From Anagrus nilaparvatae (Eukaryota > Arthropoda > Insecta > Hymenoptera > Mymaridae), in NCBI GenBank assembly GCA_022575985.1, contig JAKSXM010000263.1:8226001-8290000 (forward strand): DNA of 64,000 nt. The letters run 5' to 3'. The position numbers were made by a program, and so were the translations under genes. Within the stretch, counting starts at the first letter, position 1; each line of letters starts with the position of its first letter. Below are positions 1 through 64,000 of the stretch, piece by piece. The notes beneath the pieces were generated by a model. It did not search any database, was not told where the DNA came from, and saw only the letters and a list, made by a program, of their open reading frames with translations.

Positions 1-79
1 TCGTTTTCTTGTTGAATATCTTCATTTTTGTTACTTTTTATAGATGAATCGGTATATAAACTGGTGTCTTCTGGTGTGA

Positions 80-640
80 TTAATTTATAAATACCTTTTC
101 CTTTTTTGCTACAGCTACGCCTAGACTTCTAATTTTTATTAGGCACTTCTTATCTTCAAAATTTACTGTAAAACCTAATTTTCTTAGTTTATTTACAGAA
201 ATAAGATTTGCTGCTAGAGCTGGTATACATAATATATTTTTAACACTAATTTTCTTAATATTATTATATACTAAAACTTTTAAGCTTATCTTTCCAGACG
301 CAACAGCCTGTATTTTACTGTTGTTGGTAATTTTTTCTTTTTTATTTATCCTTTTCATACTTAAAAATAATTCTTTATTTGGCTACATGTAGTTGGATGC
401 CCCTGGGTCCAGATACCATGCTCCTTTGTCTAGTTAGTCGGTGCAGAATGTGATTATCCATGCAATAGATTCTCTTTCATCGTCGTCATGATCAGAGTTG
501 TACGTATCATCACTTTGTCGTGCTACATTGCCTTGTTCCCATCCTTTTTTCTTAGATCTGCAGTTTCTCGACAGATGTCCAAATTTGTTGCATGTATAAC
601 AATGAGGTTTTTTATAATTAGTATTGTAGTTGTTATATTT
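80..640 (-). pseudogene. Copia zinc knuckle, protease and pre-integrase remnant
   Basis: Around 560-605 (minus) a CX2CX4HX4C zinc knuckle is intact (CYTCNKFGHLSRNC). At about 383-410 the aspartic protease active site is readable, but the usual D-S/T-G triad reads DPG and is followed within a few codons by a stop (YM then TAG). The open stretch 80-358 continues with the downstream part of the copia protease/gag-pre-integrase region, typified by ILCIPALAANLISVNKLRK. The protease substitution and the stop make this copy inactive. Confidence 0.8.
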
Positions 641-739
641 ATTATTGTTATTATTTACTCTATTATAATTTTTATTAAATTTTTTAGTATAGAAAGCTGA
701 TTCATGTTCATTACCTTTGGTAGTATCATAATTTACATT

Positions 740-1255
740 TTATAACAATTTTGCTTTAATTATTTCACCTGTTATTTGTGTACCTGAGCTTTCAATACCC
801 ATGATCATCGGTTGGTATTTTTCTGGTAAACCAACTAGTAATAATGCTCCAATCCATGCACGACTAACCGTGAATTTTAAAGTATTTAATTTTTGTGCTG
901 TGGAAAAAATTTTTTTTACAAATTCTTCTGTTTTACTGCAGTTTTCTAATCGTGTTGTCACTAGTTGTCTTAATAAACCAATTTTTCTAGCTGTACCTGA
1001 ATCTTGAAACACTGCTTCTAACTTTTCCCAAACCTCTTTTGGACTTTTTGCCTCTCTTCTATGTATGTAATTTGTTTTTTCAATTATATTTTTGCTTAAC
1101 ATTTTGCTTTATTTCTTGCATCTGTAGCTTATTCATCACTAATGTCTTTTTCTACATAACGCCATAAATCTTCATGCAATAAATAATTTTACATGGCAAA
1201 CTTCCAATCTGTATATTCTGTTATGCCTTTTAATTTTTCTATTGGTGGCAAATTA
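740..1255 (-). pseudogene. Copia gag (UBN2-like) remnant
   Basis: The best open stretch (740-1102) resembles the gag polypeptide of copia elements, with a typical segment reading VWEKLEAVFQDSG and later LLVGLPEKYQP. The N-terminal part can be followed upstream to about 1255, where LPPIEKLKG and later EDLWRYVE are readable, but two stop codons interrupt it. Gag would package element RNA. This copy cannot make a full protein. Confidence in the family is high because the segment order continues into the zinc knuckle and protease next to it. Confidence 0.85.
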
Positions 1256-1439
1256 TTAATTATAATATTTTAGGTTATAATGTTAACTAAACTTATTTTT
1301 TAACACACAACGTGCTCATCTCCCTAGTAACACTTAATAATTATCCCTTTTTTACTATCAATTCAATGGCCCATAACATGATGTTAATTAGTAATTAGGA
1401 TTTATTAGTTAATTAAACAAATAATCCTTTGAGAGGAAA

Positions 1440-2624
1440 AAAAACGCTGCCAAGTGATTGGCACTATGGTTCCTCATCAACAATAGCAAAATATTTATAA
1501 TGGTCTATTTTATCTAATAAAAATAATAATTTGAGATATCAGTATTTCATAAAAAAAAGTTAAGTACCGTATTCCAAAAGAAAAAAAATGTTGCTGTGAT
1601 TTAATGTTTTTTATTTAACAAATTTTTAGAAAAAAATTTTCAATAAACTAAGTGTTAGTTATAAAAAATATACTGCCAATATAAAAATTATACATAAGCA
1701 TCTTAATAATTAATTATATTTTAATAAGTCGTTTTATAAAGTGAATAAATTTTATTATAATATATTGTGTTTTTTTAATTTCTTTATACAAAAAATTTTG
1801 AAAAAAAAAATTTACAAAAATTACGTATCAGATGGAGAATTCCTTTAAAAACAATAATTCTAGATATTAGTACTTTCATAGAAATAAATTAAGTACTAAG
1901 TCCAAAAAGAAAAAAAATTATTATGTTTTTTAAATTTTTTTATACAAAAAATTTTGAAAAAAAAAAATTTTTTTTAAATTCCATATCAGATAGAGAAATC
2001 CTTTAAAACCATAATGCTGGATATTAGTACTTTCATATAAATAAATTAAGTACTACGTCTAAAAAGAAAAAAAATTATTGTGCTTTTTAATCTTTTTATA
2101 CAAAAATTTTTGAAAAAAAAAAATTTCGAAAAATTACATATCAAATGGAGAAATCCTTTAAAAACGATGATTATGAATATTTGTATTTTCGTAGAAAAAC
2201 ATTAAGTACTACATCCTAAAAAAAAAAAAAAATTGGCATTTTTTATATTTTTTGGCGGCAAAAATTTTGAGAAAAAAATTTTCAAAAAATTAAGTATCAG
2301 GTCCAAATTACTTTTATAGAGGTTCTTAAAACTAGTACTTCCATGGAAGCAAATTATGTACTGCGTTCAAAGAAAAAAAAAATTGGTGTTTTTTGTATTT
2401 TTTTATGAAAAAAATTTTATTTTCAAAAAATTAAGTATCAGATTCGAGATATCGAGTAAAAACCATACTTTCAAATATAAGTACTTTCGTGGAAATAAAT
2501 GAGGTATTACATCCAAATTAAAAAAAAAAAAAAGTACCTCGAGCTTTTTTGGTGAAAAAAATTTTGAAAAAAAAATTAGGTCTTAATGTCGTGTTGGCTG
2601 TGAAATATTACCGGTTACAGTGCG

Positions 2625-2686
<62 letters not shown>

Positions 2687-2795
2687 TTTTTTCAACATCC
2701 GGTTTTTTAGCTTCCTGAGGTCTCAAAACGTTCTTATATGCCAAAAAACCGAAAATCAAAATTTCACCTATCACAAAGGTTCCTCTATGAGGAAT
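1440..2795 (+). repeat. Dispersed repeat family R, copy 1
   Basis: The copy starts with GCTGCCAAGTGATTGGCACT and ends after a CA microsatellite in sequence containing GGTTCCTCTATGAGG. Between them are degenerate tandem units of about 120-150 bp, each with a variant of TAGTACTTTCATAGAAATAA followed by an A-rich run. The same architecture recurs at 13280-14060 (-), 15570-16690 (+) and 26500-27046 (-). No coding capacity is seen, so this is probably a non-autonomous element. Confidence 0.75.
2629..2684. repeat. (CA)n microsatellite inside R copy 1
   Basis: This is an almost perfect CA dinucleotide run of roughly 50 bases. The other R copies have a CA/GT run at the equivalent place (16531-16572 and 13395-13416), so the microsatellite is part of the repeat family rather than a chance expansion. 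Confidence 0.9.
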
Positions 2796-2809
2796 CAAAA
2801 CTATAAAGC

Positions 2810-5050
2810 GTGTATTTATTCAAAACGTGATAATACAATAATGATAAAGTAGATATATAATTATAATAAGGTAGAACTGTTGATAACTTAAATTCTTTAT
2901 AACTAACAACTTATAAAATAAATTGCATAAAATAAAATTGACCAATGTAATACTTTAATATGTGTTATATAGGTCAAAGTGTTAGAAAGCTGTGTTCTAG
3001 GTTAAATAATCACATATGTGATAAAAAATCTAGTAACTGGAAATCAGCTTTGGTCGGACACTAAAAAAATTAATTTTCCGTGGGAACAAATGGTTATAGA
3101 TACGATGATCGTTTATATATAAAATTAATATTTTTTTTACTTAATTTTAAACATTGTTTAATAGCATCGTTAAAATTTGGAAGACGTATTTATTCTTATG
3201 TATTTGCTCTAGTTTAATTTTATTTGTTAATAGCTTGATGTAAAAAAATGCTTAAGAAAATCCAAATAATCCTTTTTTAATCTTTGTTTTTGTGTAGTTT
3301 CTGTACAAGGAGTAAGAGCAATAAAAAAATATTTTTTATTATTCTCTTTATTTTGATTTACAATAAAGTTAAACTGCATATCAATATTTGAAAAGTACAT
3401 ATTCGGAGGTTCAGGTAACTTTATATAACCATCGTTCAGATATCATTTCATTCAATAAAAAACAGCTTGCCGAAAATTACACAGCTGCGAAAATATATTG
3501 TTCTAATAATCGGAACGTTATAAAAATATTTTTAATTAAATAAAAAATTAGAATTCTTGAGAATTAATTATTCAGTTTCATTTTGCATTTGTGCCATAAT
3601 TTCTAAATTTTTTTATTTTTAAAACTCGTTCGAAAAAATACCTAAAGAATGCCTTTTTGAGGTTTGACAGGCTGTAGAGTCGTCTTGCGTAGATAACAAT
3701 GAGATGACAATTCTTTAAGATGTTAAAACAATCTTTAGAATATTAAAACGTTAATAAAATCAGTTGAAAACTAAAATAATTTCGACAAAATTTATTAATT
3801 TTACAAGTTTTTGTCAGTTGAGGCCCAATCTTAAAAAGCTTCAAAAAATATCCTTTTGAAGATTATTTTACTATTTAATGAATTTTAGTCATGTTCGTTT
3901 TAAAGCTGATTCTATACTTTTTACGTATTCAGTTATTCTGTTGAGGCAAAACTAGATTTTATTTTGCATCGATGCAATGATTTCTAAGTTTTTTGTTGCT
4001 CAGTACACGTTTGAAAAAATGCTCAAATAATACTTTTTTGAGGGTCGGCAGGCTGTCAAGGTGTCATGCGTATATAATAATGATACAACCTGCCTTTACT
4101 ATGTTTAGATGATAATTTTAATGATATTAAAGCGACGATCAAAAGATTAGAAACTAAAATAAAATCATCAGAAATTTTTTAATTTTACAATGTTTAGTCA
4201 GTTAAGCCTTAGTCTACAAATGCTTCATAAAATATCTTACTTGACTACGTTTTAAATATTAGAAAAACATTGAAACATTGCTTAAAATAATTAGTAAATT
4301 ACATGATTTTAACTGATATTTATTATTTTTACAATTTTGTGTCGATTAAAATACAGTTGTAAGAAGCTTCAAAAAATACTTTTTCGGAACTAATATTTAA
4401 TCTTCGTATGCAGCTCCGCGCAGATGTATATTATTTAGATTTATAATGCTTATAAAATACTATAATGATATACTTTCGTAATATATTTAAGGAATATTTT
4501 GTCTTTTTTCTATAAATGTGCGTTTTTTTAAATATATTTTTACGATTAAAATTTTGACGGTAAAAATATTTATTTAGTTATTTTTACTAACTTTTTTAAA
4601 AATCAGAAATATAGAGAAATATTCAAGAAATTTTTTGATTCTTTACTATTCAAAAAACAATTACATTATTTCTGTATCATAAATTAATTTTTTTTTCAAT
4701 AGTATATTCTATTGGTGTTTTCCAATGTAGTGAAGGATATTGATTTATTGACTTCGGGATTACAGTATTCTTAAAGATTAAGAATTATAGTAAGAGTTAT
4801 GCAAAAGGTGTTTTTTTGCTTTAAGAAATTTTCATGAATTTGAAGCTAGTGAAACCTTTTCGCTGCATTTTAGGGGAAAATAAATGGCACCTTCTGAATC
4901 AGGAAAGTTCCCTTAATCGAATATTGGTCAGATTTCATTTGTCACTTTGGAGTAAAAAATTGGCCTTTTTTCAGGTCATTTTCATTTTCTACTTATGAAC
5001 ATAGTAACTTCTAGATATAATACAAGGAACAATTCTAGAATTTGAAAGAT
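2810..5050. other. AT-rich non-coding, degenerate ~370-bp duplication
   Basis: I see no coding sequence here. Segments around 3590-3960 and 3960-4380 are degenerate direct repeats: both contain a TTTTGCAT..TG..CAA/TAATTTCTAA block, then an AAAAAAT.CT..A.AAT.CTTTTTTGAGG block, then a GGCAGGCTGT-like block. If the Ski2 reading is right, this is intron upstream of the exon at 5069. The exon with helicase motif I (Walker A) should lie further upstream and was not found. Confidence 0.5.
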
Positions 5051-5068
5051 TTTATTTTTATTTTTCAG

Positions 5069-5300
5069 AACAATCTATACATCACCTATAAAAGCACTTT
5101 CCAACCAAAAGTACAGAGAATTCAAAGAAAAATTTGAAAGTGTGGGTCTTATAACAGGAGATTTACAAATAAATCAAACTGCATCATGTCTAATTATGAC
5201 AACAGAAATTTTACAATCAATGCTATACTGTGCAGCAGAAGTTATTAGAGACATAGAATATGTCATTTTTGACGAAGTTCATTATATTAATAATGAAGAT
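5069..5300 (+). CDS. tst: Ski2/twister RNA helicase, exon with DEVH box (partial gene)
   Basis: Ski2 is the SF2 ATPase of the cytoplasmic SKI complex, which feeds mRNA 3' ends into the exosome. The exon follows a T-rich tract ending in CAG (AG at 5067-5068) and ends at a GTAAGT donor (5301). After one carried-over base it encodes 77 codons. Helicase motif Ia is [11 protein letters not shown], the Ib region holds LITGD, then [10 protein letters not shown], and motif II is [15 protein letters not shown] with this context points to Ski2 rather than Mtr4, which normally has DEIH. The exon ends on a codon boundary and is in phase with the exon at 33822. Motif I must lie in an earlier exon, not seen in the window. 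Confidence 0.93.
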
Positions 5301-5319
5301 GTAAGTAAAGCCTTTTAAT

Positions 5320-6840
5320 CCAGCAGGTGCATTTATATACTATTAGGCGATATTGACTATATTCCATCCTTATTGCCCTATAAGTAAATGAAAATGCATT
5401 CCTAACCTCATTTAGAAATATTTATTTTTACCAAATGCGATTTTTACCATTTTCCTCTACGTGCGTTAGAGCTGTAAACCTTCGTATTTGGCAAAATAAA
5501 AATTTTTACGAGCTACTTAAGATTCTACTAAATTTATTTTCTAGACAGTAATTTTTATAGTTTATACAGTAAAATCAAATGTCTAACAGACATCGTAATA
5601 AAAAATGATTACTCGCGGGTGTATAAGGGACCTTATAAAAAACCTTATAAAGGGACCTTATTAAGGTAGTTGATGGATAATTTTTCAGAAGCTGTAAAGT
5701 TAAGGCAGTTGCAAAAAGTTTAATACACAGAAAAGAATCCCTTTTGCTATTAATATTTATTTTAGCTGCCTTTGGCTTACTTGAATCTCTCAGTCAACAA
5801 ACTAGTAGGCTTTATCTTCATGGACTCCCCCGACTTAGATTTTTCCAGCGTCAAATGTTTTAGGTTATCCAATTATTCATTCAAAACTTTATCACTCGAA
5901 ATATCTAAAACTTACGAATAAATAAAAACTATAACCACAGAAAACCTATAAAAATAAGAAAGCCTAAAATTATATGAGAACATAAATAAAATAGTAATCT
6001 TGATTAAAATTTTAGTTTTTAATAAAGTTATTGTCCTAGTTAATAAAAACTGAATTGTTAATAAATACTTGCTACGGTCATGGTAATATGGCTATGGTTA
6101 TCCATAGAAAACTTTGACAGATTCATGAGAATTTAATTGCGAGCATTTATATATATAATTTCTTTTCTAATCAACTCATAAATTAATTTTGGGGGTTCTT
6201 TTGATTCTGATTAGGATTATACACTTACTTTTGTCGTAATGCTGCAGTAAAAAAAAAATTTTTTTAGGGGACATAGCCATCCCTAATATATTCTGATAAT
6301 AATATACAAAAATAAACATAATTTTTCTTTTGTTTAAATGTATTTCTAACTGTACGAATAGTTTTCTTCGTATTTATATATGATATATTTTTTTAATACT
6401 AAATAGGATATATGTATTAATTGTCGACAATTAAGCAAATGCATTTTAATTTAGAATATAATTAAAATTTTAAATTTATATATTTTTGTATTTTTGGCAT
6501 GCATATAAGTAATAACATTTTTTTATTTATGTGCATCAAGTTATTTATTGTTTTACGTATTTATGATTATATATATTGTACGTATATATATATATATAAT
6601 TAATAAATTTTAAAATTATTATTTCATAGTTTTGTGATGATAGATTTGCATTATATTTTAATTAATTATTATTAAACAATTTTTTTTATTTTTAAGAATA
6701 ATTTTAGAAATCAAATATTCTAAATGACCTTAATTTTTAATACATATGTTTAAATGTCGAAAGTTGAAAAATAAGATAAATATAAAAAAACTTAGGTTTA
6801 TACCTTTAAAATTTTTATTATATAAAGAGTATTCTTATTA
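5320..6840. other. AT-rich intronic sequence, no feature seen
   Basis: This is the first 1.5 kb of the inferred intron. It holds only AT-rich sequence, a TA-dinucleotide stretch near 6565-6600 and short homopolymers. No open frame, RNA gene or family-assignable repeat was recognised. Confidence 0.5.
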
Positions 6841-6842
6841 AA

Positions 6843-9800
6843 TTCATCAAAAGTTTCCAGGTCGGGTTGCTGAAACCGACTAAAAAATTTTTTTTGCCAA
6901 TTACCTATCCAAAATGGACTATGCCCCCAAATTTTAGCTCTTAATATTAAAAACTAAGCCCAGGACGAATCTTCGAGAAAAAAAACACGTTTTCATCTTT
7001 CCTCAACCGCTCATAATCTTCTTTTATATGCCATTCCTTCTGGAAACGATTAAAAATTATAAAAAAACATACCATAGTAAAATTTCCTCAGGAATCCAGT
7101 CTTGCTATTAGTTTTCGAAAATTCCTACACGGGAACCCGCAAAATCGATAAATTCACAAGGTATTTTACGGAAGCTACAGAAAATTGTATTTCCCTGGTA
7201 TTTCCCAGTTTTTTATTAAGCTTCTCAGAGAGTAGTGCTACTGGTTATGTTTGTTAGAGTTACCGCACAAAAAAATGTAAAAAAACAAAGAAAATCAGAA
7301 TTTTTTAAATCCATTGCTATGAACTCGTTTATACTATAGCCTAAAGATTTTCATAGTGTAGAAGTTATATGAAATTTCCTGGAGAATCCAAATCTAAACT
7401 TATTTAATTCATACGAGGTCATTTAGTGCTGGAAAATTCAGAAAAACTGTTGAAAATTATGAAAATCTGACTTTTGTATTTGAGGTATTTGGAGTGAGCT
7501 CGCTTTTATTTTAAAACCTAAAAAATATTTAAATAAAAAAAGTATCTAAAATTTCCCTGGGAATCCGAATTTTCCCTTATTTAAATCATTCGGAATCATT
7601 TAGAGCGGGGAAATTCAAAAAACTTAAAAAAATGAGAAAAATTAAGGAAAACTTACGATTTTTCGATTATTTTAGGGTTTAGGAAGTTCGATTGCATCTA
7701 GGTTGATATGGCATCCGAAAATATATATAAAAAGACGCTTTTTCTGAGAAGCTTAATAAAAAACTGGGATATACAATTTTTCTGTAGCTTCCGTAAAATA
7801 CCTTGTGAATTTATCGATTTTGCGGCTCCCCGTGTAGGATTTTTCGAAAACTAATGGCAAAACTGGATTCCTGAGGAAATTTTACTATTGTACCTCTTTT
7901 TTCATAATTTTTAATCGTTTCCAGAAGTAATGGCATATAAAAGAAAAATGAGCAGCTGAAGAAAAATGAAAACGTGTTTTTTTGTTTTGAATTTCGCTCT
8001 GGGCTTAGTTTTTAATATTAAAGGCTAAAATTTAGGGTAGCATTTTAAATAGTCAATTAGCAAAAAAAAATTTTTAGCCGGTTTCAGCAACCCATATATA
8101 TTATATATATATATTTTCAGGTGCCCTATCAACTAGATGCGATCGAACTTCCTAGACCCTAAAATAATCGAAAAATCGTAAATTTTCTTCAATTTTTCTT
8201 ATTTTTTATCAGTTTTTTTAATTTTCCCGCTCTAAATGACACCGAATGATTTAAATAAAGAAAATTCGGATTCCCAGGGAAATACATACTTCCTTTATTT
8301 AAATATTTTTTAGGCTTTAATGTAAACGAGCTCACACCAAATGTCTCAAATACAAAAGTCTAATTTTCATCATTTTCAACAGTTTTTCTCAATTTTCTAG
8401 CACTAAATGACCTCGTACGAGTCAATTAAGTTTAGATTTGGATTCTCCAGGAAATTTCATATAACTCCTATAGTATGAAAATCTTCAGGCTTTATTATGA
8501 ACGAGCTCGTAGCAATGGATTTAAAAAATTCTGATTTTCCTTATTTTTTTACATTTTTTTTGTATTTGTGCGGTTATTCTAACAAAAATAAACAGTAGTA
8601 CAGTAGTAGAGTTGAAAATGAACTGTACGATGGAAAGCTGATATCCTGGAGGTGTAATTTTAAATTTTTCATTCAAAACAATTTTCCGATTTTCCAATAT
8701 GGTGGACCAATAAACATGAAAATAGATACTTTCTTCATTACCTGAAGGTTTTCGAGGTTGAGAAAATCGTTTTTATAAATAAAAATTTTAATTTTTTGCC
8801 ATTGCATATTATCTGGTTTTCTAAGATGGTGGACCAAAAAACATTTCAGAATAAGTTTTTTACATTGCCTTAGTGTTTTTGAGGATGAGGAAAACGTTTT
8901 TATTGATCAAAACTTTTATTTTTTCACACTAGCATATTTTCCGATTTTCCAATATTACGGAAAAAAACATGAAAAGTAGAAATATCTATATTACCTAGGG
9001 GTTTTCTAGGTTGAGACAAACGTTTTTATGAATTAAATATGCTAGGGTAAAAATATTTTCATAATTCAAAACATTTTTTATAAGCTCGAAAATCCCCAGG
9101 AATTATAGAAATTTACTCTTCATGTTTTTCGTACCGCCATATTGGAAAATCGGAAAATATTCTGGGTCAAATAATGAATAATTTCATTAATAAAAACGTT
9201 TTAACGACCTCGAAAACCCCCAGGCAATGTAAAAAGCTTATTATGTTTTTTAATCTGCCATCATGGAAAATTGAAAAAAATGCTATGGCAAAAAAATTAA
9301 AATTTTCATTTTTAAAAATGATTTTCTTAACCTCGAAAACCCCCAGGTAATGTAGAAATTTCCTTGATTTATGGATTTATAATTCTCTGAGCCAGAGAGT
9401 AGTGCTACTGGTTATGTTTGTTAGAGTAACCGCACAGATACAAAAATAAATGTAAAAAAACAAGGAAATTCAGAACTTTTTAAATTCATTGCTATGAACT
9501 CGTTTATACTAAAGCCTAAAATTTTAAGCCTAAGATTTTCATGGTATAGAAGTTATATGAAATTTCTTGAAGAATTAAAATCTAAACTTATTTGACTCAT
9601 ATGAGGTCATTTAGTGCGGGAAAATTCAGAAAAACTGTTGAAAATGATGAAAATCCGACTCTTGTATTTGAGGCATTTGGTATAAGCTCGTTTACATTAA
9701 AGCCTAAAAAATATTTAAATAAAGAATTTATCTGAAATTTCTCTGGGAATCCGAATTTTCTCTTATTTAAATCATTCGGAGTTATTTAGAAAAGGAAAAT

Positions 9801-10306
9801 TCAAAAAACTGAAACAAATTGAGACAAATTGAGGAAATTTTACGATTTTTCGATTATTTTAGGATCTAGGAAGTTTAATCGCATCTAGTTTGATATGGTA
9901 TCCGAATATATATCTAAAAAAACGCTTTTTCTGAGAATCTTAATAAATAACTCGGATATACAGTTTTTCCGTAGTTTCCGTTAAATACCCTGTGAATTTA
10001 TCGATTTTCCGATTCCCCCAGTAGAAATTTTTAAAAACTAATAGCAGGATTGAATTCCTGAGGAAATTTTACTATGGTACCTCTTTTTTTTATAATTTTA
10101 AATCGTTTCCAGAAGGAATAGCATATAAAATAAGAATGAGCGGCTAAGGAAAGATGAAAACGTGTTTTTTTTCTCAAAAATTCGCCCTGGGCTTAGTTTT
10201 CAATATTAAGGGCTGAAATTTTGGGACATAGTTTATTTTGGATAGGTAATTGGCAAAAAAACTTTTTAGCCAGTTTCAGCGACCCGACCTGGAAACTTTT
10301 GCTGAA
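6843..10306. mobile_element. Foldback (palindromic) element family F, copy 1
   Basis: Both ends carry an inverted terminal sequence. Left reads AAAGTTTCCAGGTCGGGTTG, and the right end, reverse-complemented, reads AAAGTTTCCAGGTCGGGTCG. The similarity continues inward for several hundred bases. The element is built from nested palindromes: 6843-8095 folds on itself, and 8100-10306 repeats the same modules. The centre (8640-9370) holds degenerate units of about 110-120 bp around 'TTGGAAAATCGGAAAATATG'. No transposase frame is present, so it is non-autonomous. A second, end-truncated copy lies at 45362-47165. Confidence 0.75.
8640..9370. repeat. Degenerate ~110-120-bp units inside F
   Basis: Units contain a block like GATTTTCCAATATGGTGGAC followed by GAAAA, then GGTTTTCGAGGTTGAG. 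They occur in both orientations here. Related units appear at 25140-25660 and 46240-46700. They look like a shared module of several inverted-repeat elements. Confidence 0.6.
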
Positions 10307-10309
10307 TCC

Positions 10310-11099
10310 ACTAAGATTCACTCTAAAATAAAATGATAAAAATTTTACTTAAAAAAGGTAAGTGAAAATATTTATTTTTTTTTATTTTTATATTTCTAAC
10401 ACACCAAATAGAGTGCTAACAAGGTTAAAGTCCTCGACTATCGTGATCGGAACCACGCAGGGATACTTCAAAGATACTTTTGTATCTTTTATTATTTTTT
10501 TGCAAATTTAAATATCATAATTAATTTTTAACTTGTTAATTTTTTTTAATTCGAATTACGTTAAATTTGTCCGATGGACGGGGCAAGCCTAGAAAACTTG
10601 CTAAAACTAATTTTTATTATTTATTTTTTCATTTTATAAAAAAAAATTTTTTAGTTTTATTTTGTGTTAATAAAAAAAAATTTTCTAGTTAGATTAAATT
10701 CGCCAGGCTTATGTTTTAGCCATTGGTCAATGTGCCAGTGCTAACGTAATGCCTGGTTTGCAAAATTTTTTAGCAGTATTTTTTAGGAAGCTTGCAATAA
10801 AATTTTCTGAGCTTCTTAAAAATAAATTGTGTTTAATTGAATGAATTAAAATTTTTATTTTTGTTTTGCTAGTTTTTATATTAAAAAAATTTTTTTTATG
10901 GCCCGAATTTTAATTTTTATTAGGGTTTATATAAATTTATTTAAATTTTCCATAATTATAAAGAAAAAAATATTCAAAAATAAATTTTTATTTTTATCTA
11001 TTAATTACTATTGCATTAAATCTTTTTTTATTTTAATCAAAGTTTATAAAATTTGATTTTATTAAATTAATATTCGTTAATCTCGGCCGCCCCTCTTAC

Positions 11100-11145
<46 letters not shown>

Positions 11146-11640
11146 CTTTATTTACTTTCTTTTCTATTATAATATATTTATCATTTTATTTTATAATTTT
11201 GTTTTTTCTTTAAAACAATTAACTTAATGTTTGCAAATTCTTAAATATTTTTAAAATCTATATCAGCAAATTTTTTTTACTTCTGAATTTTAAATTTTGC
11301 ATAATAAATGGGCGAAAAAAAATTTAAACAGTATTTACATTTTAGAGTTTTTTTTAATTTTCTAATAATTTTTGGAAGTTAATTTTTTAATTGTTATTAT
11401 TGAATTTATAACTAAAAAAAAAATACTAATATTTGCAAATTTTTATTATTAGTTATTTTAAATTATAAATATTAGTTTACTTAATATTTTAATTTACTCT
11501 AATTTTAATTTACTTAATTACTTGATTCTATTTAAAAAAAATCTTTTATTGAAATTTTTAGTTATACTATTCTTGTTGTTAGTAGTTGCAAAAATTTTTG
11601 CTGAAATATTTAAATCTTTGCTCTCGTGTAGTTTCTAAAC
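10310..11640. other. AT-rich sequence with CT microsatellite
   Basis: This stretch holds no recognisable gene. It includes GC-richer islands near 10410-10470 and 10690-10760, of unknown origin, and a (CT)n run at 11103-11145. It may be a decayed untranslated region of the element whose coding remnant begins near 11640, but nothing proves that. Confidence 0.4.
11103..11145. repeat. (CT)n microsatellite
   Basis: This is a nearly uninterrupted CT dinucleotide run of about 42 bases, preceded by a GC-richer patch (CGGCCGCCCC). Confidence 0.9.
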
Positions 11641-11725
11641 TTTTTTGCGAAATGAAAATCCTTTTTTAAGTTTTTAAATTTGTTCCTAAACGAAAGATTT
11701 CAATGTTTGTAACAATTTTTTTAAA

Positions 11726-11875
11726 ATGGTTTATTTTGTATATTGTTATAACCATAAACATTGGACCAAATTTTGCAATACTTGCCAATTATGTAAAGGA
11801 CTCCATTTCGCTAAATTTTGCACTATTTATTTAAATCAGGTTGAAAAAACCAATATTAATCGTAATTGTTACTAA
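11726..11875 (+). pseudogene. Decayed gag-like tandem zinc-knuckle fragment
   Basis: A 49-codon open stretch encodes two cysteine/histidine clusters close together. The first has C-X4-H-X4-C with Phe where the first Cys of a CX2CX4HX4C knuckle would be. The second is CQLCKGLHFAKFC (CX2CX3HX4C). Paired knuckles of this kind are typical of retroelement gag proteins, notably BEL/Pao and some LINE ORF1s. Asn/Gln-rich open stretches interrupted by stops continue to about 12900. I cannot name the element family, and the host-gene alternative is weak because the frame is broken repeatedly. Confidence 0.4.
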
Positions 11876-11958
11876 AAATACGAAAATTCTATAAATTTTG
11901 ACAGTTTTTCTAATCCAAACTATTATCAAAATGCATCCTCTGCTGCTAGTAACGTTTA

Positions 11959-12890
11959 TTGTTCATAATCTTAATTCGAATAGTAGGATATAATTTATAC
12001 AAAAATAATCAAAATGAAGTTGCTTATCAATATTTTCAACCAAGTAATTTCATAAATCAAATTAATAACCAAAATTTGTTACAAAATTTTTTAAAGAGTT
12101 CGCGTTATAACTCCTACCAGTATGATATTGAACTGAAAATAATAATAAAGCTACCACAAATTTACAACTTAGAGATAAAACAAAATTTTCAAAATTTGAT
12201 TCTGTAACCAAATCAAAGTCAAATCCGATTTTCAACCATGATAGTGAAATAACCAATTCAAAATTTTGTTAAAAATCAGAATATTCAGGTTTTTGAAAAC
12301 TCAGATTTTAATATAGAAATCAAAGCAAATCCAGTAAAATTAAAAAATAAAAATGTTGTTGATAATACAGTTTCAAAGTATGATAAAAATAAATGTTAAG
12401 CGTCCAGTTTAGTAATAAATTCATGCTTAAAAACTCCGATGATCGATGAAACCGATTATGATGCTGATTCGGAAGATTACGAGAATGATATCGTTTAAAT
12501 TAAAGTTGTAAAATTTAATTTAAATAAATTTGATTCTTCTGGAAAATCTAAATCTCAATTAAAACCTGAAAATATTACTATTAATTCCTCTGAAAAGTTG
12601 TTTTATTTTTTATTATTCAACATTTGATGTTTCGAGAAAAATTTAATTCTAATAATTGCAGTATAAATTTTTAAGTTTCGGTGTACCCAATTATTTCAAT
12701 AGTAAGTTTAGAAAAAAATTTTAGTAATCCAGAAAATTATAAAAAACTAAATCTCCCATTTCCTATTTTATTATCTAGTGATAAAATTGAAATATTTCCA
12801 GATAAATTAATTGATGCAGACTCTCCTAATTCTAATTCTAAACAGTTTAGTATCTCGGTTAGCAATTATTTCGTAAATGCAAATTTATAA
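11959..12890 (+). pseudogene. Asn/Gln-rich broken open frame downstream of the knuckle
   Basis: Open stretches at 11959-12207 and 12681-12890, and a readable stretch around 12420-12500 (PMIDETDYDADSEDYENDI), are low-complexity and rich in Asn, Ser and acidic residues. They lie in the same direction as the zinc-knuckle fragment. They could be the C-terminal part of the same decayed ORF. No family is recognisable. Confidence 0.3.
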
Positions 12891-13279
12891 TAGTTTAAAA
12901 TTTTAGTATTTAAGCCTTATTTTAAAAGCGTTTTTGAATATTTGTACAGTTGAATATTTTTACAGTTTCTTTTGCGATAAACAGATTTAAAAAAAAATTT
13001 ATACTTCATATTTCGATTTAATGTTTTTCGCATGTAAATGCATATTTAAAGTTAGCTAATAGTACTCATTTTGTTTTAATAGGTTTGATTTTCAAATTTT
13101 TCAATTCTTATAATAAACATAAAATTAAATGTACAACATTTCGCGAAAATAATTCCTATTTTATTTTAAACTATTTTTCCACATTAGTTTTTAACCTTAA
13201 AATTTTAAATTTTAACATAAGTAATCGAAAATTTTAATAATCTTTGTAATTAACCATAATTACAAAAATTAACCATAAT

Positions 13280-14060
13280 TAACATTAACCATTGTGATGG
13301 GTTTTCAATTTTTGGTTTTTGATTTTTTGGCATATAAGCACGTTTTGAGACCTCAGGAAGCTAAAAAACCGGTTTTTAAAAAAAGTCTGTATGTGTTTGT
13401 GTGTGTGTGTGTGTGTATGTATGTAATCGGTGATATTTCACAAACATTATGGAATTACAACCTAATTTTTTATCAAAAGTTTTTCACCAAAAAAGCTCGA
13501 GGAACTTTTTTTTTTTTAATTTGGGTGTAATACCTCATATATTTCCATGAAAGTGCTTATATTTGAAAGTATGGTATTTACTCGATTTCTCGAATCTGAT
13601 ACTTAATTTTTTGAAAATTATTTTCCCAAAAATTTCTTCATAAAAAATATAAAAAACACCAAATTTTTTTTTCTTTTTGGACGTTGTACCTAATTGATTT
13701 CTATGAGAGTACTAGTTTTAGACAGTTTGTTGATACCCAATTTTTCCAAAATTTTTTTCTTAAAATTAAAAAAAAAAAAAAAAAAACTGCAATATTTTTT
13801 TTTTTTTGGTGTAATACTTCATTTAATTCCATGAAAGTACTATCTTGAATAATTATTATTCAATGAATTACGTTAGATTTTATTTTGGAAAAAATAGATT
13901 TAGTTGAATTCAATACATAAATTTTCTTTTAACTTTTAAAAGTTAATAGAAATTAATGTATGATTGCATGGTTGTAATCGGTGATATCTGTGGCATATTG
14001 AAGTATTTAGCTTATTGTTTGAGGAACCTTAGTGCCAGCTAATTGGCAGGGTATTTTAAT
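13280..14060 (-). repeat. Dispersed repeat family R, copy 2
   Basis: This is the reverse orientation of the repeat at 1440. It reads through TTTTGAGACCTCAGGAAGC, a GT run at 13395-13416, then the ~130-bp units with TTCCATGAAAGTGC, and ends near 14030-14050 in sequence whose reverse complement is GCCAATTAGCTGGCACTAAG. It is shorter than copies 1 and 3 through internal loss. Confidence 0.7.
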
Positions 14061-15569
14061 AATCTTTGAATTTACTTTTTAATTTGCTAATATCAAGTCC
14101 ATAGTAAAAATAACTATTTTATTACTTTCGTGATTTTTTTAACAAATGATTTGATTTCCAAAAAAATTTTAAGATTATCGAAAGAACTGTATTGTAACCT
14201 ACGGTAATGGATACCTCTCTTACATATGTAAAATATTTGAAAAATAGCGCCAAGATCATCGTCGTTATAAGACATCAATAAATTTATATTCACGACGCCG
14301 ATAATCTTGATGGCAGCACTTTCCAGAAAACAAATTATAAAATTCAAAAGGATGCAGATGCACTTTTCCCTTGCAGTCCGAAATGCAGGAAAATGTGCAA
14401 CTGCATATGTATATTGTAAACATGTAAATAGTTAGATTAAGTTAGATTTAAATTTAAATACATAGAAATTAACATTAAATTTATACTTCAAGAAATAAAG
14501 TCATTTTATACCTTAAAGTGCCAATAAATTTTAATATGAGCTACTAATACTTGAAAATAAAACTTAGTGGGGAGTACTTTTATGTCAACCAAAGTTTGGT
14601 CGACCGCCTTTCCTAAAAGTGTCAAATATTAAGGACAAAATTTTTTTTTTTTTTTTTAAGAATATCTTGAAAACGGTTGAATATATTGAAAAATATCACG
14701 TATAACAAAATGAAGCCGAGAAAATTTTACAAAAAAAATGTTCTGATACATTTACATTTACATTTACATTTTTTCGTAAAATTAATATTTTCCGTGGAAA
14801 GTGAAAATAAAGATGGTGCGCTTTACCGCGCTTTATAAAATTATAATTTCGACTGCTTCGGAGATCTGAAAATAAGCTCAAAAATGTGTTTTGACTCACA
14901 AAAAACGATTTTGGGGACTTTTTTGAGAAATATTTACATAATTTATTGTTATTAACAAATTAAACTAGTGTAGTAAAAATTAATTTGAAAAATATAAATT
15001 TATATTATTTTTGGTTCAAGTAAGTAAATTATATTAAAAAATGCTTAAAATTTATTTTTTTATTCATTTATTTTATAAAAATTAATTGTACATAATTTCA
15101 TTAACATTATATTATTCATCATCAGAATCACTTTCATCCTTTTAGAAAAAAACTCCAATTTTATATGTACACATAGTAAACTACAGACGCTACTGCTATA
15201 TAATATGCATACATATTCGAAAAAACCTTTCTTTTTTCTACATAAGCGCAGGCGCACTAGCTGTCTACGTTGTGTATATTAATAAACCACAGCATATATA
15301 ATAGTAAAACCGGAGTCTACACAAATAGGGCGAAATCATGCGTAAATTTAATAAATTTAACATCAAAAACGCGTTTTTCCGTGGGCCAAAAATACATATA
15401 AAATTCCAATCCCAACAATGGAATTTAGAAGTATTATATGTATAAATCCCGTTAACAAAATTTTTTAAATCGATACTATCTTAGCACAATAATTTAATAG
15501 AAAAAAATGTAATGCATGTAATTTTTCAAGCTTTCTGTCCTCAGTTATTGGCCAAAAACAGGAAAATGA

Positions 15570-16532
15570 ATAAAAAACGCTGCCAAGTGATTGGCACTAT
15601 GGTTCCTCATCAACAATAGCAAAATATTTATAATGGTCTATTTTATCTAATAAAAATGATGTTTTTTTAATTTTTTTATATGAAAAATATTCAAAAAAAA
15701 AATTTGAAAAATTACGTATCAGATGGAAAAAATCCTTTAAAAAGAATAATTCTAGATATTAGTACTTTCATAGAAATAAATTAAGTACTACGTCCAAAAA
15801 GAAAAAAAATTATTGTGTTTTTTTAATTTCTTTATGCAAAAAATTTTGAAAAAAAAAATTTACAAAAATTACGTATCAGATGGAGAATTCCTTTAAAAAC
15901 GATAATTCTAGATATTAGTACTTTCATAGAAATAAATTAAGTACTAAGTCCAAGAAGAAAAAAAATTATTGTGTTTTTTTAATCTTTTTATACAAAAAAT
16001 TTTGAAAAAAAAAATTTCGAAAAATTACATATTAAATGGAGAAATCCTTTAAAAACGATGATTCTGGATATTAGAACTTTCCTAGAAATAAATTACGTCC
16101 AAAAAGAAAAAAAATTATTGTATTTTTTAAATTTTTTTATTAAAAAAATTTTGAAAAAAAAAAATATCGAAAAATTATGTATCACATGAAATATATAATC
16201 ATTTAAAAACGATAATTCTAAATATTCGTATTTTCGTAGAAAAAAATTAAGTACTACATCCTAAAAAAAAAAAAAAATTGGCATTTTTTATATTTTTTGG
16301 CGGCAAAAATTTTGAGAAAAAAATTTTCAAAAAATTAAGTATCAGGTCCAAATTACTTTTATAGAGGTTCTTAAAACTAGTACTTCCAAATTAAAAAAAA
16401 AAAAAGTACCTCGAGCTTTTTTGGTGAAAAAAATTTTGAAAAAAAAATTAGGTCTTAATGTCGTGTTTGCTCTGAAATATCACCGGTTACAGTGCGACAT
16501 ACATACATACATGCATACATACATACATACAA

Positions 16533-16575
<43 letters not shown>

Positions 16576-16690
16576 TTTTTTTAAAAACCGGTTTTTTAGC
16601 TTCCTGAGGTCTCAAAACGTGCTTATATGCCAAAATATCGAACATGAAAATTTCACCTATCACAAAGGTTTCTCTATGAGGAACCAAAAA
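15570..16690 (+). repeat. Dispersed repeat family R, copy 3
   Basis: It is close to copy 1: the starting block AAACGCTGCCAAGTGATTGG is shared base for base over about 80 bp. The tandem units, the final CA microsatellite and the CCTGAGGTCTCAAAACGT block follow in the same order. It lies within the left part of element D. Confidence 0.75.
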
Positions 16691-17311
16691 TTCAAAAAAT
16701 AATTTCTACCCCAAAAAGCTGAATAGTTTAGCATAAAATTCATATGCAACACATTTTCCAAAATTAATTTTATGTGTCTGTATCACCCTCCAAAGTTCTA
16801 AACAGATCTTTTTTTCATTTTTGGGAAATTCCGGGAGTTATTTAAAGTGGAGCTCATTTTGGTCCAGCAAAATATTTGTTTTTTTTTTTTTTTTTTTTTT
16901 AATAAGGCCCAAAAGTGCTACTGATTATGGAATATTAACAGTTAAAAAAAAATTTTTTTTTCAACACCCTTAAATATTAGGCTTAAATATAAAAAAAGGG
17001 CTTAAATTCCCGTGTGGCCAAAAACGTAAAAATTTTTTTTTTTTTTTTTATACTTTTCTTTGTTCTAAACTATGAATTTGTAGGACATTACATATTTTTT
17101 TTGGTCGAAAACTTAAATTGTCAAAAAAGCTATTTTTTACTGCGGTGAGACGTGTTTTTTTATATCGGAGCATATTTTACGTAGCGCGCATACGAGAATT
17201 TCAATGAATCCTAAAATCTACATTTTCGCGTAAAATATTAATTTTACGAAAAAATGTATCAGAACATTTTTTTTGTAAAATTTTCTCGGCTCTATTTTCT
17301 TATATGTGAAA

Positions 17312-17740
17312 GAGCATCCCGGAATAAGAAGCGATTTCGGCCCCGGCATGAAATCAAAAAAACCTTTTTACACTTGAAAGTACTCATAAAAAAAACATTT
17401 TTCCCGTTGGAATTTTTACCCCAGCTGCCCTCTGTTGGGCTAGGGGGGCAAAAGTGTTTAAAAAAATTTTTTTATTTTCAAAAATTCATATCTCTGGATC
17501 CAGAAAACGAAAAGTGGTCTACAAGGTCTCAAAAAATTGGGATTTCTATGCACTTTAATTTTATATATGTAAAAAAATTTTTTGAGACACGTAAGCCACC
17601 TTAAAATTAAAAAAACGAAAAACTTTAGTTCAAATTTTATCTTTGAAGTTAATTTTCTCTGCTACAAAGATTTACTCATCCCTAAAAAATTTATATGTTT
17701 TTTGTCACGCATGAAGTTGCAGAATGAAACCAGTTTTAAC
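17312..17740 (+). repeat. Left arm of ~430-bp near-identical inverted repeat in D
   Basis: The reverse complement recurs at 19676-20108 with very few differences; a 76-codon open stretch inside it is identical in both arms. That stretch is repeat sequence and not a gene, since the two frames are just the same repeat in opposite orientation. Confidence 0.85.
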
Positions 17741-17874
17741 GAGATATCTTCGTTTTAAACCATATTGGTTTAAACGGAGCTACATCAGCTGATGGTTTGA
17801 ACCACGAATGAAACACATGTACGTCTACACATGAACATAATCGCAGATTAGCGTTATCGTAGATGGTGCATATT

Positions 17875-18119
17875 CAATTCAACTCAATTCATTTATTGCA
17901 AATTAAGAATATTCAAGGACATATTACAACTTCTTTATAATATGACATATCATTAAAAAATATAAATAAATAAACATAATTATTATTGATACATATACTT
18001 AGATAAAATAAAATATATATGACCTATTATAAGTGTGTGTTAATAACATTAATGTATGTAGGCCTATAGTCTGTAAGCCCATACTAAATGCACTTCCTGG
18101 CAGTGGTATGTTATTTAGA
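17875..18119 (-). pseudogene. 3' tail of a non-LTR element
   Basis: Read on the minus strand, the segment resembles the last part of a LINE ORF, with a stretch like NIPLPGSAFSMGLQT near 18100. It ends in a short simple tail around 17880 (AATGAATTGAGTTGAATTGA), as many insect LINE copies do. It abuts the PLE inverted repeat at 18120. Recognition is from the tail and a few residues only. Confidence 0.35.
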
Positions 18120-19297
18120 CGTAGAAATCGATAAAAGATATAAAAAACCGCTAAAATTTTGTTACCTTTTTTTGCTAATACTTTTGAGGTTTCTTAATAA
18201 GAATAAGGGTTTTTATGCAAGCATTTACTCATACTTCACACTTTAACCTATCTGTTGAACTATTAAAATATTACGCAAACCGATTCCATTCAAACCTAAG
18301 GTGAAAATATTTAATAAAATAACGCTGTTAAATGATCATTTTTGTTTTTTAATTCACTGTCAGTAATTTTTAAAATCAAATAGTATATATTTTTGTTTAA
18401 CATATTATAATGTTGCATCTTGTATTAAAATTTAATAAAAAAATTTAAAAATTTTTTCTGAGTGAGTTACGCACAGGGAGCTTGAATTCCCTTATTTCAG
18501 CAATTTTTAAACTAAAAAATGATTCACTTGTATCAGGTATATGTGATTCTGTACTAAATGCTTTTGAATCAGATGTATTAAAATTGAAATTTGACTTTGC
18601 ATCTTGTAATTGGAGTAACTTGATAAGTGAACACACAAATTATATGGCTACAAAGATTTTCACAAAAAATGGCTGCGTATAATTCATTCGTGCATAGACT
18701 ACTTACAATTCCAATGGAACAATCCGATTACGAAGAAGAGTTAAACATCATAAAACAAATAGCTGTTGCCAATGGATATAAAAGTTCAATAATCGATAAA
18801 CTTATTTATAAACAACAAATAAAGAAAAAGCATCAACTCTTACCAAAGGACAACCTCAAGTACTTATCAACTACTTACGGAAATATCACCAATCAAATCT
18901 TAGTAGAAGTTTTCAAAAAACTAAACATGAAAGTAGCCTTCAAAACGGATAACAACATCAAAAACATATTAAGATTTAGAACTCCCGAAAAATTGGAATT
19001 TAAAAGAGGTATTTACAAACTAGACTGCAACGATTGTGACAGCATATATATAGGACAAACAGGGCGCACTTTTTTCAAAAGATTTACAAAACACATACAA
19101 GGCCCAAATCAAAAAGTTCTGACATCCAATTATGCCGAATATCTTCTCACAAATAAAAACACAGGCACAATACTGCACGAAAATATGAGTAAATGCTTGC
19201 ATAAAAACCCTTATTCTTATTAAGAAACCTCAAAAGTATTAGCAAAAAAAGGTAACAAAATTTTAGCGGTTTTTTATATCTTTTATCGATTTCTACG
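18120..19297 (+). mobile_element. Penelope-like element, truncated, with 113-bp inverted ends
   Basis: The ends 18120-18232 and 19185-19297 are perfect inverted copies of 113 bp. The right copy overlaps the last codons of the PLE reading frame, so the left end is an inverted duplicate of the element's own 3' part, a structure known for Penelope-type elements. The element sits between the large inverted arms of D. No clear target duplication was found. Confidence 0.8.
18650..19223 (+). CDS. PLE reverse transcriptase C-terminus with GIY-YIG endonuclease
   Basis: PLE proteins combine a reverse transcriptase with a GIY-YIG endonuclease that nicks the target for priming. This open stretch covers only the C-terminal part. 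The thumb-like segment (NSFVHRLLTIPM and INGY-type region) is followed by RGIYKLDCNDCDSIYIGQTG, which holds both halves of the GIY-YIG signature: GIY, then YIG about 12 residues later. The conserved Arg follows in GRTFFKRF. The RT catalytic domain is missing, so it is 5'-truncated and not autonomous. The C-terminus ends inside the inverted repeat, probably short of the usual end. Confidence 0.88.
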
Positions 19298-19675
19298 CTG
19301 AAAACTTGTTAAAACCGATTTCAATTGAAAGAATTTTGATTTTTATGTAAATTTAATGCATAAAATTTTTGCATATAAGTCCTCATTATATAAAGAAAGT
19401 TATTTCTTCTTAGAAACTCTGGATATCTGCAAAAAAATGCTAAAAATCAATAGTTTATCTGTATTTTTGAGTTCTTATATATTGGGATCCTGTTGAAACC
19501 GGTGCTAATAGAAAATTTTTAAGTTTTTATATTATTTACAATCATAAAATTTGCATATAAAAGTATATGTTTAGAGTTAAATAAAAATTCGAGCTTAAAA
19601 ACCCAGAAAATCAGATAAAAAAATGAAAAAACCATCGGTTTATCGGCTTTTTTTAAAAATTGTACGTTGGAATCT

Positions 19676-20108
19676 CGTTAAAACCGGTTTCATTCTGCAA
19701 CTTCATGCGTGACAAAAAACATATAAATTTTTTAGGGATGAGTAAATCTTTGTAGCAGAGAAAATTAACTTCAAAGATAAAATTTGAACTAAAGTTTTTC
19801 GTTTTTTTAATTTTAAGGTGGCTTACGTGTCTCAAAAAATTTTTTTACATATATAAAATTAAAGTGCATAGAAATCCCAATTTTTTGAGACCTTGTAGAC
19901 CACTTTTCGTTTTCTGGATCCAGAGATATGAATTTTTGAAAATAAAAAAATTTTTTTAAACACTTTTGCCCCCCTAGCCCAACAGAGGGCAGTTGGGGTA
20001 AAAATTCCAACGGGAAAAATGTTTTTTTTATGAGTACTTTCAAGTGTAAAAAGGTTTTTTTGATTTCATGCCGGGGCCGAAATCGCTTCTTATTCCGGGA
20101 TGCTCTTT
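19676..20108 (-). repeat. Right arm of ~430-bp near-identical inverted repeat in D
   Basis: This is the reverse complement of 17312-17740. The high identity suggests recent origin or gene conversion between the arms. Confidence 0.85.
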
Positions 20109-20278
20109 TTTATTATATGTAACTATATACGTAATTTTTTTTGTCTTTAATATTTGGCACTTTCAGGAAAGGCGGTCGACCAAACTTTGGTTGACATAAA
20201 AGTACTCCCCACTAAGTTTTATTTTCAAGTATTAGTAGCTCATATTAGAATTTTTTGGCACTTTAATACCTTATTTCT

Positions 20279-20797
20279 TTTGATTCAATCTCGCCCTCAA
20301 AACTCCTAGTGAAATTGAAGGACATGGGATTTTCTCGTACTGCCTTACTGTGGATCAAATCATATATTCAGGATAGGCAACTCCAGTTTGTTTCTAAAAC
20401 ATCGCGCTCAAACGTACTTGGCACCAATCTTGGTGTTCCCCAAGGGTCTGTTCTTGGACCTCTTTTATTTTGCCTCTATATTAATGATTTGAAAATGCAT
20501 CTACCTGATGCCTATCACCTACTTTATGCAGACGATCTTCAAGTTTATATACAAGCCCCTCCTGAAGATACAACTTCAGCCATTACCACTCTAAATTTAA
20601 TTGCCAGCAAGGTATCAAATTGGGCTGACAGTGTCTCATTACGCCTAAATAAAAAAAAAAAATATGGCTATCTATTTCAGTACAACAGGCACTACGCAAA
20701 CATCTACTCTCACTCGATCCAGAGTAATCCATTACATGCAATACACCAAAAAAATATCAGAAACATGCTAATTTATGTGCTTTCTCTAAAAATGTAA
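20279..20797 (+). pseudogene. Non-LTR (jockey/CR1-like) reverse transcriptase remnant
   Basis: The frame begins right after the end of element D. It shows RT motif A (FDSI), motif B (GVPQGSVLGPLLF) and motif C (YADD), followed by the thumb start (KVSNWADSVSLRLN). It then jumps to 3'-terminal sequence, implying an internal deletion near 20660. The 5' half of the protein is missing. The copy ends in a simple tail at about 20975-21005. All three catalytic motifs look intact, but the protein is too short to work. Confidence 0.85.
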
Positions 20798-20974
20798 ATT
20801 AATGTATACATTAGACTTTCACTTTTTTAAAAAATTATATTTTTTTAAAATTTATTTGTTATAACTTTATATGATTATGTGATAATATTTTAAATTTTAT
20901 ATATTTACTTAAAATACTATGTAAAAGACTGCTATATCTCATATGTATATTCACAATTTTGTTTCTAGACAAAT

Positions 20975-21005
20975 AAACTGCTATTCTATTCTATTCTATT
21001 CTATT
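20975..21005 (+). repeat. LINE 3' tail, (TATTC)n
   Basis: After AATAAACTG there are five ATTCT pentanucleotides. A pentanucleotide tail directly after an AATAAA-like signal is the usual 3' end of jockey/CR1-type insect LINEs and fixes the element's 3' boundary. Confidence 0.75.
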
Positions 21006-21241
21006 TCTTGAACTATTAAGCATAGAAAAAATTAGAATCTTCTAGAAAAAATCTTAATTTATTTAATTAAATAAATAAATTAAAAAATAGTTCAAATCAA
21101 GTTGCATAGAACGTAATTAATAAATATGTATAAAAAAATAAACATTGTAAGAGAATAATTAATTAATATTTTTTAAAAAATAAGTTAAATATTAAATTAA
21201 ATAATCATATAGGATTTTAAAATTAATTATTCTCAAACATT

Positions 21242-21261
21242 CTAGAACATTCAGGAAGAAG
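21242..21261 (+). promoter_or_regulatory. Heat-shock-element-like array, interrupted by the PLE
   Basis: The sequence TTCTAGAACATTCAGGAAG consists of four alternating inverted 5-bp units (nTTCn/nGAAn) in register, which is the binding pattern of heat shock factor. Its downstream half is repeated at 23103-23115 as part of the PLE target duplication. In the uninterrupted form it would stand about 15 bases upstream of the TATA box. Function is inferred only. Confidence 0.5.
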
Positions 21262-23102
21262 TAATTTAGAAAGTGACTTTTACGAGCATAATTTGTTGTT
21301 TATTAATTTTTAAAAAACATTAATCCGACGTTTCGATTACAATGTAATCTTTTTCAAGGCTGGAATAATATATGACATAAGTTTACAAAAAAAATATACA
21401 TAGAAATTTTTTACAAAAAAACTTACAAGATGGAATAGTTATTGACAAAACTGTTTTAAAAAATATCATAAAACGTTGTGATATGCATAATAACTATGTG
21501 TGACATAATTGAAACAATAACTGTAAAAAAGATTTAGTTATGTATATATAGTCAAAATATGATTAAAAATATGAAAAAAATAAATAAAAATTAACCTACG
21601 TATAGTAAAATGTAAAAGTGTGAATATTGCACAAACAATAAATAGTACATATTGATAATACGAAAATTACTAATTTAGAAAAAAATGTAATATATATAAC
21701 ATTAACTTATAAAAACTCTATTGAAAAACAATACGTTATTATGCTTTTAAATAAACTACAATGTTTTGATTGTTATTGTTATTATTATTTTATTCCGTCA
21801 GCTGTGAAATTATCATAATGATGGTAGAATCATACAACTATAGACATCTATGGCCAGGAAAGATAACCACATACTTCATGTTAAGTTACGATGATAATAA
21901 CCTTCTATGATAATAAAGACGCATTGTTTATAACAACGATGATTTATTTGACAGGCTTTTTCTCATTTTGTGGATATTAGACAAATAAGGTTTAAAAAGT
22001 TGTTGTGAATCCCCTTGCTCATTTTTGGCGTCCTCATAAATATTAATGTGTAGAACCTCACTGGTTTTTCTCTTGTGATAATTAGATTCATGATCTAATA
22101 ATTTAAATTTAGACCAAGAAATCATAAAAGCAAAGGATAGAATACCCAAGATAGAATACCCTAGATTCATGATCTAATAATTTAAACTTAAAAAAAAAAA
22201 AAAAAAAAACTTTCATTTATGTATATAAATAATATAATGTTGAATCTAACGATCATATGAGAGCTGTAACTATTATACCTACAACATGTCGTTCAGGCTG
22301 GTATAGCTCTGCAAATAACATGATGTTTGATAAAAGTAAATTAAAAATAATAAAATTTAAAAAAAAAAAACAAATAAAAAATTCATAAAGCATTATCTCT
22401 TTAGGGCTGGTATTGCTCCTCGATAGGTCGATAATTCAAACTAGCCATAGATGTCTATAGTTGTATGATTCTACCATCATTATGATAATTTCACAGCTGA
22501 CGGAATAAAATAACAATAACAATAACAATCAAAACATTGTAGTTTATTTAAAAGCATAATAACGTATTGTTTTTCAATAGAGTTTTTATAAGTTAATGTT
22601 ATATATATTACATTTTTTTCTAAATTAGTAATTTTCGTATTATTAATATGTACTATTTATTGTTTGTGCAATATTCACACTTTTACATTTTACTATACGT
22701 AGGTTAATTTTTATTTATTTTTTTCATATTTTTAATCATATTTTGACTATATATACATAACTAAATCTTTTTTACAGTTATTGTTTCAATTATGTCATAC
22801 ATAGTTATTATGCATATCACAACGTTTTATGATATTTTTTAAAACAGTTTTGTCAATAACTATTCCATCTTGTAAGTTTTTTTGTAAAAAATTTCTATGT
22901 ATATTTTTTTTGTAAACTAATGTCATATATTATTCCAGCCTTGAAAAAGATTACATTGTAATCGAAACGTTGGATTAATGTTTTTTAAAAATTAATAAAC
23001 AACAAATTATGCTCGTAAAAGTCACGTTCTAAATTATTATTTTAAACTTCACTCCTTAATATCGAGCGATAAATAAAATTTGAATAATTATTCAAATAAA
23101 TT
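21262..23102 (-). mobile_element. Penelope-like element with ~590-bp inverted repeats
   Basis: A 13-bp direct repeat, ATTCAGGAAGAAG, flanks the element (21249-21261 and 23103-23115). The inverted arms run from about 21263 to 21860 and 22440 to 23033, differing at only a few positions. Each arm contains the end of a PLE 3' region (GATTACATTGTAATCGAAAC). The spacer holds the C-terminal PLE coding remnant on the minus strand. The right side has about 70 extra AT-rich bases beyond the arm. Long inverted 3'-end duplications and target duplications of 10-15 bp are known for PLEs. Confidence 0.85.
21928..22170 (-). pseudogene. PLE C-terminal coding remnant
   Basis: The segment FKLLDHESNYHKRKTSEVLH followed by HINIYEDAKNEQGD matches the region just after the GIY-YIG domain of PLE proteins, where residues like LDHE..Y.KR..SE..HI recur. 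The GIY-YIG core and the reverse transcriptase are missing. It lies between the inverted arms in the orientation expected for the element. Confidence 0.75.
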
Positions 23103-23499
23103 ATTCAGGAAGAAGGTTGGCCAGCTATAAAAGAGCCTGCAAAATCGGGCCTTCTTCATTCTTTCGGCAACCGTCACCTGAACCTCTAGTGTATCTAAGT
23201 TCAAAAATAAATAAGGAGATTCTAAACAAATCGAATTTTTTATTTAAGGTGACGTTTGTCCTTAAACCCTTCCTTTTCCCATCCTATGTATATTTTTGCA
23301 ATTGATTTCTTTGAATTGGCTTAAGCTAGCTCAGTTGGCTCAACCCTCTTGCACATTTTATGTCGAGAGTGATTGTTAACAACCTCATTAGAGGTGCATT
23401 AGGCGGATAGCACATATTTTCTATACTCGTGTACATAAAAACACATATAATATTTTATTGTACGTAACGTACCCCATATGGGGGGTTACATCATGGTGA

Positions 23500-25000
23500 C
23501 CGTGATATTAAATGAAACTTGCACTTAAGTAAATTTTTTTTTGCTTGTTTGCCATTGCATATGTATAAAATTTTTTTTTTTGCATACATGAGTCTATAAA
23601 ATTTTTTTTTCTCGTCTGTAAATATAAAAATTACATTTTTTTTATTTTTTAATGTACATGCAATGAACTGCAAAAAAGTTAATAAAATATTTAATAAATT
23701 GAATACAACGCATTTTTAAGTTAAAAAACAGATTAACTGGCTTGACGAAAAGCAATGGCACACAATCGTATGATTAATGATTTGATAAAAATTAATAAAA
23801 AAAAATAATGATTATGAAAATAGAATTGAAAAATTAAGTAAGAATAATAAAATAATACAAGAAAAGTTAACAGATTTAATATTAGAATCACATGCATGCA
23901 AGGGGTAAATCATAAGATTAGAAATTGAAATACCAATACTTACTCCTTTTCTCCTTTTTTTTATTTTATAAAAATATTTATACCTATTTACACAATAAAA
24001 AAAAGTGAACAGCAGATGAACTGTGAACTTGTATAATCATATATTATTTATTAAAATTTTCTTTTTAATTTTAATTAAAGTTAATAATATTAAAGGTAAT
24101 GTTTTTAAAAATTCAAGAAAAAAAAATAGTCTCCGTGTATAAGCCGGGTTAATGACCTCTATTTTCAGTTTGCGCGCGGACCAGATCTTATAAACACAAG
24201 TGTTTATTTACCTGTTTATTTATTTTAATTATTTGCTATTTAAAATTAAAAAATAGATTAATTTTATGAAATAAGTGTTAGAATATAATTTTTAATATTA
24301 GAATAATGTTTTTCAATTAAAAAGTGTGTGTAGGTACCTATTTTTTATAAAAATCAGAAACTTATAGTGTTGAATTGAAAGTGATACATAAGTATATAAA
24401 ATAAACTGCGATTATATGTGTAAATTTAGTTAATATTTTCATAATTGTTGTAAAATTCAGTAGAAATGAAGTAATTATGACTAGTTTAGTGTTTTATAGT
24501 AAAATAAATATCGTGTAAATAAAAAAAAAGTTTAAAATATCCAAAATTCCTATATATGTGTGTAAAAAAGGAGAATTTAAATAATTTTGCAATAAATAAG
24601 TGAATAAAACCTTTTCCCTTTATTTGTTGAAGCATTACAATGTAATTTAAAAATTTTTTAGTGTTCGACATAGTGTTGTTATTAATTTAAAGCTCAATTT
24701 AAGCAAACAGTAAGGTTATATGGTGAAAACTAAAATTCCATATAAGTAGTTTTCGCCAACCCATGACGAAAACCAAGTAATCAAGTATATTCAGATTGCA
24801 GTTTCCAGCAATAATTAAAAGCATAATTAATTAAAAATTAATTTTTTTTTTTTTAATTTTGATGTTTAGAGTGCAATTTATCTACTAAGATCAATAAAAA
24901 AGTTTTGGGATAGATTTTATATATAAAATTTTGAATTATACCTACTATGATTTCTTAGTGATTTTTGTTAGAATTGTATGCGATATAATCATGTATATTT
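23500..25000. other. AT-rich sequence, possibly decayed LTR-element interior
   Basis: Directly after the primer-binding-like site there is AT-rich sequence with short Lys/Asn-rich open stretches around 23700-23900 that could be decayed gag, but no motif supports it. The rest, to 25000, holds nothing I can assign apart from homopolymer runs. Confidence 0.35.
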
Positions 25001-25009
25001 AAAAGGCAT

Positions 25010-26315
25010 AACCCAATAAGCACCTTTTCGAAGTTAAAGTGTTCTTGAAGAGTGCGTGAATGTCGGTTCTTCAAGTGAACGTGAAGAACTCTTCAGCAGA
25101 TGATAATTAAACAAAAAATTAACTTTTAGCTTTACAGGGGGGTTTTTTAAGGCAAAAAAAATGAATTTGCGGTGGAAAATATTTAATTTTCAAGCCCCAA
25201 TATTTTCCGTTTTTCCAAGATGGTGGAATGAAAAACTTGAAAAAATGAACTTTTAACTTTATAATGGGGTTTTTTGAGGACAAGAAATATGAATTTTGTA
25301 ATGAAAAGCTAAAACTTCAATTTTTTTAGTTTCCTGTCCGCCATCTTGGAAAATCGGGAAATACTTTGGGTTGAAAAATAAATATTTTCCACCGAAATTT
25401 CATTTTTCTTGCCCTAAAAAACCCCCTTGTAAAGTTAAAAATTTGTTTTTTTTAAATTTTTTGGTCCGCTATCTTGGAAAATTGGAAAATATGCTGGGGT
25501 GAAAAAATAAAAATTTTCATTTATAAAAATGTGTTTCTCAACCTCTAAAACCGTCTGTTATGTATAAAATTCCTTTTTTCATGCTTTTGGTCCGCAATCT
25601 TGGAAAATCGGAAAATGTATTCGAGTAAAAAATGAAAGTTTTCTTAAACCTTATGGTCAGCTCCCCACGGAGCTGAGTCAACTAATTTTACATCAGTTAA
25701 AAGTTAGTGTTATTAAGTTTATCAATATTGAAAACAAGTCTTTCAGCGGCGCGTTTTTGTTTATATTATTATTCATTCTTATTATAGCAAAGAAATGGAA
25801 TTTCCTGAAAAGTGTTTATTTTAGTTTTAATTCTTATTTTCAAATATGCATTTTACTGGATATGCATAAGTTACTCTGCATATAATTTCGAAAATTATTA
25901 TCTTTATCATATAGTACTTAAAATTTTTTTATTAAATCGAAGTGTCCTATTAGCACAATGGATAATGTCGCTGCCTTTGGAAGTCACGGACCTCGGTTCA
26001 ATCTCAGTTGGAGTCAAAATTTTTCTTCGGTTTTTTTTATCTTGTTTTTTTATTTTTAAAAAAATAAGTTATTAATAAAAATATAAGTGCCTATAATAAA
26101 AAAATAATTAAAAAAAATAAATAAATAAATAAATTAAAAAAAAAAGTTTTTTTAAAATAATTTTGCGGGAAAGATTTCTCTAAGAGTTCTTCACGCAATC
26201 TTGTAGAACCGACATTCGCGTATTCCTGAAGAGTTCTTGAGGAACAGATTTAAAAAAAAAAGAAGTCTTAAAGTGTGCGTCAAGTTCTCTTCAAGAGTTT
26301 TTATGCTTATTGGGA
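25010..26315. mobile_element. Degenerate inverted-repeat element, CCCAATAAGC ends
   Basis: The ends are CCCAATAAGCA (25012 on) and TGCTTATTGGG (to about 26311). Inside both, inverted blocks recur around GAATGTCGGTTCT and GAAGAACTCTTCA/AAGAGTTCTTCA. The interior contains units similar to the F-family ~110-bp module (25140-25660) and a tRNA-like segment. No coding frame is seen. A clear target duplication was not found. Confidence 0.55.
25944..26016 (+). tRNA. tRNA-like segment (pseudogene or SINE head)
   Basis: An A-box-like TAGCACAATGG and a B-box-like GGTTCAATC lie about 35 bases apart within a 73-base segment. The ends can form a partial acceptor stem (TCCTATT with AGTTGGA, 6 of 7 with one GU). 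The T-stem is mismatched and the anticodon stem pairs poorly, so it is unlikely to be a working tRNA. Its place inside an inverted-repeat element fits a captured or retroposed tRNA. Confidence 0.45.
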
Positions 26316-26499
26316 ATTTATTTTATAAATAATTAAATTTCTTAAAATAACTTGAACTCCGCTATTACAAACCTTAGAAGAATGAATTTTTAAATAATTT
26401 TCAACGGTAAGCATCAACCTTTCTTAGCTATTGATAGAAAATACAACAGGTGGCGAAAAACGCATTCCTGGCGAAAACCCCCCTCTTCACTCTACCTCA

Positions 26500-27046
26500 T
26501 TTATTTCCATGAAAGTACTTATATTTGAAAGTACGATTTTTACTCGATATTTCAAATCTGATAATTAATTTTTTTTTAATTTTTTCCCAAAATTTTCGTC
26601 ACAAAAAAATACAAAAAAAACTAAATTTTTTTTTCTTTTTGGACGTAGTACCTAATTTATTTCTATGAGAGTACTAGTTTTAGAAAGTTAGTTTATAGTA
26701 ATTTTTTGGAATTGATACCGAATTTTTTCAAAATTTTTTTCTCAAAATTAAAAAAACAAAAAAATTAAAAAAACTGCAATATTTTTTTTTTTTTTGGTAG
26801 AATACTTCATTTAGTTCCATGAAAGTACTTATATTTGAAAATATGGTTTTTACTCGATATCTCGAATCTGATAATTAATTTTTTTGAAAATTTGTTTTAA
26901 AATTTTTGGTCTATAAAAAAAACTTTTAACAGTTAGTAGAAATTTATGTATGATTGCATGCTTGTAATCGGTGATATCTGTGGCATAATGAAGTATTAAG
27001 CTCATTGTTTGAGGAACCTTAGTGCCAGCTAGTTGGCAGGGTATTT
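26500..27046 (-). repeat. Dispersed repeat family R, copy 4
   Basis: It reads like copy 2: units with TTCCATGAAAGTACTTATAT, then AATCGGTGATATCTGTGGCA, ending in CTTAGTGCCAGCTAGTTGGC. The half with the CA/GT microsatellite is missing. Confidence 0.7.
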
Positions 27047-27049
27047 CAT

Positions 27050-27720
27050 ATTGTAGACAATTAATATATAAATATTTTCTATTTTCATATTCATCACAAC
27101 TGATATTGTAGACAATCAATAAGATTTTACTATATAATGAAACTTTCATAATTTTTGTTTGTTCATAAAAATGACATAAGATATCCATTTTACTCTATAG
27201 TGAAATTTTTTGGGTTTTATCATAATGTAGACAACCTATATGAATTTTAATATTGAGTGAAATTTTTATAATTTTATGTTTTTTCATAAATAGTACAGCC
27301 GATATTCATTTTACTCAATGTTAATATTTTTAGGATTCTCTATATATAAAACAATAAAGATTGAAATTTTTGATGTTTTTTTATATTGTAGACAGTCAAT
27401 ATAAATTTTAGTCTAGAAAGAAATAGTTATGATTTTTTTTTGTTCATAAATAAGAATTTTCATAAATAAAACAGCCGACAATATAGGTTGAAATTTTTTT
27501 TGTATCTTAATATTGTAAACAAACAATAGAAATTTTACTATGCAGTAAAATTTTTTTAATTTTTGTTTTTTTTATTCTTAAACTGCCGATAGATATCTAT
27601 CTTATTTCAAAGTAAAATTTTTATAGTTTTTTCATATTGTATGAAAATAAATATTTCATAGAAAAAATCACATTGTCTGTCTACAACATGAAAAAACTGC
27701 AAAAATATCAATCTACATGA
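27050..27720 (+). repeat. Degenerate tandem repeat, ATTGTAGACA units
   Basis: About five or six units of 110-160 bp each begin with a variant of ATATTGTAGACAATCAATA and contain a TTCATAAA..ACAG/TGCCGATAT block. They differ strongly from each other, which suggests an old array. Related GATGTCGGCTGTCCTA blocks reappear at 29890-30270. Confidence 0.6.
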
Positions 27721-27869
27721 TCGGGTGTTTTATATATAAAAAAATTTCATTAAATAGAAAAATGGATATCGGCTGTCCTATGCATGAAAAAATTCCAAAA
27801 ATTTCACTAAATGGTATTCTTTAGTTTTCTCTTTATTGAAAGGATTAAACCAAAAATATATACTTTTAT

Positions 27870-29830
27870 TGGAATGTTTTAATTTTAACTATTTTTATGC
27901 AATAATAGTATTGAAAAATTAGTATTGAATTTAGCATAAACTATACCTCAATTTAATTTTCTTTTCGTATAGTGTTCTTAAAATATAGTTTCTTAAAAAA
28001 TTTGAAATAATAGTATTGAATGTAGCAGAATATATACTATTTTTAAAATTTAAATTTCAATTCTTTTTATGCGATGATAACATTAAAATATTAGTATTGA
28101 ATTTAGCAGAATATACTCCACTTACGTGTTTTTGAAAATTGTCTTGTTTTATAGAAATGTTGTAATTTCAAATTTTTTATGCAATGATAGCATTGAAATA
28201 TTTATATTGAATTTAGCAAAATATACGTCACTTAAATGTTTTCGAATTCCGTCTTATTTTATAGAAATGTTGTAATATCGAATATTTTTTTGCAATGATA
28301 GTATTGAAATATTAGTATTGAATTTAGCAGAATATGCACCGCAAAAATATTTTCGAATCGTATCCTGTTTTATAGAAATGTTATTATTTCAAATGTTATT
28401 ATGCAATGATAGCATTGAAATATATATTTATTGCATTTAGCAAAATATACGCCACTCTAAAATTTTTTCGAATAGCAGTAGCCTGTTTTATAGAACATTT
28501 GTAATTTCAATTCTTTTTATGCAATGATAACATTAAAATATTAGTATTGAATTTAGCAGAATATATACTCCACTTACGTGTTTTTGAAAATTGTCTTGTT
28601 TTATAGAAATGATGTAATTTCAAATTTTTTATGCAATGCTAGCATTGAAATATTTATATTGAATTTAGCAAAATATACGCCACTTAAATGTATTCAAATT
28701 CCGTTTTGTTTTATAGAAATGTTGCAATTTCAAATATTTTTATGCAATGATAGTATTGAAATATTAGTATTGATTTTAGCAGAATATACACCGCAAATAT
28801 ATTTTCGAATCGTATCCTGTTTTATAGAAATGTTATTATTTCAAATGTTTTTATGCAATGATAGCACTGAAATATTTGTATTGAATTTAGAAAAATATAC
28901 GCCACTTACGTGTTTTTGAATATTGTCCTGTTTTATAGAAAGGTTGTAATTCCTAATCTTTTTATGCAATGATAGCATTGACATATTTTTATTGAATTTA
29001 GCAAAATATAAGCCACTTAAATGTTTTCGAATTCCGTCTATTTTTATAGGAATGTTGTAATATCAAATATTTTTATGCAATGATAGTATTGAAATATTAG
29101 TATTGAATTTAGCAGGATGTACGCCTCAAAAATATTTTGAATCGTGTCCTGCTTTATATAATTGTTATTATTTCAAATGTTTTTATGGTATGATAGCATT
29201 GATATATTTGTATTGAATTTAGAAAAATATAAGCCACTTTAAATTTTTTTCGAATAGCAGCAGCCTGTTTTATAGTAAATTTGTAATTTCAATGTTTTTA
29301 TGCAATTATAGCATTTAAATATGAGTATTAAATTTAGCAGAATATACCCCACTTACGTGTTTTTGAATATTGTCCTATTTTATAGAAGTCTTGTAATACC
29401 AAATGTTTTTATTCAATGATAGCATTGAAATATTTTTATTGAATTTAGCAAAATATACCCCTATTAAATGTTTTCGAATTTCGTCCTGTTTTATAGAAAT
29501 GTTATTATTTCTAATGTTTTTTTGCAATGATAGCATCGAAATATATGTATTAAATTTAGAAAAATATACGCAACTTAAATGTTTTCAAATTCCGTCTTGT
29601 TTTATAGAAATGTTGTAATTTCAAATATTTTTATGCAATGATAGTATTGAAGGATTAGTATTGATTTTAGCAGAATATATACCGCAAAAATATTTTCGAA
29701 TCGTATCCTAATTTATAGAAATGTTATTATATTGTTATTATAATTTTTTTGAATAGCAGTAGCCTGTTTTATAGTAAATTTGTAATTTCAATGTTTTTAT
29801 TCAATTATAGCATTTAAATATTAATTATTA
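27870..29830 (+). repeat. Minisatellite, ~16 units of about 111-116 bp
   Basis: The unit core is ATGCAATGATAGCATTGAAA, then TTGAATTTAGC.AAATATACGCCACTTA, then GTTTTATAGAAATGTTGTAA. About 16 units follow one another. Many units are multiples of three, so open frames of up to 113 codons read through three units (for example 28578-28919). They are a by-product of the period, not evidence of a gene. Confidence 0.85.
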
Positions 29831-30345
29831 TATATACTTACTTATTAATATATATATATACTTATTAAATATTTTTAGAAAAATATAATCTAGATGTCGG
29901 CTGTCCTAGTTATGAAAAAATCAACAACAAAAAATTACTGCATAGTGAAATTCATATTAGCTGTCTACAATTTGATAAAATTATTAAAATTCGAATTTAC
30001 ACTTTTAGCAGTTTTACGTATCAAAAAAACAAAAAAATAAAATATAGATGTTGTTTATATTATGAAAAATTTAAAAATATTTATCTTAGATTTTCAGTGC
30101 TTATATGTTGTTGGGTAATTCCTATTGAAAAAAAATAATAGTAATAATTTAGATGTCGGCAGTCTTAGTTATGAGAAAATAAAAAAAAAAATTTTAGATG
30201 TTGGTTGTCCTAGTTATGAAAAAATAAAAAAAAATAATAATTTAGATGTCGGCTATCCTATGTATGAAAAAAAAAAAAAAAAAATTGGTTCTAAGTAGTT
30301 TTTTTGCTATTTCTATTCAATGAATGCATTAAATAAAAAACCAAA
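29830..30345. other. AT-rich tail with GATGTCGGCTGTCCTA blocks
   Basis: Four or five blocks resembling TAGATGTCGGCTGTCCTA followed by ATGAAAAAATAA recur between 29890 and 30270, separated by A-rich sequence. They are related to blocks at 27760. No gene is visible. Confidence 0.5.
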
Positions 30346-30533
30346 CAAAGTTCCACGAAAGCGCAAAAAACACGATTTTTAAGGGTTTTTAAGGTTTAAG
30401 GGCGCCTAATATGGGCTAGGAAGCTAATTCCAACGGCGATCGGCTATTTTTTATAATACTTTTTGGATACAAATAATTTTTTTGCGATTGGGGAGGGCGG
30501 CCAAATCACTATGCTTATCCGGCAGTAGCCTTT
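30346..30533. mobile_element. Terminal fragment of palindromic element A family
   Basis: This is a single end of the A family, in the orientation of the right end at 62320-62507. It shares GGGCGCCTAATATGGGCTAG, AAGCTAATTCCAACGGCGAT and the terminal CCGGCAGTAGCCTTT. It stops exactly where BEL/Pao coding sequence begins (30534), so an A-family element is joined to, or inserted in, the BEL/Pao pol gene. Confidence 0.75.
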
Positions 30534-31557
30534 GGTTAGAAGCTCAATTCCTAAATGTAACACTTGCATAAGGTATAATTCAAACACATTACAGCAAAAA
30601 ATGGAGATTTTACCAGCATGTAGATCAATAAAACTTGATAAACCATTTAGAGCAAGCGGAGTAGATTATGCAGGTTCCTTTGACACCATAAGGTTTACAG
30701 GTCGTGGGGCACATAAAACGTTATATAAATCATACATAGCCGTGTTTGTATGTATGAATACTAAAGCGGTGCATCTAGAATTAGTCTCTGAATATTCGAG
30801 TCCAGACTTTATTGCCGCTTTCCGAAGGTTCACGTCAACTAGAGGACTATGTTTTGAGTTGACCAGGGAACTGCCTTTGTTGGTGCTAATGTAATCCTCA
30901 AGGAAATGTATAATGCTTCATCTGAGTATATGCATGAACTTGTTGGTTCTGTAGCAAATGAAGGTACTACCTGGAAATTTAACTCCCCAGGAGCTCCTCA
31001 TTTTGGCGAAATCTGGGAAGCTGCTGTAAAGTCTGTGAAGCACCATATTCGCAGAGTAGTCGGAAACCGCCAACTAACCTTCGAGGAAATGTATAGCCTG
31101 CTTAAACAAATTGAAGCATTCCTTAATTCGAGACCATTGGTACTCGTAACCGATGATCCTTCGGATAATTTATTTTTATCACCCTCCCTACTGCTGTCAC
31201 AATCAGAGTCGTATATATTGCCTGAAGCTAATTATGAAAAGGTGAAAATTTCAACTGTAGAAAGATACAAGTTGCTTCAACAAATTCTCCAGAGTTGGTG
31301 GCGTTGTTGGTCATCGGAATACCTACAAATGCTACAAGAGCGTCAAAAATGGTTGTATATATTAGTTGCTAAAGAAAAAAAATATTTATGTTGATGACAT
31401 AGTGTTAATCTCGGATGAGAAAATGCCACCATCTAAATGGCCACTGGCTAAGGTCATCAGAGTTTTCAAGGGCCCTGATGGTTTAGTCAGGGTGGTGGAA
31501 CTCAAAACGGGGTCAAAATTAAATACATTAAATAATGAGGAAGATAATAATTTATAA
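30534..31557 (+). pseudogene. BEL/Pao pol: integrase core and C-terminal domain
   Basis: The end of a BEL/Pao pol gene is spread over three frames. The first stretch has FRASGVDYAGSF with the first integrase Asp and VFVCMNTKAVHLELVSE. A frameshift near 30855 moves to DQGTAFVGAN with the second catalytic Asp. Then SPGAPHFGEIWEAAVKS gives the Glu region and LTFEEMYSLLKQIEAFLNSR follows. A second shift near 31366 leads to the C-terminal domain (DIVLISDEKMPPSKWPL, GPDGLVRVVELKTG). Reverse transcriptase and protease are missing on the left. The copy cannot encode a working integrase. Confidence 0.92.
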
Positions 31558-32002
31558 CCTCATGAACTACAAGTTTAATTAAATTTATTAAAATAATTAT
31601 CAATTTATTTGTAAATATATTTAATTTTATCAGTTTTTTAAATTTATTATTTAATTGTTAGTTGTATATATGTTTTATTTATTTATTTATATTTATTATT
31701 GTATTCAATTTAAAATAATGTCTAAACCATTTAAAATGTGTTTTTATTAATTTTTCAACTTTTTATTACTAGACATTGTTAAATCAAAAAATAAGTATGC
31801 TAACTTTATTTTTTTTTTAGCCATTTGGCAATATAATAATATAAATACAATAATACAATACATAAATACATTAATAAAATAAAATTTCTGTAATTCTACT
31901 TACCACAAATTTTGTATCTTAATTTAGTCAAAAAGCCTTTTTAAAAATTTTTGTAAACTTTCTTTTTTTACAATTTAGTAATAAATTGTGGTGGGTGGAA
32001 AA
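31558..32002 (+). other. BEL/Pao 3' non-coding region and polypurine tract
   Basis: AT-rich sequence separates the pol stop from the LTR. It ends in a purine-rich GTGGTGGGTGGAAAA (31988-32002), a good candidate polypurine tract for plus-strand priming. Confidence 0.55.
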
Positions 32003-32175
32003 TGTTGTGTATATATAATGTATGTGTATGTGTAGAGCGCTCCCTACTTTCTTTTTGTACATACGTTCCGGCAGACTCCGCTAAGACGCCGACCTATAAG
32101 CGTCTATAATAAAGTTAAACTGTAATGTAGTTATTTCTAGGAACCGGAAATAATATCATTAATTAAATCGTCGTT
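32003..32175 (+). repeat. Putative 3' LTR of the BEL/Pao element
   Basis: It starts TGTTGTGTATATATAATG right after the polypurine tract. It contains a GC-richer core and an AATAAAG signal at 32108. The end is uncertain, because no second LTR in the window allows a comparison. Confidence 0.5.
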
Positions 32176-33330
32176 AAATTAAATATTTCTAGTCGCGTGG
32201 TCGATCTATTATATATGGAACTTACCTTTTCTCTATAGGTTAGAGAGAGACGTATATACTTAAAAATATCAAGGTCGAGGAATATAAGGAAACGAGAGAA
32301 TGATGATATATATATTTTTATGATTCTATTATATTAATAATTAAATAACTCCTTTTTTTTATTATTAAAAATAACATAAAATTAACTTTTATTAATAATT
32401 TTTACAACTTTTTGCACTTATAACTAAAACTAATTTTTCTACTAAATTAATAATAAATTTCACTGTCTTTTTAATTAACTAAATATTCACCGAACACACA
32501 CACTTTTTCTTAATCAACACACGGAGTCGAAAGCTTACCTTCGTCGTTTTTTTATGGATGAATTTCTTCCTGATCCATGATTTATAACGAAATAAAGTTA
32601 GAAATTATTAATTTGATCTTCGTCGATAATCTCTTGAAATTAATAACTGCCTCGTGTTTAAAACAGTAGATTTTTATTTTATCACGTGCACGCAATTTCT
32701 TGAAAAATGTTCGATGAAAAATATAATAATTTACAATCACTTTTATTCAAGATCTCGGTTGAATTTATCACAAGTAACAAAAAGATATTTTTCTCGGACG
32801 TCCGTAATTAGTATTGCAAAAGTAAGCGGTGATTTTATTTTTATAAAACTCTCGAAAAATGGTTGACGACAATAACTTAATAATCTATCAATAAATTACA
32901 AGCGTGACCTATATGTTGAAAAGCCGGTCGTCAAGTGTCGCGTGCCGGTCGTCTTCCTTTTTCCCTCTCCTTCTCTTCTTCTTTCACAGTCGTCGCGTGT
33001 GTGTGTTCTTATGTGTACCTATATTTTCTTATCTTCCTAAATCTAATACAAAAATTATAATCTTTGGCGGTACAATGGATTATTATTAAATTTGAATTAA
33101 TTTAATATTGTAACAACGTTACAAAACTTTATTCAATCTCTTATCTTTAATTATTATCACTCCTTTTTTAATTATCCTACATCCTTCCATTTCATTATTT
33201 ATTTAATATATTAATTTATTTAAAATAAAATACTTGATAAATCATTTGTAAGTAACTAATATTTAATCAATAAAAACAATTTTAAACGTTACTACATTGC
33301 TACTCCATACATGCATACTAATGTAAGTCA
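32176..33330. other. Unassigned sequence, moderately GC-rich
   Basis: This stretch is less AT-rich than its surroundings, especially at 32480-33020. It could belong to another LTR or leader, but no motif, repeat partner or reading frame supports a call. Confidence 0.35.
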
Positions 33331-33339
33331 CACAGAGAA

Positions 33340-33455
33340 CGATTTAGGGAGATTCCTTAAGAAAGAGTTAAACCTTTTTCTAAAGCTGCGTCCCGTTTGC
33401 CCTATGTATATTTTATCACATGAGTCGCACGATACTCTATATACACCGGTCCTAT
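33340..33455 (-). pseudogene. PLE GIY-YIG domain scrap
   Basis: On the minus strand a short open stretch reads TGVYRVSCDSCDKIYIGQTG and continues SFRKRFNSFL. It carries the GVY and YIG halves of the endonuclease signature, the CxxC between them and the conserved Arg. It is under 40 residues long and has no further PLE sequence attached that I can recognise. It lies in the last kilobase of the inferred Ski2 intron. Confidence 0.8.
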
Positions 33456-33821
33456 CTAGAAAATTGTTATTTGTGTTGTTTTTCAATGTTTTTTTGTTTT
33501 ATTTAAATTAAACAATCAATACCTTAATAATTGCTTAATATTACACTAGTATTATTTTAGAATGTGTAGTTTACCTTTGGCATACTTTCTGAAAGACTCT
33601 CATACATACGATCTGGAACCAATTCTTAAAGTTTAAATTAATAAAAAACTAACTTACATATTTTTAATAACAAACAATGTCTTAAAATTTAATTATCAGA
33701 TGTATTTATAACGTAAAGTAGAAATTTTATTATTTTTTACAGCCATCTAAATTATCCATCAACAACCTTGAAATGTTTTTTTTATTTTTACGCATGAAAA
33801 TTTATTAGTAAAATTTTTTAG

Positions 33822-34075
33822 AGAGGACATGTATGGGAAGAAGTTATTATTCTTTTGCCACACAGTATTAATATAGTAATGCTCTCAGCAACTGTACCGA
33901 ATCCTTTGGAATTTGCTCATTGGGTAGGTCAAATTAAAAAAAGAAAAATGTATGTTATTAGTACCATAAAAAGGCCAGTTCCCTTACAGCATTATCTTTA
34001 TACTGGGTTTGATAAAAAAAGCAAAGATCAGATGTTTTTGATTGTGGATAAGAAAGGTGAATTTAAAAGAGAAAG
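33822..34075 (+). CDS. tst: Ski2/twister RNA helicase, exon with SAT motif (partial gene)
   Basis: The exon follows TTTTTTAG and opens in phase 0 with RGHVWEEV, the direct continuation of the DEVH exon at 5069-5300. Next come [20 protein letters not shown] (helicase motif III, SAT), [16 protein letters not shown] and [12 protein letters not shown]. The VIST..RPVPL..YLYTG string is typical of Ski2, whereas Mtr4 has a different sequence there. The exon ends at GAAAG|GTAAAA in phase 2. About 85 codons are present. The C-terminal half of the enzyme (motifs IV-VI and the stalk region) was not found downstream. Confidence 0.92.
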
Positions 34076-34480
34076 GTAAAAGATATAATTATTGTAATTG
34101 TAGTATAACATAAGTAAAAGTTTTTGTGAAATAAAAATTTGATCGGATTGGATCCTGATTTTTCTCTCATATGCCGAAATTGAACTTTAAATTTATGCGT
34201 CACTGTAAAACCATCACTTTTTCAGTTTTGAAACAGAAGCAATTGATTTATGGCAATGATAGATATCAAAAATTCAAAGGTAAAATTGAAATTTTAATAT
34301 GGAACATGTTTATAGGGAGAGGGAACCCTAGAAATCTGATAATCAAGGGGGGGGTGTCAAATGTATAAGATTTCCTTTTTTAATGAATATAACAAAAATT
34401 GACTAAATTCTCTAATTAGCTTTAATTCTGTTATTGGCTAAATTAATAATAATAATCTTATAGCTAAATATAAAATAGTT
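34076..34480 (+). other. tst: Start of next Ski2 intron, possible short exon near 34263
   Basis: After the donor at 34076, a candidate acceptor (GATAG, ending 34262) is followed by sequence that would continue the frame as RYQKFK before another GTAAAA. A 17-base exon is possible but weakly supported. The rest of the stretch has no recognisable coding sequence. Confidence 0.25.
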
Positions 34481-34490
34481 ATATATAAAA

Positions 34491-34491
<1 letters not shown>

Positions 34492-34521
<30 letters not shown>

Positions 34522-35450
34522 TTCTTTATTTGCAAATAAATACAAAAAGTGTACATTTGATAACAAGTATATAAAATATATAAAAATACAATGTATATTA
34601 ATCAGGTATAAATATTATATATATAGTAAAGTACAAAATTTGGTATAATATTTTTGTTTTTAATAATAATAATAATACTGAAAAAATAAAAGAAATTTAC
34701 ATATAATACAGATAATATATATAATTACTTTGTAGAATTTTTATAATAGGGTAATAAATTAGTAAATTGTTAAAATAATATAGATAATAAAATAAAAATA
34801 AGTATAATGTGTACATCTGGTGGTCCATATTAGACCAGTGTATAAACACGTATTGCACGTTCAGTCAATATTATATAGACATCAATGTATAAGACAAGTA
34901 TAAATAGTATAAAATATATATATATATAAGCAGTATAAACATAAAAGTATAAAAGTATAATAAACTATGAATCTACCGCAGTTTTGCGTCACCAATAAGA
35001 AGATGTTTGAATAGTGCTTTTTTGAAGCGACTCAGAGAAGGTAAATTGCGGATTGAGATGGGTAGTGAGTTCCAGTATCTTTCTTCCAAAACCTGAAAGG
35101 AATTGGCTCCTCTACCTCTTACAATAGTGGGTGGGGACAGTTCTTTGTTTTTAGATGCCCCTCTTGTTGTCTCTTTTGGGCAATGTCTAATGAATAAGTG
35201 CGTCAGGTAGTTTGGTTGATGCAAATGTAGTATTTTGTAAATAATTATGTTGATAAAGTATAGTCTACGTGTGTCTGTCATGAACCAGTCCATTTTGCGC
35301 CTAAAAGGTGAGACATGGTCAAGCTTTCGTATACCAAAAATATATCTAATGCCCTTGTTGCTCAATCTCTGAATTCTATCTTTTAAGGATGATTTAGCAT
35401 CTAGTAGAACAGTGCTACAATAGCTAATAAGTAAAATAACTAAAAACAAT
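34492..35450 (-). mobile_element. 5'-truncated LINE with (GATA)n-type tail
   Basis: The 3' end on the minus strand is AATAAAGAATATCTATC followed by a run of TATC tetranucleotides (34493-34525). The coding remnant lies at 34973-35449. TATATAAAAA occurs at both sides (34482-34491 and 35451-35460) and may be the target duplication, although the sequence is low-complexity. Confidence 0.75.
34973..35449 (-). pseudogene. LINE ORF2 C-terminal region
   Basis: The 158-codon stretch corresponds to the region after the reverse transcriptase in jockey/CR1-type LINEs. It has a thumb-like start, IQRLSNKGIRYIFGIRK and then RGANSFQVLEERYWNSLP, which is the common pattern near the ORF2 end. The RT catalytic motifs are missing through 5' truncation. 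The C-terminal end looks natural (stop at 34973). Confidence 0.85.
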
Positions 35451-35469
35451 TATATAAAAAAGAGAAAAC

Positions 35470-35800
35470 TAACATATAAATATTACTTTAGATTCGAGTA
35501 AAAATTCCTGTATTTTACTAGTAACTGGGGACCGTGGTTAATTTTATTATAATGTTTATTATTTAAATACAGTAAAAATTGCTTGTTCTTTAAAGAATTC
35601 AAACTATAATATAAAGTAATAATTACTGGATTAAAGTAGAATTTTTAACTATATGATGAATATAATTTTTAATTTAGTATTTATTTAATGCAAATTAAAA
35701 ACACTTTAAATTATAATTTTTTTTGTGGTATATTTATTATTTTTTTTTTGCTTATTATTATTTATTATTTTTTTTTTTATTTAATTTTTTTTTTTTAAGT
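35470..35800. other. AT-rich sequence with A-rich tail of the tRNA-like segment
   Basis: There is nothing coding here. The T-rich runs at 35715-35797 are, on the minus strand, an A-rich stretch directly following the tRNA-like segment at 35801, as expected for a retroposed SINE or tRNA pseudogene. Confidence 0.45.
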
Positions 35801-35874
35801 TAGTTTTGGGATTCGAACCCTGGTACTTTGCATTGCCAGCGTATCACTTCGTCCACTGTGCTATGGTTGCATAC
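35801..35874 (-). tRNA. tRNA-like segment with A-rich tail (SINE or pseudogene)
   Basis: On the minus strand a perfect B box (GGGTTCGAATCCC, 35820-35808) and an A-box-like TAGCACAGTGG (35863-35853) are correctly ordered and spaced. The segment is followed by an A-rich tail. The anticodon arm does not fold convincingly. Both this and the 25944 segment share TAGCACARTGGA in the A-box region, which may point to a common source. Confidence 0.5.
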
Positions 35875-35879
35875 GCGTG

Positions 35880-36780
35880 AAAGAATCGAAGTTTGAAAAC
35901 TATTGTTTATATGTTTTGGATATTACTCACTTACGCCCCCAATAAAGTAAATAGATATTTCTACTTCGCTCTTTTCTTTCTTAATATAATTCACATCTAT
36001 ACCTTTATTAAACCCTTTTATTTTATTTATTATATTATACGTGTTTATTTTGTATGATTAGTTTTGTTTTAAAATACCGAAGTTCGGATAAATGTGCCTG
36101 CACGTATGTTAAAAATTATTAAAAAGGGAGGGGGGGAGATAACAAGAAGAGAAAAAAATTATTTATCTATGTATTAAAAATTCCTATACGCGTATTGGAT
36201 TTTTATAAACATAATTTTTACTTTACGTTATAATAAAAATAAAGGCGCGCGTAGTAATATTTCTTAAGTATTATATTTTTTTTCCCTGAATTGACAGGTG
36301 GGTCGCGCACTACAATAAATACAGTAAAAATACTCTTCTTGTTTTCTCAATGTAAAGTATAAAAATTTAAACTATTTTTTGGAGCTTTAAAAAACGTGCT
36401 CCTACTTCTCTCTTGCGCCGGGAAAGAATGTTTCTTGTAAGCGCCGCAAGCCATGGACTCTTTTTTATCATATCGATAATGCGGGAATATTTAAATTCAA
36501 ACCCGGCATTACAAATTAATAATTAATAAAAATATATCTTGTTTTATTTTGAGTTCTATGATATTTCACCGATCGGATGTTTATACAAAAGTTATGAAAT
36601 TTATTTCATGGCAGTCATTTGTAAGTTTTTCCACCTGTGTGAAACAAAAACAAAAAAATAAACATGCCTTTAGAGATATCGGATAGGGTCTAAAAACTAT
36701 ACAATGAAAAAAAAAACTCAATTTTAAAAAGTAAAAGTAATGTAATTAATCGCTTGTTATATCGTATCCACAAGGTATCG
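35880..36780. other. No gene seen; GC-richer patch at 36390-36500
   Basis: The patch near 36410-36460 (GCGCCGGGAAAG, GTAAGCGCCGCAAGCC) stands out in AT-rich surroundings and could be part of an LTR or untranslated region. No partner sequence, frame or motif supports a specific call. Confidence 0.3.
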
Positions 36781-37117
36781 TTTTCATATATATGTCGCAG
36801 TGTTATAGAATAGTTTGTATTATAGGCTATAATACGGATTAAAGAAAAGTAAAATTTTTAAAATCATTACTTTTCTATGATACTGGAATTTTAAGTGTCA
36901 TAGCCTATAATCCGTATTATGGCCTATAATTTTAACGCACTTTTGTATTATAGAAAAATGAAAAATAAAATCGTTTTCATCATTTCACTACCATTCAATT
37001 ATTTATTTTTTATACTACCTGCATAAATCTATTAACTTACAATAAAATTTTTAGTTATTTTATTTTAATTATTTATTCAAATATTATAAATATTTTATTT
37101 ATTTTTAGATAGGCCAA

Positions 37118-37426
37118 TTAAATGACATCGTGAATTACATAAAAGCTGAGCTTTATAACATTGACATCTATTTCTTGAACATTGCTTAGCGGAAGCTCTG
37201 CAATTAAATTTTTTGTACCCTTGACCGCCAGAAAGAGATTGTATAGCTTGTCCCATAATGATTTATTCTTTTTACGATTTAAATACTGTTCTTTTAACTT
37301 TTCTTCAAAATCTTGACGAACAACAATTTTAACATAGAGGCTACTTTCACTATTTTCAATTATGTTGTAATAATCAAAAAATATGTTTGCAGAACCGAAA
37401 ACAGAAAAATACTGTTTGAAATTCAA
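37118..37426 (-). CDS. Hypothetical 102-codon frame inside element G
   Basis: This frame lies in the only non-repeated part of element G. The product is acidic-basic mixed (FEEKLKEQYLNRKKNKSLWD, then VKGTKNLIAELPLSNVQEID) and has no motif I recognise. Its composition is less Asn/Lys-poor than random AT-rich shadows, and it could be a remnant of a captured gene or of the element's own protein. It may equally be chance. Confidence 0.3.
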   Translation of the reverse strand: MNFKQYFSVFGSANIFFDYYNIIENSESSLYVKIVVRQDFEEKLKEQYLNRKKNKSLWDKLYNLFLAVKGTKNLIAELPLSNVQEIDVNVIKLSFYVIHDVI

Positions 37427-37699
37427 ATACTACTCATGATATCTATAATAATTTTGAATGCTATAGTACCAATTTTGATTCTAAGTAAGTCGCGATCGAA
37501 ACAAACCAAATATAAAATTAAATTATTCTTATCATAATAATAATATTATTCTATTCACGGTGACCTGGAAGCGTTTTATAATTCGATCAAAATAACAAAA
37601 AAAAAACGTATGATGGGGTGTTTTCTACACTAAAAAATGTCTACGAATTTCCTATCCGGACCTTCTATCCAGCTACTTTAAGCGTTTGCTGTCAATATT

Positions 37700-38400
37700 T
37701 TCATATTTTCAATATTATATTATTTTTATAATGGATTTCCTTAAAATTATGACCCTGAAAAACGACAAATTTTGATTTTTCTCATATAAGACGTGGTCGA
37801 ATTTCTTGGGAAAAAATATACAAGATCCTCTTGTAAATAATATTCAGAAAAATATATTTTGAAAACTAATAACCTTTTATAATGGATTTCATTGAAATTG
37901 GGACCCTGAAACACGACAAAAATAGATTTTTCTCATATAAGAAGTGATCAAAAGCGAAAATAAATTGTTTCATCGGATTCCTGGGGGAAAAATACATAAG
38001 TATCTTAAGTTATTAATATTTAGGAAATTTTGTTTTGTAAACTAATAAACTTTCGTGATTGGCATCCTTAAAATTGAGACTCTAAAAACGAATAAAATAG
38101 ATTTTTCTCCTATAAAACGTGGTCAAAAGCTTAAATAAATAGTTTCATCGAATTACTGAGGAAAAAATATACAAGATCCTTTTGTAAATAATATTCAGAA
38201 ATACTTCTTTTGAAAACTGCAAACCTTTTTTAATAGACTTCCTTAAAATTAAGACCCTAAAAACGAACAAAATCGATTTTCATCCTATAAAACGTGTTCA
38301 AAAGCTAAAATAAATGGTTTCATCGGATTCCTAGGGAAAAAATACTACGGGATATCAATTTGAACATAATTTAAAACAGTATTTAAATCCACTAGAAAAA
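37700..38400 (+). repeat. ~150-165-bp tandem repeats at the centre of element G
   Basis: About four degenerate units share ATGGATTTCCTTAAAATTA, then ATTTTTCTCATATAA.ACGTGGTC and ACAAGATCCT.TTGTAAATAA. They lie between the inner inverted pair. Confidence 0.7.
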
Positions 38401-39136
38401 CTGAAAGTTTTAAGAAAATGCCAATTTTGAGGAGATCATAAAAAAACTTTCGAGAGCTATCGTGGGCTCAAAAATCAATGTTTTGGTCTAAATTCAACGA
38501 GAAACTTATTTTTTTTACTTATATTTTCGAGTTCTGCAGGCGCGTTAGGAATCCCGGATATTTCGAAAAAAAGCCAGTCTTATAAAAAAATTCAAATCAT
38601 CATTATTAAAATTATCAAAATATTGACAGCAAACGCTTAAAGTAGCTGGATAGAAGGTCCGGATAGAAAATCCGTAGACATTTTTTAGTGTAGAAAAAAC
38701 CCTAACATATAGTTTTTTTGTCAATTTGATTGCATAATAAAACGGTTCCAGGTCACCTTGTATAACATTATTCTATAAGCAATTATTGTTGATATTTACG
38801 TTGACCATTAATGAAATAAATAATTTAAATTTATATAAATAAATAAATAATTAAAATAAAACAATTAAAAATTTTATTGTAAGTTAATAGATTTATGTAG
38901 GTAATATAAAAAATAAATAATTGAATGGTAGTGAAATGATGAAAACGATTTTATTCTTCATTTTTCTATAATACAAAAGTGCGTTAGTATTATAGGCTAT
39001 AATACGGATTATAGGCTATGACACTTAAAATTTCAGTATCATAGAAAAGTAATGATTTTAAAAATTTTACTTTTCTATAATCCATATTATAGCCTATAAT
39101 ACAAACTATTCTATAACACTGCGACATATATATATG

Positions 39137-39930
39137 GGTCATTCTTTATTAAATCAGCCAACCCCCCCCCCTGGACAACACAATTTTTGAAATAAACTGA
39201 TTTGCAATAGCTCATTTCTTTCATTGAACTCTCTAGTTTTCAGAGAAGTAAAATGCTTATTCTTTTCATTTTCTTTTTCCTGTTTACATTATTTTTTTTA
39301 AATAATAATAATTGTTAGAAACAGTCTACTTGTTTCCTGCTCAAAGAAACATCAATTATTGGAAAATCGTTCCTTCTTTTTAATTGAAAATATAGACGTT
39401 GGAAATTTCCAACTTTAAAAAAAATTTATATATTTCCATTGTATTTAATTTTTTTAATTTTTAATTACCATTTAAACTGATAAAAAAAATATAGCTGTTG
39501 GAAACTCAGTTTTTACTTCCAGCTAATAAAAAAACGCAGTTGTTAGAAACTTTATGCTTGCTTGAACTTATAAAAAAAAAATATTGGAAATTTTATGATA
39601 TTTTGCAGTGAATAAAAAAAATATAGCTGTTGGAAACTGGATATTTATTTCCAACTGATCGAAATGAATATCTCTTGAAAACTCGATGTTTGCTTCAAAT
39701 CTAAAAAAAAGTCTCTTGGAAAGTAAATGTTTACTTCCAACCTTAAAAAATTTATTTCTGTTAGTAATTCAAGATTTTTTTTCTACTTAAACAAAATTCT
39801 CTGTTAGAAACTCATTGTCTGCTTCTAAGATTAAAAAGAGTATCTATGATGAGGGCACGATGATTGTTTCCAACTATAAGAGAATTAGTTGCTGAAAAGT
39901 ATTTTGTTTCCAGTTTATATGAAAATTAAC
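39137..39930. repeat. Degenerate ~60-bp repeats, GTTGGAAACT units
   Basis: Between 39310 and 39920 a unit like TAGCTGTTGGAAACTC followed by TTTACTTCCAACT and AAAAAA recurs about ten times with heavy divergence. The first part (39140-39300) shows a C9-10 run at 39163 and nothing else of note. Confidence 0.6.
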
Positions 39931-39933
39931 ATA

Positions 39934-40143
39934 TTATAAAAATAATATATAACCAAACCAAGGGTGGTCATGCAAAAACTGAATCGTCTTTTGCTTGAAC
40001 GCAATGACTATCTGCCGAATGCACCAGGAAATGGTGCTGGAAATGACGCGCTGCTGGGCTACGCAGACAGAGTTGGAAGAATTTAGAACATAGCAGGCGG
40101 TATTAGTGGCCTCGACCATATTAAGGCTTAGATCAAACTGCAT
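39934..40143 (-). pseudogene. Possible copia integrase scrap
   Basis: The stretch MVEATNTACYVLNSSNS resembles the copia integrase segment that usually reads WAEA..TACY.LNR. Nothing else in the 70-codon frame is diagnostic. It borders an R1-like LINE 3' end on the right. The call is tentative. Confidence 0.3.
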
Positions 40144-40235
40144 TGTATAAGACTACCACCTTAACCACATAACTGTGATGAAAGGAAGTATTCTGGCTAT
40201 GGATAAACACTATGCGTAAATGCAGGACGCTCGTG

Positions 40236-40395
40236 AAAAAGAAGGGACAAAGTCGGTGACCGGGTTCGTCGTTAAAGTCTCCTGGTTGTACTCGTACAAC
40301 TGGGTTTTAATGGAAATTTGCGTCTTTAAGACCCGCAAACACTCCATGGCTGATGCAAGATTCAAATATTTCCCTTAAAAAAAATAAAACATATT
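40236..40395 (+). mobile_element. 3' end of the R1-like LINE family, copy b
   Basis: The sequence is very similar to the 3' end of the LINE at 47521-50044. It shares the inverted TTGTAC..GTACAACTGG hairpin, then ACCCGCAAACACTCCATGGC, TGATGCAAGATTC and an A-rich tail after TTTCCCTT. Only the last 150 bases are present. Confidence 0.8.
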
Positions 40396-40399
40396 TAAA

Positions 40400-40975
40400 C
40401 CAACATTTTGTTTCATATTCTTTTGGTTAATAAATAATATTATAACAGCCTTCAAAAATTCAATCAATATTATGTTACTTTGAGAATTTAATAAAGATGA
40501 TTTTTTTTTTCAATACCTAGATGTTATTAAGGATATCAAAAAGCTACCAACGTAATCTGTTTAGAACAACATTAATCTTCATAAAATTTTTTTTTTTAAT
40601 TTTTATAATTATTACTTGTTTCTGCTAAAATTCACGTACGTTTAACGTACAATGCATTCTATTTATTAAATATTATATATTGCTTGTCTAATAAAGTTCG
40701 ACTTTTGTTAAAAAAAATAAAAGTTTATAAACTAATACATAAAAGACGAAACCGAGTTATATTTTATATTTTTAAGATCGCGTTTTTTGTAATGAAATCT
40801 GAAAAATAATAAAAACAATTTCTTACCTTTTTTCTTTATTAAATATTGTTTGTCGATCATTCCTTGTGAATTCTAATTACGATTCCAGTAACACCAATTT
40901 TATAGAAACTAGATTCAACTGCGCTACGCGCAGAGAAGAATATTCTCCGAAGGTATTGTATGATGTATAATATAA
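40400..40975. other. No feature seen
   Basis: AT-rich sequence without coding capacity or repeat partners that I can find. A small perfect palindrome, CTGCGCTACGCGCAG-like, lies near 40919-40933. Confidence 0.4.
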
Positions 40976-40984
40976 TATTGAAGA

Positions 40985-42202
40985 TACTTGCATAATTCGA
41001 TTAAAAAAACTTGCATAATTCGAAAGCAAAACTTGTATAAATCGAAATTTAAATCTTGAAATTTTTTGAATTATGCAAGTTTTATCAGAGTTTTATTTCG
41101 AATTACAAAAGTTTTTTTTAAAATATAAAATTCTCTTGCAAAATCTAAACTTTCTATAACTAGTATATTCTTATTCCTTTGTTTATATTTATTTATTTTT
41201 ATCTATTATTATTATTTTGATATCTACTATTATTATTATTACATATACCTATGAATAATTATTAAATATTTTTAATCCTCAGTTCGTAATAAGACTTTAT
41301 TATAAGAACACGTATTCTAAGCTGTAAGTAAGATAATTGCACTGCTCATAACAGCTTGCCCCAAATTTCAAACGTAAAAGTTATTTTTCTACCACCAAAT
41401 ATGACCTCTGTCTTGCAGCCAATGGATCAAGGTGTAATAAAAAATTTTAACATTTTTATCTGCAATTAGTAGTCAAAAAGATTTTAGCAGAGCTAGAAAA
41501 GAATAAAAAAATTTACTTATTAGAATCTTCCAGAATGTGTATACAAGCTTGGAAGAAAGTATCTGCTACAACAATAAGCAAATGCTTCCGAAAGGCTGGA
41601 TTTTTCCACGATATACCTGATCAGATAGAAGAAAATACTGGTGAAAATCAGGATACAAATTTTATTCGCGAAATATACAACAGGCTTGAAACAAACGTTC
41701 CATTTGATGATTTTATCGTCGTTGATGACAATTTGGCTATTTGTAGACAAGAAACAGAAGAAGACATTGATGTTGTTTTAGAATTGCATAATACGAATAA
41801 AGAGATAATTCAGAAAATGAAGAAGTAGAAGAAACATTACCTACCTGTTCTGAAACATATCTCAACTTAAAAAAATGTAGACTGTTTTTAGACAACCAAG
41901 AAAATATTGATGAAAAAGTATTGAAATGTGTTGATTTTTTAGAAGAGCAAATTATATTAATAAAAATTAAAAATACGAAGCAAAAAAAATATAAAATTAT
42001 AAATAAAAATGTGTACTTTTAATTTTGTATTGATTGTTTATAATAAATTGATTTTCTTTTATTAAACTAAATATGTACTAGTTATTTATTGTTTAATTTT
42101 TAACATTTATATAATTCGAAATTTTTCAAATTATGAAAAACTTGCATAATTCGAAATGAGAACCCGGTCCCATCCATTTCGAATTATGCAAGTTCCACTG
42201 TA
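40985..42202 (+). mobile_element. Pogo/Tigger-type DNA transposon remnant
   Basis: The right end reads, on the reverse strand, CAGTGGAACTTGCATAATTC and is followed by TA (42201-42202), which fits a pogo/Tigger terminal repeat with a TA target. A degenerate matching sequence, ACTTGCATAATTCGA, appears twice at the left (40988 and 41009). Between them only the C-terminal part of a transposase remains. Confidence 0.75.
41387..42020 (+). pseudogene. Pogo/Tigger transposase C-terminus
   Basis: The frame opens with LPPNMTSVLQPMDQGVIKNF, the highly conserved DDE-domain segment just before the last catalytic residue in pogo/Tigger transposases. Two stops follow, and an open stretch (41535-41828) continues with ESSRMCIQAWKKVSATTISK and CFRKAGF, the usual next segment. 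A frameshift near 41826 leads into the acidic tail. The N-terminal DNA-binding domain is missing. Confidence 0.85.
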
Positions 42203-42209
42203 TATTGTA

Positions 42210-43700
42210 TTAAAGACACATAAATTAACAAAAAATTTATGCTGAATTTAATTAACTAATTTGCAGTTTTTGAGAGATTATCGAATCCCTTATCGAAATA
42301 ATTTTTATAGAATTGCACCAACTTGTTGATCTTTTTAATATCTTTTGTTTAAAAATTTGAATCACTTTTGCAGTGCCTGAAAACCCAAGCAAGTGCTTAA
42401 ATTTTGAAATAATTTAAGCAATATTTAAACAGAGCAACCTGTAAGTGTCAAGAGAGCCACTATTAGAAGAACTTCCCTATTTTATATTAGTGTTGTTTTG
42501 ATAGTTTTCAGTAAATATGCTATTTTTCTTAGACGCGAATGCACGAATTTGTTGATTTTTTCTATTCATTACGCAAGTGATGTATTAAAAAAGAAAACAA
42601 AAAGTTATCTCTATTCACTATTTAATTAGAAATTCGTTTTATTATATATCTTTTGATCTTTGTTCCTTAATTTTTGACCCTCTAAACCAAACATTAAACT
42701 TTAATATTATTATTTATTGTATAAAATTTAAAATCATATGGCTATTCTCTCTTTATATAGATTTTTAGAGTTTTTGTCAATGCAAAAGATAAACTTTTCG
42801 TAATATCCAATGAATTTATAATCAATGTCGTAGACACTTGATAAAAATTATTTTTACCTCTTTTTACTGGTTTTAATGACCTTTTAAGTTGAAATAGCTT
42901 AAAGTGTCCATACCAAATTTTATTTTGCAAATGAAAGAGAATTTATTTAAAAATACAATTTTTTTTTTTATTAATTAAAAATTGCGCTGGAAGTTACTAT
43001 TCCCGAAAAATAACGTCTTTTGAGCTTACGTGTAATGTATCTCAAAATTTACTCAGTTCTTAATTTACTCTTTTACATATTTTTTTATGTTATCTATAGA
43101 ATTTTTAAAAATGTAATGTAAACCATTTGTTATATATTTAACCCTTTCGGTTAAATGTTGTTTCTTGATGTTGTGCGTTTTCACCCCTTTAATTGATGTT
43201 GATGGCGATTCAGGATACTCCTGTTTTTCGAAAAGGTTTAAGGAAGCAGTTCAATTAAATTACACTGTTTTTACTAATTCACTTTTATTTAGTTTAAGTT
43301 CAAGTAAAGACTTATTACACTCTAATAGGTGAACTTTATGAATGACCAGATAAATAGATTTGTCCGAACGCCCGCGTCTGTTAGTGTGAGATAGGTTTAT
43401 CTAGTCTTTCTCGGAGGAGGGTTTAAACCAGGTTGATTCAATACATCGTTTTTAATTCGTGTTGTTAGGGAAGTTTTGGTACGTTGCTAGGGGTGCTTCC
43501 ATAATGGCGGATAAAATAAGAAATTCTTATTGGTGTTACTAAGGGGCCGGGCGTATTACTCTAGAGAGGAGTTGACTATTGGAATTTATATTATGGAAAT
43601 CTAATAATAATAATTATGCATAGAGTGTGTCTATACCATATGTAATGGGAACACGTGCTAGTATCATTGTTTATGTGTCTAGACTTTCTTTAATAGAAAA
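42210..43700. other. Unassigned; possible LTR-like patch at 43180-43560
   Basis: Most of this stretch is AT-rich with no frame of interest. The GC-richer patch at 43180-43560 has features of an LTR or leader but no repeated partner in the window, so no call is made. Confidence 0.35.
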
Positions 43701-44125
43701 AACGTGTTATAGCTAGGTAATATATATATGTTAATATCTTTATTTATGTGTCTAGACTATGTAATAATAATAAACTGGTGGGTTAGCAAAATATGTGTCT
43801 AGACTTTTTATGGGTTATGTTATCAATGTGAAACGTGATAATATCTTTTATAATAAGGTTGAGGTAATATCTTTATTTATGTGTCTAGACTTTGCAATAA
43901 TAATAAACTGGTGGGTTAATAAAAATATGTGTCTAGACTTTTTATGTGTTAGACATTCTTTAATATGATTTTATCAATGCAAAACGTGATAATATCTTTT
44001 ATAATAAGATTGAGATAATAGCCAAGCAATATGAAACATGTTAATATCTTTATTTATATGTTTAGACTTTGTGTAATAATAATAAACTGGTGGGTTAACC
44101 AAAATATGAGTCTAGACGTAGTTAT
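43670..44125 (+). repeat. Degenerate tandem repeat, GTGTCTAGACTTT units
   Basis: A unit of roughly 130-170 bp recurs about three times: TATCTTTATTTATGTGTCTA, then ATAATAATAAACTGGTGGGT, then AATATGTGTCTAGACTTTTT. TCTAGAC appears at least six times. Confidence 0.7.
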
Positions 44126-44154
44126 CATAAAAGATAATGTTTGTGGAGATATTG

Positions 44155-44880
44155 TTACATACATTTGGCAAAAAATATAGGGTATATTTGGTCCTTAATT
44201 AATACATTACAATCACTCATTCTATTCTTTGTATTATCAAAAAATTCAATATTAAACGTTTCAGAAAATAATCTTTTTGATTTGTTTCTTTCCGCATCAA
44301 TTATTTTCACATTTTTGAAATCCATAGATTTACATTTATTATTTAACATATGTGTATGCAATGCTGATTTTTTATTACACTTTTTTATATCTTTTCATGT
44401 TCATCAACTCTAATTTTAAGTTTTCTTTTACTTTGACCAATGTATATGTTACGCCCGAAACGAGGTAACGGCCGGTTCCGCGGAATCGGACAGTAAACCG
44501 GCCGGTTCCACGGAATGGGACATCAAACCGGCCGGTTCCGCGGAACGGGGCATCAAATTAAATAAATTAATACATTGAAAATAAGAAACATTTCCAAGAA
44601 AAAAAATTATTGTTTAATTTCTTTTACATTTAAAATACATTTTTAAATGATACTGATTAATTATAAGATAAAAAATTTGTTTGACTTAGCAAATTTTATT
44701 CATAATTTCATCAAACCGGCTGATGACTGCCCCGTTCCGCGGAACCGGCCGTTACCTCATTTCGGGCGTAACATATATACCATCACAATCCTTACAATTA
44801 ATTTTGTATACAATATTTGAAATGTCTTCTATCTTATATTTATCCTTCCCCAATTTAATCATATTATTAAATTTATTATT
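44155..44880 (-). pseudogene. PLE C-terminus with GIY-YIG, interrupted by a MITE
   Basis: Read on the minus strand, the frame runs NMIKLGKDKYKIEDIS, then NIVYKINCKDCDGIYIGQ, where the MITE interrupts it in the codons for GIYIGQ. It resumes as SKRKLKIRVDEHEK. After one stop it continues through the 68-codon stretch to the natural C-terminus at 44155 (KRLFSETFNIEFFDNTKNRM). The N-terminal reverse transcriptase is missing. Confidence 0.88.
44447..44773. mobile_element. 327-bp palindromic MITE inserted in the PLE
   Basis: Both ends show TGTTACGCCCGAAACGAGGT / TGTTACGCCCGAAATGAGGT as inverted copies, followed by AACGGCCGGTTCCGCGG. Several GGCCGGTTCC.CGGAA units are stacked on the left. TATA stands on both sides (44443-44446 and 44774-44777) and the uninterrupted PLE codons need only one copy, so the target duplication is TATA or TA. 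The GC-rich ends contrast with the AT-rich centre. No coding capacity. Confidence 0.88.
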
Positions 44881-44924
44881 TACTTGTAAAAAATTGTAAA
44901 AATTATAAAAAATATTCATTAATC

Positions 44925-45165
44925 AAGTACGCAGATAACATTGCCCTGACTACCAGGGCTAGGGATACGAAAGCGATCCAAGAGATGTCGAATCTGGGCA
45001 TGAGACGGTTCATTCTCTGAAAATGCGAGCACGGGCTCTGGCTTGTGATCCCAAAAACGCAGATCGTTTTTCTTACCTGCCAAAGAGTTCCAAATATATT
45101 TGACATTAATGTTGATGATGGCGGTAATCCTTACTTGATCCGAACCAGAACATCAATGAGTTGAT
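44925..45165 (+). pseudogene. R1-like LINE reverse transcriptase scrap
   Basis: A short stretch reads KYADNIALTTRARDTKAIQE, with YADN in place of the catalytic YADD. After a stop, it continues LVIPKTQIVFLT and INVDDGGNPYLIRTRTS, matching the same family as the LINE at 47521-50044. It is a small internal fragment. Confidence 0.75.
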
Positions 45166-45361
45166 TGTCTGTAATACTACTTTGAACATTTGATGTCGAC
45201 CACCACCAATGGAAGTAATTAAAAAATATTTTCCAGGCTAGAGTCGTTGCTGACCCACGCATAAATGACGTTTTCAACTTGCAGCACCTTTTTGTCTTGC
45301 CTCAAGGGCAGCCTGAATATCACTGCAGCCAACTGTACAGTTGTTTGGGATACCCTTGTTT

Positions 45362-47165
45362 GGCTAAAAAGTTTGTTTTGTCAATTAGCTATCCAAAATG
45401 GACTATGTCTCCAAATTTTAGCACTTAATATTGAAAACTAAGCCCAGGGCGAAATTAAAAAAAAAAAACACGTTTTCATCTTTCTTCAGCTGCTCATTCT
45501 TCTTTTATATGCCATTCCTTCTGGAAACGATTAAAAATTATGAAAAATGAGGTACTATAGTAAAATTTTCGCAGGAATCCAGTCTTGCCATTAGTTTTCG
45601 AAAAATCCTACACGCGGAGCCGCGAAATCGATAAATTTACAAGGTATTTTACGGAAGCTATTGAAAAATTGTATATTCCAGTTTTTTATTAATCTTCTCA
45701 GAAAAAGCGTGTTTTTATATATATTTTCGGATGCCATACAAACCTAGATGCGATCGAAATTCCTAGACCCTAAAATAATTGAAAAATCATAAATTTTCCT
45801 CATTTTTTTCAGTTTTTTAAATTTTTCCGCTCTAAATGACTTCGAATGATTTAAATAAGGGAGAATTCGCATTCCCACGGAATTATTAGATACTTTACTT
45901 ATTTAAATAGTTTTTAGGTTTTAATGTAAACGAGCTCACGCCAAATACCTCAAATATAAAAGTCGGATTTTCATCATTTTCAACAGTTTTTCTGAATTTT
46001 CCAGCACTAAGTGACCTCGTACGAATCAAATAAGTTTAGATTTGGATTCTCCAGGAAATTTCATATAACTTCTATACTATGAAAATCTTAAGGCTTTAGT
46101 TTAAACGAGTTCATAGCAATGGATTTAAAAAATTCTAATTCTCCTTGTTTTTTTGCATTTTTTTTGTATTTGTGCGGTAACTCTTACAAACATAATCAGT
46201 AGCGCTACTTTCTGGCTCAGAGAGTTATAACTCCCAAAATCAAGGAACTTACTCTACATTACCTGGGGGTTTTCGAGGTTGAGAAAAACGAATTGAATTA
46301 TGAAAATATTTTCACCCTAGCATATTTAATTCATAAAAATCGTTTGTCTCGACCCCGAAAACCCCCAAGTAATTTAGATATTTTTACTTTTCATGTTTTT
46401 TGGCCCGTAATATTGGAAAATCGGAAAATATGCTAATGTGAAAAAATAAAAGCTTTGATCAATGAAAACGTTTTTCTTATCCTCAAAAACACCCAGACAA
46501 TGTAATAAACTTATTCTGAAATGTTTTTTGGTCCAACATCTTGGAAAACCAGAAAATATGCAAGGGCGAAAAAATTAAAATTTTTATTTATAAAAACGAT
46601 TTTCACAACCTCGAAAAACCCTCAGGTAATGTAGAAAGTTTCTATTTTCATATTTATTGGTCTACCATATTGGGAAATCGGAAAATTGTTTTGAATGAAA
46701 AATTAAAAATTACGCCTCCAGGACATTAGCTTTTCATCGTTCGGTTCATTTTCAACTCTAAAGTATTCCTTGAGATGACAGAAATTTCAGGGAGTTAGAC
46801 GCGTACGAGGTCATTTAGTGCAGTAAAATTCAGAAAAACTGTTGAAAATGATGAAAATCTGACTTTTGTATTTGAGGTATTTGGCATAAGCTTGTTTACA
46901 TTAAAGCCTAAAAAATATTTAAATAAAGAAAGTATGTAAAGTTTCCCTGGGAATCTGAATTTTCCCTTATTTAAATCATTCGGAGTCATTTAGAGCGGGA
47001 AAATTCAAAAAACTGGAAAAATTGAGGAAAATTTACGATTTTTCGATTATTTTAGGGTCTAGGAAGTTCAATCGCATCTAGGTAGCAATAGCATCCGAAA
47101 ATATATATAATAACACGCTTTTTCTGAGAAGATTAATAAAAAACTGGGATATGCAATTTTTACAG
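45362..47165. mobile_element. Foldback element family F, copy 2, truncated at both ends
   Basis: It shares long blocks with 6880-10290, including ATCCAAAATGGACTATG, GAAAACTAAGCCCAGGGCG, the AGATGCGATCGAA..TCCTAGACCC block and the interior CTTGGAAAACC/ATTGGAAAATCGG units. The two halves are inverted relative to each other (45400-46230 against 46790-47165). The outermost terminal sequence seen in copy 1 is missing on both sides. Confidence 0.75.
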
Positions 47166-47381
47166 TCCACAGACTCAAATTATAAATATCATAAAGTTTT
47201 AATAAATGTGATTTCCAATTATATCAAATATAAATTAAAATATAATAATTATTGTCAAGTGTATATAAATAAAGTGATTAATTAGTTTATGAAAGTTATA
47301 TTAGAATTAGATTTATATTAAAAGTGTAAGCATGTGTGTGCAAAATGGACTCATTGCGATTGCTAAATAAATCAAATAGAT

Positions 47382-47520
47382 TGTTAAGAAAATAATGTAT
47401 ATAAATCATCTATGTAAAACCGGGAGTGAGTAAACAGGAACACCGGCTTCGACCACAGGCCCGGCCAGCAGTGTGCGCCTTGCCGTGTTCTAAGGAACAC
47501 ATACTTTTATAATAAAGGCA
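47382..47520 (+). repeat. BEL/Pao 5' LTR, left part
   Basis: It starts TGTTAAGAAAATAATGTATA and runs to ATAATAAAGGCA, where the LINE is inserted. It matches 51944-52075 of the 3' LTR apart from an 18-19-base segment around 47487-47504 that the 3' LTR lacks, and minor differences such as GAGAGAGAG against CCGGGAGTG. Confidence 0.85.
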
Positions 47521-47534
47521 TTTTTTTTTTTTTT

Positions 47535-48008
47535 AAGGGAAATATGTGAATCTTGCATCAGCCATGGAGTGTTTGCGGGCCTTAAAGACCCGCAAATTTC
47601 CATGACCGCCCAGTTGTACAAAGTGTACAACTGGGAGACCACCGGCGAGCCTGGTCGCCGGCTACGCCCCAGATTCTTACTAGATAAACACACTTTAAAC
47701 CCCCTGCGCTTGTTTGTCCCAAATTGGAACTCCCTTTTCAGGTATAACTTCAGTTTAGGACGCGCAGCCGAGGCAGCTGGCCGCTGCCTTCCCCCTGCGC
47801 GTCTATTGGGCATTTTTCTCTTGGTTCTTTTTCCATCGTTTCTTCCATGCTTTCATAGAGTTGAAGCGGGCGCGAGTGGAAGCCACTTCGCGCTCATCTA
47901 CGCTCTCGTAGTTGAATTTCCGCTCCAACGCTAGCAGGTCAATGGGTATCACCGAAGCAACAACCTGGATCGCCTCTAAAGATACCGTGTGGTATTCGCA
48001 GGCGATTC
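47535..48008 (-). other. LINE C-terminal codons after a frameshift and 3' UTR
   Basis: The first part (47795-48008) encodes in a shifted frame the end of ORF2, with RIACEYHTVSLEAIQVVAS and a basic end (KAWKKRWKKNQEKNAQ). The rest is the 3' untranslated region with a hairpin-forming CCCAGTTGTACACTTTGTAC and the family's conserved CACTCCATGGCTGATGCAAG block. Confidence 0.8.
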
Positions 48009-49553
48009 TTACTGCCGCTTGGCTCTGTACTTGGCAGTTTCTGTGGTCTTCGCCCAGACTTCTGATCCGTAGAGCAGGACAGCGTTGACGACTGACATCA
48101 GGAGCCTTCGCTTCCCTGGTTTGGGTCCCCCAATGTTGGCCATGAGCCTTGACAGGGAGGATGCGACCGACGCAGCCTTTTCACACGACCTCTGAAATTG
48201 CTCCCAGAAGGTCAGCTTGTTATCAAGCTGAACTCCCAGGTATTTCACCGATGTTCTGGTTCGGATCGTGTGTGGGTTTCCGCCGTCGTCGATAATTACA
48301 TCGAAGTCGGTGGGAACCCTTCGACGGGTCAGCAGTACGATCTCCGTTTTTGGGATCGTAAGCTGGAGCCCGTGATCGCCCATCCAGAGGTTGATCCGTC
48401 TCATGACTAGATTCAACCTCTCCTGGGTCACTTCTATGTCCCTGCCAGTTATGGTCAGGGCCACGTTGTCGGCGCACCCGATCAGGGAAACTCCTTCCGG
48501 GAGGTGGACGTGCAACAAGCCATCGTAAAAGGCATTCCACAGGTCCGAACCTTGCGCGATGCCTGCACTCAAAACCCTTTCACGCCTTCCATCGAGCGTG
48601 TCGTAGAGCAATCTCCGGTCCCGTAGGTAATCCTTTAGTACGTTACTCAGATACCTGGGTATCCGGAAATCGTACTCGAGGGACCGGATCATGTCATCCC
48701 ACCTGGCCGAGTTGAAAGCGTTTTTGACGCCCAGCGTTACCAGAAGGACGTCCTTGCGAATTGATGGCCGCTTTTCCCTCTCAGCCTCTACGGTATCCAC
48801 AACACGCCAGATGGCGTCTATCGTGGAATGCCCTTCATGAAAACCATGCTGCTCCTCAGAGAGACCACCGCCCTCCTCGATTGCCCTTCTGAGCCTTGCC
48901 CGGAGCATGCTCTCCATCACCTCACCAATGGTATTTAACATACACAAAGGTCTGTTAAATGATGGAGAGTCCGGGGCTCCCCCCTTGCCCTTGTTCAAGA
49001 GCACGAGACGTGCCACCTTCCACTGCTTTGGGAACACTCCAGCCACCAAACACGCATTGAACATGCTTAACAGGATACCAGGGATTACTTTGACCGCTCT
49101 TTTGAGCACTTCCGCCGGTATCCTGTCCGGCCCCGGCGCCTTGCCATTTTTCATGGCCTTTATGGCCTTGACCATCTCACCTTCGCTGAACAGCGGCACT
49201 TCCTCCCTGGGTATCACCTCAACCGGGTTTTCCTGGATGGGCCTTTCAGGGAAGAGAGCACCGACGATCCGTTCAGTCGACGCCGCGTCAATCATGTTGT
49301 CGGACCCCCGGTTCAACTTGCCCATTACGACTTTGTAACCTAGGCCCCAGGGGTCCTTACTTACATCTTCGCGTAATGAACGCAGACATGGAGCCTTGCT
49401 TTGACGGAAGGCCTTGGCCAGCCGGTGTTTGGCGCCCTTGTGCTCCTGAGAAAGCACGGCGGCCTCAGGTCTGTCCCGTGCTCTTTGCGCCTTTCGTCGT
49501 GTCCTGTGGCATTCCTTCTGGAGCTCAGCTATTTCGGGAGTCCACCAGTACAC
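48009..49553 (-). pseudogene. LINE reverse transcriptase with altered catalytic motifs
   Basis: The 514-codon stretch follows the in-frame TGA and starts YWWTPEIAELQKECHRTRRK, typical of the linker before the R1-clade RT. The palm is recognisable (NGKAPGPDRIPAEVLK, RPLCMLNTIGEVMES, EEQHGFHEGHSTIDA). Three catalytic positions are changed. Motif A reads VTLGVKNAFNS where Asp is expected before VKNAF. Motif B reads GIAQGSDLWNAF with a deletion. Motif C reads GCADN in place of YADD. The frame shifts near 48010, where the C-terminal region continues as IPIDLLALERKFNYES in another frame. Confidence 0.9.
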
Positions 49554-49559
49554 TGGCTT

Positions 49560-50044
49560 TCATCCTTTCCAGGGACTGCGGTGAGGCATCGAGGCATTAC
49601 AAGCCCCGCATAATAGAGACGTTACTTTCTTAACTAAGATTTCAGCCTCATGGGGACTTGTGGCCCCTCCATGCCAAGCGGGGATGGACGCTGACTCGAT
49701 TCGAAGATACTCCTCGAATCTGTCTTCGTCCATTTTTGGGACGTTCCAACCCAGGGGGCGCCTCCTGTACGGAGGCCGTTGTGAGGTTCCCTCCAATACC
49801 CGGAAGACGATGTAATGATGATCACTACCATTGTATTGATCATCCATCACCCTCCAGTTGCCTATTCTCCCGGACGCAGCTTCTGTAGCGAAGGTTATGT
49901 CCGGGATAGAGGCACCCCAACCCGGCCTCCCGTAGGTGGGCCTGTTGCCTCTATTCTGGACCACTAGTTTGCACCTAGCGGCCATTTTGAGCACCATTCG
50001 TCCCCTTGGGTTAGTCGTTGGCATCCCCCATTCCAGAGCCCTGG
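49560..50044 (-). pseudogene. LINE endonuclease (EEP) C-terminal part
   Basis: The stretch contains MPLLSRALEWG only across the insertion edge, then the apurinic-like endonuclease end: RPGWGASIPDITFATEA, then WRVMDDQYNGSDHHYIVF, whose SDH is the conserved catalytic His motif. The N-terminal catalytic residues are lost by 5' truncation at 50044. It joins the reverse transcriptase in the same frame, but a TGA stop (about 49560) stands between them. Confidence 0.85.
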
Positions 50045-50056
50045 ATAATAAAGGCA

Positions 50057-50149
50057 TTATTAAGCATAATATAACTTATAATTGTTAAGATTAATTAACT
50101 ACCTCATCCTCATCCACTATTCCACCAATTAGTTCAATGGCAGTTCATA
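50057..50149 (+). repeat. BEL/Pao 5' LTR, right part
   Basis: It resumes with TTATTAAGCATAATATA directly after the LINE's second target copy and ends GGCAGTTCATA. It matches the last part of the 3' LTR. Joining it to 47520 restores the order seen in the 3' LTR. Confidence 0.85.
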
Positions 50150-51095
50150 ATATTTGGTCCTTCGAAATAAAGTGTTCAGGTATTTAAAAAAAAAAAAATC
50201 ATCTTCAGCAACGAACCGGCGCCATTAAAACTACTGTTTTTAAAATTTAACAGTGGATAAATTTTATTCAACAAATAAAATATAACTGTGGTGGTGTTAT
50301 TTTTCTTTAAAAGTGAGTAAGACATTGTGCAAAAAAAAATATTCACGTGTACACGGTGAAATTTTTTTTTGTAAGAAAAAAAATTGTTTTGTTTTTTCTG
50401 TATTGTTTCTCTGTGTTGTGCCATATTCAACAAAATACAATAAAAATGGGAGTAAAATAAAATTTAAAAAAAAAAAAAAAAAACATATGATTCTTATTAG
50501 AATTGGTGCGCATATTTCCTCCTTAAAAATTTAAAAAAAAAAAAAAAAAGTTTGGTTATAATTTTCAAGATAGGCGCGCTTCTATTTTTATACTTTTTGC
50601 GTTTGATCCCCAAAATACAATTTTACCCTGAATAAAAACATTATAAGTAATACATTAACTTTAAAAAAGTTAAATATTATTAATATTTACATTGGTTTTT
50701 GTTTCATCTGTTATTAATATTTCACGTTTTTTACCATTACTTCTATCCAAATTTAACTTCGTTAATTAAATTCGAAATAATTTAGTAGTGTAATTAATTA
50801 CTTATAAAAAAAAAAAATCCTTGTGTGTGCTATAACTGTATTATATCATAAAATTTATCACAGACATCATCTAAAGCTATACATCTTTTTATATTTTTCA
50901 AACAGTTAATAACATCAAAACTAAATAATTTTGATTTTTTTAAGAAAATCCATGTTTTTTAGAAATGAAAATATATATAAAAATCCGTCATTCTGATTAA
51001 CGCAATCCAACTCATATATAGTATCTGAGCCTAACTATTTAACTACAAAAATTCCACCCAAACAACGATATAAAATGATCCAATTACTTTAGCAA
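50150..51095 (+). other. BEL/Pao leader and unassigned AT-rich interior
   Basis: The first 40 bases include the TTTGGTCCTTCGAA leader block, where the primer-binding site is expected. The rest is AT-rich with poly(A) runs at 50466-50483 and 50529-50548 and no recognisable gag or pol sequence. Confidence 0.55.
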
Positions 51096-51371
51096 AATTA
51101 GTGGAAGGCTTGGTCTTGTGAGTATCTCCAAACCCTACAAGAACGGTCAAAATGGTCAGAAAAGTCAAAAAATTTCAATGTCGGTGACATAGTTCTGATT
51201 ACTGATGAGACTTTGCCTCCTTCAAAATGGCCAATTGGCCATATTTTACATACTTTTCCAGGTCCTGACAACCTTACGAGGGTGATAAAAGTAAAAACTT
51301 GTACTTCAACATTAATAAGACCAATTCATAAATTAATTTTAATTAACAGTCTAAATAATGAGTCAGATTAA
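51096..51371 (+). pseudogene. BEL/Pao pol C-terminal domain (DUF5641-like)
   Basis: The frame reads LQERSKWSEKSKNF, then VGDIVLITDETLPPSKWPIG, then PGPDNLTRVIKVKTCTST and IRPIHKLILI, ending at a natural stop. This is the last domain of BEL/Pao integrase. It is more complete than the equivalent at 31366-31557 and belongs to the element bounded by the LTRs at 47382 and 52156. The rest of pol is deleted upstream. Confidence 0.9.
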
Positions 51372-51679
51372 TATCAAAGAATCAAATTAAAAATATATAT
51401 TTAAAAAAAAAAAAAAAATTATTATTAAATGACTCTCTCATATTTGTATATAATATAACTTATAAATTTTTCTGTATTATTGAATAGTTTATTTATTTAT
51501 TTATTTATTAAAAAAGAGCATGTACATTAATTTAAAAAAATTTTTTTTTGAATTTTCACAGGGTTTAATTTTATTAATTTCAATTTTCATAAATGTATTT
51601 CCTAATAATTGTTGTATATAATTTTTCATAAAAATTTTAAAATTTTGTATTCAAAATTAAGGGGGTAGAATCATAGTAT

Positions 51680-51943
51680 AAGGAGGGGAGGTATGCTATT
51701 GCGCATAATGTCCAATCCGCCAAAAGAATTGCTTTGCCTACTTTCAGCCATATTGGCTTAAGAACCAATCAAAGTTACGGCGCGCTTTAAATTATGTATA
51801 CAATACAAACATATACTACTACATAAATCCCATACATATAATATTCTAACTCATATACACAATTCAAGATGGCTGAAAATTGGCTCGGCGCAGTAGGTGC
51901 CCTCTTGAATGGCTTACCTTATATAAATATGCCTTGGATAGAA
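51680..51943 (+). other. Sequence between pol and 3' LTR
   Basis: It contains a purine-rich AAGGAGGGGAGG (51681-51692) and a moderately GC-rich stretch to 51943. The purine tract is too far from the LTR start to be the usual polypurine tract, so its role is unclear. Confidence 0.35.
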
Positions 51944-52156
51944 TGTTAAGAAAATAATGTATATAAATCATCTATGTAAAAGAGAGAGAGAGTAAACAGG
52001 CACACCGGCTCCGACCACAGGCCCGACCGGCAGTGTGCGCCTTGCCGTTTTATAATAAAGGCATTATTAAGCACAATATATTTTATAATTGTTAAGATTA
52101 ATTATCCAACTCATCCTCATCCACCACTCCACTAATTAGTTCAATGGCAGTTCATA
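51944..52156 (+). repeat. BEL/Pao 3' LTR (213 bp)
   Basis: It starts TGTTAAGAAAATAATG and ends GGCAGTTCATA, followed by the TAGAT target copy. It holds a GC-richer core (CACCGGCTCCGACCACAGGC) and AATAAAGG as a poly(A) signal candidate. It serves as the uninterrupted template for the split 5' LTR. Confidence 0.88.
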
Positions 52157-52524
52157 TAGATTTTTTCATATTAAAAACAAGAGTTTATTTTTTATCAACT
52201 TTTTCATCAGCAATAATCTCAACAATTAAAATGATTTTTCTTATATTTCTTCCCATTATAATTATATGACGTATTCGCTTCAAAATGTTGAATATGCATG
52301 TGAGGACGTTTCTCTTCTTTTCTAGAGACAGTCAAATATATAGCACCTTTTGAGAGCACATGTCATTTGTCATATGTCACGCGGTAAACTATTCAAGTCG
52401 TTTATTAAATGCCGCCGCCAAAAGTCACTAGAAAGACCGTTTAAAAGTCTTAAATTATCTTAAGGCTACTTTAAATTATGGGATATTTTATGATGGTATA
52501 GTTCATACATTCAATTTCTTAACC

Positions 52525-52951
52525 TACAGTGACTCTGACTTTACCGGGTGTGTCAAGGCCAGAAGATCTATTACTGTTCTTGCATTTAATTTGGGCTTTA
52601 GAATAGTATCTTGGTGCTCACAATGGTAAAAGTTCGTTACCTTAAGCACAACCAAAGCTGAATACTTAGCTGCTAGTGCAGCTGCTTATGAAATTGTGTG
52701 ATACGACAGAGTATCACAAAAGAACATAGAACATCGATGTGCACTATCATTATGTTAGAAAAAAGTATGAAAATAGAGTGTTAGATCTTTTTTATTTAAG
52801 CAGCAAAAAAAAATTAAATGATAAATTCAACAATATTTTACCGAGACTTTGTTTTGAAAATTTAAAAAAGTTAATAGATGCCAGACCAGAAAAATTTAAA
52901 ATTAAAAATCAGCTCTTTGCTTTTCTTTGTAAGTATATTTTATGTATTTAA
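52525..52951 (+). pseudogene. Copia RNase H and pol C-terminus
   Basis: The first part reads YSDSDFTGCVKARRSI, then FNLGFRIVSWCSQ, a stop, and TLSTTKAEYLAASAAAYEIV, the copia RNase H signature. After a short gap the frame resumes NIDVHYHYVRKKYENRVLDL and LPRLCFENLKKLIDARPE, the usual pol end. About 90 bases are missing between the two parts. It is on the + strand, unlike the copia copy at the window start. Confidence 0.88.
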
Positions 52952-53019
52952 AAATCATTATGTTTGATTGGTGTCCAAGTCACCGATTATGAAAATATAA
53001 TTTTTTTTTTTTTTTGCTT

Positions 53020-53061
53020 AGGAAGTGGAGAAATGTGATACGCATACTGTTCAGCATCATA
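53020..53061 (+). repeat. Copia polypurine tract and 3' LTR start
   Basis: The purine-rich AGGAAGTGGAGAAA is followed by TGTGATACGCATACTGTTCA, the start of an LTR. It is broken after about 28 bases by a LINE 3' end. A second, related start (TGCGTTACGCATACTGTTCA) stands at 53641. Confidence 0.65.
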
Positions 53062-53345
53062 GGCAGGAGAAAGGCAGCGGCTAGCTGCCTAGGCTGCACG
53101 TCCCAAACTGAAGTTATACCTGAAAAGGGAGTTCCAGTTTAGGGCGAATAAGTGCAGGGGGATTTAAAGTGTGTTCACCCAGTAAAAATCGGGGACGAAG
53201 TCGGCAATCGAGTTCGTTGGCAAAGTCTCCCAGTTGTACTTAGACTTGTACAACTGGGCGGTGACGAAAATTTGCAAACAGTCCATGGCTGATACAAGAT
53301 TCACATATTTCACTTGAAAAAAAAAATAAGTAAAAAAAAATAAAT
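53062..53345 (+). mobile_element. 3' end of the R1-like LINE family, copy c
   Basis: It matches the 3' end of the LINE at 47521 in its coding end and UTR, with CTGAAGTTATACCTGAAAAG, GGGAGTTCCAGTTT and CCATGGCTGATACAAGATTC. It ends in a long A-rich tail. It is inserted just inside the copia LTR start. Confidence 0.85.
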
Positions 53346-53640
53346 AAAAAAAAGAAAAAAAAAAGGATAAAAAAAAACATATTTTAATATAAAAAAAGAG
53401 CATTTATCACAGAAAAAATATTCTGATTTACCTTATTTATAAACTTGTGTTACGACATAAAAACGGAAGTTGATAAATCAACTTCCTATTCAAATAAATT
53501 TCAATATAATAAAGTTGTTTATTAAGAATAAGATATATACGCGCAATTAGCTATCATGTGTATAATAACATATTTTCTATTGATATTAAAAAATAATATA
53601 TTTATTCAAAAACTTTTTTTTTACGTAGGAATTGGTAAAT

Positions 53641-53905
53641 TGCGTTACGCATACTGTTCAGTATCCGGACTGATAGTTATGTGGGATTCGACTTAGCTTG
53701 CCTTTACCCACTAAAACTCGACTCCCTTCCTACCTTATGCGAGCCTATCCCGAGACCGTTTTCACATTACTTCAGGACAGGTTCAAGGCCATTTAGTTCT
53801 AGTCGTGAACTCCATCTTTTGACATGCATCCAATGACTCACCAGTCCGATTAAGGACTCTGTCATTCCATCTGATTAAAATTTCGTCTTTTTGTGCGGGC
53901 ATCTT
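53641..53905 (+). repeat. Second copia-type LTR start, partial
   Basis: Sequence resembling the block at 53020-53061 recurs (TAGGAATTGGTAAATTGCGT, then TACGCATACTGTTCAGTATC) and continues into a GC-richer stretch to about 53905. It may be the LTR of a second copia copy, or a duplication. The end is uncertain. Confidence 0.5.
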
Positions 53906-54540
53906 CAATAAAATATATGTTATTAAAAAATATACGTCATTTTTTAATATCGTCAAAAGAGAAGGTAATAAATAAATATATAAATAACTGAATAGATAAA
54001 TAGATAAAAATAAATAAATAAATCTGCGGTAATTCGGATAACCGCAGTACGTCTCAATATTAAGCTATACCTTTGACAGGTTTTTTCGTGCGGAGCATGT
54101 ACTCCACATACTGGCTGATTTTGCACCATACTTCTTTATTTCGAAGCATCAGGTGAACCACATTCTCAGGCGTGATCTAGCCGATGTTAATTTCTAATTG
54201 AAACTTTTTAACAGCCCACCTGTCGCATTTGAAGAATGTGTGTTCCGGCGTGTCTTCTTTGCCAGGACAGTATACACATTAAGCCCTATTCATCTTCTGG
54301 ATCTAAAAGAGGTAGGAGCAAAAAAGCCCATGTATGCTTAATAGTTGGGTCAAAAAATAATTAATGTCCCCGTGCCCTCTATTTATCCAAGGTGATGTCT
54401 CTCCTATCAACCTCTTGGTCTATTTGCTCTCCGAGTAGTCAGTCCAACGTTTCTGCGTGAAGTTGATCTGGTGCGAAGTAACCTTTTCGCTGTTAATGGC
54501 TTCCCTCTCTTTGTTCAAATAGATATACTGTCTCTAAAGA

Positions 54541-55300
54541 GCCAGCAGATCTATCGAGATTACCCCGGCGATGACTAGAGCTACCTCCAATAGGCATAGC
54601 AGATTCGCAGGGCTCCATGCCTCTGGATGCTCGTAAGCTTAGACGCATAAGTGACCTTCTTTATGCAGCCAGCCCATACTTCTACACCATACAGGAGTAT
54701 GGGGTGGGTAACCGACATAAAAAACCTGCCATTTCCAGTTTTAGGTCCGCATGTGTTTTTCATGAGCCTGCTTAACACAGCAGTGAGCCTGGCAGCCTTC
54801 TCCGTGCTTTTCTTCGTTTCATTAAAAAGAGATATATTGGTGGTCACTCGCTGAGAAGTCCTCCAGAAGTTGCCAATCTATAATTCTACAAGGTAAATCT
54901 TCTGTTGCATGGGATATATCTGGATGGTCTGCCTGTAGCCAGTTCTTCTGAAAGTTGTAGTGTTACCTACATTTAGCACCGCTAAGTTGAGCCTGGCACA
55001 CAGGTCGAATATATCCTCTCCTCTGTCATCCGTTTCGGGCATACCCCACTCTGGAGCCCTCGCGTTGAAATGTCCCCTATGACAATTTCGCCAATCATTT
55101 ACCTAACTGCATCTTTCAGACTGTTAAGTTTAGTGTCCTCTCTGGACTTATTTCGTGTTAATTACACGCTTATGTAGGTAACACTTTGTGTCTTAATCCA
55201 GACAAAGCCTCAGCCAGAGCCATTACTCCAAGTACCTTCCTTGGAGATTAGCATCAATTTTTTAGATATCACTGGGTCAAGAAACATCAAAAAATTTGAA
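54541..55300 (-). pseudogene. R1-like LINE remnant: endonuclease end joined to RT tail
   Basis: On the minus strand, 55090-54845 encodes an EEP endonuclease segment (GDFNARAPEWGMPETDDRG, then NLAVLNVGNTTTFRR and FSASDHH-like residues in shifted frames). It then jumps to the post-RT region at 54847-54581 (SRLMKNTCGPKTGNGRFFMS, HPILLYGVEVWAG). The whole reverse transcriptase palm is deleted between them. Further tail sequence may reach 54050. Confidence 0.8.
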
Positions 55301-55699
55301 TTTAAAATATATTAGAAAACCTACAACCACGGACATAGTCATACACGCTGATTCTCATCACCCTTTTTCTCAGAAAATGGCAAATTTCCACGCCTTTGTA
55401 CATAGACTTTGTATATACCTATCTTTCAACCAAAATAATCATAATAATGAAATAAAAACATAAAAACACATAACAATAGTAAATTGTTACAATAGCAACA
55501 TAATAGACAAATAAATAATTAAAGATATAATATTCCAGACAAAACACGAAAACAAATATCAGCAACTTACTACAACTACAACCCGTTCACACTAGTAAAT
55601 ACATTTAAGAAATTGATTTTGAATTCAGGATGAAGTTTTGCAGCTAGATTTCCAAAATATTTCTCCCCCAAAGAACTCTAGGACGCCTATTATTTTGGA

Positions 55700-56378
55700 T
55701 AATGTTAAATCAAACTTCGTTCAATATATAATCGGTAAAAATCACAATTACACAAGCTTAATTAATGAAACATTATGAGCGCATTAAAGAAATACGAAAT
55801 ATATAAGAATTTTAAAAATTAAAAAGAAAAAAACTATATTAAATGATCATTTGATATTAAATACCACTCACTATTTGATGCAATTACCACCAAAAACCAT
55901 TAAAAAGAACAAAATAATACAATCAGATTTTGCAAAACTTCTGATAACTACCAATGATGATTTTTTAACACTTAAAAACAACGATACACCCCTATTAAAT
56001 GATAAATTACAGATCAAATGGAATTTTCTATATGACACAATAATAAATAAAGTTTAATAATAAAATATAATAAAAAAAATTTTAAACAGTATATAACGAT
56101 ATCTCGTCCAGTAAATAACAAATTTTAAAATAAAATTTGCTAAAACTAAAGTAAAATTAAATAAAAGCAGTGTAAAATATGAAAAATAATAGTGATAATA
56201 AGTAAAATATAGTGTATATGTATATGGAAAAACTCAAAGAAAAAGAACTTAAAAAATAAATAAATTATTAGTTTTTAGAAACTTTAATCGTTATATTTAT
56301 ATTTAAACATCTGACAAATAATACACCTGATGATGGAATTTTCGATTCCGAAACGCGTAGAGTAAAATATTTATGAAC
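55700..56378 (+). pseudogene. Possible PLE C-terminus and 3' end
   Basis: Around 55735-55870 the frame reads HNYTSLINETL and later ILNDHLILNTTHYLMQL, reminiscent of the last segment of PLE proteins. Near 56330-56365 GATGATGG...GAAACGCGTAGAG resembles the 3' region of PLE and related elements. It ends at the left edge of element A. The call is tentative. Confidence 0.35.
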
Positions 56379-57341
56379 AAAGGCTATTGCCGGATAAATA
56401 TAGTGATTTGGCCCCCCTCCCCAATCTCAAAAAAATTATTTGCATCCGAAAAATATTATAAAAACTAACTGATCGCCGTTGGAATTAGCTTCCTAGCCCA
56501 TATTAGGCGCCCTTAAACCTTAAAAAACCTTAAAAATCGTGTTTTTTGCGTTTTTTTTTGTTTCTCCGCACTGTGATGAGCTACTAATCTGAAAGTTGCG
56601 TAGAAAAAAAGGGCACAGAGTGTATTTTCAATCTTCATTGGTTTTAGACCTTTAAGACCATTTTAAGACCCCGAAAATTTATTTTTAATTTTCGAAAAAT
56701 TGGTTTTTTAAGCATAAAAAAAAATAACCAGCGTTAAATTTCTTCAAACTGACCTAAAAATTTGAAAAAAAGTATATTTTACTGATATCATTCTTGTCCT
56801 AGAGGGGGAGCTCATCTCCACACCTTCAAAACTCAAAAAACGCGTTTTTTTTGCCTCTACACGATTAAAATGCAATAGAATTGCAAAAATTCGTTTTGGA
56901 ACCTCCCTAAATCTTTTTGAGCATCTATTTATACGTTTTAACTAAAATATATTTCATTAATTATTGTTTTTAGACCCTTATGACCACTCAAAACCACCTT
57001 AAGAGCCCAAAAATTGATTTTACATTTTCGAAAAATCAGTTTTTTTGAAATTAAAAAATTATACCTGCCTTTAATTCTTTCAAATTGGACTAAAAAGGCA
57101 AAGAAAATTATTTTTTAACGATATCAGTCCTGTCCTGGAGGGGGAGCTCATCCCCACCCCTTGAAAACTCAAAAAACGCGTTTCTTTGCCCCTACACGAT
57201 TAACCCATTAATTCCTAAGAAGAAACTGCATTTGACAGAGCTGTAAAACCTATTCCATTTAGAGCATTTGACTCAAATTAGTAAAATAAAACACAAAAAA
57301 AATTTCAAAATGGCGGACATTTATAAATGGCGGACTAATAT

Positions 57342-57838
57342 TGTTGCGGCCTATAGCTATAAAATTATATTTTTTTATTTTTTCATGTTGAATATTCGCG
57401 GTAAATAATGTTTTACGTGATATTGTAATTATTTGATTTATCGGCCCCCCGTTTTAGGGCCCCTTCTCTCACGTTAAACTTTCACCGGTTCTATAAAACC
57501 GATTCATGCTCTCATTCTGTGGTCGCGTCGGCGGTCGCGCTCGTAAGACAATTTTAGCCATGCACCGCCCAGCGTATTAAACATAAAGTTATCATAGAAC
57601 TAAAAACAGTGCTTAAATTTAATTTAATTAATTCAAATCAATTCATTTTTCTTTAACGCCAGCGATCAATAACTATATTTATACAGTCCACTAATCTAAC
57701 ATTTAATTATTTGTATATAATACATTCAATAAGTGCGTTTTAATAATTATTTTATTATTTTAATCACGTGTGAATTTATTTATAAACCCAAACCAATTTT
57801 CCTACAATTTCCCCAAATATTTCCTCCAAAATATTACA
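57342..57838. mobile_element. Solo LTR (497 bp) in the left arm of element A
   Basis: It begins TGTTGCGGCC and ends AAATATTACA, with AATAT on both sides (57337-57341 and 57839-57843). The opposite arm at about 58723-58760 has the same sequence without it (reverse-complemented, GGACTAATATGGTGGTCAG), which proves the insertion point. Inside, a TATAAAA (57491-57497) precedes CTCTCATTCTGTGG, resembling an LTR promoter. The family (Gypsy or BEL) cannot be told from the LTR alone. Confidence 0.85.
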
Positions 57839-59479
57839 AATATGGTGGTCAGAAAAAATTAAATTTTGATATTTTTTGATAAAAATTTGTGTGAATGGTA
57901 TTTTTTTGGGTGCTAATTACGAATATATAGTTATTTATCAAAAATTTTTAAATGGCGGAACCAATATGGCAGTTGCAAAACTCAAAATTTCGAGATTTTT
58001 GACGATTTTAAGCCTGAGCAGAAACTGTAAGTTATATAACCATAAAACCGGTTTCAGTTAGGGCATTTAAACATTTTATGTGAAAATATAATTTTTTTTC
58101 GAAAAAAATTCAAAATGGTGGATAAAGATGGCGGACACGAAAAACTAAATTTCGTCATTTTTTGGTCAAAATTTGTGTACAGGGTATTTTTTGGATGCTC
58201 ATTACGAAGGTCTATCTATTTTTCAAAAACTCAAAATGGCGGATCTAATGTGGCTACTGAAAAATGCGAAATTTCGAGATTTTTGACGATTTTGAGCCTG
58301 AGAAGAAACTGTAAATAGTATAAGCGTAAAACCGGTTTTATTTAGGGCATTTAAACATGTTATATGAAAAAATGAAAATTATTTATTAAAATTCAAAATG
58401 GCCGATCAATATAGCGGACACAGAAGAAACTTACAGTTTCTTCTTAATCTCGCCATTTTGAGTTTTTGAAAAATAGATAAATAAATAAATATTTTTTCAC
58501 ATTACATGTTTAGATGCCCTAAATGAAACCGGTTTTATGGTTATATAACTTACAGTTTCTGCTCAGGCTCAAAATCGTCAAAAATCTCGAAATATCGAGT
58601 TTTTCAACGACCATATTGGTTCCGCCATTTAAAAATTTTTGATAAATAACTATATATTCGTAATTAGCACCCAAAAAATACCATTCACACAAATTTTTAT
58701 CAAAAAATATCAAAATTTAATTTTTTCTGACCACCATATTAGTCCGCCATTTATAAATGTCCGCCATTTTGAAATTTTTTTTGTGTTTTATTTTACTAAT
58801 TTGAGTCAAATGCTCTAAATGGAATAGGTTTTACAGCTCTGTCAAATGCAGTTTCTTCTTAGGAATTAATGGGTTAATCGTGTAGGGTCAAAGAAACGCG
58901 TTTTTTGAGTTTTCAAGGGGTGGGGATGAGCTCCCCCTCCAGGACAGGACTGATATCGTTAAAAAATAATTTTCTTTGCCTTTTTAGTCCAATTTGAAAG
59001 AATTAAAGGCAGGTATAATTTTTTAATTTCAAAAAAACTGATTTTTCGAAAATGTAAAATCAATTTTTGGGCTCTTAAGGTGGTCTTGTGTGGTCATAAG
59101 GGTCAAAAACAATAATTAATGAAATATATTTTAGTTAAAACGTATAAACAGATGCTCAAAAAGATTTAGGGAGGTTCCAAAACGAATTTTTGCAATTCTA
59201 TTGCATTTTAATCGTGTAGAGGCAAAAAAACGCGTTTTTTGAGTTTTGAAGGTGTGGAGATGAGCTCCCCCTCTATAGTCGGGTCTAATCCGTAATTCAA
59301 AAATAAAAACCACGACGATGATTGAATTCAGATTTTACCTATGGGAATCTCTTAAGACGATAATAAAGAACAAAGGCTACAACGAATAATTTTGCGGAAA
59401 TGAAAATTGGGTGAAAACACCCCCAATTTCCCCCCCCCCTTAAGCCCTAAAATTTAAATTGATCTTTTTTGCAATTTTA

Positions 59480-60297
59480 ATGACCCCTAGTAGGTATTTT
59501 TGGTCGCTGAAGCTGAAAATGAAGTCCAAAATTGTTTTTAAGGGGTGTGCACCCTTATTTTAACCCTTTTCTACCCTTAAAATAAGCAATTTTTTATAAA
59601 ACGTTTTTTTTTTTATTTTTACGACCCCTAGTAGGTATTTTTGGTCGCTGAAGCTGAAAATGAAGTCCAAAATTGTTTTTAAGGGGTGTGCACCCTTATT
59701 TTAACCCTTTTCTACCCTTAAAATAAGCAATTTTTTATAAAACGTTTTTTTTTTATTTTTACGACCCCTAGTAGGTTTTTTTGGTCGCTGAAGCTGAAAA
59801 TGAAGTCCAAAATTGTTTTTAAGGGGTGTGCACCCTTATTTTAACCCTTTTCTACCCTTAAAATAAGCAATTTTTTATAAAACGTTTTTTTTTTATTTTT
59901 ACGACCCCTAGTAGGTTTTTTTGGTCGCTGAAGCTGAAAATGAAGTCCAAAATTGTTTTTAAGGGGTGTGCACCCTTATTTTAACCCTTTTCTACCCTTA
60001 AAATAAGCAATTTTTTATAAAACGTTTTTTTTTCAACTTTTACGGCCCCTAGTAGGTATTTTGGGTCGCTGATTCTAAAAATGAAGTCCAAAATGGTTTT
60101 TAAGGGGTGTACACCCTTATTTTAACCCTTTTCTACCCTTAGAATAAGCAATTTTTTATAAAACGTTTTTTTTTTCAACTTTTACGGCCCCTAGTAGGTA
60201 TTTTGGGTCGCTGATTCTGAAAATGAAGTCCAAAATGGTTTTTAAGGGGTGTACACCCTTATTTTAACCCTTTTCTACCCTTAGAACAAGCAATTTG
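59480..60297 (+). repeat. Left subterminal array: ~6 units of about 140 bp
   Basis: Each unit holds GACCCCTAGTAGGTATTTTT, GGTCGCTGAAGCTGAAAATG, AAGTCCAAAATTGTTTTTAA and GGGGTGTGCACCCTTATTTT. The outer units are almost identical to each other; the two innermost differ together (CGGCCCCTAG, GATTCTGAAAATG). Confidence 0.9.
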
Positions 60298-60435
60298 TAT
60301 AGTTTTAATATGTAAGAATATAAATAAAGATTAAATGAGCGTAAGTTTTATAAAAGAAATATTTAATAAAAAAACTTTATTTACATAATATTTTGTTTAG
60401 TTACATGTATAAAATTACAATATTTCAGTAATTTA

Positions 60436-61194
60436 CTAATCTTCGTCATCTTCTTCAGAACCTTCATTTTCAGATAATACATTACCATGGTCGTCTTCTT
60501 CACCTACTTCATCGTCGTCACTGTCATCTGCAGTTGCAGTAATGTTGGTGCAATTGCTACCGTAGCAATTCACACAGCTTGAGGAACATTCTAAACCACT
60601 TCGTCTGCAACCGCATTGTTTTCCGCAGCCTTTTTTACACCCACAAACAATAACATTTAAAACATTTTGTGGGGCAAACGGTTGCGTCATTTTTACTGGT
60701 TGTAACATATTACCTTTTTTTGTCCACCCCCATTCTTCTGGATTAAGGGGGTTAGTGTGGCTTAAGAAGCCAATCCACTCCCTAACCTGAAAATATACCC
60801 GCTTTAAATGCTGCAATAGAGCATCTGCTGTAGGTGGCAGATAAGCGAGATCTACAGGTTTAGGTTTTACTGGTTTCGAATTCTTAATTTTTCCGGTTGG
60901 CTTTGGAGTACTCTCTGCATTCGCGGCAGCTTTCTTTGCAGCTGAATTTATTTGCTTTATTTTTTTTTCATTTTTGGATGCAAATAATGTGTATCGCAAC
61001 CTATGTAGCCGTTCAATTAAAGTCAAATTTGTAGATTCTGAATCAGTACATTTTTCCTTATACATTGCCAAGACACATTTTATTCCTGCTTTTAAAATTT
61101 CTGGCAAGTCGGGTTCTGAGGTAAAAACCTTGACTGCTTCCTGTAGGTCTGGCCTCGTTTCAAATAATTTGAAGGGTAGAAATAATTTATAGTA
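60436..61194 (-). CDS. Element C protein with CXC-like cysteine cluster and acidic tail
   Basis: The open frame spans about 252 codons from just after a stop at 61195-61197. No ATG precedes the Met in VLAMYKEK, so the start is unknown: it may be spliced, 5'-truncated or begin at 61059 or so. The middle reads LPPTADALLQHLKRVYFQVR and then EEWGWTKKGNMLQPV. The cluster VCGCKKGCGKQCGCRRSGLE continues CSSSCVNCYGSNC, giving nine or more cysteines in a CxC-type spacing reminiscent of Tesmin/TSO1 CXC domains, which bind DNA. The tail is mostly Asp, Glu and Ser. I recall similar ORFs in invertebrate repeats but cannot name the family. Function is unknown. Confidence 0.8.
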   Translation of the reverse strand, partial: YYKLFLPFKLFETRPDLQEAVKVFTSEPDLPEILKAGIKCVLAMYKEKCTDSESTNLTLIERLHRLRYTLFASKNEKKIKQINSAAKKAAANAESTPKPTGKIKNSKPVKPKPVDLAYLPPTADALLQHLKRVYFQVREWIGFLSHTNPLNPEEWGWTKKGNMLQPVKMTQPFAPQNVLNVIVCGCKKGCGKQCGCRRSGLECSSSCVNCYGSNCTNITATADDSDDDEVGEEDDHGNVLSENEGSEEDDED

Positions 61195-61199
61195 TTAAT

Positions 61200-61870
61200 A
61201 ATTTTAAGGGTAGAAAAGGGTTAAAATAAGGGTGCACACCCCTTCAAAACAATTTTGGACTTCATTTTCAGCTTCAGCGACCAAAAATACCTACTAGGGG
61301 TCGTAAAAATAAAAAAAAAAACATTTTATAAAAAATTGCTTATTTTAAGGGTAGAAAAGGGTTAAAATAAGGGTGCACACCCCTTAAAAACAATTTTGGA
61401 CTTCATTTTCAGCTTCAGCGACCAAAAATACCTACTAGGGGTCGTAAAAATAAAAAAAAAAACATTTTATAAAAAATTGCTTATTTTAAGGGTAGAAAAG
61501 GGTTAAAATAAGGGTGCACACCCCTTAAAAACAATTTTGGACTTCATTTTCAGCTTCAGCGACCAAAAATACCTACTAGGGGTCGTAAAAATAAAAAAAA
61601 AAACGTTTTATAAAAAATTGCTTATTTTAAGGGTAGAAAAGGGTTTAAATAAGGGTGCACACCCCTTAAAAACAATTTTGGACTTCATTTTCAGCTTCAG
61701 CGACCAAAAATACCTACTAGGGGTCGTAAAAATAAAAAAAAAAAACGTTTTATAAAAAATTGCTTATTTTAAGGGTAGAAAAGGGTTAAAATAAGGGTGC
61801 ACACCCCTTAAAAACAATTTTGGACTTCATTTTCAGCTTCAGCGACCAAAAATACCTACTAGGGGTCATT
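61200..61870 (-). repeat. Right subterminal array: ~5 units of about 140 bp, inverted
   Basis: The same unit as at 59480-60297 in opposite orientation, with five copies. The innermost unit borders the open frame directly, so the coding sequence begins right at the array edge. Confidence 0.9.
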
Positions 61871-62509
61871 AAAATTGCAAAAAAGATCAATTTAAATTTT
61901 AGGGCTTAAGGGGGGGGGGAAATTGGGGGTGTTTTCACCCAATTTTCATTTCCGCAAAATTATTCGTTGTAGCCTTTGTTCTTTATTATCGTCTTAAGAG
62001 ATTCCCATAGGTAAAATCTGAATTCAATCATCGTCGTGCTTTTTAGAGGTTTGGCCTTTTTTTTTACTCCTCAGCCCCGACTACTAGGACAAGACTGATA
62101 TCAGTAAAATATACTTTTTTTCAACTTTTTAGGTCAGTTTGAAGAAGTTTAACGCTGGTTATTTTTTTTTATGCTCAAAAAACCAATTTTTCGAAAATTA
62201 AAAATAAATTTTCGGGGTCTTAAAATGGTCTTAAAGGTCTAAAACCAATGAAGATTGAAAATACACTCTGTGCCCTTTTTTTCTACGCAACTTTCAGATT
62301 AGTAGCTCATCACAGTGCGGAGAAACAAAAAGAACGCAAAAAACACGATTTTTAAGGTTATTTTAAGGTTTAAGGGCGCCTAATATGGGCTAGGAAGCTA
62401 ATTCCAACGGCGATCAGTTAGTTTTTATAATATTTTTCGGATGCAAATAATTTTTTTGAGATTGGGGAGGGGGGCCAAATCACTATATTTATCCGGCAAT
62501 AGCCTTTAA

Positions 62510-64000
62510 TCTCAAGGTGGCTAAATAACAAAGATAAAAATATCTTATTCTAAAGATTTAACAAAAAATTTATCCGAAGATAATCAAGAAAAGACATAAT
62601 AATAGGTTTATTAATAACATACATTAATTTGTTGCTTTTAAATTTTAAATTTAATTATGCAATTGAATTGGTAAATAAGGAACTGCAGATGATTTTCTTT
62701 TTACAAACATTGGTTTATTGTAAAATGGTTTAAAATATTAGATTTTGTAAAAGTTTTGAATGTCTCATTACATATATTTGAGAATAAGTAATATAATAAT
62801 ACAGTAATATTTGAGAATACAGAAAAAATTCCAAAAATTAACCTAAAGTTTCCTATTATGGGGATATGAACCATATTCGGTAAAACTAATATCATATTCG
62901 AATTCAACGTCCTATAAATATAAGTAACATTTACAAATGCAGAAAAAATTAACCTAAAGTAGTCAACTGGAAAATATTCAGTAAAAAGCGATATCATATT
63001 CGTGTTCAGTGAGCCAAAAATCAAAATAATCCGATGAAAAATTCCATTAACCTATTAATAACAAAATTTAGCTATGAAATCGGTCTTCAAGTCTGGTCTA
63101 TCGGGGAAAATTAAAAAGTCGACCTCCATTATGGCTCAAAATGCACAAAAAAATTTATATAATTAAAATTATGAGCATTTTTGCTTAGATCCCATTGACA
63201 AACTTTTATTTATTTCGTACCATATTCGTGATCCGTGACCCAAAAAACTCGATTAGTACTTGCGAATATTAAAAGAACCTAAAAATTAACCTAAAGTTTC
63301 TTATTGACCAATTACAATGACCAACGTTGATTTATTTGGGAAAATAAAAAATCGTTTTAGAAATAATTTTTGAGTTGTTACAAAAAAAAATTCTAAAAAC
63401 GTCCGTTTATTGGGTAAATAAGGCTAACAGTCATGTAAAACCTAATTTTTTTTTTAATCTATCACTGGATTTGAAATTAACGACCTCAAAAACATAAGAC
63501 AAAGTATTCTAAGATATAATTTTTTAATTTTTTGTTAAAAATTATGCAGCTGAAATATTTAAAAAATAATGGATAATTTTAATGGGTTAAACAGCTAGAT
63601 TAAAACATAAAACTTAATTTCCTTCTAAGAAAAATTATGTTTTATTTAATTTAATTGATATGTATATACAATATATAATAATTAATTCGCTTATAACAAT
63701 GTACAACATGCAATTTTGTATTTTGTTGTAAAGTTGCTCGTGTTATAATTTTAGAAATTTTTTTAATGAATTTTTATTTTTAATCAGATCTGATATTTTT
63801 GTATATAATTTAATTTAAAAATATAATTTAATTTTGAAGTGTTTCGTAAATTTTCGTGTGAAAAAGTTGAGTTTCCCATTTACTTAATTCTTATTTTTTA
63901 AAAACCACCCTAAAACCAAAAATATTATTGTTTTTGTTTAAGATTTTCAATTTTTTAATTTCGTAACCAAATAAAAGAATTATAATAGAAAAATTCAAAA
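62510..64000. other. AT-rich sequence with weak repeats, no gene
   Basis: Short blocks such as AAATTAACCTAAAGTTTC recur at about 62835, 62948 and 63283, and CATATTCG appears several times, suggesting an old tandem array. No coding frame or family-assignable element is visible to the window end. Confidence 0.45.

Follow-up and report, generated by a model that had tools for sequence, protein, structure and literature searches.

Introduction

In the passages available from PMC10045372, AcademX transposons are reported to produce target site duplications of 3 or 4 bp and AcademH transposons duplications of 9 or 10 bp, and this difference in length is tied to the encoded protein, a nuclease in the former and a helicase in the latter. 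A mean length of 5,565 bp is given for bivalve Academ elements in the available part of PMC10294476. No CXC cluster is described for Academ in the portions available from PMC9143410, PMC9587614, PMC10799480, PMC10294476 and PMC9004415. A literature search returned no CXC- or XPG-bearing transposase among the matches listed, and no paper combining GCDTTS with a transposon or DUF6589 with a transposase.

The DNA analyzed here is a stretch of 64 kb (the window). The element that it holds is, with high probability, a non-autonomous, internally deleted cut-and-paste transposon that came from a transposase-nuclease parent, and it is most likely an ordinary defective copy of odd appearance rather than a new system.

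Results

Element boundaries and the empty site

The three marks of a DNA transposon, namely inverted ends, a target site duplication and an empty site, were all found (Table 1). Both the inverted-repeat transposon and the 3-bp CTA target copy proposed in the preliminary description were borne out, as CTA stands on each side of the element and once in a paralogous empty site. By blastn, the 500 bp of the left flank correspond to the minus strand of 57301-56800 with 98.8% identity (96.4% over 587 columns when the match is extended outward), and the first 424 bp of the right flank correspond to 56802-56379 with 98.4% identity. These matches share exactly 3 bp, and the paralogue, 2.5 kb away, is therefore uninterrupted (empty-site sequence, ctccccctCTAggacaag) and the duplication is 3 bp long. 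The empty site fixes both the ends of the element and the length of its duplication. The copy is well marked and recently moved. Duplication of the flanks followed by insertion of the element is the simplest order of events; the alternative order is that the element was precisely lost from one arm of the paralogue. Blastn at E ≤ 1e-4 detected no further copy of the element within the 64-kb window.

The insertion site is hosted by a palindromic repeat (56379-57386 and 58699-62507) with arms 96-99% identical, outer ends AAAGGCTATTGCCGG, and a third copy of its end at 30362-30533 (92%). Inspection by eye revealed no clear target duplication around this repeat, which is possibly a foldback-type element.

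Table 1. Positions of the element, its parts and its paralogous empty site in the window.
Feature	Position	Strand	Details
Whole element	59276..62083	.	2,808 bp, TAGTCGGG...CCCGACTA
Left target site duplication CTA	59273..59275	.	Single copy at empty site
Right target site duplication CTA	62084..62086	.	Single copy at empty site
Element-free inverted paralogue of the two flanks	56379..57301	-	Empty-site CTA at 56800-56802
Left terminal arm outside array	59276..59473	+	Outer ~35 bp diverged from right tip, remainder ~99% inverted identity
Right terminal arm outside array	61876..62083	-	Outer ~45 bp diverged from left tip
Left subterminal array	59474..60296	+	5.8 copies of ~140 bp, 6 anchors, 96% matches
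Right subterminal array	61201..61875	-	4.8 copies of 141 bp, 5 anchors, 98% matches
Open frame, probable C-terminal remnant of transposase-nuclease gene	60436..61194	-	252 codons and stop; homology to P0001 from ~61170-61176
CXC-like cluster, nine cysteines	60550..60645	-	Each cysteine invariant across the 13 rows aligned in A6
Acidic tail	60439..60549	-	Frame translation and alignment
Possible poly(A) signal (AATAAA) of the remnant gene	60376..60381	-	55 bp past the stop codon
Putative deletion junction	61173..61200	-	Gene fragment, then ~25-30 bp of filler with repeated TCTACCCTT, then array

Terminal arms and subterminal arrays

The mirrored, inward-facing arrays of ~140-bp units, about six left and five right, were as first described: the unit anchor CCTAGTAGG occurs six times on the plus strand (59486-60190) and five times on the minus strand (61290-61855), with no further exact match in the 64-kb window. 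Units L1-L4 and R1-R4 show 96-100% mutual identity, and identity to the remaining units is 83-94% for the innermost L5, L6 and R5; the lower values of L6 and R5 arise partly because both units run out of the array. The arrays are putative binding sites of the parent transposase.

The element had also been said to have near-identical inverted ends, which holds for columns 61-720 of the end-to-end alignment (653/660 match) but fails at the very tips. Both tips begin with TAGTCGGG, 8 bp in common, after which they diverge before inverted identity rises to ~99%; in columns 1-60 only 40 match, and the tips have a 10-bp length difference. Without gaps, the inverted arms extend over 317 nt at 99%. 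These values suggest that the arms and arrays were homogenized by copying and the tips were not.

The outermost tips (59276-59310 and 62039-62083) are the least similar part of the two ends of the element, the opposite of what transposons usually show, where the tips are the best conserved part.

The open frame and its junction with the right array

As the preliminary description had it, one open frame with a cysteine cluster and an acidic tail lies between the arrays. It is by far the longest frame of the element, and the remaining frames of at least 50 codons are antisense to it, within repeats or at the edge. The chance of 244 stop-free codons at its base composition is ~2e-8. The Pfam CXC profiles that had been suggested as a check, PF03638 (Tesmin/TSO1-like CXC) and PF18264 (preSET_CXC), did not match the 252-residue frame; a Pfam scan of the frame gave only matches below cut-off, chance-like in appearance, and a PDB sequence search with it as query gave one weak unrelated row.

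On the 3' side, the frame is followed in order by its stop codon, AATAAA 55 bp on, and the left array. On the 5' side, homology ends ~25-30 bp short of the right array, and the word repeated in the intervening filler, TCTACCCTT, is also a word of the array unit. The first methionine of the frame is residue 44.

A gene-capturing, non-autonomous element, with ends from another transposon and a middle consisting of a transposase-nuclease fragment captured from a different element or host family, would explain why the frame begins mid-domain, where no start codon lies close to the start of homology, and why there is filler at the junction; no full-length copy with the same ends was found within the 64-kb window. 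This reading is disfavored and is quite unlikely, however, since the fragment is a natural 3' gene end and lies within one element with the 3-bp duplication that is expected of a nuclease-encoding AcademX from the accessible part of the source, and since a single deletion accounts for everything.

Relatives of the frame

A single-sequence search with the window frame returned eight relatives, the longer of which reach upstream of it. Profile searches returned 322 relatives at E ≤ 1e-5 and then 408 at E ≤ 1e-10, the latter search scoring only the 7,993 candidates with the most shared words. Names and sources of relatives come from the best 120 of each set. The sources include Porites, Araneus, Cydia, Mythimna, Photinus, Trichogramma, Frankliniella, Phaedon, Elysia, Littorina and Antedon among the best 120 of 322, and Diatraea, Nymphon, Mya, Patella, Actinostola and Myxine among the best 120 of 408. 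The first of these sets also holds P0061, which bears the name of a bacterial MAG (Sedimenticola, with a longest contig of 1,942 bp) and is probably animal contamination. Where database names are given among the matches listed, they are mostly Tesmin/TSO1-like CXC, uncharacterized or hypothetical proteins. No relative was confirmed in viral contigs or in bacterial and archaeal genomes, at a sensitivity of one or two peptide patterns per scan.

From the N- to the C-terminus, the long relatives comprise a transposase-like half, a nuclease, a helical part, the nine-cysteine cluster and the acidic tail. Pfam matched PF03638 in P0008 and PF18264 in P0131 among the relatives scanned, both below cut-off. 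In a tree of 39 rows (38 of 245 fetched proteins and the window frame), the frame groups with P0001, P0002 and P0003 with a support of 0.999. Alignments A5 (59 of 126 proteins) and A7 (54 of 245) were hand-picked for length and match.

The alignments indicate that the window frame is homologous to the C-terminal part of this transposase-nuclease family. The match begins at residue 882 of the 1,084 residues of P0128, 15 residues past the last nuclease acid, and none of the seven nuclease active-site acids is present in the frame, nor is the N-terminal half. The protein had been read as either a captured host fragment or an uncharacterized mobility protein; the CXC-like cluster stands, but the frame aligns with the tail of a transposase-nuclease instead.

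The largest cluster of relatives among the matches listed, P0152, has 255 member sequences, although cluster size merely hints at copy number. Capture of a host gene was set aside as the first choice because longer relatives carry the transposase-like half and clusters reach 255 members.

The hypothesis of a new, self-sufficient mobility system, with the CXC protein as the agent that moves the element, draws on the predominance of this one frame and on ends and a duplication that do not match the rules of piggyBac, Tc1/mariner and hAT. The relatives, however, show the frame to be the end of a longer enzyme, of which the seven nuclease acids and the entire N-terminal half are missing here. The idea of a new system, raised with the preliminary description, is therefore strongly disfavored, and we consider it extremely improbable.

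The nuclease of the relatives

The motifs VIDGG, VFDGY, DAD, GEDIDLL and GCDTT recur in the nuclease of the relatives, and seven acids are conserved in 51-54 of the 54 rows. By motif and spacing, these probably correspond to the active-site acids of FEN1. In P0014, the predicted nuclease has a pLDDT mostly above 90 and matches EXO1, FEN1, XPG and GEN1. A profile of 54 rows matched human EXO1 in the PDB by sequence (E 2.1e-4); EXO1 was not found with a profile of 10 rows, which gave three weak unrelated rows. Pfam XPG_N and XPG_I each matched 2 of the 54 rows, below cut-off where a score is given, and NCBIfam gave nothing beyond a weak match of P0176 to flap endonuclease (E 0.0058). The models thus place a predicted FEN1/XPG-type 5' nuclease fold in the relatives.

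Both the fold and the seven acids of the FEN1/EXO1/XPG family are found in the relatives, whose nuclease, in contrast to a repair enzyme, is one domain of a transposon-type protein that also has the CXC cluster and the acidic tail. The copy in the window differs from that family in that the nuclease domain is absent.

The transposase-like half of the relatives

The N-terminal half of the P0128 model, which is of low confidence before residue 100, has strands at 41-47, 64-70, 169-176, 205-209 and 233-237, together with an extended helical region and a helix at residues 447-460. A Glu in that helix is conserved in 41 of the 43 rows reaching the site (two gaps), and an Asp after strand 205-209 in 16 of 19 (one Ser, two gaps). 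Only 5 of the 54 rows reach the first candidate catalytic Asp, and 2 of these 5 have Asp there. Pfam gave no match above threshold to this half in the 54 rows; DUF6589 was matched in 8 of them (best E 7.3e-5, 22.1 bits versus a cut-off of 27). In a fold search with the full-length model, no transposase was among the best 50 of 298 PDB matches (E ≤ 10), and nucleases ranked first. The modeled beta/alpha order and the conserved D/E would be compatible with an RNase H-type DDE transposase with a helical insertion; this half of the protein is a putative DDE transposase.

Other repeats in the window

Fifteen tandem copies of a 111-bp unit occupy 28053-29725 (78% matches), and two separate arrays with a 156-bp period and a similar consensus lie at 1763-2300 and 15660-16345. 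A LINE-like remnant on the minus strand at 48009-50075 has reverse transcriptase and endonuclease frames (PF00078, E 1e-14, and PF14529, E 3e-7, respectively). A weak GIY-YIG match below cut-off (18627-19223) has a reverse transcriptase nearby (20267-20797), and we assume that 18627-20797 is perhaps a Penelope-like piece beside a LINE. A DUF5641 fragment at 30858-31394 is presumably as in BEL/Pao elements.

Discussion

Origin by internal deletion

The parent would have carried a single long gene of at least ~1,080 codons, oriented right to left and encoding a fused protein with a transposase-like domain, a FEN1/XPG-type 5' nuclease, the CXC cluster and the acidic tail. A deletion on the gene's side of the right array would have removed all sequence as far as a point just beyond the nuclease active site, and the tips and arrays required by the partner enzyme would have been retained. 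The deleted copy would then have inserted at CTA and duplicated 3 bp. The usual cause of internal deletions in transposons is faulty gap repair after excision, and the deletion probably arose in this way. The orphan, strange look of the gene would follow from the deletion, which left the CXC tail only. That the ends and the full-length gene belong together is probable from this one copy.

The deletion may have left a product with a role of its own. In a reading that adds to internal deletion and does not compete with it, the shortened CXC protein would bind the arrays while leaving them uncut and would damp the parent, as KP does for the Drosophila P element. CXC domains are known DNA binders, the frame is open across 252 codons (an opening of 244 has a chance of ~2e-8), and nine of nine cysteines are retained. 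Against this, the first methionine does not come before residue 44, and a recent insertion would keep an open frame without selection. We regard such a repressor as unlikely, and it is rather improbable that the deletion copy has been kept because the CXC-tail protein binds the 141-bp arrays and represses the full-length parent. If true, the arrays and the CXC tail would be a matched DNA-protein pair showing how the lineage recognizes its ends.

Placement among known transposons

The nuclease of AcademX is of the XPG type. Because a nuclease lies behind the transposase-like half in the relatives and the duplication is 3 bp (within the 3 or 4 bp of AcademX, from one insertion), the element fits AcademX as described in the text available. 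With the 881 missing codons added, the parent would have been at least 5.45 kb long, compared with the mean of 5,565 bp in the accessible account of bivalve Academ. The lineage is thus most likely AcademX, likened by description of the duplication, nuclease and size. The window copy differs from AcademX in having neither a transposase nor a nuclease active site. AcademH shares the proposed superfamily but, in the available text, has a helicase and a duplication of 9 or 10 bp, in contrast to the 3 bp here and the nuclease in the relatives.

PIF-Harbinger, EnSpm/CACTA and Zator have 3-bp duplications in common with the element, and CACTA transposons also have subterminal repeats, although their tips differ from the TAGTCGGG of the element. 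We know of no FEN1/XPG nuclease in any of the three.

Significance

An apparently orphan CXC gene becomes the end of a widespread fused transposase-nuclease, the relatives of which mostly go by Tesmin/TSO1-like CXC, uncharacterized or hypothetical names among the matches listed. For one family, the empty site supplies the exact duplication length and the termini. The mirrored arrays provide a concrete DNA substrate for asking which part of the protein, the CXC cluster, the helical part or the nuclease, recognizes the ends. They serve equally for asking about the role of a flap-type nuclease in transposition. The arrays and the exact empty site give useful handles on a poorly studied lineage.
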